Shown here: one piece after another, positions 1 to 64,000 of the stretch
How positions within the stretch are numbered: the stretch's first letter is position 1
How the letters are laid out: the number at the start of each line of letters is the position of its first letter
Source: Caprimulgus europaeus
Lineage: Eukaryota; Chordata; Aves; Caprimulgiformes; Caprimulgidae
Length of the DNA: 64,000 bases
Reading direction: 5' to 3'
Assembly: GCA_907165065.1 (NCBI GenBank)
Contig: OU015543.1
Coordinates: 13,271,638-13,335,637, forward strand
The notes under the pieces: model-generated
Databases searched by the model: none
Told to the model about the DNA's origin: nothing
Seen by the model: only the letters and a program-made list of their open reading frames with translations
Position numbers and translations under genes: made by a program

Positions 1-625
1 CAGCAGCGTGTGCCGCAGGGAGCCGGTGATCTGCCACCCCGCTGCCTGGTAGCACGGCCCGGCAGCCGCGGCGTTTCCTCACAGCCCACAGAGCTCCGGG
101 ACGCTTGTGCCGTTCCCCGCGGGCCGGGACACCGGCATCTCGGTGCCAGCCCCTCCCTGGCACGGGCAGGGACCGTGTCTCTGAGCCAGGCCACTGCCTT
201 GGCGAGCAACTCTGAGGTCAGTGCTCATCTGGGACACTTCTCAGTCGTGTTCCTGATTAAGCAGCAGAGACTAATTAGTGCCATATGCTGGGCATGATCT
301 ACAGGGATTAGGGGGTAATTTTTGTTACTCCCTGGCTCTCTTCCTTCCTGCATGCTCGGAGCATGGAGGGATTGCTGCAGCATTAGCAGTGGGGTGCAGC
401 CAGCCTCCCCTGCCAGTGCCTCCCAAACTAGTTGAGCCCCAGGGCAGCACTGGGGTGGGAAGGAGGGAAGGAAGAGGGGATGCTAGGGACTCCAGGGGGG
501 AATGGCCCCCAGTCTGCAGGGATGCTGGGGAGCAAGGGCAGTCCGGGGCCCCAGTCTGCTGTCAGGGCTGGGGGGTTTGGGAGGGAGGGAGGCAGCTCTG
601 GTCTCAGCATCCTCTCTCCCCTCAG
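1..625 (+). other. CYTH1 intron sequence upstream of the first visible exon
   Basis: GC-rich intronic sequence ending in a pyrimidine tract and CTCAG acceptor at 625. No CYTH1 N-terminal exon or other gene is recognisable. The open frames here lack codon structure and homology. Confidence 0.6.
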
Positions 626-3600
626 CGCCTGAAAGATGAGATAGCAGAAGTGACGAATGAGATTGAGAACCTGGGGTCCACGGAGGAGAGGTGAGTCCTC
701 TGCTGTCACAGGGTGCCTGGGGTCTCTGCTGAGCCCCCTCCCCTGCGGTGATGCTGACCCAGACGCTGGCTCACTCTCACAGTGTGGGAGCTGTGGGTGG
801 CTGAGCGGTGCAGCCCCATCCCGTGGGTGCTGGTGTGGGTGGCTGAGCGGTGCAGCCCCATCCCGTGGGTGCTGGTGTGGGTGGCTGAGCGGTGCAGCCC
901 CATCCCGTGGGTGCTGGTGTGGGTGGCTGAGCGGTGCAGCCCCATCCCGTGGGTGCTGGTGTGGGTGGCTGAGCGGTGCAGCCCCATCCCGTGGGTGCTG
1001 GTGTGGGTGGCTGAGCGGTGCAGCCCCATCCCGTGGGTGCTGGTGTGGGTGGCTGAGCGGTGCAGCCCCATCCCGTGGGTGCTGGTGTGGGCGGCTTTCC
1101 CAGGCGCTCTGAATTCCTTGGAGCGGTAGCGGGACCCCAGTCTGAACTGCTGCTCCCAGGGTCTGTTTTTCCAAGCCTCAGCCCCTGTCTGGCCACAGCG
1201 GCTGTCGGGCTTTGTTATTCTGAGCTGGCGCAGGCAGTGCCAGCCTGGGATTAGGGGGTACCAGCAGCCGTCGGGAGCTGACTCCCGGCGTCGTTTCCAA
1301 TCACCCAGTGGGGCATGAAGGCTGTCACCCCCACGCCGGCCCCGCTGCTCTCCCAGAGCCCCACCGCACCCAGCTTGCCCTCTCCCCACCCATGCAGAGG
1401 TGACCTGCCAGGATGCTGTGCCCAGCACCCCATCTGCCCGGCGTGACCCCGTGGCCGGGGCATGGCAGCTCCTCTCTGCTCTGGGCCCTGGCAGGCTGAG
1501 AGCAGCCCCGTGCCGCTGTGCCGCGGAGCGGAGCGCAGACACGGAGCAGTGTGCGGGCTTCACCCCGCGCAGGTTTGACACGGGGCCTGGCCTGGCCCGA
1601 GTTGCTCGGCTCCTGTGAAGTCCAGACTGAGCCTTCCCCGTGGTGCTCTGCTCGAGGGGCTGGGCAGGAGGAAGCCGGGTCCCTCCTCGGTGCTCAGAGC
1701 CGCTTTGTGTCTTGCAGGAAAAACATGCAGAGGAACAAGCAGGTGGCGATGGGCAGGAAGAAGTTCAACATGGATCCCAAGAAGGTACTGTGGGGTGGGC
1801 TGGATGGGGACCGGGGCAGCAGGCTCCTGGGGGGGTCTGTGTGGAGGGGACGTTCGCCAGCCCATCTAGGGCCGTGCTGGGCTCTGCCACCTCACAGCCA
1901 GGGTGTCTGGCTGTCTGCCCGGCCGGGGCAGAGCCAGCACCATGGGCAGGGGCTGGGGAGGCAGCGGGTGGACTGGTGGGGTCAGCAGCAAGGCCCAAAG
2001 CAGCACCTCTTGCACCGCTCCAGGGCATCCAGTTCCTGATCGAAAATGACCTGCTGAAGAACACGTGTGAGGATATCGCTCAGTTCCTGTACAAGGGAGA
2101 GGGCCTCAACAAGACGGCCATCGGTGACTACCTGGGCGAGAGGTATGCTGGCCAGGGGTGGCTCCTGAGGGTGCCCTGGGCTCTCACTGCCTGAGAGACG
2201 GGCTGCTGCAGATCTTTGAGCTTCCAGGGCAGCTGAGCAGGGGTACACGGGGGGCTGGGCACCCCGAGTGCCAGGGCTGGCTGGTGGCTGTCCGATCCGT
2301 GGGTGACACTTGCCGGTGTGTGCAGAGCCACCCAGGACTCCAGCCGAGGGGTAGCTGCAGGTTCCCCCCAGAAATGAGCAGAGTCTGGAGCTGGGCAGGA
2401 GGACGTGGGGCCGCTCGGGAGTCACAGGACTTGCTGATCACGCATCCCTCGTGCTCTGGCCTTGTTCCCGCAGGGATGAGTTCAACATCCAAGTCCTGCA
2501 CGCCTTCGTGGAGCTGCACGAGTTCACTGACCTCAACCTCGTGCAGGCGCTGCGGTGAGCCGGGGGGCTGGGGCTGAGCCGTGTCCCGCGGGGGGGTGGG
2601 CGGCCGGCCGGCGGGGGGCCGTAGCGGCGCGTGGAGCCCCCAAAGCAGCGCCACACCTCGCTCCTCGCAGGCAGTTCCTGTGGAGCTTCCGGCTGCCCGG
2701 GGAGGCGCAGAAGATCGACCGGATGATGGAGGCCTTTGCCCAGCGGTACTGCCAGTGCAACCCCGGCGTCTTCCAGTCCACAGGTGAGCACCTGCCCCGG
2801 CCCCGTGCCCCGGCCCCGCTCCCCAGCCCTCCTGCCTCGCAGCTGACTTTCCTCTCTGCCCCTGTAGACACCTGCTACGTGCTCTCCTTCGCCATCATCA
2901 TGCTGAACACCAGCCTGCACAACCCCAACGTCAAGGACAAACCCACAGCAGAGCGCTTCATCGCCATGAACCGTGGCATCAACGATGGAGGGGACCTGCC
3001 TGAGGAGCTGCTCCGGGTGAGGGTGGGGACGCGGAGGGGCCGGGGCCGGGCTGCAGAGCTGGCCCATCGCGTGGCTCCCGAGCAGAGCAGAGCTGACACT
3101 GTGTACTGTCGTACCAGAATCTCTATGAGAGCATCAAGAATGAACCCTTCAAAATCCCCGAGGACGACGGCAATGACCTCACCCACACGTTCTTCAACCC
3201 TGACCGGGAGGGCTGGCTCCTGAAGCTCGGTGAGTGCTGGCAGCCAGGCAGGAGCTGGGCTGTGGGTGTGATGCCCTGGGCTGTGTGCACCTCACATGCT
3301 GGCCTGGGTCCTCCAAGCATGGCCCTGCAGAGGGGCAAGAGGCTGTGGATGGGGACACAGCCCCCATGGGGAAGACGTCCATACATCCAGCAGCCCTCCA
3401 TCTTCTGACGAGGCTCTGCGGTGCTGCTGGGTGGGTATCCTGGGGGGTTCTGCCTCTAGGCTGGGCGAGCCCCAGGGTGCAGAGCTGGTACTGGGGTCTG
3501 GTGACGGAGCACGGAGACCACAAGGCCCTTCTCATCACCGAGTCACAGCAGGGTCCTGTCAGAGCAGGTCCCCAGGAGCGAGCGGCGAGCTGCCCCAGGC

Positions 3601-6600
3601 TGCGTGCGTCCCCCCCTCCATGCCACAGACCAGTCCCTGCCTCACCTCCCCACGGCATTATCACCTCCGCATCCCGGCTCCACGTGCAGGCAGCGTGCAT
3701 GGCATCCCCGCTGCACAGCCCGGCTCTGGCGCCCGCCGAGCCCGCCCCTCGCCCTGGCTCCTGTGGCTTCTCCTCTCGGCGGCTCTGGGGAATCCTCTGC
3801 CCGGGTTAAAAGGACGATGGGGTGCTGGCAGGAGCGGGGGCTGGTGGGGGCCTTTCCCGGGGCTCTGGCTGGGGTTGGGACTCTGTCCTCCCACAGTGGG
3901 GTGGTTTCTGCCGTATTTCCACCCCCTTGAGATGGGAGAGGGACCTTGTCCCCCTCCCCATGCCCTGACCTGGGCTGAGCAAGAGCTCGCGTGGGGGGAC
4001 ATGGGGGAGAGCCCAGCCCTGTCCCTCCTGTCCTCGAGCGAGCCCAGTGCTGTGCTGGCAGAAGGGTCCCATGCACGGCGGGTTGGCACCCGGGGCCATC
4101 AGGACATTGGTGGCTGGGGGGTTGGAGAGGTGGTAGAGCAGCTGTGGGCCCCAGCCTGGCTGCCACGGCTCAGCCCACTGGTGTGGCAGAGAGGGACCCC
4201 ACAGGGAGGCCATGGGGCGGGGTTGAGCCAGGCCCTGTGTCCCCCCAGCCGAGGAGATCGGTCCCACAGAGCCACAGCGAGCCAGGGCAGGGTGGCCCCC
4301 GCGGCGGTGCTGCCGGCCCAGCCCCTCACGGCTTCCCTGCTGCAGCCCTGCCCCACTGACCCGCGGGGCAAGGGGGGTTCTTTGGGGTTTCCTCTTTTTA
4401 TTTTTATTTTTTTTCCTTTTTTTTAATTTTCTTTTCTCCCTCATTTGTATGTTTCCATGATTTTGGCTCTTCCTTTCCTTGCCCCCAACTCCAGGAGGTA
4501 CGTACCCCTCTCCCTGCTCTGCTCACGCTGCTGGGGCTTCGTTTCCTTTTTGTTTTTAATTGCTGGTGATGAGTCTCATTGCTGCTGCTGCTAACCACCC
4601 GCACCGCCCGGGGACCTCGCCTGCCGAGGGGACAGCCCCGCTCCCGACACCGCCGGGGCAGGGCTGTGGGGTACCGGCCCCGCCGATGCCGAATGCTCCT
4701 CGAGGTCTGCCGGCCCCCTCTGCTGCCCCAGCGCCCCCCGTGGCGTGGGGACAGACAGGGCCACAGCCACCCCTTGCCCAGCCGCTGACCGGAGCCACCC
4801 GCCGGTCCGTGCTTCGCCGTGTTCGCAGGCAGCTCGGCCCCGGCGGGTCTTTGCCTCCGGTGCCGTGAGGGATGGGGACAGGTTTGGGGTGCCCTCAGGA
4901 AGGGCCCCAGCCGTGTGCAGGGGGTTGGGGGTTCCGAGTGCCTGGAGCTGGATGGGAGCAGGCAGGAGCCGTCTGCGCGGTGCCCTGTGCCACGCCGGGG
5001 GCTCGCGGCAGTCCCCGTGCTGGGTGCTGGTGCTGCCCTGTCTCCATCACCTGCAGCCTTGGGGTGCCAGGCAATGTGGGTGCTCCTCCTGGGACTGCGC
5101 TGGCCCTTGGTCCCGTACGGCCCTGCAGACCCCAGCCCCTGCAGACCCCAACCCCCAGGCTCCTGCCCTCCTGTGCCATAGGACCCTGCCCTGGCACATG
5201 GCTGCTTCCTGCCCGCAGCCCCAGGAGAGGAGGTGGCCATGGGGAAGGGCCAGGGGCTGGAGCGGATCAGACCCCAGGTTTTGGGGGGGGGTGTTGGCTG
5301 GAGGGAGGCAGAGGGGCTTTGGCTGGGAAGTGCTGTTCTGCAGCTGGCTTTGGGGCAGGGACTGGGGTGGGCTGGGGGAGATGAGCACGGCCCCACACAC
5401 GGTGTCTCCTCACATCCACGCCAGCCCGGGCAGCACCCCCTGGGTGCTCGTCCCACCACGGCCACACATCTGGCACCGCTGCAATGGCCAGAGCATGCTG
5501 GCACGGTGGAGGGGCAGCCAGGCCCAGGGGTGAGCGGTCCCTGAGCCCACGGAGTGGCTTCTCCCTCTGTGGTGGCAGTTGTGACACTTCCTCCCACCAA
5601 AACTCCCCATGCTGTGGCCCTGGCCTCGTGCTTTACCCCAGCACTGAGCTGCACTGGCCAGGACACAGTGACTGTGGTCAGTGTGAACAGGGTCCCCGTG
5701 TCCCCCGAGAGCTGCCTGGCTGCGGCGTCCTCTGGCCACGCTCCATCAGTGTTTGGGTGGGAACGGGCGCAGTGCTCCTGGCCCGGCCACCCTCCACCTC
5801 CATCCTCATCCGTCTGCTTTCCGCTCCTGCTCGTGCCGTGCCCGGCGTGGCGTGTGCTGCTGCCGCTGCCCGCCGGGCTGCCTGGCTCTGCTTGCGCCCC
5901 GGCGCCCGGTGCTTGGCTGTGTGTGTCCGCATGGGCTCCAGCTCTGCCGTAGCCTCCGTGTGCCGTGAGCTCCGGGCGCGTGTCCTGGCCGCACCGTGCC
6001 GCGGCGGCGCCCAACCTGCCCCTCTCTGCTCCCAGGAGGCCGCGTGAAGACGTGGAAGCGGCGCTGGTTCATCCTGACTGACAACTGCCTTTACTACTTC
6101 GAGTACACGACGGTCAGTGACTGCGGGGGGTGGTGAGCCGGGGGGCAGGGACGGGCACCGGATCCGGCCCGGCCGTCACCTGCCCGGGTGGGGCCGCCTG
6201 CCTCCTGCCGTGCTGGGGTGCTGGTGACTGTAGGGGTGCAGGATGCGGCCCTCGGGTGCAGGGGGATGTTGGGGAGGGGGTTTTGCAGTGTCCAGCCCTG
6301 CCGGGGCATGCGGGTGGGTTTGGAGGTGTCCAGCCTGCAGCTAAAGCTTCTGCTTGGCCCCACCAGGATAAAGAGCCCCGTGGCATCATCCCCCTGGAGA
6401 ACCTGAGCATCCGCGAGGTGGAGGACTCCAAGAAGCCCGTGAGTGCTGTGGAGGGTCCCCCGGGCTGGAGGGGCAGCGCTGGTGCTTTGGTTGGGGCAGG
6501 GGAAGCCGGGAGGTGCCCCTGAGAGAGCCAGGAGGGCCCTGCAGCCATCACTGGGTGCAGACCCCGGGCTGGTCACTGCGTGTCCAGGGCTGGTGGCAGG

Positions 6601-7175
6601 GCACGCCTGGGGACATGGGGTGGTGGTCACCGTGTGTCCATCCCTCTCTGCTGTGTCGGGGTGGCTGTGCCAGGAGAGCACCCGCAGCCTCAGTGCTCTG
6701 CCTCGTCCCTCCCAGCCCGGGGTCCCCTTTGGAAGTGGGGGCTGCTTCTGAACAGTCTCCTCCCTCCCAGAACTGCTTTGAGCTCTACATCCCCGACAAC
6801 AAGGACCAGGTGATCAAGGCCTGCAAGACAGAGGCGGATGGGCGAGTGGTGGAGGGGAACCACACCGTGTACCGCATCTCTGCCCCCACGCCCGAGGAGA
6901 AGGAGGAGTGGATCAAGTGCATCAAGTGAGTGCTGGGCGCAGCGGGCGCCGGGAGGCTGGGGCACCCTGCGAGGATGGGCGGGGAACGGGCTTTCCCAGG
7001 GGCACAACGGGACCAGCCCCAGGCCCTGCCAGGCAGGACAGACCCAGCCCTGTGCCTGGCTGCACAGCTAACCCGAGCCCCCGTTCCCCCTGCCAGGGCA
7101 GCGATCAGCCGGGACCCTTTCTACGAGATGCTGGCTGCCAGGAAGAAGAAGGTCTCCTCCACCAAGAGACATTAG
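626..7175 (+). CDS. CYTH1: Cytohesin-1, Arf guanine-nucleotide exchange factor (5'-partial)
   Basis: Exons seen: 626-690, 1718-1784, 2024-2142, 2474-2554, 2671-2783, 2868-3016, 3118-3229, optional 4495-4497, 6036-6112, 6367-6438, 6771-6925, 7097-7175 (TAG). Phases agree throughout, giving 362 residues (363 with the microexon). The family is about 397-398, so about 35 N-terminal residues lie upstream of the window. Order: end of the coiled coil, Sec7 domain with the [12 protein letters not shown] motif (catalytic glutamate, about residue 157 of the full protein) and the motif around [11 protein letters not shown], then a PH domain and a basic tail ending [10 protein letters not shown], which identifies CYTH1 rather than CYTH2/3. 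The protein catalyses GDP/GTP exchange on Arf GTPases at phosphoinositide-rich membranes; the PH domain recruits it and the basic tail assists. The gene lies just upstream of DNAH17 on the same strand. Confidence 0.96.
786..1089. repeat. 42-bp minisatellite, about 7 near-identical copies, in a CYTH1 intron
   Basis: A 42-base unit beginning TGTGGGTGGCTGAGCGG recurs seven times with essentially no divergence. The unit length is a multiple of three and contains no stop in several frames, so long spurious open frames appear on both strands here. It sits between CYTH1 exons at 690 and 1718. No function is evident; near-identity of copies suggests recent expansion or homogenisation. Confidence 0.95.
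4388..4494 (+). promoter_or_regulatory. Pyrimidine-rich intronic tract upstream of the CYTH1 microexon
   Basis: About 60 bases (roughly 4388-4450) are almost pure T/C with a few A, standing out in an otherwise GC-rich intron. A second T/C-rich stretch (4461-4492) runs up to the CCAG acceptor. Neuronal-type microexons typically depend on long upstream polypyrimidine tracts bound by PTB, SRRM4 or RBFOX-class factors, so a splicing-control role is likely. The binding factor is not determined. Confidence 0.45.
4495..4497 (+). CDS. CYTH1: 3-nt alternative microexon (GAG) of CYTH1 adding one glycine to the PH domain
   Basis: In the 2.8-kb intron between 3229 and 6036, the bases GAG are flanked by CCAG upstream and GTACGT downstream, that is, a complete acceptor and donor around three nucleotides. 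The upstream exon ends in phase 1 (g) and the downstream exon starts GAGGC. Skipping gives K-L-G-G-R; inclusion gives K-L-G-G-G-R. Cytohesin genes are known to have exactly this diglycine/triglycine alternative splice, which changes PH-domain selectivity (the 2G form prefers PI(3,4,5)P3, the 3G form binds PI(4,5)P2 comparably). Use of the microexon is inferred; it is invisible to ORF-based annotation. Confidence 0.8.
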
Positions 7176-8380
7176 CCACTGCGCTGGCCCTGCGAGGCCA
7201 GCACGCCCCCGGCAGCCCCAGTGCCTCCTCCCCGGGGCTCAGGACCCAGCTTCAGCTTTGCAGTTTCTTTACCATGGGGAGGGAGGGGGCAGGGTGGCTC
7301 TGGCCCCCCATCACTGCCTCATCTCCAGGACAGCATCTTCACGGGCTGGAGCTGGGACACCAGCACCCCTGTGGACAGGGAGCCCCGTCCTGCCCTGGGC
7401 TGGGCTGCAGGATGGGGAGCATCGTGTGTGAGCACCGTCCCCCTGTCCCACCTTGGCCAACTGGGGCACCGCACCGTGGGCACCCTCCCTGCTCCTGAGC
7501 CCCCCGGCACACGTGTGGCTGCACGTGCCGCCGGGTCCCCCCAGCATCCGTGTCCTGAAGCACTTGGGGTGTCCCGTGGGAAGGTGAACGGCTGGCAGGT
7601 AACAGCTGGTGGTTTTGGGGTGCTGCAGGCAGCGGGGTGAAGGGTGGCAGCTGGGGGGGCCCCATGGAGGCACAACTCCTGGCCCTCGTTGTAGCGGGCC
7701 TGGGTCTGTCCTGGGCTGCCCCACGCTGCTGCCTTGGACCCTCCCAGCTGTCCCCTGCCCCAGGGATGGTCCCCGTGGGTACAGAGTTGTCACCATCACG
7801 GTGCACAGCGGTGCCACACGGGGCACCTTCGTGTCCTCGCCTCGCCGTGGGGTGCCGGTGGTCGGATGAGAGCCCCGGTGTGGTGGCAGCAGCGACGTTG
7901 TCCCTGGCTGGTCCTTGCAGTGTTATCCCCTTGGCGAGGGGCAGGGGAGGCCATGGCAGGGGTGGCTGTTGCACGAGCCCTCACTCCTGAGCGGGTGCTG
8001 GGACGTTCCTGGAGCTTGTGCCAGGGACGGCGGCTGCCGAGGGCTCTGGCTGGGCCGGGGGCTGCAGCCCCCCTGCCTCTGCCTCGCGATCGCCCGTGCC
8101 CGGTCCTGTCCCCGGCCGCGGCGCGCGGTCCGGAGAGGCGCCGGATCAGTGTTAGTCTATTTATCAGAGGTGTAAATACTCCTGTATAGTTTTCTCCTTT
8201 TAGGTTATTTTGTACGTCGGGTTGTTCTGTGCAGAGGCCTCTCCAGAGGGTGGGGGGGGAGGAGGGGGGGGGCAGGAGTTTTTATTCTAACCTTGGTTTG
8301 TTGTTTTGGTTTTTTTTTTGCCACGGCCTTGTAAACTAGTGCTGAGGGTCTGCAGCAAATAAACAGCGAACCGCGCCCAG
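7176..8380 (+). other. CYTH1: CYTH1 3' untranslated region
   Basis: The stretch follows the TAG at 7173-7175 without a convincing splice donor/acceptor pair and runs to an AATAAA signal. The first kilobase is GC-rich; the last 250 bases become T-rich (8145-8215 and a poly-T run near 8310), typical of a distal vertebrate 3'UTR and a likely site for AU/U-binding regulators. The exact cleavage site is not determined. Confidence 0.7.
8358..8363 (+). terminator. CYTH1: CYTH1 polyadenylation signal (AATAAA)
   Basis: Canonical AATAAA followed within about 35 bases by GT-rich sequence (CTGTGCTCTGTGTGC), a good downstream element. It is the only canonical signal on the plus strand between the CYTH1 stop and the DNAH17 start that I noticed. 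Confidence 0.8.
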
Positions 8381-9238
8381 CCTTGGCCTCCTGTGCTCTG
8401 TGTGCAGCTCGGGATGGGCAGGAGCCCCTGTCCCCGCCTGCCAGCCCCTGCCCTGCGCCCCAGCTTTGCCACCGGCGTCGTGCCTCTTCCAGCCCCAAGA
8501 TTTCAGTGCCCAGTGCCGTGGTGATGCCACGTTGGAGGAAGCTGGCAGTGCTGCAGCCAGCGTGGTCCTGGTTTGAGCCCCCACCTCTTCCCATCCAAAG
8601 CCTCTGGTTTCTTGGTGCACTGGAAGGTGTTTGGGTGCCTTGTACCCTTGCCAGCACCCCTCAGCTTCCCTCTGGCCACCCAGAAGGTGCTTTGGGGGCC
8701 AAACCGCAGGCTGTGCCGGGGCAGGATGGCTACTGGCCTTGTGCCCTGTGCCCTGTGTGCCACCTGCCCGGTGCAGTGGGGCTGGCACTGAACTTGGGCA
8801 GGGGATGGCTGCCCACCCACAGGGACCTGTGGGCTGGACTGTGTGGTGCTGGACCCTCTGGCTGCACGGTGGCACATGCTCCACCGCTGCCAGGGGCCTG
8901 GGACAACGGGGGTGGTGGGTTCACATCACATCTCAGCGGGGTGGCCAAGCACCAGGGAGGGGAGGGGGAGCTGCTCTGCCTGTGGCGAGGGCCAGGGGGG
9001 GTTGTACCCAGGTGGTACCAGCTGTAAATGGGAATGTGACCAAACAGTCTCCTCGGCTGTGCAGAGCCCTGGGCCATGGTGGGCAGCTCCTGCCATGGTC
9101 CCTGACAGCCCTGTGCCTCAGAGGGGGCAGCCCTTGGCACCACATCGTGAGTCCAGCCAACATGGTGGGTACATGGGCAAACAGCCCCCACCGAGGGACA
9201 CCGGGGGTGGGGGGGGCAGCCCTGTAGTTCCCAGGCAG

Positions 9239-9326
9239 TTGGGGCTGGTGCCGGCGTCGGTTGGGGCTGGTGCCGGCGTCGGTTGGGGCTGGTGCCGGTG
9301 GCAGTTGGGGCTGGTGCCGGTGGTGG
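9239..9326. repeat. 22-bp tandem repeat, 4 copies
   Basis: The unit TTGGGGCTGGTGCCGG plus six variable bases repeats four times. Copies 1 and 2 are identical; 3 and 4 diverge only in the last six bases. It lies about 310-400 bp before the DNAH17 ATG. Confidence 0.9.
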
Positions 9327-9431
9327 TTGGGCTGTGGCCGGTGACTGGAGGCTGTTGAAGGGCCGAGGAGTGCAACAGGACAGGGGAGAGGTAGGGGGAG
9401 GCAGGATTTGGGCAATGAGGGCAATGGAGCT

Positions 9432-9505
9432 GGGGGGGAAGATGGAGCCAAGGGTGGGGCAGGCTGGGGGGAAGATGGAGCCAAGGGTGGGGCAGGCTGG
9501 GGAGA
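9432..9505. repeat. 33-bp direct repeat, 2 copies plus a partial third
   Basis: The block GAAGATGGAGCCAAGGG with flanking G-runs occurs twice, 33 bases apart, followed by a decayed third copy. It is G-rich on the plus strand and close to the DNAH17 start, so it may lie in the promoter or 5'UTR. Confidence 0.75.
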
Positions 9506-9639
9506 TGATGGAGCTGGGGGGGCGATGGGGCCAGGCAGGGCTGGGCTGCAGTGTGTAGAGGGCAGTGGCTGAGCGGGGCTTTGCCTGCCCCCCACCCCGA
9601 CTCCCAGGTGCTGGGGAGCTGCGGCTGAACCCGGGCAGG

Positions 9640-12600
9640 ATGGCGGCTGCGCCGGCCGGGATGCTCGGCTTCCTGGAGAGCTTCGCCACGCTGCTGCTGC
9701 GGGTCCGGCCGGACAAGTGGAGCAAGTTTGTGGGCAGTGAGGAGGCCATGGCTGTGCTGGACGAGTTCTTCAAGCAGCAGGACATGCTGGAGCTGGTGCT
9801 GGGGCTGAACCCCTCCGGGCAGCTCATGCCAACCACCTGCTTCCCACCTGCCCTCAAGGGCAAGGGCATCTACTTCGTGAAGAAGAAGAAGGAGAACATC
9901 ACCCGGGAGAACTGCCAGAGCGGGCTGCTGGTGGGAGACATCGGCCCCTCGCCAGTGGAGCACCTCATCACCGTGGTGGAGGAGGTGGGTTGCCCACGCT
10001 GGTGGGCACTGGGTGCAGGTTTGGGGCAGGTGGAACCCCACTGTGCTGCTGGGCTGACCAACCCCACCAGGACACAGCGCTGGGTGGAGGTCAGAAGCCC
10101 TTTTTTTTTTTTCCGGGGCCCCAGCTGGATCACTTCCTCCCTGTGGTTTTAAAAGCTCAGTGTAATTCCCCCTCCCCGTGCCCTGCAGCTGGGAAATGTC
10201 TGAGTGGATTTCTCTCAAACTTTCCAGAAATATTCCCACTTGGAGGACTGCCAGCCCAGAGCACCCGAAAGCTGAGTCAGGCCCCAGGAGCCCCTGCAGT
10301 TCCTCCTCCTCAATACCAGGCGCTTTAGCCCTTATACCAGCCCCCGACCCCACTGAGTCCCTGCACTTCCCAAGCCATGAGACCTGGAAACTCACCCCAG
10401 GGCGAGGGGACTCCTGGTCACACTGATGAGAAAAACATCAGCAAAACCCATCAGTGGCGGCTGGAGCTGCAGCTGGGCTGGGACCGTGCTGGGCCGGGCA
10501 GCAAGAGGGGATGTGGTGCAAACCAGCGCGGCTGCACCCTGCCCTTCGCACTGGGGGGGCCTGACCGAGCCCTCTCCTCCAGGTCATATGGCCCCTGCTC
10601 CTGAGCGAGGAGAACGCGGCGGGCTGGCCTGGGGTGGTGGTGGAGGACATCATGCGACAAACCCACCGGCTGAAGAATGAGATGTTCGTGATGGGCGGGA
10701 AGATGCAGGGGAAGCCGCTGCTCCCACTGCCAGAGCACCTGGACAACCAGGACGGCTCCAGAACCACCCTGGACTGGTGGGTGCTGCCGGCACCGCTCGG
10801 CACCAGCAAAGCCTGGCAGGGGTCTGGGGCAGCACGAGTCCCCCTGGGAGGGACAGGAGCTGGGACACCTGGGGCATCCCTGGGCACAGCCGCCCCTCAG
10901 CAGCAGAGCACCTTTGAGAGGCTCGTGCTGGGCTGCCATGCGGGTGGAGGTGGCCACAAGCGGGTGCGTGGGGCTCCCCCGGGGCAGATCGGGGCCAGTC
11001 CCGGTGCTGGAGCGTAACCTGGCCGCCTTTCAGCGCGCCGGGGCCCGTGGACACCTCGGTGCTGCACAACATCGAGACCATCGTCATCGAGTGGTCCCAC
11101 CGCATCACGGACATCCTGAGCGAGGACTCGGCGCAGCCGCTGCTGGAGAGGCAGCACCCGCTGCCCGGGACCGAGTTCGAGTTCTGGCACACCAGGACTG
11201 TCAACCTGCAGTGCATCAGCGACCAGGTACCCCCTCACCCGTGAGCGGCCAGCAGCCACGTGCCCCCGGTGCTGAGCCCCGGTGCTGAGCCCCGGTGCTG
11301 AGCCCACCACCTCTCCCTGGCAGCTGCTCTCGCCCCGAGTGACGGCGCTGGCCGAGATCCTGGAAAAGGCCAACAGCTGCTACTGGCCGGCGCTCCAGAG
11401 CATGTTCAGGGACGTTAGTGCCGGTGAGTCCCTGGGTGACGTGGGGGGCAGCTGCCCCTCATCCCTCCAGTGAGGTGTCCCCAGCTGTGACACAGTTTCT
11501 CTCCTGGCCCAGGCCTGGAGGAGGCCAAGGACGTCAGCCTCCACCTGCAACCGCTTCAGATCCTGCTGGAAGAGATGGATCAAGCAGATTACAACCAGGT
11601 AAGTCAGATGTGGCAAAATACCCCGGCACCGCCTGGCTTCCTCCTCCGGGTCGAGGCGGCGGCGCTGAGCCCCAGGGGCTGCGTGCGGGTGTGGATCCGA
11701 CCCTGGTTAGCACGGCCACAGCGGCACTGACAGGGCTCTGCTCCCGCAGCTGCAGCCCTTCGTGGACAGGGTGCTGTGCACCATCTGCCTCCTCCGCGCT
11801 CACTGCCAGCACTACAGCCTGCCTGCCCGCATCGTCGTCCTCCTGCAGAAGATCTGCAACCTCCTCATCGAGATGGTAGAGCCCCGGGGCCAGCGGCAGC
11901 TCCAGCACCGAGCCGCCACCATCTCCTCCAGCCTCCCCGTTGTGGGACTGTCAGCAGGAGGGGGACGTGGGGCGGTGTGGGGAGCCCAGCTGGGGTGACA
12001 TGGGGATACCCCAACCATGGGACTAGCAAAGCCCCCATGTAGGGATTGGGAGGGTCTGGGGGAGGTGTGGGTTGCAGGCAATCAAGCCATGGGGCAGGAG
12101 GAGCCTCCATGCTCCCCCTGCCAACAGCTCCTGCCTGAATCTGCCTGTCCTAGACCCGAAACTTCCTGAACCCCGATGACGTGATGAAGGGGCTGCAAGG
12201 AGAAACCGAGGAGGCCTTAGAGGGAATCAGCCTGAGCATTTCCACCATAGAGAGGCTTTTCCAGTCCTATGGCACTTACTGCTCTGACCTGATGCCCGTG
12301 ATGTTCCCGGTGGGTGCAGGGGACAGTGTGGGTCCCCCTGGCCCCATCCACGCCAGCTTTGCTTGCTGACAACCCCTCTCTGCTTCCAGGAGGACCCACA
12401 GTTCTGGGAGTTCCCCCCACCCCATGTCTTCAGGAGAATGAAATCCTTCTTGCACAGGCTCAAGACCATTGAGGTGACAGCACAGCAGTTTGGGGCTCCC
12501 CCTGCCCTGGGGTTCCCAGACTGGTCCCCTGAGAGTGGCTCAGGGACAAACTCCATTCTGGTCCCAGGAGCATTGCTGGGAGCACAGCGGCATCAACCCC

Positions 12601-15600
12601 AGCCAGACACCAGTGCCCCGGCACCCCTGGGGTGGGATGGGCACCCCGAGCCATGTCCCCCCGGGAAGGGTGCTCCTCGGGAGCAGTGAACTCGCAGGTC
12701 GCAGCCCTGCGCCCGCAGCGCCGGGGAGAGCCGGGGTTTCCCACCGACAGGAGCCGGACGCGATGCTGGTTTGTGCTCCCCAGGAGCTGTACCAGACAGC
12801 TGTGGAGTTCATGAAGCTGGAGAAAGCAGAGCTGGGAGGAGCGAGAGGAAACATCCTGGGGAGCCAAGTGTTTCAGATCTATGAGGAGGTCTCTGAACTC
12901 ATCAAGGGTTTTGCTGATTGCAAATACGATGCCTTAGATCCTGCAGAAGAGGTGAGTGGGTGCTGGTGTGGACATGTGTGCACTTGCTAAGGTAAAACAT
13001 CCCCTGTCAGGACACGCTGGCAGAGCTCTGTGTAGAATGTCCCACAGCAGCACCTGTGCTCGCTTTGGGGCAGCCCACGGGGCTCCGGGGCGTCTGCATT
13101 CAGTGAATCCTCGAGGGAGGATTTGGGAAGGAAGCGCAGGGGCTGCGCCGGCTGAAACCATTTTGCTTTTACTGGCAGCAACTGAACAGGGACTTTGCAG
13201 AGTTCCAGAAGAAGCTCGAGGACGTGGACAGGCGGCTGGCCACTGTCCTCTGCCAAGGCTTTGATGACTGCAACTGCCTGGCATCCGCTCTGAAGGTACA
13301 CACACCTGCCGGCCCATGGGTCCTGCCTGTGGGCACGGGGCGTCCTTGCCGGAGTGCCGGGGGCTGGCAACAGCCGCGGTGCCTGGAGCCCAGGACACTG
13401 TACCCACGCACTTGAGGGGGACCGTGGGGGTGTCACCAGGCTGTTCCGGTGGCGCTCTGAAGCACAGAAGCCAACATCTCTCTCTCCTGCAGCTGGTGCA
13501 CATGTTCTCCTCGCTGCTGGAGCGGCCTCTGATAAAGGCTGAGGTTTCCACCCGTTACTCAGCCCTGCTGGGAATGTTTCAGGCTGAGTTGGAGAAGGTG
13601 AAGGTGCTGTATGACGCCCAGACCGCTTCCTCACCACAGGACAACGGGGGCCCGGCCATCAACAAGAACATGCCGGTGGTGGCCGGGCAGCTGCAGTGGG
13701 CTCTGGAGCTGCAGCGGCAGCTGGAGGGGCAGCACAGGGACTTGTTCGCCATCCACCACCCGTACGTGAGGGTCACCCCATGGGGACACGGGGCAGCAGC
13801 CGGGGCAGGATCCAGCCCGGCGCGGGTCCTCCCCTGCCCTACTGCAGCGGCTGCTTCCTTATTGTGACCTTGACAGTGTGATGGCCAGTGCTGAAGCTAA
13901 ACTGGTGTCTGGGAAGTACGAAGACGTGATGAGGCTGCTGCAAGGCTTCCGCGAGAAGGTCTACGAGGAGTGGGCACAGGGAGCCGGCCAGGACTGCCAC
14001 TTCAGCCTGGAGCAGCCCCTGATCTGGAGGGACCCCGGCTCTTCCCTCCTGGGTGTCAACTTCAGCAAAGAGGTTGGTGCTGGCGCAGGGGGACACCAGC
14101 GCTCCCTCACCTGAGCGTCAGTCCGGCTTTCCCAAAGGCTGTGGGGAGACGTTTCGGGTTTCACTGACGAGCCTTGCCTCCGGCCATCGTGTCGCGCAGG
14201 TCGTCGCCGTTCTGCGGGAGGTGAAGTACTTGAACTTCCAGCAGCAGAAGGACATCCCAGGCAGTGCTGAGAGCCTCTTTGCTCAAAATGAGACTTTCCA
14301 AAATTTTGTGGACAACCTGGATCTCATCGTTGGCTGGTATAACGAGGCAGGTTGCAAAAGGGGGACAGCCCAGCGTAGTTCTGCTGCTCCCCCGCGTCCT
14401 CGGCACTGGCCAGGCTGAGACTGGCTGGGGAGCCCCTGGGCAAGAGGCTCTTACGGATGGGGTTCTGGAAGCCCAGAAGAGGTTGGGATACACCGGGCAC
14501 GTCACCAGCACCCCAGGTCCCTGCCCAGCCTGTGGTTGAGCCAAGGTCCTGCTGCCACCACACCAGCCTCCTTCTGCCCCTGTGGTAGTTTGGCGAGCAA
14601 AACCAGGACAGCCCCTCAAGCTCCTTGTCAGGGACATGGGGACCCCATTCCTCTGTAAACCTGGTGCCCTGGCAAGTGTGTCTCAGCTGGAGCAGGGTCC
14701 CTCCTGTGCCTGCAGCGCTCACCCAACGCGTTAACTCCTCAGGTGAAGCAGCAGCTGCTGCCGGTGGAGCTCCCGCTGGTGGCCGAGGAGCTGAGTGCCC
14801 TGGACGGGCGGCTGGCGAGCGCGGAGCACACCCTGTACTGGCACCACGAAGGTACAAACCCACCCTTGGCTGCCCAAGGCCAGAGATCTACTCTGGGCGT
14901 TTTAGGGGGTCCCTGGCACTATCCAACCTGAGAGCTGGTAGCTGCCCTCGGGTCCCTACAGCCATCACACCCCAAACGCGGACCGGGGCTCGCTGCCTTG
15001 GAGGTGTCTGAGTAACCTGTCGATGTGCGTTTTCCTGCCAGGCGTCACGGAGTACATCCACGAGATGAGAGACACCTTGTACGACCTGCAGGCCAGGGTG
15101 CAGAAAGCCAAGTTAAACATGGAAAACATCAGCCAGCTGATGCGGGTGGGTTTGCTGGCGCTGGACGAGCGCCTTCCCGGGAAGCTGCCTGCAGGGTTTG
15201 CCCTTCCCAGCACAGCGGAGCAGCTCTGTCATCTTCTCCCCCCAGGAGTGCTCGGCCACTCCCTTGTTTGAAAGGAAAGACAACAAGGAGACGGCGCTCC
15301 TGGACCTGGACGGGAGAGCAAACACCTTCTCCAAGCGCTGCGCTGCCATTACGGACACAGGCGTGAGGGTCCAGGCGATGGTGGAGGTGAGACGCGTCTG
15401 GGGACGCTTCAGTCAGGATTGGATGGACCGGGCGTGTGTCTGGCACTCGCGGCGCTCTGGACCCAGTGCTGTCCCTGCTTTTGTAACTGGGAGTGCTGGA
15501 CTCAGCCCTGGTGTGACCCACTGGTCTCTGCTGAGACAAACCTCTGGTGAAGAACCATGAAACCCTGCACATGGACTCCAGAAATCCACTGCCCTCCCAG

Positions 15601-17759
15601 GTGGGGTCTTGGCTGCAGGTTCTGGTGCCGTACAGCTGGGAGAAGGGAAGGATGCGGGATCCATGTGACAGCCAGGCAGGACAAACCCGCAGGGACCGTG
15701 AGCGGGGACTGACCCGCGGTGCCAGGAGCTGCTACGTTCGCTGAGTGTCTCCTGGCACACACAAGTTGGGTGTTTCTGCTGGCAGGAGAACGCGGCTCTG
15801 TTGAAGGCTGATAAGTCGTCGCAGCTGTGGCTGGATTATGTGGGACACATAGATGGCATCGTGCTGGACGGACTCTTCACACTTGTCCACAAATCTCTGC
15901 AGTTCCTGCTCACCAACATGTCCCCTGAGGTAGGTCCTGGTTTCCCCCACGGTGCAGTGTCCCTGCTTTGTCCGAGCTTGGGACGTGCCACCACTCGCTG
16001 TTTGGTGGCCCAACGTGCCCATCCCAGTGCACCCAGGCAGCGAGTGCCAGAGGTGCTGGTGTCCCCCCTCGCCCCCATGGCCGGGGGACCACAGGGCTGG
16101 GGGTGCTGCAGGACACGAAGCACCACAGCGGGCACTGGCCTGTTTCAGGGCAAGGCGGCCCCGTTGTTCAAGGTGCGCATGGAGCTGTCCGACGGCAGAG
16201 TGCGGTACCATCCCTCGCTGGAGACAGGAGACGAGAACAGCTTCATGGAGCTGGTGGAGAACCTGCTCAGCGATACCTACGTGGCCACGGCCTGCGTGCC
16301 TCGGCTGCTGGAGGGGAAGCTGAGCTACAGGGTCAGTCCATGGCCGGTGGCACCTCGAGGCTCAGCCAGAGGTGGGTGAGGATGCCTGGTCCCCTAGAGC
16401 TCTGCCTGTCCCTTCAGACCACCCTGGAGGAGGAGCCGGACCTCATCAGCATGCGGGAGGAGGTGGTGTCGCTGGTGGTCAACGCCATGACAGAAGGCGA
16501 GGAGTACAGCGCCAGCTTTGAGGAGCAATCCCACCTGTGGCTGGAGGACCCCAAGGAGTTCCTGCAGCGCTTCCTCACCTTGGGCAGTGCCCTCAGTGAC
16601 GAGGAGCTGGAGCTACAGCCAGAGGAACCCCGGGTTCAAGGGATCCCACCCCTCCAGCTCTTTCAGCAGGAGGTAAGGGGCGAGTGCCTGGGATGCACCG
16701 GCTCCCCAGGAGGACACTGGGTGCCTGGTGAGGTGCTGGGGGCCCGGGGAGGTGCCAGTCACAGTCTGTGACCAGCTCTTGTCCCCAGATCGATGAGTCC
16801 CAGGCGCTGTGTGAGGAGGTGTCGGGGTTTGCAGACACCGAGGTGTTTGGGGGGTGGCTGCAGAGCGACTGCCGCCCCTTCAAGCAGGCACTGCTGGCTG
16901 CCGTCAGGGGCCGGGGGCTGGTGCTCCGGCAGCACCTTGCCACACACGTCACCACCAGGTAGGAGCCTGGCTGGGATGCAACGATGGCACGGCTGCGTGC
17001 CATGTGCCTGGGCAGGGCTGACCCGAGGGACTGAGCTGTCTCTCGGGGTGCAGATGTGCAGCGTGGGGGTGGGGTGAGGCTGCGGGGCACCCCCCATCAG
17101 GGACACCCAGTGAGTGCCACCATCTTCCACCCAGCCTCCAGGAGCTGGAGGATTTCATCAAAGAGGTGAACGCTGGCTTGAGCAAACCTCTGGAGGAGGG
17201 AGACTATGACGGGCTGGTGGAGGTGATGAAGCACCTGATGAGGGTCAAGGAGAGGCAGGCGGTGACTGACAGCATGTTTGAGCCCCTGAAGGAGACAGTT
17301 GCCCTGCTCAGCACTTATGGAGAGGAGATGCCGGAGGAGATCCACCTGCAGCTCCAGGTGAGCTGCTTGGGGTGCAGGGGGCTGGGCACGGGCTCCCTGG
17401 GGCCAGGCTGCCAACACCACACGGTCCTCACTGCAGGAGCTCCCCGAGCGCTGGGACAGCACCAAGAAGCTCTCCCTGCGCGTCAAGCAGAGCGCAGCAC
17501 CCCTGCAAACCAACGAGGTCAACGGCATCCGCAGGAAGTGCCAGCAGTTCGAGGTACCTGCGCTGGGGCCTGGGGACGGGGTGGGGGCCAGTGAGCAGCT
17601 TTGGGAGGACCCCGCTGCTCTCCCTGGCTGCCACCTCCCGGCCACCCCCTGAGCCCCGTCCTCCCCGCGCAGGTCCGGCAGCACGTCTTCCGGGAGAGGT
17701 TCCGGGAAAAAGCCCCTTTTTCCTACACTGACCCCCACCCCTACAAGTCCTTGAACAAG
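9640..17759 (+). other. DNAH17: DNAH17 exons 1-23: N-terminal tail (residues 1-1238)
   Basis: Exons: 9640-9984, 10583-10776, 11034-11226, 11324-11423, 11513-11598, 11750-11875, 12154-12309, 12390-12473, 12784-12951, 13179-13295, 13493-13761, 13877-14072, 14200-14346, 14743-14851, 15042-15145, 15246-15386, 15786-15929, 16149-16331, 16418-16672, 16789-16958, 17135-17357, 17437-17553, 17673-17759. This part dimerises with partner heavy chains and binds intermediate chains at the A-tubule docking site. Recognisable tail phrases include [16 protein letters not shown] and PLFERKDNK. Exon 13 ends at a GC donor. The N-terminus is the least conserved part; a second in-frame Met is residue 8. Confidence 0.93.
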
Positions 17760-20700
17760 GTAAGGAAGGACAAGGTGCCAGGGCCACCGCTGTCCCCACT
17801 GACAACAGGGACAGAGCCATCCCTGGGGTAGGAGACGTGTCCCCAGCACACGGTGACGAGCTGACTCCTTCTCCTTTCCTCTGCTCAGGAGCAGAAGAGC
17901 ATCGCCGCCATGGAGAGCGACATGGCAGCCCTGTCCACGTCAGCCGGGCTGTTCGAGGTGTCCGTCCCGGAGTACAAGCAGCTCAAGGCGTGCCGCCGGG
18001 AGATGCGCTTGCTGAAGGAGCTCTGGGACATGATTGCCCTGGTACATGCCACGGCTTGTGAGGCAGCAGGACAGGGAGGGGAGAGTGGGAACGTGCAGAA
18101 CAGGCTCCTGGGCTCTGCTGGGCTTTGGTTTGCACGTTCCTGAGGCTGTGAGGAGCTGCCTGTGTCCGCAGATGGTGGCTGCCGGTAGCCATCTGGTCGG
18201 GCACAGTGACCGGGAGCCCTGGGCTCGGTGCTGGCCCTGGCACCAGCTGGGCACTGCCAACCAAAGGTGCAGAGTTGTTGTAGCTCCTCTGAGAGTCTCG
18301 TTGCCATGAGAGGTGGGACGAGACCCAGGACAGGTTGTCACAGCATTAGAGCAGGTCTGCTGGTGCAGCACGGGTGCAATGGGTGCGCGGGTGCTGGGTG
18401 AGCACGTGTGGGAGGCACGGTGGGTACACGGGGTGTGTGGGTGCTGGGTATGTTGCTCTTCATCCTGGGCAGGAACAGTTCTGCCAGCGACATCCTGTGG
18501 AAATGTGTTCCCAAATTCAGGTTAACACGAACATTGAGGACTGGAAGACCACCAGGTGGAAGGATATCAACGTCGAGCAGATGGACATCGATTGTAAGAA
18601 ATTTGCTAAAGACATTCGGAGCTTGGATAAGGAGACGAGAGGCTGGGATGCGTTCACAGGGCTGGACAACTGCGTGAAGAACATGATAACATCCCTGCGT
18701 GCCATGAACGAGCTGCAGAACCCAGCCATCAGGGACCGGCACTGGCAGGAGCTCATGCAGGCAACCAAGGTGCTCCCAGCCCTCCTGCCCCTCCCTGGCT
18801 CCAGCCCCTGGCCTGGGAGGCTCCCAAGATTTGCATCCATCTGTTTTAATCTGTTCTCAAAGCTGGCCCTACACAAACATTTGTGTTGGGTCTTTAAACG
18901 TGGGTGTTAATGAGCTCGTTTGGGCGAGCTGCTGGGCTGCCTCTCCGTGGAGGGGAGTCTGTGCCCCAACGGTGCTGGTTCTGCTCCAGGTGAACTTCAC
19001 CATGTCTGAGGACACAACCCTCGCGGATCTGCTGCAGCTGAACCTGCACAAGTTTGAGGATGAGGTTCGTGGCATCGTGGACAAAGCCATGAAAGAGGCG
19101 GGGATGGAGAAGGTAAATGAGGCTCGGTTTGTACCCCGCCTTGCCGAGAGCCCTGCTCCGGTGCGGCTCCGTGGCTGTTAGCGCTCGTGTTCCTGCTCCT
19201 GGGGGCTGGAGTCCCCGTGCAGCGCAGCACCCGCGGAGCTCCTGTCCCAGAGGAGACGTTCCCGCTGCTGCCTTCCCTTCCCGTGGGGCCTGGGACTCGG
19301 CACCACCGAGTCCAGCTCATTTCTCACACCCGCTCTGCAGGTGCTGAGCACCCTGGACACCACCTGGGCGACGATGCAGTTCGAGCATGAGCCCCACGCC
19401 AGGACCGGCATCATGCTGCTGAAGTCGGATGAGGTGCTCATCGAGACGCTGGAAGACAATCAAGTGCAGCTGCAGAACCTGATGTCCTCCAAGTACCTCA
19501 GCTTCTTCCTGCACAAGGTGTCGGGCTGGCAGCAGAAGCTGTCGACTGCTGACTCTGTTATCAGCATCTGGTTTGAGGTGCAGAGGACGTGGAGTCACCT
19601 GGAAAGCATCTTCATCGGCTCCGAAGACATCCGCCGTCAGCTGCCAGAGGAGTCAAAGCATTTTGATGCTATTGACCAAGATTTCAAAGTGCGAAGCCTG
19701 TCCCCAGCCCGGGTCCCCGCGGGCTCGCCGCCGTTCGGGCAGAGCTGAAGCGTTTTCCTCTTGCAGGAATTAGCGGCCGACGCGGTGAAAACTCCCAACG
19801 TGATCGAAGCCACCAACAAGCCGGGTCTCTACGACAAGCTGGAAGCCTTGCAGGAAAGGTGAGGTTGGAGCTGTCCTGGTGAAGCGGCGCGGAGAGGCCT
19901 CCTGCAGCTGGTCTGGGGCCAAAGGAAGAGTTTGAGCTCTCCAAAGCGGCGTCTGTCTCAACAGGACAAGACTTAGCGGGTGAAGCTGCTGCGTGGGGCT
20001 CTGCTGCAGGTTCCTCCCTTGTTTTCTCCTAGGCTGGCGCTCTGCGAGAAGGCCTTGGCTGAATACCTGGAGACCAAGAGATTGGCTTTTCCCAGATTCT
20101 ACTTTATTTCCTCTGCAGACCTGCTTGATATTTTATCTAACGGGAACGAGCCAGCTGAGGTAGGGGCTGTGTGCAAGTGTGGGGGCCAGGCCCGTGTCTC
20201 CTGCACCATAACACGTTAGAACAGTTCTAAAGCGTTTTCCGTGCTGATGGACAGGACACCACTCCCGGTGCCCCCTGCTCGGGGGGCAGCCCGGTGGTCC
20301 CCACCTCTGCTGTGCCTCTGCTCCCAGGTCTCTCGTCATCTCTCGAAGCTGTTTGACAGCCTGGCCAGACTGAAGTTCAAGATGGGTCCGGACAAAAAGC
20401 CCCTGAAGGTTGGGCTGGGGATGTTCAGCAGGGACGAGGAGCACGTGCCCTTTGACGCAGAGTGTGACTTGTCTGGCCAGGTCAGCCGAGCTCCAGGGAG
20501 CCTCTGCTTGCAGGGAGAGGGGTGGGCAGGGTCAGGATGGGCACTGACAGCCTGGGCACAGTGTTAAAAGCAATCATGAAGCCTTTCAGCCAAAAAAAAC
20601 CCCAGAAATGGGATTTGTGTTAGGGATGTGGAGCAGAGCTGCTGCAATATCAGAGCCACGTACGCCCCCACCAGCCTCGCAGCCCCTCGGGCTCTCACAG

Positions 20701-23700
20701 GGTGAGAATCACAGAATGGTGGGGTTGGAAGGGACCTCAGGAGATCATCCAGTCCAACCCCCTGCCAAAGCAGGTTCCCTACACCAGGTTGCACAGGAAA
20801 GTGTCCAGGTGGGTTTGAACATCTCCAGAGATGGAGACTCCACACCCTCTCTGGGCAGCCTGGCCCAGGGCTCCGGCACCCTCACAGGAAAGAAGTTTTT
20901 CCTCATGTTTCAGTGGAACCTCCTGTGCTCCAGCTTGTGCCCGTTGTCCCTTGTCCTATTACTGGCCACCACTGAACAGAGTCTGGCCCCATCCCCTTGA
21001 CACCCACCCTTTAGATAGTGATAAACACTTATAAGGTCCCGTTAGCTATTGATTAACATTGATAAGGTCTCTTTAGATATTAACATTGATCAGCTCCCCT
21101 CTCAGCCTGCCCTTCTCCAGGCTGAACAGCCCCAGCTCTCTCAGTCTTTCCTCATGAGATGCTCCAGCCCCTTCATCATCTTTGTAGCCCTCTCTGTCCA
21201 CCTCAGCCCTGGGCTGTGCGGGGTGAGCCCTGCAGCTTGTTAGGAGGCGCAGGGAGCCGCTTGCACGTGGCCACGGGGTCACACAGCCAGACCAGACACG
21301 GGCTGGGAACCGCTCGCTCAGGGTGTGCTGGATGTGACCCTCCAGGTGGAGGTTTGGCTGAACCGCGTGCTGGCCAGCATGCGCTCCACCCTGCGGCACC
21401 TGATCCCCGAGGCCGTGGTCACCTACGAGGAGAAGCCGCGGGAGCAGTGGGTGTTCGACTACCCGGCACAGGTGGGAGCTGCCGCCCGGGGCTGGGCTGG
21501 CCGGCGGCACGGGGAGCTGGAGGAGCGAGCAGAGAGCCCGGGGAGCTTTTTTCCCTTCATGGCCGTGTTTTCTCCCCATGGCTTTGCTGCAGGTTGCTCT
21601 GACGTGCACCCAGATCTGGTGGACCACAGAAGTCGGCATTGCCTTCTCACGGCTGGAGGAAGGCTACGAGAACGCCATGAGGGATTACAACAAAAAGCAG
21701 GTTGGCACCCCATGACCCGCAGCCCCTCTGCTCCGGAGAGGCGAGGTCTGGTCCGGAGGGGTCACAGGGAGACGGGCAAAGTGCCGTGGCGTTTTTCTGT
21801 TCATCTTTTCTTTCCTGCCTCAGATTACTCAGCTAAATGCGCTGATTTCACTACTGATTGGAAACCTGACCCCCGGGGACAGGATGAAGATCATGACAAT
21901 CTGCACCATTGACGTCCACGCCAGGGACGTCGTGGCCAAAATGATCCTTTCAAAGGTATTTGTGACAAGAGGAGATTTTTACTGCTCTGCTCCTGGGCAC
22001 TTCTGAGCAAAGTTTTTCCTGTTATTTTATTAGTTTCCAATATTTTCAAAGTATCCCAACTGCGTGAGGAAACCACAGGCGGGGTGTTCAGGGTGCAGGG
22101 GAGGTGACAGCACGGCCAGGGTCAGATGAGACCAGGCTGGGTCTTGTGCAAATCCAGATCGAGGAGCAATTGCCGGTTCCTGCCGCGCATGGGGGGAGCC
22201 GGCAGCCGTGGCACCGGGCTGTGCCCTGTGGCTGGCAGGCACGGGGCAGGCTGGGTCCTCACCCACCCCAGCATTGCACTGGGACCTCTTTGCACGCTCT
22301 CCTCGTGTATGGAGGTGACAAAGCATCCCGGCGTGTGCGCGGGAGCTCTCGGTGCCGGCGGGTCGAGGCGGGCAGCGCCGGTCCCTGCCCGTCCTCTGCA
22401 GCCGGCTGCTCCGCAGGTGGAGAGTGCCCAGGAGTTCGCCTGGCAGTCGCAGCTGCGGCACCGCTGGGACGAGGGCAAGAGGCACTGCTACGCCAACATC
22501 TGCGACGCTCAGCTCCAGTACTCGTACGAGTACCTGGGGAACACCCCCCGGCTGGTCATCACCCCCCTGACGGATCGGTAGGGACTCGGCTCCCCGCCCC
22601 TCCGCTGCCCACGCCGACGAGGTCAGCGCGGTGGCCGTGCCGCTGGCACCGCTCAGCCCTGCCCGTCCCCCCCCTGCAGGTGCTACATCACCCTGACACA
22701 GTCCCTCCACCTCTACATGGGGGGGGCCCCCGCCGGTCCCGCGGGCACCGGGAAGACAGAGACCACCAAGGACCTGGGCCGGGCGGTGGGCATGATGGTC
22801 TATGTCTTCAACTGCTCCGAGCAGATGGACTACAAGGTAGGGTGTGGGTCAGCGGGATGGTGGCACCAAGGCGAGAGCTCTGGGGTGTCCGATGAGACAA
22901 GAGGGGACCCAGCATGCCCCCATCCTGTTTGGCTGCAGTGTCCATCACTGGGGCTCTGAAGCTGCTCTCCTCTCCCCCGGCTCGACAGCCATCGGGAAAA
23001 TTGTGGGTCCATCCCCTGGTGCCATCCCACACCGCTCACCCCCACCACGGCTCCAGCCGCTCGTGTCCCGGGGAGCCCAGGGGGCTGGAACCTGCAGGGC
23101 ATTTCCCTAAGGAACAGCACAATCCACCAAAGCACGAGCAGATCCCAGCACTTGAGCTCTCTTAACGGATCCCACGTCGCAGCCTTGGAGTCTGAAGCCC
23201 ATCTCTGGTGCTTTCTCCCCAGTCCTGCGGCAACATCTACAAGGGGCTGGCTCAGACCGGCGCCTGGGGCTGCTTCGACGAATTCAACCGCATTGCAGTG
23301 GAGGTTTTGTCGGTGATTGCTGTGCAGGTGAGCGCCAGTCCAGGGCAGTGTGACTGGATGGGCCTCGGCAGTTCCAGCTCACGTTGCCTCGGTTAAACCC
23401 GACTTTCAAGGGGACCAGTTGCTGGTTTTATTTCCACTGTCTCATGTCAGGGAGCAAACAGAGGGGAAGTGCAGTGCAGAGGCTTTGGGCCCAGCTGTGT
23501 CCCATCCCGTCCCCCGCTCTGGCTCTGCCATCGCCCCGTGACAGGGCGTCCCGGTGCCGGGGAAGGAGCTGTTTCACGGGCAGCTCTCCTGAGCCCGGGG
23601 ATCACTGCTCTGCCGTGGCTGCAGCAAGCTGCAGCGTTGCTGATGGCGCAGCCAAACCTCCAGGCTCGCTTTCCGTGGTCGGTGAGGGTGAGCCGGGGCC

Positions 23701-26700
23701 GCAGGGCAGGGAGCCGCGGGGCTGCCGGCACCGACACCTCTGCTCCCCTGCCAGGTGAAATGTATTCAAGATGCAATTCGTGCCAGGAAGAAAACTTTCA
23801 ATTTCCTGGGAGAGATAATCACCCTGACCCCGTCGGTCGGGCTGTTCATCACCATGAACCCCGGCTACGCAGGACGGACGGAACTGCCGGAGAATTTGAA
23901 AGCTCTGTTCAGGTACCCGCGGGGTCAGCGTGCGCGGGCAGCACCACGGCACTTCCCTCTGTGGTAACGCTAGTGTGCTCCATCCATGAGTGAACCAGAG
24001 CTTTGCTCGTGTCAGGAGGGTACTTGTGTGTCGGGGAGACCCTGGCACCCCAGGACAGCCCTGCTCAAAGCCTCTGAGATGGCCGGAGGCTGGCGGAGCT
24101 GGGCTAGCCCCCCTGGAGACGAGGGTCCTCGGGGTGTCTGATGGCCACCTTCGGCTAAAATCAGAAAAAAAGGTGGTCAAGTGCTGGCAGGGGTGGCCCA
24201 GGGGTGCTGGCAGGGGTGGCCCAGGGGTGCTGGCAGGGGTGGCCCAGGGGTGCTGGCAGGGGTGGCCCAGGGGTGCTGTGGGGTTTCTGTCCTTGGAGAA
24301 ACTCACAGTGTGACTGCAGGAGGCTCAGGGTGACCTGACCCAGCTGTGACATGGGCCCTGCTTGGAGCAGGAGGCTGGACCAGACCCCTCCAGAGACCCC
24401 AGCCAGTGTCCGATTCTCTGATGCCAACAGCAGCAGAGAACAATTTGTACTGAAATCTCGGGTGTGAATTCTCGCTGGCTGTGGGAGGGCGAGGGGTGTG
24501 TGGGCGTCCGTGCGTGGCCCTGCTGACCCACTGCTGCTCTTCTCCAGGCCCTGTGCCATGGTGGTCCCCGATTTTGAACTGATCTGTGAGATCATGCTGG
24601 TTGCAGAAGGTTTTATTGATGCCAAGCTGCTCGCAAGAAAGTTCATTACTCTGTATACGCTCTGCAAAGAGCTGCTGTCCAAACAGGTAACTGAACGGTG
24701 CCGCATGTTCTCCAAGATGCAGGAGTCCCTCTGAAGGTCAGACCCCACGGCTGCAGCAGGGTTGCTGGTGGGAACGTGTTCAGGTCTGTGGCTGGACACA
24801 TTCCACGCCCACACCGGTGCATCCTGCGGCGCATCCCTGTCTTCTGGAATAAATTAAATCATCCCCAAATAGAACAGAATAGATCCAGCCAGCTCAGATG
24901 AGAGCATCCAGGTGTTGTTCATCTCAGCAGAAGTGATTTACAGTAAAAAGGTGCTTCCAGGAAGCAAGGCAGCCTGCGCTTCTCCTCACAGCTGACTGGG
25001 GCTTGTCTTGTGCATGAGCTCACTTGAGGTCCAGTCTGCTGGGTGCTGTGGGGACAACCTGGGTGCGAGGTGGTGACAGGGTGTTCCTCTGTGGTGCTGT
25101 TTAAAGCAGTTGTCTCTCACCAAAGTGAAATTGTGATACTGTTGGCAGGACCACTATGACTGGGGTCTGCGGGCGATCAAGTCCGTGCTGGTGGTAGCAG
25201 GCTCCTTGAAGAGAGGGGACCCTGACCGGGCCGAGGACCAAGTTCTGATGAGAGCTTTACGAGACTTCAACATCCCCAAGATCGTGACTGATGACTTGCC
25301 CGTCTTCATGGGGCTGATTGGAGACCTGTTCCCAGCCCTGGACGTCCCCAGGAAGAGGGACCTCAACTTTGAAAAGGTGCAAGCCCAGGCACAGCACCAG
25401 TGATACCCCAGCCCCTGGCAGTGCCCACAGGCTGGAGGTCCATTTGGCACTCCTCAGGGTGGCTTGGTCATGGCTGGGTCTCACCAAGGCCGTGGCGCTG
25501 CCCATGATCAGCTCCCGCTCTCCTTCCCAGGTCATTAGAAAGTCCATTCTGGAGCTGAAGCTGCAGGCAGAAGAGAGCTTCGTGCTGAAGGTGGTGCAGC
25601 TGGAGGAGCTGCTGCAAGTGAGACACTCCGTCTTTGTCATCGGCAACGCCGGCTGTGGCAAGTCCCAGGTAGTGGCTGACCCAGCCCCGAGGACACAGGT
25701 CCCCTCCTGTCCCCTTCCTGCAGGCAAAGGCTGCTGAAGGCTGCGGACACCCTCGCTGGAGCAGCGGCCACGGCTGCACGGTTCCTCTCTCCACAGGTGC
25801 TGAGGTCCCTCAACAAGACGTACCACAGCATGAAGCAGAAGCCGGTCACCGTGGACCTCGACCCAAAGGCTGTGACCTGCGATGAGCTGTTTGGGATTAT
25901 TCACCCATCCACGCGAGAGTGGAAGGACGGTGAGACACCCGGCTGGTGTGCACAGCCACCGAGCTGTCCCTGCCCCCAGGTGGGACCTGGAATAGGCAAA
26001 TGCCTTCATAAAATGTCAATCTCAAAACACTTTGTGATGCGGTGATGGGAATGGGTCAACCTTCCCTGGGGCTTTTTACCAGCATGTGAGGGAGGAGGAA
26101 CATGTTTCAGGGAAGCATCCACGAGTCCCTCTGCAAATGTGCAATGAATGGAAATTGCTGCAAAGGGCAAATCCAGGTGTCTCTCTACGGGGCAGGTCTG
26201 TTTTCTTCAATGATGCGTGACCTGGCCAACATCACCCATAAGGGGCCCAAGTGGATCATCCTCGATGGAGACATTGACCCCATGTGGATCGAGTCTCTGA
26301 ACACGGTCATGGATGACAATAAGGTCGGTGCCATCACACCCCAGGAGCTTTGCTCGCTCGTTAACTTGGGATGATCAGCTTGTGTTCATGCCAGGGCCCC
26401 AAGATCAGGGCACCCCGCCGTGACAGGCTGCTTTCCCCAGGTTCTCACCTTGGCCAGCAATGAGCGCATCCCCCTCAACCCCACCATGAGGCTCCTCTTC
26501 GAGATCAGCCACCTGCGGACTGCCACGCCGGCAACCGTGTCCCGAGCAGGAATCCTCTACATCAACCCCACCGACCTGGGCTGGAACCCGTGAGCCTGGG
26601 GATGGGATGGGATGGGATGGGATGGGATGGGATGGCACGGGATGGGACGGGATGGGACAGAATGAGATGGGATGGGTATTGGCCCTGCCGTGTGCTCACC

Positions 26701-29700
26701 TGCAGCCCTGCCCATCCCTCCTGCAGCATTGTGACCAGCTGGATTGAGAGGAGGACAGTGCAGTCTGAGAAGGCCAATTTGATGATCCTCTTCGACAAGT
26801 ACGTGCCAGTGTGCCTAGAGAAGCTCAAGTCTGGATTTAAGAAGATCACCCCTGTCCCTGAGGTCACGGTGATACAGACGGTGCTGTACCTGCTGGATTG
26901 CCTCCTGACGCCGCAGACGGCCCCGCCAGACTCACCCCGGGACCTCTACGAGCTCTACTTTGTCTTTGCCTGCACCTGGGCCTTCGGTGGGACCATGTTC
27001 CAGGACCAGGTATGGCTGCAGGACCAACCGCTGGGCGCCTGCCGCTCGCCAGAGCCTCCTGCCCATCCCGTGGCCGCGTCCCTGCGGTTTCTGAGTTTCT
27101 GTGTTCGGTTCCTCCCAGCTCGTGGATTACCGCGTGGAGTTCAGCAAGTGGTGGGTGAACGAGTTTAAAACCGTCAAGTTTCCTGCTCAGGGGACAATTT
27201 TTGATTATTACGTTGATCCGGAAACGAAGAAATTCACGCTCTGGACTGAAAAAGTGCCGGAATTCACGCTCGACCCCGACGTCCCTTTGCAGGTATTTCC
27301 CACAAGCTCTCTGTCTCTGTGTGTCCTGTTTGTTCATCACTCCGTGGTCCTCCCACAACAGTGCTGGGCAAGACCCCGCGCCTGGGGCGGGGCAGGGTTG
27401 GGGCTGGCTCGGCCGTGCCCAGGCTGGTGGCACCCGGCAGACCCCGCGGCTGGCTCTGCTTCTGCTTTACCCCACGGAACCCTGAGCGAGAGCTGCAAGT
27501 TGCAACTCTTCTCTTTTGGTTTTGGATTAACTTGTGGCTTTGCAGAGCCTCATGAAATAATTGTAACTATTGCCTGAATGCAGAAATGTCCTTTAGAACT
27601 TGATTTGTGCATCTTTTGCTGTGCTCTCCTGCGGGAGGGGCTTGTGTCAAAGGCGTCGGGGAAATGGACGGATTGAATCTGGCCCGGGCATTGGCTGAGC
27701 AAGGGCACTGGGACCGTTCCAGGACCGGTGCTGTGATGTGATGTTTTAATAACTCACTTTCCTTGACAGCTCCTATTTTTCATCAGAAAGTCTTTAGAAT
27801 ACCCAAGCACCTGAGTCCTTTTGCTTTAGAGAGGGCCCGGGTTTGTATGGTGAGGGAGCATCCTCCCATAGACCAGCTGGCACTGCCGGTAGAGCCGGGC
27901 ACGGCGCCCAGCGCGCTGCCCGCTGCTCTCGCCTCTGCCCGCGAACGCCGACCCCGGCAGCGAGAGGTGAGCTCCGGGCACTGATGGTGCGATTGTCCCA
28001 GGCCTCCGTGGTGCACACGACGGAGACCACCCGGCTGCGCTACTTCCTGGACCTGCTGATGGAGAAGCAGAGGCCGGTGATGCTGGTGGGCAACGCGGGG
28101 ACGGGAAAATCGGTCCTGATGTGGGACAAGCTCGAAGCGCTGGGCACAGACGAATACCTGGTGCAGTCTGTGCCCTTTAACTTCTACACCACCTCGGCCA
28201 TGCTGCAGGGTAAGGCTGGCCTGAGCTGGCAGCCGGCCCTGTGCCGGGCTGTGCCGGGCTGTGCCACGCGGCACTGCCCCACGTCCCGTGCTCCTCTCTG
28301 CAGCTGTCCTTGAGAAGCCCCTGGAGAAGAAATCGGGGAGGAACTACGGCCCACCCGGGACCAGGAGACTCATCTACTTCATCGATGACATGAACATGCC
28401 GGAGGTGGACAAGTACGGCACCGTGGCACCGCACACGCTCATCCGGCAGCACATGGACCATGGGCACTGGTAGGTGCCCGGCCGGTGGGTCCCGCTGCGG
28501 GGGCTCGGTGACCCTCTGCCCGGCAAACCCACCCCGTGCTGGTGCCTCTCCCATCCCGGTGCAGCCGTGCCCTGCCCGTGCCCCCTGTGCCGCGGTGCCG
28601 AGCCGCCTGTTCCCTGCAGCCTGCTCATTCCCAGAGCTGCTGGGAAAGCTTTGGCAGAGGAAGGGGAAACCTCTCAGCTGGTGACTCCAGACGCTGTCCA
28701 AAGCAAACCCCCGCTGCCAGCGCTGGTTTGGGATCCCCGTGCCCGGCAGCACCGCACGCAGCGGGGAGGGCTGGCTTGGGAAGGGAGGGAGAGGTGACAA
28801 GTGGCGGCTGCTGTGGGGGGTTTGGGGCTGGGTCTGGCTGTGGGACCCCACACAGCATCACCCAGAGCAGTGCCGGGCTGCACTGAGCAGTGGGGGAATG
28901 GGGATCCCCACTTCTGGGTGTCAGTGGGGCACAGCCTGGCTGGAGGAACCCGTCCCCGGGGAAAGCGTCACGGTGCCGGTCCCCCCACAGGTACGACAGG
29001 AACAAACTGACCCTGAAGGAGATTCACAACTGCCAGTACGTGGCCTGCATGAACCCCACGGCAGGGTCCTTCACCATCGACCCCAGGCTGCAGGTACTGG
29101 GACCAGAGCACGGGTGGGATGGGACGGAGTGGGACAGGGTGGGATGGAGTGTGATAAAGTGAGATGGAGTGGGATGGGGTCAGATGGAATGGGATGGGGT
29201 CAGATGGGGTGGGATGGGGTCAGATGGAGTGGGATGGGGTCAGATGGAGTGGGATGGAGCTGGGTGAGGTTGGGACGTGGTGGGGGACCTCACGGTGCCA
29301 GCTGCCTGCGTCAGCCCCTGCGGGCAAAGCTCCCGCCTGAAGTTTTCCTCATCCTGCAGCGCCATTTCTGCGTCTTCGCCATGAGCTTCCCTGGCCAGGA
29401 GGCTCTGCTGACCGTGTACAGCACCATCCTCGCCCAGCACCTGGCCCTGCAGGGGATGTCACCGGTGGTCCAGAAGCTGCAGCCCCAGCTGGTCACGGCA
29501 GCGCTGGGTGAGCCCTCACCGCGCCGGGCGGGTGGGAGGCGGCACACACCGGCGTTGGCCCCTGGGGAACGCACCCACCAGCACCGGGAAACCCAACCAC
29601 ACCACAGCCAGCCAGTGCCCTGGGAGCCCCACACCGCACCCCCCACCACAGCACCATGCAAATGAAACCTCTGTTCCTCCTTTTCTCCTGGTCGTGTTCA

Positions 29701-32700
29701 AAATGCAGCATCGTGTCCCTAGAAATGGTCCAGCTCCAACCTGAGGCTTGTCCTGCCCGAGGGCACCGAGGGGGGAGCAGCCAGGATCAGGGACCCGCGG
29801 GAGGCTGCAGCGGTCTCGGGGGTCCTGCCTGCCCGCTCACCCCCAGTTTCCTGCCCACAGCTCTCCACCAGAAGGTCACCTCCACCTTCTTGCCGACAGC
29901 CATCAAGTTCCACTACCTCTTCAACCTCCGTGACCTCTCCAACATATTCCAGGTAGTGGGAGGGTTGTTTCCTCTACAACATCCCTATCCCTGTCCCTCC
30001 TTCATCATCCGTCCCTGCAGTGCACCGCGTCCCTCCCTGAAGGGTACCGTGACCTCTTCCCAAAGCCAACCTTTAAACTCAGCTGTGAGTAGTGGCAAAA
30101 TGCAGTAAAACCTGAGGGACCTGTGTGTTTGTCAGGGGCTCTTGTTCTCCTCCCCTGAATGCCTGAAAAGTCCCGTGGACTTGGTGCGTCTCTGGCTGCA
30201 TGAAGCTGAGCGGGTGTATGGGGACAAGCTCGTCGATGAAAAGGACCAAAAAGGCTTTGGGAAGATACTGGTGGACACCTGCAAAAAGTTCTTTGGTGTA
30301 AGTTGTGCTGGACAACGAGGGAGCACCCCACCCCGGGGGGGCAGGGCTGCCCCACGGCTGAGCCCCATGGTTGCCATTGCCTCTCCCAGGAACTCAGCGA
30401 AGACCTGGTGTTCTCCAAGCCCAACATCTACTACCACTTCGCCCAGGGCATGGGGGAGCCCAAGTACCTGCCAGTGCCGAGCTGGCCGGCTCTGAACAAG
30501 CTGCTGGTTGAAGCCTTGGACAACTACAACGAGGTGAATGCGGCGATGAGCCTGGTGAGTGTCCTGCTGCGGGCAGCTCCGCGCCGAGGCAGAGCCGGCA
30601 CCGCAGGGACGCGGCTGCGGCATCGCTCTCGCTCCAGGCGGCCGCTGCTCTTCCTGCTGAGATCAGAATGTCGAACCTTTTCCTCCCCTCTTCTCTAGGT
30701 GCTCTTTGAAGATGCCCTGTCTCACATTTGCAGAATTAGTCGGATCTTAGAGTCTCCCCGGGGCAACGCGCTGCTGGTGGGGGTGGGGGGCAGCGGGAAG
30801 CAGAGTCTGGCGCGGCTGGCAGCGTACATCAGCAACCTGAACGTGTTTCAGATGACGCTGAGGAAAGGCTACGGCATCCCGGACCTGAAGGTGAGAGCAG
30901 CTTTCCTCCTGGCCACCTGCGCCCGGGGCAGATCCTGCCACCGCAGAGCGGTGCCCAGCGCCGTGCTGGCTGCGGTGCCTGGGGTGGGTGTGTGGGGCTG
31001 GGTCTGTGCACCCCGTCATCTGCCCAAAGGTGCTTTCTGAGGACCCCCAGTCCTGCCCTGAGGGGCTGCAGCAATGCCCTGGCCAGGGATGGGCAGGAGC
31101 CACCGGTGAGGGCTGGTGTGGTGCAGGCAGTTGCACCCAGGTCCATCCCCAAGGGCTCCATCCCAAGGCTCCCTCCTGGCTTCCCGGGGTGGCCAAGGTG
31201 CACTGGGCTGTGCCAAACTGCTCACTTTGGAGAAGAGCTTGGGAGGTTGAAGAGAGGAGGGTGATGGTTTCTCTCTCCTGCCCCAGCTGGACCTCGCCTC
31301 CCAGTACCTCAAGGCTGTGGTGAAGAACATCCCCACCGTGTTCCTGATGACAGACTCCCAGGTTGCTGAGGAATCGTTCCTGGTCCTAATCAATGACTTC
31401 TTGGCATCCGGGGAGGTGCCGGGGCTTTTCCAGGACGATGACGTGGAAAGCATTGTCAGTGCCATGAGGCCGCAAGTGAAGCTCCTTGGATTGCAAGATA
31501 CAAGGGAAAACTGCTGGAAACTGTTCATAGAAAAAGTCAGGCGGCAGCTAAAGGTGGGCGCTCCCCTGGGAGCGGGGTCTGGCCAGCGCTCCTGACCTGC
31601 CTCATCCAAACCCTGTTTGCAGACAGGACACAGCAGGGCCTGGTTTCATGGCACGGTGATGGGTTTGGGTGAAAGGTGTTTCTGAGGCTCCCCAGCCCAC
31701 GGTGCACGCTCAGCCCCGGGGCACAGCCCTTCGCACCCGCACGCTGACGGGCTGAGCAGCCCCCAGGGCCGCCAGCCAGGGCCGGGCTGTGCGGGGGGGA
31801 TCCGGTGCTGGGGCCGGCCCGGCCGAGCGGCGCGGGGTCCCCAGTCACAGAGCATCTCCCGCGCACCGGGAAGGGCAGTTAATGGGTGGGAGGCAAAGCC
31901 CTGATCTCGAGCAGAAGGGTTTGCAATGATGTGGAGCCCACAGCGATGGCCCTGCCACCCCCGGCATGAGCTCAGCCCCCCGCAGTGGGGACACCCCGCT
32001 CACCCACGGTGCTCTCCCCCAGGTCATCCTCTGCTTCTCCCCTGTGGGCTCAACCCTGCGGGTGCGGGCGAGGAGGTTCCCCGCCATCGTCAACTGCACG
32101 GCCATCGACTGGTTCCACGAGTGGCCGGAGGATGCGCTCGTGTCCGTCAGCAGCAGGTTCCTGGAGGACACAGGGGACATCGAGGTGAGCTGGGACCCCG
32201 GGTCAGTGCCCTCTGCCCTGTGGGGCTGGGGAAGCCAGGCTGCTCTGGGGAATGACCTCCACCCTTCCTGCTCTCCTTGCTGCAACGTGCCTGGGGATGG
32301 GGCTCTGGTGTGACCAGCGCTGCGCGAAGGCCGGGTTCTACCTCAGCATTTCACCATGTTTGCACAGCACAGTGACTCACTGCCTGTGTTCCTGCTGCAG
32401 CCCGAGGTCAAGGTGTCCATCAGCAAGTTCATGTCCCACGTCCACATGAGCGTTAAGGAGATGTCCCAGACCTACCTGGCTGTGGAGAGACGCTATAATT
32501 ACACCACGCCAAAGACCTTCCTGGAGCAGATAAAGCTCTACCAAAACCTGCTGTCAAAAAAGCGGAGTGAGCTCACTGCCAAGATCGAGAGGCTGGAGAA
32601 GGGGCTGACAAAGCTGCAGAGCACGACATCGCAGGTGCCTGCCCACGGCGTCACTGAGGCATTGCGCCCGCAGCAGGGTCTGACGTGGGGGGGCGAGAGG

Positions 32701-35700
32701 AGACGCGTCCCTGCAGGGTGGTCATGGTGGCCATGCGGTCCCCGAGCTGTACCGAGCCACCGCTGCGCGGCTGGGCAGGGCTTGACAGGACCAGCCCCCT
32801 GATCCTCTCCGTTGCCCCCCCTGCCAAGGTGGATGACCTGAAAGCCAAGCTGGCGGTGCAGGAGGTAGAGCTGAAGCAGAAGAATGAAGATGCAGATAAA
32901 CTGATCCACGTAGTGGGCATCGAGACGGAGAAGGTCAGCAAGGAGAAAGCCATCGCTGATGGGGAGGAGCTGAAGGTCCAGGCCATCAACACGGTGCGTT
33001 GCACTGAGCCGGTGCCCACCACACCGGGGTCCAGCACGGGATGGGGCAGCACGAGCTCTGTTGGCTCCAGCTGCTCACCCCACCCCATCCCATCCCATCC
33101 CACCCCTTTGCCTCCCCAGAACGTGGCCGAGAAGCAGCGAGCTTGCGAGACTGACCTGGCGAAAGCAGAGCCAGCGCTCGTGGCTGCCCAGGAGGCCCTC
33201 GACACGCTCAACAAGGTGGGTGGCCCCTCGGTGGGAAGCGGGTCCCTGGCTGGTGCCAGTGTCCCCATGCCAGGGCGATGCTCAGCGGCCCCACGGTCCC
33301 TTCCCAGAACAACCTGACGGAGCTGAAGTCCTTTGGGACCCCGCCACAAGCCGTGGTGAACGTGACAGCGGCTGTGATGATCCTGACGGCTCCCAGGGGC
33401 GTCATACCCAAGGACAAGAGCTGGAAGGCAGCAAAAGTGATGATGGGAAAAGTAGACACTTTCCTTGACTCCCTGAAGAAGTTTGACAAGGAGCACATCC
33501 CCGAGGCCTGCCTCAAGGCGTTTCAGTGAGTCCAGGGCTGGTTCCTGTCCCCGGCCCCGTGCCACCGGGCTGCCCTGGGCAGGGCATCCAGGAGAGACCC
33601 TCACCCAGTGAGCGCCGCGGGGTTCAAGGGGCCACTGTGGGATCCAGGGGTGTGCTCAGCTCTCCCACCCTGCACCCCTTGGCACCCTGAGCCCCGGGAC
33701 GAGCGGGACGGGGCTGCCGGCAGCCACAGCACGGTGCCACAGCCCAGCACGGTGCCACAGCCCGGCACGGTGCCACAGCGCGGTGCCACAGCCCGGCATG
33801 GTGTCACAGCGCGGCACGGTGTCACAGCCCGGCACGGTGCCACAGCGCGGTGCCACAGCCCGGCATGGTGCCACAGCCCAGCACGGTGCCACAGCGCGGC
33901 ACGGTGTCACAGCGCGGTGCCACAGCCCAGCACGGTGCCACAGCCCGGCACGGTGTCACAGCCCGGCACGGTGTCACAGCGCGGTGCCACAGCCCGGCAC
34001 GGTGTCACAGCCCGGCACGGTGTCACAGCGCGGTGCCACAGCCTGGCACGGTGTCACAGCGCAGCACGGTGTCACAGCCCGGCACGGTGCCACAGCGCAG
34101 CACGGTGTCACAGCGCGGTGCCACAGCCCGGCACGGTGTCACAGCCCGGCACGGTGTCACAGCGCAGCACGGTGTCACAGCCCGGCACGGTGTCACAGCC
34201 CAGCACGGTGTCACAGCCCAGCACGTTCTCCTGTTCCAGGCCCTACCGGACGGACCCCAGTTTTGATCCAGAGTTCATCAAGTCGAAGTCAACAGCAGCC
34301 GCGGGGCTGTGCTCCTGGTGCCTGAACATCGTTCGCTTCTACGAGGTGTTCTGCGAGGTGGAGCCCAAGCGACAGGCGCTGGCGGAGGCCAACGCGGAGC
34401 TGGAGGAGGCACAAGAAAAACTGAGTCGCATTAAGAACAAGATTGCGGTAAGTGCGTGAGCCCGGGCTGGCACCTGCCACGACCCCACCAGCCACCAGCA
34501 GCGCGGCCACGGGTCACGGCCAGCAGCCAAAAATGAGCGAGAGAGATTCTTGTGATGGAGACAACCTGGATCCCAGTGCGAGGGGCGGCTGCAGGGCTCC
34601 CTTGGGGCTGCAGAGCTCCCTCCTGGCCTGGCAGCTCCCTGCAGCCACGCCGGGTGCCGGAGGTGACTGGAGGTGTTGTCCTTTGAAGGACCTGAACACC
34701 AACCTGGCAGCTCTCACTGCGGAATTTGAGAAAGCTACAGCTGAGAAAATCAAATGTCAGCAGGAGGCCGATGCAACCAACAGAGTCATCACGCTGGCAA
34801 ACAGGTACCGTGCGAACGCTGGCTCCGGCATGCTGGGACTGTCTGCTGCTCCCCACCACTGCCTGGTGACAATGACACAGGGGTCGTGGAAGCATCAGAG
34901 CCCCCCCATCCCCTCCCCGAATTAAAAAGTCCCAAGTACGAATGGGGACAGACGTTTTGGGGGGCATGCAGCGGCGGAGCCGTGCGCCCCAGGTGAGGGG
35001 AGCCCATTGCCCGAGCAGAGGTGGGTTAATCCCCAGGGCGTTTGGTGACACCGCTCTGAGACATCATGGCTGAGTCCCCCCACCCCGCAGCCACCATCTC
35101 CTCTGACCCCCCCAGGCTCATTGGGGGCCTGGCATCCGAAAACGTGCGCTGGGCTGAGTCGGTGGAGATGCTCAGAGAGCAGGAGAAGACGCTGTGCGGA
35201 GACGTCCTGCTGATCTCCGCCTTCGTGTCCTACGTCGGCTACTTCACCAAGAAGTACCGGGCCGAGCTGCTGGAGAAGCACTGGATCCCCTTCCTCAGCG
35301 AGCTGGCGGTGAGTGGCCGTGGGTCCACCCCAGGTGCTGGGGGCTCCTTCCCCCCACACCCGCCAGCACCGAGGGGCTCCCGCCCTTCCGCAGCCAGGTG
35401 ACCAACAGCCCCTCCCCGGCAGGTGCCCATCCCCATCACCCCCGGGCTGGACCCCCTCAGCCTCCTCACTGATGCTGCCGACGTGGCTGCCTGGAGCAAC
35501 CAGGGGCTGCCCAGCGACCGCATGTCCACCGAGAACGCCACCATCCTCTGCAACACCCAGCGCTGGCCCCTGGTCGTGGACGCCCAGCTCCAGGGCATCA
35601 AGTGGATCAAGAACAAATACGGGGAGGAGCTGCAGACCATCCGCCTGGGCCAGAGGAGGTGGGGCTGCTGCGGGGCGGCCGCAGGCTGGGGCTGGACTGA

Positions 35701-38700
35701 CCAGGGGGGTGCGGGGCACCACCAGCCAGGGCAACCACGTCCCCCATCAGACTGGGGACACCGAGGGCAGCAGCGCTGATCGGGGCACCCGACGCCTCCA
35801 CGGGGGCTGGGGCTGGCGGGGTGCAGTGGGGGTCCCACAGCGGCTGGGGGGTGTTCGCTGGAGCTCGCCGCAGCGCACGCTGGCCCCGCGCCGTAACCTG
35901 CTCCCCCTGGCTGCAGCTACCTGGACACCATCGAGCGGGCGGTTTCCGAAGGACAGACGCTGCTGATTGAGGACGTTGGTGAGACAGTGGAGCCCGTGCT
36001 GGATCATCTGCTGGGCAGGAACACCATCAAGAAGGGCAGGTGAGCACACCCTGTGCTGAGGTTTCACCTATTCTGAGCAACCACTGCTACCCAAAAATGC
36101 TGATTTAAGCCCCTTTGCATGACAGTAGCAGGGGCCTCATCCTTCCCCGTGGACATGAGAGCCTCTGGACACATCCCCGAGTTTTCCCTGAGCATTTCTC
36201 AGTGGGGACACTTGTTTCTGTTGTGATGTTTTGGACCGTTCTGCTCTGCAGAGTCCAATTCATTTTAGTGGTTTGAGAAGAGCGTGTTCCCTGGCACCCT
36301 TGCAGCGAGGTGTGATGAACTGCGAGGGTTCTCTTGGCAGACACAGAAGCTATTCCATGCTGGGGCTTTTGCTGAGAACCCCCTGCCCCAGCTCCCCAAC
36401 CCCGCTGCAGGCAGCGCTGCCTTCCCCAGACCTTCCTGGCCACATCGCCAGGGTCTGGCAAGGGCTCTGGGGCTGCTGGCGGGGGGGGTCTGCACCACCC
36501 TCCCCTGGTATCGTGGCTCAGTGCCTGCAAGTGGCACGAGCCCAGAAGCCATCTGAGAGCCACAGGCAGGCGGCTGCCAGCTCCTTCTGCTCCTCCGGGC
36601 TCTGTCCTGCCAGGGCTCTTTCTGCCCTCGCTTCACCTTTTCCCAACCAGAGGAAAACGCCTCGAGTGGCCAGGAGCAGCCGGCGGCCGAGGGTCTGTCT
36701 GTGCCAAGTTACTGCCAAGTGTACGAACTTAATTTGTTTAATTATCTCAATAGATACATTAAGATTGGGGATAAAGAAGTGGAATATCACCCGCGCTTCC
36801 GCCTGATCCTGCACACCAAGTACTCCAACCCTCACTACAAGCCAGAGGTGCAGGCTCAGTGCACACTCCTCAACTTCTTGGTGACGCGGGAGGGGCTGGA
36901 GGACCAGCTCCTGGCTGCTGTGGTGGCCAAAGAGCGGCCAGACCTGGAGGCCCTGAAGGTAGGAACGTGGCTGCCGGTGAGACGGCAGCAGAGATCGGCC
37001 CGGGGAGCTGTGGTGGCTTTGCTGGCAGGGAGCAGCGAGGTCTCACCTCCGTGAGCTCACTGTTGCTTACGAGAGCCAGGCGAGCCCCGCTGGGAGCCTG
37101 CCATCTCCCCACAGAGCCATGGCCACACTGGCTGCTTGACACTGTGGGTGACAGCCCGTCCCAGGGAGGGCCACGTCCACCCTGCCCTTGCACCGGCATT
37201 TCAGTGACAGTGTGAAAAACCTGTCTGGCTCTGAGACCCGTAGCTCAGCTGGCAGGTACCTCAGCAGCTGCCTGGGCTGCGTCTGTAAAGGCAGAATTTA
37301 CAGTCAGTAGAGGCTCAAGGCAGCAGAGCTGCTGCTGGGCCACAGCCTGTTGCACGCAGCTCGTTAGGGAGCGCCCGGGGTAAGTCCTGGTGACTGATGC
37401 CAGAGCTCAGCCGCGGTCTCTGGGGTGACGAGCGTCTCTGGGGTGCTGGTGGTGTAGGCAGACCTCACGAAGAGCCAGAACGAGTTCAAGATCAAGCTGA
37501 AGGAGCTGGAGGACTCCCTGCTCGCCCGGCTGTCTGCTGCTGGGGGAGACTTCCTGGGGGACACCGCGCTGGTGGAGAACCTGGAAACGACGAAGCGCAC
37601 GGCCATGGAGGTTGAGGAAAAGGTGAGTAAATGAGCGGCCCCTGGGCTGGTGCCGCGGGCAGCGGTGAGCTCCCCCGGGCCGTGCCGGTCACCCCGCGCT
37701 CAGCAGGAGGTTGAGTGCTGCTTCAGCACGTGGCAGGATGCTGGATAACGCCCGGCCTTGTGCCTCAAGGTGAAAGAAGCTAAAATCACGGAAGGTCAAA
37801 TAAACGTCGCTAGAGAGAACTACAGGCCAGCGGCCGAGCGAGCCTCCCTGCTGTACTTCATCCTGAGTGACCTCAACAAGATCAACCCCATCTACCAGTT
37901 CTCTCTAAAGGTAGATGTGGAGCAAGGGGGGATTGGTTTGTAGGGGCAGGACAGGGTCTGGGAGGGTCTTGGAGATTTGGAGTTTCAGCATTTACGCTGC
38001 TGACGGAACAGCAGGGGCTGAGCAGCCTGCCCGGCTCCCCCGCAGGCGTTCAACAGGGTCTTTGAGAAAGCCATCCAGCACGCAGCCCCTGCCGACGACA
38101 TCAAGCAAAGGGTCGCCAACCTGACGGACGAGATCACCTACTCGGTCTATACGTACACTGCGCGGGGACTCTTCGAGAGAGACAAACTCATTTTCCTGGC
38201 CCAGGTCACCTTCCAGGTAACGCGGGCAAATGTTTGGGGCTGCTGTTGAATCATCCTGCACGTGAGTTTACTGGTTTGCACAGGTTGTTCTCTCACTTCT
38301 GTGCTGCTGCTGGATGCTCTGTAGCTCCTTGCCCAGAGTGCAGCCCCTGGCACCGAGGCCCTGTGTGCCAGGACGGCTGTGACACTGTGCTCTCAACTTG
38401 CCAGGTCCTGGCACTGAAGAAAGAAGTGAACCCGGTGGAGCTGGACTTTCTTCTGCGCTTTCCTTCCAAGGCCGGCGTCGCTTCCCCCGTGGACTTCCTG
38501 CAGCCCCAGAGCTGGGGTGGCATCAAGGTTGGTCCGTGCAGTCGCCCCCCCAGCCGAGGCAAGGCCAGCACGGCCCCCAGCACAGTGGGTCCAGGGTCAC
38601 CGGCAGCACCTGGGAGGGTCCGCAAAGACCCCGCGTCCCCGTGGCCGGCGGGACCCGGTACCCAGCAGGCGCTGTGGGACGGCAGCGTGTCAGTGGCACG

Positions 38701-41700
38701 GGGGTCCACATGCAGCCCTGTGGCAGGCAATGGGGTCCCCTCGCTCCCCTCCTCCTGCTCACCCCGGGGGCTGATGCCTTTGAGACCCCCAGTGCAGCCG
38801 TGCCCCGCGGAGGGCAGGTCTGGCTGGAGGAGCCCTCGGGGCCTGGCTGCAGCACAGCAGCTCACAGCTCCACGAGGACCCCCAGCCCGAGGGTCCTTCA
38901 GGGCAAGCAGAGCCCAGGAGTGATTTCACCCTTCTCTGTGGGACGTGAAGGTGCTCTCGGAAATGGACGAATTCAGGAACTTGGACGGTGACATTGAGGG
39001 CTCGGCAAAGCGATGGAAGAAGTTTGTGGAGTCCGAGGTGCCGGAGAAGGAGGTGTTCCCCAAGGAGTGGAAGAACAAGTCAGCCCTGCAGAAGCTGTGC
39101 ATGCTGCGGTGCATGCGGCCGGACAGGATGACCTACGCCATCAGGTGTGCCAGCGCCTGCCCGGGCACGTGCCCCTGTGGTGTCCTGCCAAGAGCCCCGC
39201 GGTGTCACCACGCCAGCTGCGCCCGGTGACTGCATTTGTTCCCAACTCACATTCATGGCTTTGTTTTTCCACAGGAACTTTGTGGAGGAGAAGATGGGCA
39301 GCAAGTTTGTGGAAGGCAGGAGCATCGACCTCTCCAAGGTGTACCAGGAGAGCAGCCCCACCACGCCCCTCTTCTTCATCCTCTCCCCTGGTGTCGACCC
39401 CCTGAAGGACGTGGAGGCCCTGGGTGAGCTGCCCCAGGGCCATGGGCGGTTGCTGGTTTGGCCAGTGAACGCCCGGAGCTGCCCAGCCCCGTCCCCCTGT
39501 TAATAGCAATGAAAACGGCCCCAGACCGTGGCGGTTTCCTCTCCTCTCCAGGCACAAAACTGGACTTCACCATCGACAACGGGAGGATCCACAACGTGTC
39601 GCTGGGGCAGGGCCAGGAGGTCGTGGCAGAACAAGCCCTGGAGGTGGCGGCCACGCAGGGACACTGGGTCATTCTGCAGGTGGGTGGGGGACACCGGGGT
39701 GCACCATGGGGCATGTGGCACTGCCAGCACTGGGCACAACGGGGGGCACACCGGGGGGCACAGAGCACTGCTGCCACCCAGGCTCTCTGTGGAGCTGCAG
39801 TAGGAATCTGGGGGGGACGGGTGATTCCCGAGGCTGTACCCCAGCCCAGGCAGTACAGGGGGGGTTCCTGCTGCAGAACATCCACCTGGTGGCCCGGTGG
39901 CTGGGGACGCTGGAGAAGACGCTGGAGCAGCACAGCCTGGACAGCCACGAGGATTACCGGGTGTTCATGAGCGCCGAGCCAGCCGCCAGCCCCGAGGCAC
40001 ACATCATCCCGCAGGGGCTGCTGGAAGACGCCATCAAAATCACCAACGAGCCGCCCACCGGCATGTACGCCAACCTGCACAAGGCCCTGGACCTCTTCAC
40101 CCAGGTACCCCCACCCGCCGCGGCCACGCTGGGTCCCTCCAACCACTTTGGGTGGGCACGGCCGACTGGTTTCACTGAGCATCTTTGGGGTGTCCCCGCT
40201 GTGGGGACACGGACGCTGTGCCAGGAGCCAGCCCACCCCAGGCACGTCCTCCTGGGGTGCCCAGAGCCCCGATTTGTCAGGACATGATTTAGGGACGTCC
40301 AGAGCTGCCCGAGGGTTCCCAAAGCAGGAAGGGTGCTGGATTACTGGTGCCTTGCCCAAGGCTGGATGTCGAGCTGCTGCAGCTCAGTGCCACCAACAAG
40401 CCACCCCGGCTGTCAGCAGGGTGTATGTGTGTGGATTCTGATTTTTTTATAAACAAATAACTGCAAAAATTAACCAACTAGCAAATCTTCAAAAGCTAAT
40501 TTTATGCTTTTTATTATTAAAACCTTCAGTTCTCCTTTGCCATCATCTGTTAATTTCCTGATGTTGATTTATTATTTATTGTGATGATTTTCTGACAGCT
40601 TACAATGGCAGTCACTCCTTCACTTGTAAACCCGCCCTCCTCCTCATTCCACTGCAGGACACATTGGAGATGTGCAGCAAAGAAATCGAGTTCAAATGCG
40701 TCCTCTTTGCGCTCTGCTACTTCCACGCGGTGGTGGCCGAGCGGCGCAAGTTTGGCACTCAGGGCTGGAACAGATCTTACCCCTTCAACAACGGCGACCT
40801 GACCATCTCCATCAACGTCCTCTACAACTACCTGGAGGCCAACGCCAAGGTACGGGGCCGGCAGAGCGCCGGTACCGCGATGCCACGCACACCACGACAC
40901 CCCAGCGCGGCTCCGCAGCCCTGTGCAGCGTCCCTGGGCTGCAGGGGACTTTGGGGACCCCCCTCTCCTCGTAGGTCCCGTGGGATGACCTCAGATACCT
41001 CTTTGGTGAAATCATGTACGGGGGACACATCACGGACGACTGGGACCGCCGGCTGTGCCGCACCTACCTGAGCGAATACATCCGTGAAGAGATGCTGAAA
41101 GGGGAAGTGTTCTTGGCTCCGGGGTTTCTGGTCCCTCCCAGCTTGGATTACAAGGTGAGAAAGATTTAACACTGCACCTTGCTGTGGAACAACCACTGCT
41201 CTGGGTAAATGCACACGAGTCAGAGTTCCCTCACCAAGGGGGAACGTAAGGGGAAAAACTTGCAGAATATTGGCAAAAATAATTCCCGTGGCTGGGGCAG
41301 TAAGGGAAAACGTGGGTAAATGTGAGTAGAAAAGCCCTCCTGTGCACGCAGCCCCAGCTGGCGGTGAAGCACCACCACCCAAAAGCGATCTGTTCTCAAA
41401 GCTGAAGCTAAACTCACGCTCCTTTGCCCTCCCCGCGCTCAGGGTTACCACGAGTACATCGACGAGAACCTGCCCCCCGAGAGCCCCTACTTGTACGGCC
41501 TCCACCCCAACGCGGAAATTGGCTTCCTGACGGTCACTTCAGACAGGCTTTTCCGGACGGTTCTGGAGCTGCAGCCCAAGGAATCGGACACGGGAGGAGG
41601 CGCAGGTGTCTCCCGAGAGGAAAAGGCAAGTCAAGTTTCTGCTTCTTTACAGTAAACAACGGCAATGACAACTCAGAGGCCGGATGGGGAGGACAGGTAG

Positions 41701-44700
41701 GGGCCCACACACAATGGGCAGAACAGGATCTGTGGCAATAACTGATTTCTTATTAGTGCAAGGAAGCAGAGACACGGTTCTAGCCCCGTGCCACAGGCTG
41801 CCAGGCTGGGGAAGGGGGAGCTGCTGGCACAGAGCTCAGCAGGAACACTGGACACCCCTGACAAGTTTTTATTTGCATACTATTGCACTTGGTTTCTCTG
41901 TGGCCAGGGTCTCCTTTGCATTTCCTTTGCCAGTCTCTGGCGTTGGCAATGTCACCAAACACCAACAAACCCTCCACCGCGCTACAGCGGCCGAGACAGC
42001 AGCACCGACACCGCCCAGGGCGGGCCAGGGACTGGCCGTGGCTGCCGGTGTCTCCCTGTCCCATCTCTCTCCCCGCTTCTCTGCTCTTGCATCAACCCAG
42101 GCAGGACCCAGGTCACAAGACTGGCAGCTGCTCCAGCATCTCCGAGACACGTGGTGCAGCTACAAAAGTCAGCAGTGTTCAGGGAGGTTACACTGGCTAG
42201 AGATGTGCCAGTGGCAAAATGTGGCTCACATGCTGCGCCCTCAGCAGATGGAGCAGGCTAAGGAATTTCTGGTCATGATGGCAACTACTAAAAATACAGA
42301 TCTAAAAAAAGAAAAGAAGTCTTCCTCCTGCCTCCTTGGATTTTACGCTTGAATTTCAGTCTCTGTGCCTGCAGTTCTTACTTCCTTGGCTATCAGAAAA
42401 AGAGCTGCAGCTTCTTAAGATCCAAGAGTAGTTAATAAAAGAATAGAGAAAACACAAAGGCAGAAAACGTTACTAAGTGAACTGCTGACTCGCAGCCTTT
42501 CTCCGAGGCAGCAGCAGTGCTATGGCCTGTTCCCTCCAGGTGAAGTCCGTCCTGGACGAGATCGTGGAGAAGCTGCCGGAGCCCTTCAACATGGCAGAGA
42601 TGGTGGCGAAAGGGGTGGAGAAGACCCCGTACGTTGTGGTTGCCTTCCAGGAATGTGAAAGGATGAACATCTTGACCCAGGAAATGAGACGCTCTTTGAA
42701 GGAGCTCGACCTGGGGCTAAAGGTAGGCGCCGGCCCCGGCAGCGCCCTTCCCTGCCCGGCAGCTCCCCGGGCGCTGTAAGCGCCCGCTGCTCATCTCCAG
42801 CCTCGTTTGAACGAAGCGCTGGGCTGGCCCCGCTCTCAGCCTCACCCCCCCCGCGCCGGGCACGGCCAGGCCGTCCCCACCTCCTGCTCTGTGCCCAGTG
42901 TGACACCAAACACCCCACCAGTCTTGCTTCCCTCAGACCAAACTGCCCGACTTGTCTCTTTTTCCAGGGAGAGCTCACGATTACGTCGGATATGGAAGAG
43001 CTGGCCAACTCTCTCTTCTACGACAGCGTTCCCCAGTCCTGGACCCGCTACGCCTACCCCTCGCTGCTTGCTTTGGGAGCCTGGTACGCAGACCTGCTCC
43101 TGCGCATCAGGGTGAGTAGAGTTACTGTGAAAGGTAAAGCTCAGGGAGCAAGCGGATCCCACAGACCAGGAATCACCTCCACCCCTGTACAGTGGTTAAC
43201 CAGTTTATTTTCAATATTCATGTGAGCAGTCTGAAGCTCCTGGAGTGGCTGGTTACCCCCAGAACGAGAGCAGTGTGGAAAGGGTTCCCCACCAGAGTGT
43301 ATCACTGTTTCAGAGGAACATTAGCTAACCCCTCGCAACTTTACACGTCCCCGAAGAAAAAGATATTTAATAAAACCTTCTAAAGTGTGGCTTTGTTAAA
43401 AAAATAATAGCTGTATTTACTGCAATCCAAGTTAATGGTTTAAGTGTCAATGCTGCAGTGGAATCTGCCATTTATCCATCACTGACCACCTCCATCCCAG
43501 TCCCCCCCTCTGGAAGGTCACCTGAAGCTGGCGTTGGGCAGTGTCAGTCACATCTCAAAGTGCCCCAAGGCCGTGCTTTGCTCTCAAGTCCTTTGCTGTT
43601 TTTCCTTTCCAGGAACTGGAAGTCTGGTCAACAGACTTTGTGCTGCCTGCAACAGTGTGGCTGGCAGGATTCTTCAACCCCCAGTCCTTCCTCACTGCCA
43701 TCATGCAGTCCATGGCCAGAAAAAACGAATGGCCACTGGACAAGATGTGTCTTTCAGTGGAAGTGACCAAGAAAAACCGCGAGGAGGTAACAGCTCCACC
43801 CAGAGAAGGCTCCTACGTGCACGGATTATTCATGGAAGGTAAAAGGCTGCACCTTTTCTGAGGTGTTTCAGATACAGGGAAAGCCTCGTTCAGCCTTAAA
43901 AGTCCTTGCACCCAGGGCGGGTGTTGGCGCTCACTGGCTCCCCGCGGCGGAGCCTCACTCCACGCGCATGCGAGGGACGCGCCAGCTGAGGGCAGCACCC
44001 GCCCAGGGGACGAGCAGAGGGTGACAAAGAGAAGCTGGGTGTTGGAAGCTAAGACTGCGTGTCATGAACCTGAGGAGGGGGGTGTCTGAAGCCACGTGGT
44101 TCTAACGAATAAATAGATTACGCTTTTATTTGACGTGGGAGTAAGACAAATCAGGAAACTGAGAACATAAAGTAATTACTGGTACAGCGGGGGGACGAGA
44201 TGGCAATGGCAGCAGCACCCCTTAAACAAGAGCACAGACCACACAGGACAGCTCCTGTGGCTCCCACCACAGCCAGGTTCTACCTCCAGCTGTGCAAACC
44301 CGTGCTGAAGGGAGGAGTGGGGACAGAATTTATTTAGACACCCCACGCACAGTAAGGCAGAAACGCATTCACGAGTCACAGTGAGATGATAACGTTAGCC
44401 CTAAGCCACGCCTGCCCCGCCTTCCCCCTCCATCCCTCAACCGTGCTGCTAGAGCAGCTCCTTCCCCCTTTAGCAGGTATGAACACAGCCCCCTCCCAGT
44501 GAAAAAGCCAGCAGGTAACGGGTACCCCAACCACTTCACCCTGTTGCAGGCGCTCGCTGGGACATCCAGGCGGGTGTGATCACAGACGCGCGGCTGAAGG
44601 AGCTGACGCCCGTCATGCCGGTCATCTTCATCAGAGCCATCCCCGTGGACCGCATGGACACCAAGAACGTCTACGAGTGCCCTGTCTATAAGACACGGAT

Positions 44701-44797
44701 GCGGGGCCCCACCTACGTCTGGACCTTCAACCTGAAGACAAAAGAAAAGGCCGCGAAGTGGATCCTCGCCGCGGTCGCTCTGCTCTTACAGCCCTGA
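9640..44797 (+). CDS. DNAH17: Dynein axonemal heavy chain 17, complete, 80 coding exons
   Basis: Outer-dynein-arm heavy chain (beta type, best known from sperm flagella); its ATPase drives microtubule sliding. The hand-joined exons total 13,392 nt, 4,463 codons plus stop, against about 4,462 in human, with every junction in phase. Architecture: tail (1-1238), linker (1239-1775), AAA1 with P-loop GPAGTGKT (1848-1855) and Walker B CFDEFN, AAA2 P-loop GNAGCGKS (2129-2136), AAA3 GNAGTGKS (2456-2463), AAA4 GVGGSGKQ (2802-2809), stalk with microtubule-binding domain (about 2982-3326), AAA5/6 and the C-terminal domain. The start ATG has a strong context (A at -3, G at +4). All 79 introns are under 1 kb (about 78-914 bp). 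DNAH17 rather than DNAH9/11 is chosen from overall sequence and from its CYTH1 and PGS1 neighbours. Exon lists are in the block entries. Confidence 0.97.
14347..14742 (+). other. DNAH17: DNAH17 intron 13, predicted GC-AG intron
   Basis: The exon ends GTATAACGAG (…GWYNE) and the intron begins GCAGGT. The next exon starts at 14743 after CTCAG with GTGAAGCAGCAG (VKQQLLP). Phase 0 on both sides requires this junction; the nearby GT in GCAGGT would shift the frame. The remembered human protein has YNE directly followed by the homologous segment. Confidence 0.8.
17889..21955 (+). other. DNAH17: DNAH17 exons 24-33: linker region (residues 1239-1775)
   Basis: Exons: 17889-18041, 18521-18769, 18990-19112, 19341-19688, 19767-19858, 20033-20159, 20328-20480, 21346-21471, 21593-21700, 21824-21955. 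This is the mechanical lever arching over the AAA ring. Strongly conserved phrases include [50 protein letters not shown] and [10 protein letters not shown]-like [13 protein letters not shown]. Exon 27 (348 nt) is the longest exon of the gene. Intron 30 (20481-21345) carries the CR1 fragment. Confidence 0.95.
20706..21200 (-). mobile_element. CR1 LINE fragment (avian/reptilian), antisense in DNAH17 intron 30
   Basis: The block beginning AATCACAGAATGGT and TTGGAAGGGACCTC, then CATCCAGTCCAACCCCC, TCTGGGCAGCCTGG, TCCAGCTTGTGCCCGTTGTC and CAGGCTGAACAGCCCCAGC is the reverse complement of the familiar CR1 3' region. It is 5'-truncated, about 495 bp, with no ORF2 coding capacity visible. This is the clearest sign that the genome is avian (or at least sauropsid). 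The 3' end is at about 20706 and the 5' truncation near 21200; the latter is approximate. Confidence 0.9.
22417..25376 (+). other. DNAH17: DNAH17 exons 34-39: AAA1, main ATPase site (residues 1776-2091)
   Basis: Exons: 22417-22577, 22680-22836, 23223-23327, 23755-23912, 24548-24686, 25149-25376. Exon 35 encodes the P-loop [10 protein letters not shown] (lysine 1854); exon 36 encodes GCFDEFNR, with Walker B Asp/Glu about 1900-1901. [16 protein letters not shown] carries the sensor and arginine region. All residues expected for ATP hydrolysis are present, so the motor should be active. Confidence 0.96.
24182..24278. repeat. 23-bp minisatellite, 4.2 copies, DNAH17 intron 37
   Basis: The unit TGCTGGCAGGGGTGGCCCAG plus GGG repeats four times without a mismatch, then breaks off. 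It lies between exons 37 and 38. No function is suggested. Confidence 0.92.
25531..27292 (+). other. DNAH17: DNAH17 exons 40-45: AAA2 (residues 2092-2426)
   Basis: Exons: 25531-25668, 25797-25929, 26196-26323, 26441-26589, 26727-27009, 27119-27292. Exon 40 ends with the P-loop GNAGCGKSQ; exon 42 carries [17 protein letters not shown] with the Walker B-type aspartates, followed by LASNERIPL and TVSRAGILY. In axonemal dyneins AAA2 binds nucleotide structurally and completes the AAA1 pocket. Confidence 0.95.
26599..26680. repeat. GGGAT pentanucleotide repeat, DNAH17 intron 43
   Basis: Six perfect GATGG/GGGAT units, then decayed ones (GGGAC, GAGAT, GGCAC). G-runs of three every five bases could form a G-quadruplex on the plus (transcript) strand. 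The intron is only 137 bp, so the repeat fills most of it. Confidence 0.9.
28002..30554 (+). other. DNAH17: DNAH17 exons 46-52: AAA3 (residues 2427-2774)
   Basis: Exons: 28002-28209, 28304-28469, 28991-29093, 29360-29507, 29861-29952, 30136-30297, 30390-30554. Exon 46 has the P-loop [11 protein letters not shown]; exon 47 has the Walker B region [20 protein letters not shown]3 is the main regulatory nucleotide site. Residue 2467, four after the P-loop serine, is Trp where I recall Gly in relatives. Exon 51 is taken to end at 30297 (GGT|GTAAGT), which keeps phase; an overlapping GT two bases upstream would not. Confidence 0.95.
29105..29270. repeat. Degenerate GGGATGGAGT / GGGGTCAGAT repeat, DNAH17 intron 48
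   Basis: Decamer-like units GGGATGGAGT, GGGATGGGGT and CAGATGGAGT alternate for about 165 bases directly after the exon-48 donor. It is related in composition to the GGGAT repeat in intron 43 but with a higher-order 20-base period. Confidence 0.85.
30699..32184 (+). other. DNAH17: DNAH17 exons 53-55: AAA4 (residues 2775-2981)
   Basis: Exons: 30699-30890, 31287-31553, 32023-32184. Exon 53 has the P-loop GVGGSGKQS; exon 54 carries VFLMTDSQV at the Walker B position, without the usual acidic pair, as expected for AAA4, which binds but scarcely hydrolyses ATP. Exon 55 has the conserved [16 protein letters not shown]. Confidence 0.95.
32401..34804 (+). other. DNAH17: DNAH17 exons 56-61: end of AAA4, coiled-coil stalk and microtubule-binding domain
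   Basis: Exons: 32401-32634, 32829-32993, 33120-33215, 33308-33525, 34240-34447, 34689-34804 (residues 2982-3326). Outgoing coil: [17 protein letters not shown] and [16 protein letters not shown]. Microtubule-binding domain: exons 59-60 from about [10 protein letters not shown] to [12 protein letters not shown]. Returning coil: [19 protein letters not shown] and [15 protein letters not shown]. The intron that splits the microtubule-binding domain (33526-34239) is mostly minisatellite. Exons 57 and 61 have weak AAG acceptors. Confidence 0.94.
33725..34228. repeat. 18-bp minisatellite of about 500 bp filling DNAH17 intron 59
   Basis: Units of the form CACAGCCCGGCACGGTGT or -GC alternate with shortened 13-base units (CACAGCGCGGTGC). 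Roughly 28-30 units lie between the exon-59 donor (33526) and exon-60 acceptor (34239). Every unit contains both CACAG and GGTG, that is, acceptor-like and donor-like fragments. Several frames stay open through the array and mimic a 200-280-residue protein; this is not coding. Confidence 0.93.
35116..39144 (+). other. DNAH17: DNAH17 exons 62-70: AAA5 and the start of AAA6 (residues ~3327-3844)
   Basis: Exons: 35116-35308, 35423-35658, 35917-36039, 36754-36958, 37458-37622, 37770-37910, 38046-38216, 38405-38527, 38951-39144. Conserved phrases: [27 protein letters not shown]-like [61 protein letters not shown] and [17 protein letters not shown]5 and AAA6 lack nucleotide-site motifs, as in the family; AAA5 includes the buttress that senses the stalk. 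Exons 67 and 70 use AAG acceptors. Confidence 0.94.
39275..44797 (+). other. DNAH17: DNAH17 exons 71-80: AAA6 and C-terminal domain (residues ~3844-4463)
   Basis: Exons: 39275-39423, 39552-39679, 39877-40104, 40658-40849, 40975-41154, 41443-41625, 42540-42722, 42968-43111, 43613-43838, 44550-44797 (TGA). Diagnostic phrases: [115 protein letters not shown] and the terminal [14 protein letters not shown]. The dynein heavy chain C-terminal domain regulates ring motility. Exon 76 ends at a GC donor. Confidence 0.96.
41626..42539 (+). other. DNAH17: DNAH17 intron 76, predicted GC-AG intron (largest intron, 914 bp)
   Basis: The donor is AAG|GCAAGT, the textbook GC-donor consensus, after SREEK; the acceptor CTCCAG precedes GTGAAGTCC (VKSVLDEI). 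Both sides are phase 0. A GT donor four bases downstream breaks the frame. The intron has no other recognised feature. Confidence 0.85.
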
Positions 44798-44901
44798 ACC
44801 TGGGCTGCGGAAAGCAGCAAATGCTCTCAGTTGCAAAAACCTCAGAAGCTGTGTAACTTGGACTCAGTTTGATGGTACCAGAACTGTTTTAGCAAAGTAT
44901 C

Positions 44902-44907
44902 AATAAA
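44902..44907 (+). terminator. DNAH17: DNAH17 polyadenylation signal (AATAAA)
   Basis: Canonical AATAAA 105 bases after the DNAH17 stop, followed by GT-rich sequence around 44955-45000 (GTTTGTGATGATGG). This predicts a very short 3'UTR of about 120-130 bases. Confidence 0.85.
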
Positions 44908-46511
44908 AACACTGCTGGAACTGCTGTCATGTGGAGATTACTCTTGAAACACACAGAGTTTGTGATGATGGTTACTGGTTTCCAGTCGGTGGTTGCTGGT
45001 GGAGAGCCAGACCACCGCAGGAAGCCAAACGGAACAACTGTGTGCAACGACCCCGAGCCTTTTCCTTCTCATGGCTCTCTGGCTCTCCACAGCTATTTGT
45101 TTGATCACTCAGTGCTAATTGTGAGCAGTTCATCAAGCCCTATTCCTGCATGGAAACGTGTATCTGTTCAGACCAGGTGGAAGAAGGAAGGTACAGATCT
45201 GACCCGGTTCTCCCGCACATCAACCTGTACAACACAGAGAAGTCCGGCTGCCAGCAGCTGACTCTCTGAAATACACTTATTTCTATTTCTAGGTTACAGA
45301 ATCCACTCTGCTGTTTCTTTCACAACAAATAATTTCTATCAGCAGTAACACGTATGAGGGTGATTAGATCTGCTCTGGCCACCACACGGAGCCAATGCCT
45401 GTCCCTTTAGCATGAAATGATTCACCAAAATCCCACCCCAGGAAATACCTGAACAATTACTTCTAAAATACAGTTGCATAAAACCACCCTCACAGCCAGC
45501 AGCAAGAAAAGCCACAAGGTGAGGCAGGGAGAGCTGCTTGTTTTTTGCAGAGCAGTAGCATTCAGAATAAATTACCATTAAGCTTTACACCCACCTTCAG
45601 CCTTTTCAGGTGCCAGAAATCCCTTTTGCTGGCAATACAAGATCAGAACACACTGCCCCTACTCACCACTGAAGCTCACAGCGCACCCCAAGCCTGTGCT
45701 CTAACACATTTTTATCTGGCTTCCCAGCCCAGCTCTCTGCAGGGCATGTGGTACAGTCTGAGCTTCCCATTCAGCAAGTAACACCCAAAAAAATCACTCT
45801 GGCACCAAAAGTCCTCTCATGCCCTCCCCACAGTCCAGGAAAGTCACTGGTAACACATCTTAACAGGCAGGAGCCAGACACACAGCCCCAGAGACGTGAA
45901 TGAAATGGGTGTGTGACCACCCAGCAGCAGGGGCACACGCCCAGGTCCCAGCTGCACAGACCAAGAGCCCGGCCCTACGCGCGATCCACGGGGCTCAGAA
46001 GGGCTCCAGGTACCGGGTACTGAACAGCCAGGCAAGTCCAGGACACTGTACAAAGCAGAAACATAAAACAACCTGCCCCTACTAACCAACACCTACAAGG
46101 TTAAAGCAAAGCACTGATCAGATAGAAAGAGAGCAAAACATTTTAAATATTCCAACAGTGTTTTCTATGAGCTGCTCAAGGTCAAGTTTTTACAGACCCT
46201 CTCCAGAAACGTCTGAGGGACATTCCAGAAATGGAAGTTGTATTCTGTGCATGGGAAATACCCTTGCAGATGTTCTCTTTCATTGCCCCTTCCAGAAATT
46301 CTAGTAGCTGAAACCTTGAGCAATGATTCCAGTCAGTGCCAAGCAGCCCAGCAGAAGAAAGAGATGCTTGGTTATTCCCCACATCATCTGTTTCCACCAC
46401 CTCTTTCTCCCACACGATAAAGAGTGCTGCAATTATTAAATGCAGTCAGTGCAATACAAATTCCCCATGAGAATGGCAGAAAACTCACCCAAAGCAGCAA
46501 CTTTTCTTCTT
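44908..46511. other. DNAH17-PGS1 tail-to-tail gap; probable PGS1 3'UTR
   Basis: AT-richer sequence than the genes on either side. On the minus strand, downstream of the PGS1 stop, I see no AATAAA or ATTAAA (TTTATT or TTTAAT on plus) until 44329-44334, inside the last DNAH17 intron. A GATAAA variant lies near 45710. No additional gene is supported; open frames are short and unpatterned. Confidence 0.5.
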
Positions 46512-49500
46512 TCAAAAGAAATTCTTGATCAGAGGTGTTACCAGCTTCACCCACAGTTTCACATAGCGATTGGGCTGCTCAAAGGTTGCTGATGAGACTA
46601 CACCTGAGCAGAGGTAGAGCTGCTGCTGCTCCTATAAGGGGAAAGAAACATCACCCCAGTAAATCCTAAGTGTTAAATTATATACTGGCCTTTAAGGAAA
46701 GCAAATGCTTGGATTAAACTGGCCATGAATCCTGCCAAAAGGACACATCATTTCTCCCACAGGCCTGAACACAGGAGTCTCATTCCACACAGCACAACTC
46801 AGAGCAATTGAACCACCAAGGCTCTGTCCTTCACCTGCCCCACACTCCACCTTTGAGGACCATCCACGTGCTACGTAACCAAACCTCAAGAATTCACAAC
46901 TTAAACTCTACAAAGAGCAAAGGTAGAAAGTTTTGCCTTTTTGTGCCCCACAGCTGCAAGAGAGATAAGCTTCAGTTTCAGAAACATCCTAAATCCCTCG
47001 CTGTAGCTGTCAGGAAAGGAAACCTCACCACAATCTCAAGAGAGTGGCTTACGCGGCTCTCTCTAGACACAGCTCCAGCTCCGTGTTCTCAAATGAATGT
47101 GCAGTCATGGTTTCAGCTAAATTACCAGAAACACTCAGGCTCCTCCAGTGCACACAACGCTGCTGAAGGAGGAAATGACCCATCATGATGATCACTCATG
47201 CTGGCACTGCACGTGGAAGCAGCTGTGATCAAGGGCAGGAGCGGTTTTCCTATCCAAGCCAGTTCGGTGTCCAGAGTTGCAGGCAAACAAGGAGCAGACC
47301 CTGTGCTGCAGGGCTGCTCCTAAGGTTTTTCATCATTAGCTCAGCTGCCACAAACAACAGAAAATACTCTGCACTGTTTAAATTCAGGGTGGAACAGGGA
47401 AACAGGAACGAAGCACTGGGAAGTAACACCAAAAAGATTAAACAACAGGAGGAGGAGGACATTTGTGAGCCAAACCAGTCTAATTCTAGAAACCCAAAAT
47501 GCTCCAGGAGCCACAGTCCTGCTGCGGAGATCCTGCACCACGGTCACCTGATTCAACATCGTCATCCAACGGCTGGAAGTGAGAGCAGTTGTCTGAGCTG
47601 AAGTTCAGTTCATTCAGTGGAGCACCCAGAGACACCCAGACCACTCAAATCTCTTCCCACATCTCATCACACATTTTTAAATGGAACTGAGCAAAGTGAC
47701 TGCATGGCAGCGCACCAGGAATGTATTAACTCTTCCAAACAAAGATCACAGAGCAGTAAACAAACAGCCAAGCTCCAGATCAGCTTCCAGCAAATGGGAA
47801 TGGTTTAAAGCCCTTTAAATTAGATCACTGCAGCACTGCTGGAAAAAATTCCTTTGTCATATTTTCACTGATTCTCCCCTTCCATTAGAAACAAGAAGAG
47901 GCAAGACATGAATTGAAACATTCAAGCAACTCTTCCAGTAATAGAATTGTTTTTGATTAGATCCGCTCTGACTCATCCAGTGGAGGAGCCCTGATGCAAC
48001 AGGGCAATTCCCATTGATCTTGAAGACAACTGTGCTGCCTTTTGCCAGGACCTGGCTTCACAGAACACATTTCTGAGATCCCTAAGTCACACACAGAGGC
48101 ACCAAACCAATCTGCTTTGTATCAGGGCACTACAGGAGAAGTTATTTGGGACAATATCAGTTCCAGCAGAAGATACAGAGTCGAGGCAGAGGGAGAGCCA
48201 GACAGAACTCAGAGAAGCAGCGAGTGATGGGCAGTCCAAGCTGCCCAGTTACAAAAATAAATTAACAAGGGACACTGGACATTAAACCACTGAAAAATGT
48301 TTGTGTCAAGATTATACAAGGTCACATTATTATTCAAAATTATATAATATCATACAACTTAATTGCCAGTGCAACCAGCCCAGAAATCCTCCTCTTACAG
48401 GAACGACCCTAGGATCCCCTGCCTCTGTGCACGGCCTGTGGGCAGCCACCCAAAAGCCATCTGATCTGCATTTGTATTCCTACAAAGGACTTCCCAAATG
48501 CTTAAGAAGCAAAATCCTCCAGAAGTCCAAGATCAGCAGCTCAAAGGCCCTGACCTCATTATCCTGGAGCAGGGTGCTACCTTGGCAGTGCCCAAATACT
48601 GGGGACAAGGCCCAAGACCGAGCTGTGTGACCGGTGAGCGGAGAGAGCCGCAGATCCCCCCCAACGCTGTCCCTGAGCAGGCAGTGCCTGAGCTCTCCCA
48701 ACACTGGAGTGCACTGGGGACACGTGTTCCTTCCCAGTATGGCCTGCAGTTCCCAGAAACAGGCACTTGCAGCAGGAATCTCATCAACAGTCACTTAACT
48801 GACAGCTCCCCGGGACCTCCTGCGCTCGAGAAGGTTCTGAGTGATCGTAGCTGCGGGTTTTATTGCAACCAGGTCATCAGCATTCCCTAGGTGACCCACA
48901 AGCACAACACCCACCTCCTCTGCCCGTGGCCAGCCACTCACCTGGTGGAGCTGCTGCTGCAAGGCTTTGTTCTCTGTCACTATGGCCACCTGAGCTTCCA
49001 AGTCACGATGAACCGATCGATACCCGAAATTAGGGGAGCCGATCAGCGTCAGGCAGGGCAGGTCGCTCCCTGCCAGGTACAGCCAGAGGCCTGCGGAAAC
49101 ACAGGGGAAGGGAGGAAGCAGAGCAGACAAGGGAAATGAGCAGGGTGTCCTCAATCGCCTCGCTGAGAAGAAATGAACTAAAACACGTTAGACTGCAGTA
49201 ACTATAGGAGACCACGAGGCAAAGCGAGCCCCCTCGCAGACGGTCTAGCGTGTCTGGTAGGGCTCTGTGGGCATCTGGGGGTACCCCCACACGGCCTCCA
49301 TTGGCCAAACCCCCGTGCTCTGATCCCAGGGGCTGCAGGACACCCAGTGCTGCCCCAGGGACACGTTCTTAAGGATGTAAATACACTGCATGGAGGGCCC
49401 CACAACAATCGGGAGCGAGTCGCTGTCACCAAGGTCGGGGCCGCTCTGCACCAGGGCGTGTCCCAGAAACACTGGGATAAGACAGCTCTGCAGTAAAGGA

Positions 49501-52500
49501 AAATGTACAACAAGCAGCAGCACCAGGCCTGGACCAGGCACCTCCAGAACTGGAAGCAGTGCAGTTGCAGTGACTAACCCCTGTCCCGAGACAAGGCAGT
49601 GACATGGAGAGGCAGCTCCCTGCTCCAACAGGTGAATTCACATGAAATAAAGACTGGTAAGAGAAGTGCAAGCTATTACACCCACTCACTTCCTGAGGAG
49701 CCACCCAAAGATGAAATCAAACTCTTGCCAGGATGCAAGACTCCCAGGTCCACTCACCACTGCAGTTCACACACAACTTTGCCAGTGCAACAGAGCAGGA
49801 GTGATGCAACCCAGGACTGTTTTCAAGCAGAAGATGGAAACACCTCACTGTTCCCAAGCACACCACCGTGGCACGGCAGCAAAGAACAGCTGGGGATGCC
49901 AGAGAGCCAGGACTATTGCCAAGGGGAGGCTGTACAGCCATTCCCTGGCTATAAACAGACCCAAGAAGTGTTTGCTCTCCACTCAGCAAGACACAAGCAC
50001 TCAGAACAGCCCTGGGCAGGCCCCTGATAGATGGCTTATCCCTACTGCAAGTCACACAAAGACTACAACAAAGAAACTGTAGCATAAAAACCACCTAGCC
50101 CTTAAAATAGAAGCAGGTTTCCTAACTCAACCCCAGAGCAGTTCCAAGAATGCCTTGAGTAAGAAGCTGCCGATTCACCGCTGGTTCCTGTAACCTCCTC
50201 CCCGCCCCCACACCGCACACTCAGCAGCTCCGCTGCCACTTTCAGTTGCAGCCCCTGGCTCAGCGCGGGCACTGCCCATGGCTCAGCGCCACACAGGCTC
50301 CCCCACGGGCTCTCCCTGACCCGCAGAGGGACAGGAGAGCGACTCAGGGGGCTCCAGGAGCTGCACAAAGCACCTGTGGGGCACAGATTCAGCTACCAAG
50401 CAGGATGCTGCCAGGGGTGGTGTGAGCACGAGGCTCCCAGCAGCGGCCCAGAGCTCCGTCCGGGCAGCAGCCACGAGGAACGCGCTTCCTCGCTCCTTCC
50501 GAGCAGTCACGCGGCGGCACTAAAGCCTTTACGGTGTCTCTGGCTTTATGGCCACCTGGCAGGATCTGCTCAAACACTGACTCACCTTTCCAGAAAGGGG
50601 AAGCGCAGTTTCCCAGCCACCATTCAATAGCAGTAACACAGGTTTATCCCAGAGCAAACAGCCCTCTGCCCAGCGCCTGCGTGGAAGGGACCCGAATCCA
50701 AAAGGATGCGCCTCTGTCACCCACACCACCACACCCAGAAAGGCAGGAGACAGGCAGATGTGTGCTGCCACAGGTAGACTTGATGATGGCAGAGCCAGGG
50801 AAGCCTCCCTCGTTGTTACACCCAGGGAAGCCTCCCTCGTTGTTACACCCAGGGAAGCCTCCCTCATGACAGAGGTTTGCGTTTCCCGCTCACACGTTCA
50901 GGCCGCGCAGCGCTCTGAGCCGGGCTGCACCGAACGAACCCAAGGACACTCGTAACCCTGGTGGGAAAACTGCAGGAAGCTGTGTGTGAGGACACAACAC
51001 ATTTCAGGAGGAGCTCAGAGGGTTCACAAAGCAGCAGCCAGAGCGTTCGGTGTAAATCCGGATCCTATAGGGGACTGAAGGGTCTTTGATCTGGGCCCAA
51101 AGGAAGCAGCAACGGGCGCTGTCTGCGGCCAGGGGATCTCACGTCCCCTCCAGGAGCCAGGCTCTGTGCACAACTGCCCTTCATCTGTCTCCAGGGTTTC
51201 CTCCTTCCTCCCCTTCTGCCCTGTCCTCTCTGTCACACACACTGTGTGACTCCTGCAGAAGGAAACTGGGTGAAGCAAAGATGTGCCAAAGGGAAGAGCC
51301 TGCCAGAGAAGGGAGCTACAAGCTGATCCTTCCAGCACTCCGGAGGGGAAACGGAAGGAAGGCAGCAAACATCCCTGTCCCTCCTGCCAAGCACAGGAGC
51401 TGCTGAACTGAGTCTTGTATTGCTCTCAGAGAACACCTGAGAGCAGAGAGAGCCCAAAGCACTTCCAGGAGTGGCCCAAAAGGGACTGACTGCACGTGCA
51501 CTTTGGTAGCCTGGAAAAGCAGCCCATGCCTTCCGAGCTCAATCCCTGCCAAACCACAAAATCCCACTCGCAGGCAGCAGTGCCCAGCGAGAGGAGGAAC
51601 CTGTGAATCACAGATGGCTCCAGCACGTGCTTCCTGGAAGACAGACCACACAGCACTTCCCAGCCAGGCAGGCACGTCCTTCAGGCTGCCCTGGATGAGG
51701 AGGGGTTTACTGCTCTAGAGTGACTGATCTCGCTGCAGGAGGGGCACAATGCCCCTCGGAAAGGTTTGTAGCTTCAACACAGAGGCAGCCCAGTAACACC
51801 CCTGTATTTTCTTTAGTCAAGAAAAGGCCCACTCAGCAGCTTTCTCCTCCTACCACCTCTGAACCTTCTTCTGAAGCCCCGGCAGGAAGCAGGGCAGATA
51901 GAGGCATTCCCACAATCATTAACAGCTCCTTAAACAAACAACGGGAGAGGGCCTCAGGCCACGGCCTCCTGAGCGGGAACAGGTCAGAGCGACTCCAGAG
52001 CTGCATCCTTCCAGGGTTCAAACCAGAGCGCGCTGCAAACAATGGAAACGGCCCTCAGCAGGGCTGGGGAGATCTGCGTGGTAATTAGTGCCAGATTGGG
52101 TCGCTTACAGTAACAGAGCTGTCCCCGGGGAGCAGTGAGCCATCACAGGAAGTGACACAGTGACACAGTGCAGAGCTCTGCCTGCAGAAGATCAGAGCCA
52201 CCGAAGGTGCTGTGGAACACGGCAGGGACAGCTCAGCTCGGCCTGGCTGTGCCTGACCAGGAGAGCAGGTCACTCTGTGAGTGTTCCACTGGCACACCTC
52301 CACACGGGCAGACCACCAGGAACCCAGACAGTTACTGTGTCACATGCATCAGAATGAAAAAAACAAAACCCAAAACCCTCAATTAAGCAGACTTCCTAAG
52401 CTATCTGCAGGATTAAAATCTACTACTGAGCAATCAAATACTTACTACTGTGTATAAAGTAGGAGAACATGAAAGTCAAGGACTGCATTTTCTGGAAGGA

Positions 52501-55500
52501 AAATTTAGAGAAACAAAATGTTCATGCTTTCATCAAGGTGGCATTTGGCTTGTGAAAGTTGTACACAACCTCTCTAAAGTAAGAGAAAATCTGGGGTCTC
52601 CTACAGAAGACCATGATGACAGCATTAATTATGTTTGTTAAGCAATATTCATTTCTCAGCAACTTCCCCTCCAGCTGCCTCCAGCTCCCAGAAGGCACAT
52701 GGGTGCATTTATCCACTGTGCTGCCCTTTCCTGTACGCCACAAACAGAAGCTGGTACAAATTCCTCAGCACCTGGATCATTCCCACAAAGACCAGCTGCC
52801 ACGAGAACGCGGTGTCCCGGGCCACGGGGGAGTCACCAGAGCGAGGGCCCTTCCTGGTCACGCCGCGGATCCTGCCCTGGGGTCCCTGGCACAGTCACCC
52901 CTTCTGTTGCTGAAACTGGCGAGAGGGACACAAGAAACTGAATCACAGCTGTTCCTGATCACCAATGCACCCAGATGCTGCCTCCTCTTTTACATCAGGC
53001 TGCCCATCTGGACAGCGCCTCACTGCCACCACAGGGACAACGCCTGCGTAATCTCTGGGACTGCATTCCAACCAGGCAGGACGGGACTTTGCATGGCTGT
53101 CCCCTGAGCGACCCAAACCCTCCAGGTTTACACAAGCACAACGTTTGAAGCTTGGACGAGCACTCTGGAGGTTAAGCCTGGACTCAGCACCCAGCCACCC
53201 CCTCACCAGTTGTGTCACCCAAATGTGCACGAGTCTCAAACGCCTCCTGAGCAAGTCCTCCTGGGAAAGGGACGTCTTACCTTTGGCGTGGAAAGTCCAC
53301 CCAGCCCTGGAGTACTCCTGCAGCTGGACCCTCTGCTGCTGGTGCAGGTAGCAGACCTCATTGTAAAACTGGTGTTCAATGTAAACGTAGGCAGAAGGGA
53401 TGGCCCCTGCCACCCCCTTGGCACCAAAAAACCCATTCACCTCTGGCGAGGCCAGGAGAATCCGGTACTCAGCCCTGGTGCCCAGAATGAGGTCCATGTA
53501 GGCTTGTGTCAGGTTGAAGTAGCCAGTGGTAAGGTAGATCCTGGCACCCCGCTCAGCCTCTGTCAGCAGGGTCTCTGTGACCATCTCGTCTATCTGAATC
53601 CCAAAAGGTTTCATCTGGATTAAGGGATAGATCCAGGTGTCGGGCTCTGGTTTGGGACCTGCAGGTGCCTCAGAGCCTTGCTGGGCTAACAAGGAGCTGT
53701 CCTGCTGGCTGCTGTGGAAAGCCTTCGCGTGAAGGAGTTCTTGCCGTGCCCTGGCAGAGTTGATCACCTCCATGACTCTTCGGTTGGCGATCTCACAGTA
53801 AGCCACCTTGTCTCCTGCAGGAAAACCACCAGAGACCATGTCTGAGACCTAAAGGTACAGAGCCACACATCACCTCTTCCGCAGCGGGAGGAACTACTGG
53901 CAGGACACCAACATGGGAACAAAGAGGAGCCATCACAAAGGCCACACAACTCTTCCCTAAGTCTCAAAAACAGATGCTTTAAGGTTGGCAAAGCTACGTT
54001 ACAGAATAAAAACATTCAGCTTCAAGAGAGGTGAGAAACCTGACTAGCAGCAGCTTGAAAAATCCACTGAGAAATGAAAAGACCAGGGCAAAGCTAAAAT
54101 GATAACCAAGAATGAACTGGAACACACAAAATAAACTGCAGCCCACAGTCTAAGCTTACATCACACAGCAGTGCACAGAAACCTCTGATGCAATCAGCCT
54201 CGCAGATTGATGCCCTTCTCTGCCCATTTCAACACTTGTTTTCAGTTTTCCCAATTCAATATTCATTTGATTCTCAGAACGGACCCGACTACAAAAGATT
54301 AATTACCAAAAATAGCACCACTCTCATGAAACTTGCAGAATGTGCACACACAGAACACAGAGCTATAAACATTAATAACAAAAATAGAAAGAACCTTTCA
54401 AGGAATGCAAGCTCTTCTTTAAGGTCACAAGCAGCAGAATTACAGGGAAGCAATGAGATAGTTACAGAGGAACTCTTAGCCTCTGCACTCTCTGCCAGAT
54501 CAGCTGGTGCCAGCCACCATGCCAGGAACACTCTGACAGATCCAGCTGCAGAACTCTAGTGATCAGAAATGGGGCGCCCCACGGACTGTAACAGTGGTCA
54601 GACACCCAGCAGTTCACAAATGCACGGAGCTCAAGTCATCCTTAAACCCTGGCTGCCACTCCCTCCCCTGGGTCACACCATCCAAACAGGTAATTCAGCT
54701 CTCCCTGCCTTGGTATGGGTGTACCATCCCCTCCATCATCTGCACTGTGTCATCCTGCTGCAATTGCAGAGACACATCTCCAATGGCATCCACCAGCTCC
54801 GTGAAGAAGTCTGCAATCTCGGGAGAGTCCTGGATGAGAACATAGCGGTCCTGACGATTGGTGAAGTACAAATCACTCAGGTTTGCGCTAGGAGAGAAAA
54901 AGGAGAGTTGAGTTCCAGAACAGGGCGTAGGCAGATGACCCTGAACACCCCAGCCCAGGTCAGACCTCGCTCTGCACACAGCTGGACTAACGTACAGATT
55001 GGCCATTGCCTCCTGAATCACCAGGAATCTTTCATTTTTCCCTAGGAGAAAGACTCTCACGTGAGAATCTCATGTGGAAGAGCTGTGGTTGCTCTTCCAT
55101 CTTGGAAGAGCATTGACATGACCGGTACAGAAAGACCTGACACGAATAACGAAGTTCAGACAACACCGGCAGCATGCACACCGCGCCTCAAAACCTGGGC
55201 TAAGTGAACCACAGCGGGGCCTGGAGGGCAGGACTCACCCGCTCAGGATCACATTGTCATCAAAGAGATAGACCTTGATGTGCTGCAGCCCAATGGTCTC
55301 GTTGAAACGCTCTGGAATCAGGAGCCTGAGGAGGCCGCGCAGGTTCGGCGTGTGGAAGAGGGACACGCGGACCCGCCCGGGGAATCGCTGCAGCAACGGC
55401 ACGAGCATGGTCCGGGAGTTCCTGCGACCTGGGAGGCAAGGGGAGCGTCACACACGGGGCCACACCACGACGTGGCAGCACAGCCCCTCAGCTAGGAGCT

Positions 55501-58500
55501 GGTTACAGGGCCAGCACCCCCTCACCTGCTGCCACCCAACACCTTTCCCTTTTTCCCCCATCAGTTTCAGGTGCAGTGTCAGCACAGAAACCGACACCCA
55601 GAACTCCTCGTTCTGCGATGAATGGGCCTTGGAAAGAGGCACTGAGCAGGTCTGACAGCATTCAAGCTTCTCAATCAAGATACCCCCAGCACCAGCAGCA
55701 CAGGCTACAGAGTCACCACAAAGGCTTCTGGTTAAGTGTGCTGCTAATTCCAACCATCCCCACTTGCCTTTATAAAAATTAAAACATGAAAGAGTGTGGA
55801 GAATAAGGGCAAATGCAAACAAGAAATCACAAGTTGCACAGAGCAGAGTTTGCCCCTTCTCACTCCTACCACTTGTTTTCATAAGAAAAGCTGCTCAGTT
55901 TGAAGATTTTCAGGGAATAAATAGTTATTGGTGCACAAAAGGCCAGTTTTGAGAAGTGTATGATGTAAGCAAGCAGGTCAAATCGGTCGAGACAGCCCCT
56001 CTCTGAAAACCACTGATCTGCCTAGCAGTAAAATAAGTCTTTGAGGAACGTAAAGCATCGTGGTACCTACCCCGAGACCCCCTGGTGTAGTCAAGCAGAA
56101 TGGAAACTCTGAGCTTAGATGATCCTTTGGCTTCCAGTGATTTCTCCAGTGTTTCTTCTAAGCAATCCACCTGCAGAGAGAGATTTCTCTACTCATTACA
56201 GAAGGCAAACAAAGCTTTATAAGGAAAGTGCCCAGCAGCCAGGAGGCTGGTGGCCGTGGAAGCCTCCACACCCTAGTACGAGTCTTTCCCAGTCAGGCAA
56301 ACCACTGCTAGTTTAGGCTTTGCTGCTGTCAGCCTGGCAGCCCACTCCATCTGCCTAGAGCAACACATGAAAGGGCACTGATCTCACAGGCACACCTTCC
56401 CCAGCCTCTGAACAGCAACCAATTTCAGCAGAACAAGTCCTAAGATCTTTTCCAACTCACAAATTTGCATTACCAAAGAGAAACCTTGGTAGGTGTTCAC
56501 AAATGCTGCAGAGGCAGATTTATTCCTTAACTACCAGGCTGTTAATTGTACACAAATTACAGTCTGGTGTGCAAGCCCAGACAAAGCCGTGCACAAGCCC
56601 CTCTGCAGGACTCTGTCCACCTTTACCCTGCTGTGGAATTTGCACTCTAACATAAGAAACTGGCCAAGGCCAGGCTGCTCCCCAAAGGTCTTGGCTAATG
56701 CTTTTGTTTCTAGAGGGAAGAACAGGAAATAGAAACAGTAAACAACCTGCAGCAAAACTGACCTCTGCCTTAAATGCAGAGTCAATACTGCATCTGCACC
56801 CTGCACTGGAGCACAAAGCACAGCACAACATATGGACCATTCCAATCAACCTTCAGGAAGACCACGTCCCAGAAAAGTGACAGGAAAAAAAATCACCCAC
56901 AGTTCTGCAAAAGCCCTTTGAACACCAGGCCAGTACCCCCCAACAGCCTGAAACATCCAGGCTCATGGTCCCTCAAAAGAGTTCTGCAGTTCCATGGCTC
57001 TGTACTAGGCCTAAAGAGAAACTGGGCACACCTCCCTCCCACAGGCCTCCCTCCCACAGGCCCTCCTCCCACAGGCCTCCCCCCCACAGGCCCCTCTCCC
57101 ACAGGCCCTCCTCCCACAGGCCTCCCCCCCACAGGCCCCCCTCCCATACCCCACCTAGAAGCCCACAAATGCAGCCAGGAACCACGAGTGAACTCCCCAG
57201 GAGACGAGGAGGTTTGGAAAGCCAGTCCCTGTATGGAAGCCTGAAGGACACTACAAGCTCACAACCTGCACCCCACCTACACCTCCTGCACCTGCAGACA
57301 GGATGCTTTCTGCAAAGGCAGGCGTTTCCCCTCTGCCTTCACTTTCTCGCCTTCCCCATCCCTCTCCACACTCACCAGCTCCTGTTCGAGGAGCCCCGTT
57401 CCCAGGTACAGGGAAGCCATCACCACTCGCTGCTTGGCTGTTTTGATCTGCACCTGGAAGCAGCAGAAAGTAAGTTCAGGTTCATCCCCAGTCTCTGTGA
57501 TCACTGGGAGCCACGATCCAGAGCACAGAGCTGTGGCTCACCCATGGAGAATCACTCCAGCCAATTCTTAGTGGCTAAAGCGCCTTGGAAAGCTCAGGTC
57601 TGACACCAGCAGAACACTGAACTACTGAGCCAGCACAGCACGGGAACTGCTCACCCAGAGGCAGAGCCTCCATCCTCAGCCATTTGCAAGCCTCAGGTGG
57701 ACAAAGCCTACCTGACCTGATCTCCTGTTGACAACAGTCCTGTTTCAAGTAGAAGGTTGGGTGAGTAACCTGCAGATGCTCCTTCCTAACAACCTGTCTG
57801 TGATTGTCCATAACCACTGCAGCTCCCAGCCCCCAGAAACCATTCCCACAACTCAGAATCCACAACTCACCTTCAAGAGTTCATAGAATTCAGCGGGGGA
57901 TGAAAGCACCTTGACGTGCGAGCTGGAGATCCCAAACTCTGGAACCAGATTCCTGATCCACTGGAACCTGTGTGCTCCTTCTGGACAAAGGGAACAGGGT
58001 GGGGCCGTGATCACAGGAACAGGAGGGGTGAGCAGCGGGGCTAGGAGAAGCCATGATGACCTGTGAAAAGAGAGGCAGAGAAGCTCTGTGTGATGGAGCC
58101 TTCGCTGCCCACAAACAGCCCTGAATCCCTTTACTGGCGGGGTGAAGAGACACGAGCAGCCAACACGGGGTGGGGATCCACAGTGGCAAGAGCGCCTTTC
58201 CCTCTCCACAATCCAGACTGAACCGCCAAAGCCAAATCTAGAATTGGAAAAACACAAGAAAAAGGAGGGAGAACAGTTCTTAACATCACCAGCTCCTTCC
58301 CCTCACTGGCAGGGGAGAGGAGGGGAAACTACTCCTGCATCAGAACAGGAGCACAGGAGAGGAACCAGGCTGGAGGCTGAAGAAATTGAGGATGTGAATT
58401 CTCCCAAACACCCACGGATCTGATGTCTGGCAGTGCCACTGCGGTGCCAGCTACACCCATCACCAGTCACTTCTGAATCATCTTTATCACACATAACTGT

Positions 58501-61500
58501 GGCCAGCAGCCTCTTCCATGTCCAGCTGAGTTCTCAGCTTGGCTCAAGATTTGCTGGTTCTGTTTCAGGTAGGGGTGTTTGAAAAACTCCAGAAGTTCCT
58601 TAACAACACAGAAAACTGCCTCAACCCCTCAAACTGATATAAAAACAAACCTACAACAAACAAAGCACCTGAGTGCAAGTCCCAGCCAAAGCCATGCAGT
58701 CCTGTCACCAGAGTGACCTACCAAGGACTAAGTGTGTTCAACAGGTACAAGCCAAGGGCCACAGCTGAGGAACAGCCCCTGCCTCGATGCCACTGGCACT
58801 CTGCGCTAAAAGAAGGTCAAGACTTCTCACAAACTTCAAAGTAACTGCGAGGGAAACAGCAGGAAGCTCATTCTTCAAAAAGAAATTTCAGAACAAATTT
58901 ATTTCCTTTGAAGTCACTTAGGGAAGAAACCAACTTGCCGCCAACAGTCACGCTCCAGGGGGTGACGAGAAGCAAAAGGCTTCTCTCCTCTGGAGGCGTC
59001 ACGCGTGCAAACGCACCAAGCCACAGCACAGCCCCTGGCAGGAGTCTGTCCACAGGACAAAGCCACATTTCAGCACCATTAGCAGCAGCAGCTCCCAGGA
59101 GATCCAGGAATCGATGAGCAAGGGACTGACCCACATCCCCAAACCTGGCAGAAAACACCCTGGTCTGCAAATCCAGCTGGTCCCATCCCGGGGGAGCACC
59201 GGCCCCCAGGCCCACGGACAGCCACCAGCTCGTGACCCACCCTGGCGCATCCTGCCACCACCACAGACCAAGCAGAAACCTGATTACGAGTTTTACCAGA
59301 ATTTGTTACGAGGAACTTTTAGGTTTCACCACAATCCAGAGCCCAAATGACCACAGATTCCAGGAAGATGACTTCACTCGTTTGCTTCATGATAAAACTC
59401 TGGATCTTCACGAGGTTTCCGAACACGCAGAAGCCGGGCAGTTTGCAGCTGTGTTTCCTGGAAAATCCACCAGTTTTCAGACTATTCATCGCAGCAGAAA
59501 CCTGAGTCAACTCGTGCAGGAATTCCTAGGATGGCTCTTTTCAACACATCGTGTGGACCAGGCTCAGACTGGACACCCAGAACTTACACAGATTATCAAC
59601 AACGGCTGCTAAAAACAACAGAAACATTCCACAGAAGATGCTAAAAAAAAATTGAAGCAGAAAATAAATAAATTATGTTTTTCAACCATATTTTGGTCCA
59701 TTTTTACAGAGCCTGAGCAGGACCTTTGTGCATCTTTGCTCATGCCAGGTCTCAAGGCACCGTCCGGGAGCAGAGCCCCACAGCTGCACGGCACCCAGAG
59801 CCAGGGGGAGCGCCCACGGCAGCTCACACTCACACCCAAAAACACTTATTTTGAAACAGCAAAATGCACAGCTTGCAGAGCAGTAACAACGCCAGGGCTA
59901 CAACCTGGCCCTGCAGATCTCAAGTTAAGATCTCAGGAATTTTTCCCACTGAGGTGACAGTGGTAAATTTTATGCATTTTATGACAACAATTAATCAGCA
60001 AGAGGAGATCAATATTTTCCTTATTATTCCACTGCTCAGCCCCAGTCAATTTTACTTCCAAAGCCAGTGCAGGGGCTGAGAAGACACTTTCCAGAAATGT
60101 GATTGCAAGAAGCCATTTTCCAGCAAAGAGCAAGAAAACTGCAGGCTGAGCTGCGCCTCCCTGCGTGGCCCAGGGTCGGGTCTATGGACTGAGCGGGCGC
60201 TCTCCTGGCAGCTCCCTCCCGCTGCTGCCGGGGAGCGCAATCGATCTGCGCCACCAGCGCTCTCTGCTTCGAGCCTCAGATACAACCCTGCGCCTGCACT
60301 GACATCCAATAACTCTGTACTCTGGGGTTTTACTGCCTACACCATTTAGAGTACATCGACATTGTTTGATCTTTGAATCCAATACTGACATTTTAGAAGT
60401 TCAGTGCTGAGAGCCTGCAGCTTTTATAACCATGAAATAAATCAGCGCCTTGCTCCGTTCAGCAGTAACAATGGAACAGCAAACACCCACCGAAGCAGCA
60501 GCTCCTGACCCACCAGTGGCTGAAAATAGCACACAGCAGCCACGTCACTTTATGAAGAAATCACCAAAATTCCAAACTTCAACAAACCAGCTTTCAGAGA
60601 AACAGAAAACGGGGCAGGGAGGGAGGGGCCCTTCCCATGCACCCCACATCATCGAGTTAACCAGAAAGAGAAAACAGAACCAAAAGGAACCACTTCAAAC
60701 CTTTCCTGCATGAAAAGTCGACCCTAAATATAAACGAGGGGTTTTTGTGTGTGTGCTGTTTTTAGAACTGCGGTTTGGGCACACAAACCCACGGTGGGGC
60801 CGAAACACTCTCATTCACTGGTAAAACCTCGTCTGCAGAGCCAGAGCTGAAGTGAAACTGCAGGAGACGGCGCTGTCCTTTCACCCACGCGCACGTCACC
60901 GCGGGGGGATCTACAGATCGCCTGTCTCTTTCCAGGGCTCAGTCTAGTAATTTACCTACACTAAAAAACACAGATGAAACCAAAAGAGAAGTCTGAAAAT
61001 AATTTCCTTGGTTTACCCAGGAACCTGCAGCAGAACAGGGGCCAGCACAGGGCTCAGAGACAGCAGCGAGGACGACTGCCGCACAGCTGCTGTCCAGGGG
61101 GAGAAGCAGAGCGAAGACAGGCTGTGACACCAGAGATGCCACCCTTAAAAAATAAGTTAAATTCATCCAGAAGATTGTAGCAGGCACTGCATTAACCAAA
61201 ACAAAACACAGAATCCTTCCAGCACTCTCTTACCAAGTACAGTGCAAAGTGAAGCCCAAAGACTGGGAGAAAGACCTTTTTTTAAAGACTCCTTCGAAGC
61301 ATTTTGTTTGACCCCTGCTGGACCCCAGACGGGGTTCCACAGAAAGACAATCTCCTCCGAATCTTTAGTGTTCTGTTTTTAGCATGGATTGTCCTCCTGA
61401 TCACACAGCCCCACTAAAGCAGCAGCAGCAAGGCGAAGGCAGAGGTGCAGTGGCAGAAATAAGAGCAGCTGTTGAGGGGAGCGTGGCTGCAGCTGTGTGT

Positions 61501-62526
61501 TCCCTTCAGCAGCACCAAGGAGGGCAGATCCACCTCCCTGCATTCCTTCTGCTCCCCAGGGAAGGGGAGAGAGAAAAGGGACAGTCTGGGCCATTCCTGG
61601 ACCCCGCTCCCTGCACAGGGAGACGTCAGGAAGAGGGAAGAAGTCCACTCCTCCCCACTGGAACCCACTCAGCTCCATTTGAAGTGAGGGTGAAAACGGG
61701 CAGCTTGGCAATTCACCCACAACACCGCCACGGTGACGGGGCTGGAAGGAGCCAGCTCCCCCCTCACCTCTCCCGTGCCAGATGCAGCCCCAGCACTGAC
61801 AGGACGGAGACCCGCTCCCATCCCGGGGAGCGGGGGGATCTCACCCTCCATGGACAATCCCCGCCCCGGGCAGGTTGTGCCGGGCACCGACAGCAGCTCC
61901 GCAGGCTGAGCGGCACTTGTGAGCGCCGAGGTGGGGAACCCGCCCCAGACAATGCGTGACACCCCCAGCACCTGAACAAGGTGCAGGGACAACAGCGCAG
62001 CCCTGTCCCGGGACAGCCCTCGCCCCGGGGCCACCGGGCAGCCCGCGCAGGCTGACGGCCCAAGGCAAGCTGAGGGGACAGAGCCAGCCCCGAGCCCGAG
62101 CCGCCCGTCCCGCAGCTGATCCACCGTGGACAACAGCCCCCGCTCCTGCAGCCGGGCCCAGCCCGGGGAGGTCCCTCACGGCGCGGCCGCCACTTCCCGC
62201 CCCGCCGGGGCGGCCCAAGGGCTGCGGGCGGCGCAGAAACCCCCGGGCAGCGCTGGCCCGAAAAGGAGAAGCGGCGACTGAGGGGGCCGCGCGCTTCCTC
62301 CCGGGCGGCCGGGGCCTTCCCGGGTAACGCAACACCGGCGGCGGCCGGGGACTCCCAGGAGCCCGGCTGGGCTCGGCGCGGGTCCTTACCTGCGGGCGCG
62401 GCGGTCGCGGCCCCGGGACAGGCGGTCGGAGAGGCGGCCGAGCAGCGCGGCCAGGCCCAGGCGGCCCCGCGGCAGCCAGGCCGAGAGCCGCCGCCACAGC
62501 GCCGCGCCCCCCGCCGCCGCCGCCAT
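46512..62526 (-). CDS. PGS1: CDP-diacylglycerol--glycerol-3-phosphate 3-phosphatidyltransferase, mitochondrial (complete, 9 exons)
   Basis: Exons in transcript order: 62526-62390, 58060-57871, 57453-57376, 56170-56071, 55428-55239, 54887-54709, 53814-53281, 49090-48942, 46631-46512 (TGA). All phases agree: 558 residues against about 556 in human. The enzyme makes phosphatidylglycerophosphate from CDP-diacylglycerol and glycerol-3-phosphate, the committed step to mitochondrial phosphatidylglycerol and cardiolipin. It is a phospholipase-D superfamily protein. HKD motif 1 is HIKVYLFD (His218, Lys220, Asp225), split-adjacent to SGANLSD. Motif 2 is degenerate (FHAKGLWLY, His and Lys but no Asp). 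The Arg-rich, acid-poor N-terminus (WRRLSAWLPRGR, then RGRDRRAR) is a mitochondrial presequence. Exon 6 ends at a GC donor. The gene converges on DNAH17. Confidence 0.96.
46632..48941 (-). other. PGS1: PGS1 intron 8 (2.3 kb)
   Basis: Minus-strand donor CAG|GTGAGT at 48941 and acceptor CCCTTATAG at 46632. The plus strand is A-rich, so the transcript is T-rich. No gene or repeat recognised. Confidence 0.75.
49091..53280 (-). other. PGS1: PGS1 intron 7 (4.2 kb)
   Basis: Between exons 7 and 8 (minus-strand donor AAAG|GTAAGA, acceptor TTCCGCAG). Apart from the 27-bp repeat near 50.8 kb I see no feature. Short open frames are random. Confidence 0.7.
50793..50870. repeat. 27-bp tandem repeat, 2.7 copies, PGS1 intron 7
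   Basis: The unit CCAGGGAAGCCTCCCTCGTT plus GTTACAC appears twice in full and once truncated at CTCAT. The core GGGAAGCCTCCC is close to an inverted repeat, so short hairpins are possible. Confidence 0.88.
53815..54708 (-). other. PGS1: PGS1 intron 6, predicted GC-AG intron
   Basis: On the minus strand exon 6 ends CCATACCAAG and the intron begins GCAGGG; it ends TCCTGCAG before GAGACAAGG. The join reads HPYQGDKVAYCE, in phase 1 and matching the family. Continuing in frame through the donor meets TGA after four codons, and no GT in the neighbourhood gives the right phase. Confidence 0.8.
54888..57870 (-). other. PGS1: PGS1 introns 2-5
   Basis: Four introns separate exons 2-6: 57454-57870, 56171-57375, 55429-56070 and 54888-55238. 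Intron 3 holds the 57.0-kb pyrimidine repeat; the others contain nothing I recognise. All use GT donors. Confidence 0.75.
57030..57146. repeat. 15-bp pyrimidine-rich minisatellite, about 8 copies, PGS1 intron 3
   Basis: The unit CCTCCCTCCCACAGG with T/C and length variation repeats about eight times. On the plus strand each unit looks like a splice acceptor (pyrimidines then CACAG|G), but the host gene is on the minus strand, where the repeat reads as a purine/G-rich array (CCTGTGGGAGG). Confidence 0.9.
58061..62389 (-). other. PGS1: PGS1 intron 1 (4.3 kb)
   Basis: The donor on the minus strand is CAG|GTAAGG (62389) and the acceptor TTTTCACAG (58061). The content is mixed, moderately AT-rich sequence. 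I recognise no exon, RNA gene or transposon. Typical first-intron position for enhancers, but nothing specific is seen. Confidence 0.7.
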
Positions 62527-64000
62527 CAGTCCCGCGCGCCTTCCGCTTCCGGCCGCTGCCATGGAGACGCGCCCGCCCCGCGCTTCCTCTTCCGGTCCGC
62601 GCGGTCTCCCCCCTCCGCCTGCGCCTCCCGGGCCCACAGCCCCGCCCGCTGCTGCCGGGAAGCCCCAGCCGGCCCGGTGTCCGCAGCGACTGACCGTGGT
62701 TCATCCCGCGGCGGCGGCGCGAGGGGCCGCTCCGAACGTGGCCGCTGCTGGCGGGAGGGCTGAGGGGGAGGTCGGGAACGGGAGGGAGGAGGGGAGGCCC
62801 GAGCCCGGGAACGGGATCGCCGTCCCGGTGGTTTCAGCACCCCCGGTCTCCCAGAGCCCTTCGCTGCCCTCTCCCTTTCTGGAGCCCCCGGCCCTGGGCG
62901 AACGGCTCCCACGGGAAGGACGCGGCTCCTTCCCGCCGCAGAACCGGCGTTTGCCACCCCCCCGGGACAGGGAAGGGTCTGTCACCTCCCCGCCGGGCCC
63001 CCCCACACAGGGCAGGGAGAGGCGGAGCGCCGGGGGGTCGCGGGTCCCGCGGCCGCGCCCGGCAGAGCCGCCCAGCCCCGGCTGCGGGAAGCCCGTCCCG
63101 CTCCGGGGAGGGAACGAAGGCGCCGCCCGGTCCCGGCTCCCGGCCGGAGCCTCCCGCCCCGCTCCCGCCGCAGGCTGAGCTCCAGAGCTCGTTCGCAGCT
63201 CGGCCCGGCGGGTTCACCGCAGCCTCGGCTTCCCAGAACTGCTCCGCTGGTGTTTATCCCTGACCGGCAGCGGCGGCTCCTCCAGGGCAAATTAAACTGG
63301 TTAAAATAAAATCCCCGGACAAAGTCTGGTTTGTTTTCGAGCCCAAACTGAGAATTGCCAAAGGAAAAAGCAGAGAAACCCGGTGGGGAAGGGGGGCCCC
63401 GGCCCCTCCTAGGCGCCGCTCGCTCTGCCAGGCCGGCCCCCCCGGCCCGGGGCACCGGCACCACGGCTGCCGGGCCCGAGCCAGGGCCCCGGGATGAGGA
63501 AATCCCTCCGGGACCAGCCCCGCCGCCCTGCACGGGCGCCCGGCCCCTTGGCCCTTGCCCTCTGCCCCGTCGGGTGCCAGAGCATCGACCGCACCGGGCG
63601 TCCCGGGACTCCCGGGGCCAGCGCTGGCTCAGCCACCGGCCACAGGCACCGCCGGAGCCGCCCTCGTGGGGCTGCGGGCAGGGCGAGCGCCGGGGAGCCC
63701 CCGGGCACAGCCCCGGGAGAGGGTCCGCCCCCACTGGCCCCAGATGTGCAGATCGGGGGGTTGGTTTTGCCCCCCGAGTCTCCCGGGAAGCGCAGCCGAG
63801 GCCGGAGGCAGCCGCGGGATTCGGCATTCCCGGTCCCCAGCCACCGTTCCCCGGGGGCCGCCGCGGGCGGGGCTCCCACCCCGGCGAGGGTGTCCCGGGG
63901 GAGGGGGGGGACACGGTGGCCCCAGGGCTGCCCCCGCGTCCCGGCTCGGGGCAGCCCGGCCCGGCCGGACCCGGTTCTCCCGGCGGGGAGGGAGGGGAGG
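62150..64000 (-). promoter_or_regulatory. CpG-rich region over PGS1 exon 1, presumed promoter; rest is featureless
   Basis: CG dinucleotides are dense from about 62.15 kb to the window end, unlike the rest of the PGS1 locus. The ATG at 62526 and an in-frame upstream ATG at 62562 lie inside it. No TATA box is evident. An AT-richer island at about 63,285-63,395 interrupts it. Long open frames on both strands (for example 62982-63914) follow from stop-poor GC-rich composition; I support no gene there. In mammals SOCS3 lies on this side, but it is not visible here. Confidence 0.65.

Follow-up and report, generated by a model that had tools for sequence, protein, structure and literature searches.

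Does the 2.8-kb intron of a cytohesin gene in Caprimulgus europaeus hold an exon of only three bases, whose use would change the number of glycines in the PH domain by one? The DNA analysed is a single stretch of 64,000 nt, here called the window. An earlier note on it had pointed to CCAG|GAG|GTACGT in the middle of the intron, and both the coordinates and the letters of that claim were found to be exact: ccag occupies 4491-4494, GAG 4495-4497 and gtacgt 4498-4503 (4491-4503 as a whole), inside an intron running from 3230 to 6035. The features needed for the following argument are given below; the splice-site scores, here and throughout, are based on approximate vertebrate frequencies and not on a calibrated program.

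626-690, 1718-1784, 2024-2142, 2474-2554, 2671-2783 and 2868-3016, + strand: predicted CYTH1 coding exons 1-6 of 11, part of a 362-aa open translation
3118-3229, 6036-6112, 6367-6438, 6771-6925 and 7097-7174, + strand: predicted CYTH1 coding exons 7-11 of 11, completing the same translation
3118-3229, + strand: exon 5' of the candidate microexon, ending ...LLKL plus G in phase 1; donor gtgagt, score 4.8; spliced translation in frame
3230-6035, + strand: host intron of 2,806 nt, which holds the GAG site
4373-4492, + strand: AG-free stretch (AG exclusion zone) of 120 nt, the second longest of 4,982 on this strand
4388-4437, + strand: T-rich tract, roughly 58-107 nt 5' of the candidate microexon
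4495-4497, + strand: candidate GAG microexon, 3 nt, scoring 6.3 at its acceptor and 4.2 at its donor; if included, the protein would gain one Gly (2G to 3G)
4498-4503, + strand: donor GTACGT of the candidate microexon, with the top score among 152 GT sites within the intron, the intron's own donor excluded
6036-6112, + strand: exon 3' of the candidate microexon, beginning GAGGCCGC; acceptor ctcccag

The 11 exons between 626 and 7174 share one frame, giving 362 residues that end in KKVSSTKRH followed by a TAG stop, while the gene's 5' end falls beyond the window. The translation carries the domain pair of cytohesins, with Pfam matches to Sec7 (265.5 bits) and PH (87.8 bits). In a structure search, two cytohesin-1 sequences scored 426.5 and 418.8 bits, compared to at most 392.2 bits for 11 cytohesin-2/-3 (ARNO) sequences, and the Sec7 domain differed from that of cytohesin-1 in chain 1bc9 at two of 190 aligned residues (188 identical), as counted from the printed alignment. 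A dynein heavy chain gene is found next to the cytohesin gene on the same strand, where the segments 22582-22956 and 16499-16672 both had DNAH17 as their best match; CYTH1 and DNAH17 are presumably adjacent in human as well. Based on its Sec7 and PH domains, the first rank of cytohesin-1 and DNAH17 as the neighbour, the host gene is identified by sequence similarity as CYTH1. A protein scan of the viral_contigs collection yielded no relative.

The consequence of including GAG was read from the spliced translation. Skipping of GAG yields an intact protein with the segment LLKLGGRVKTW (2G), and its insertion yields LLKLGGGRVKTW, with the core LKLGGGRVK (3G). The junction is in phase 1, at which only 4 of the 64 possible trinucleotides (GAG, GCG, GGG and GTG) result in the gain of one Gly, and the claim that the flanking exon phases let GAG add exactly one Gly is borne out by the spliced translation. 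When the 3G translation was compared to solved structures, 10 sequences were matched; among the five alignments printed, the one to 1u2b (cytohesin 3) was gapless, and the other four, all to cytohesin-3/GRP1, had one Gly fewer at the LKLGG(G)RVK position. The insertion point is thus the 2G/3G position of solved 3G and 2G PH domains. The sequence itself shows the candidate splice sites, the reading phase and the predicted 2G or 3G protein.

Splice signals around the GAG

The strength of the two candidate splice sites was compared to sites within the same intron, the same gene and the whole window. The candidate acceptor ranks second of 165 AG sites in the intron, the first being the true acceptor at 6036, and scores above 8 of the 11 own acceptors of CYTH1, with the remaining 3 of 11 scoring at least equal. 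Scores equal to or higher than that of the candidate donor were obtained for 5 of the 10 own CYTH1 donors; the donor of the intron itself (3230, score 4.8) stands outside the count of 152 GT sites in which the candidate donor is best. Seven AG-N3-GT pairs were found in the intron, of which the candidate reached a summed score of +10.5 and the runner-up -5.4. Across both strands of the 64 kb, one of 477 such pairs scored above the candidate, at 16670, and because the frame through its CAG-GAG aligns with DNAH17, the most likely reading of this pair is the end of a coding exon of DNAH17, as opposed to an independent microexon. The summed score of the candidate was reached in one of 2,000 dinucleotide shuffles of the whole intron and in one of 5,000 of the local sequence; no shuffle reached it with GAG as the enclosed triplet, and none matched both scores. 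A search of the same intron for further microexons of 6-30 nt, restricted to multiples of 3, gave no close competitor; the best summed score was 0.9.

The letters of the site are far less distinctive than their splice-site scores. A single match to CAGGAGGTACGT was found across the window with at most one mismatch allowed, and at least one such match occurred in 12 of 100 shuffles. The signal derives from splice-site strength, a pyrimidine-rich and AG-free context and the reading phase, not from the 12-mer.

The sequence upstream of the GAG is extreme in composition. On a 60-nt scale, the T-content maximum over both strands of the 64-kb window (44/60) falls here, in segments starting at 4378 and 4395, as does the pyrimidine maximum on a 100-nt scale (85/100, starting at 4387 and 4388). 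The pyrimidine tract claimed in the earlier note is therefore present, though it was placed 45-100 bases upstream and lies at about 4388-4437, roughly 58-107 nt from the exon. Four candidate branch-point-like adenines in a yTnAy context were found at 4400, 4406, 4426 and 4443, corresponding to 95, 89, 69 and 52 nt from the exon. The AG-free stretch by itself proves little, since the longest on the + strand, of 167 nt (5773-5939), is found elsewhere in this intron, about 100 nt 5' of the 6036 acceptor, and on the minus strand 5 of 4,626 such stretches are at least 120 nt long.

Pyrimidine-rich upstream motifs are reported for the alternative class of micro-exons in PMC4317164, and the CYTH1 site is alike in this respect. 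The same paper reports TGCATG (RBFOX) to be overrepresented downstream of alternative micro-exons, whereas this motif is absent from 4381-4620 at the CYTH1 site, a segment covering about 120 nt downstream. CTCTCT is likewise absent from 4381-4620. Of the SRRM4 layout as outlined in PMC12626420, one TGC (4480-4482) and a pyrimidine-rich flank are present, without CTCTCT, and the TGC is a weak hint of SRRM4 at most. With TGCATG missing and the SRRM4 layout incomplete, neural control is unsupported by the sequence.

Alternative readings of the site

A splice-like site could have arisen by chance or be in decay, never or hardly included, in which case the gene would yield only 2G in this species. 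The default translation is indeed an intact 2G protein, and the bare consensus YAGNNNGTRNGT by itself occurs at chance level, with 7 found compared to 6.18 expected. However, such an origin is at odds with the best intron-internal donor, a near-best acceptor and the extreme T-rich context, as well as with a trinucleotide and a protein position that are the same as those reported in PMC9104363, and we regard it as highly unlikely. Nor does variation at the downstream exon offer a source of the additional glycine. The 6036 acceptor is a CAGGAG (NAGNAG, 6033-6038), and a tandem acceptor CAG|GAG could in principle vary the Gly count with no microexon involved; however, splicing to the second AG would take one Gly away and leave 1G (LKLGRVK), never 3G. 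A NAGNAG origin of 3G is thus ruled out by the reading frame, and the probability left to a tandem acceptor as the cause of the Gly variation is practically negligible.

The juxtaposition of an acceptor and a donor midway through a 2.8-kb intron would also fit a recursive splice point, where the exon ending at 3229 is spliced to the site and the donor GTACGT, thus regenerated, excises the remainder of the intron, so that the mRNA keeps no trace of the site or keeps the GAG only sometimes. An intermediate of this kind arises for every 3-nt exon if the intron before it is the first to be excised. A true zero-length site, however, needs GAG as its acceptor, which scores -2.8 compared to +6.3 for CAG, and 2.8 kb is short for an intron spliced recursively in vertebrates. 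A zero-length recursive exon is rejected as the main reading by the poor score of the GAG acceptor, and recursive splicing in the general form is judged extremely unlikely. The two functions might also be combined, with the site doubling as microexon and recursive splice point, so that GAG once joined would be re-spliceable and the order of splicing, instead of plain skipping, would set the ratio of 2G to 3G; to this possibility we assign only a very slight probability.

The mammalian cytohesin switch and a possible splicing route

The CYTH1 GAG switch is already known from mammals. As described in PMC9104363, cytohesins-1, -2 and -3 each occur in one form with two and one with three glycines in the beta1/beta2 loop, owing to a 3-bp GAG difference, where the 2G form is selective for PI(3,4,5)P3 and the 3G form binds PI(3,4,5)P3 and PI(4,5)P2 similarly. 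PMC10586773 refers to a "single Glycine microexon" and has 3G preferring PI(4,5)P2, and the two reviews thereby disagree on whether 3G binds the two lipids about equally (PMC9104363) or has a PI(4,5)P2 preference (PMC10586773). The latter source further states that ARF6-mediated migration of HeLa cells downstream of c-MET is promoted by CYTH1 2G but not by 3G. The two reviews agree with the earlier note that the 2G and 3G splice forms of mammalian cytohesins differ in phosphoinositide selectivity. No bird-specific work on the cytohesin microexon was found among open PMC papers.

The nightjar site resembles the mammalian cytohesin-1/-2/-3 microexon in its position in the PH-domain beta1/beta2 loop, its length of 3 nt, its letters GAG and its effect of one Gly, and no difference was found in these compared features (protein position, length, letters and effect). 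Other very short, conserved alternative micro-exons are known that likewise keep the frame and insert one or two residues, such as the 6-nt ones of APBB in mammals, chicken and fish and the 3-nt one of TLN1 in mammals, according to PMC4317164. The three-base exon is probably real, and since the GAG of the window matches the mammalian one in its host gene, position, length and letters, we consider 4495-4497 very likely to be orthologous, in CYTH1, to the mammalian 3-nt cassette microexon already known. The interpretation given in the earlier note is supported in its essentials. It had described the GAG as "controlling" the glycine switch, which is apt as regards which isoform is made and overstated for anything beyond that.

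Taking the GAG as this cassette microexon, its skipping would join 3229 to 6036 and produce a beta1/beta2 loop with two glycines, expected to be PI(3,4,5)P3-selective, whereas its inclusion would give a three-glycine loop in which the selectivity for PI(3,4,5)P3 would be lost; membrane recruitment of the 3G form may therefore depend less on PI 3-kinase. Inclusion would probably proceed by two separate intron removals, one after another, as ordinary exon definition can hardly recognise 3 nt, and may be aided by the strong acceptor, by the extended T-rich sequence devoid of AG and by a branch point some 52-95 nt upstream. Pyrimidine-tract-binding proteins, PTBP1 as a guess, could act as repressors. 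PTBP1 represses other micro-exons, and those it represses have weaker splice sites, according to PMC4317164; the guess is weakened by the splice sites of the CYTH1 microexon, which are not weak. The one-residue switch in lipid selectivity known from mammals is thereby indicated to be encoded in this genome too. The CYTH1 GAG changes no concept, but makes a useful benchmark for annotation programs that might overlook exons of 3 nt.

Neighbouring sequences

The axonemal dynein heavy chain gene adjoining CYTH1 probably extends over about 9600-44797 on the + strand, with DNAH17 the best match at the two places tested and the outer limits tentative; a coding-looking end of the form ...LLLQP-stop is found at 44795-44797. 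A PDB search with 43374-43763, apparently translated out of frame with respect to the last dynein exons, had no match. Searches across the window gave no Rfam family at gathering score and no tRNA (ARAGORN). One weak match to a CR1-like tail pattern, with 2 mismatches, was found, and 11 of 100 shuffles contain such a match as well. Two tandem repeats were observed: a GC-rich array of about 500 bp at 33721-34225 with periods of 18, 49 and 67, which from its inferred placement is probably within a DNAH17 intron, and a minisatellite at 792-1096 within a CYTH1 intron, in which a 42-bp unit is repeated 7.3 times with 99% matches.
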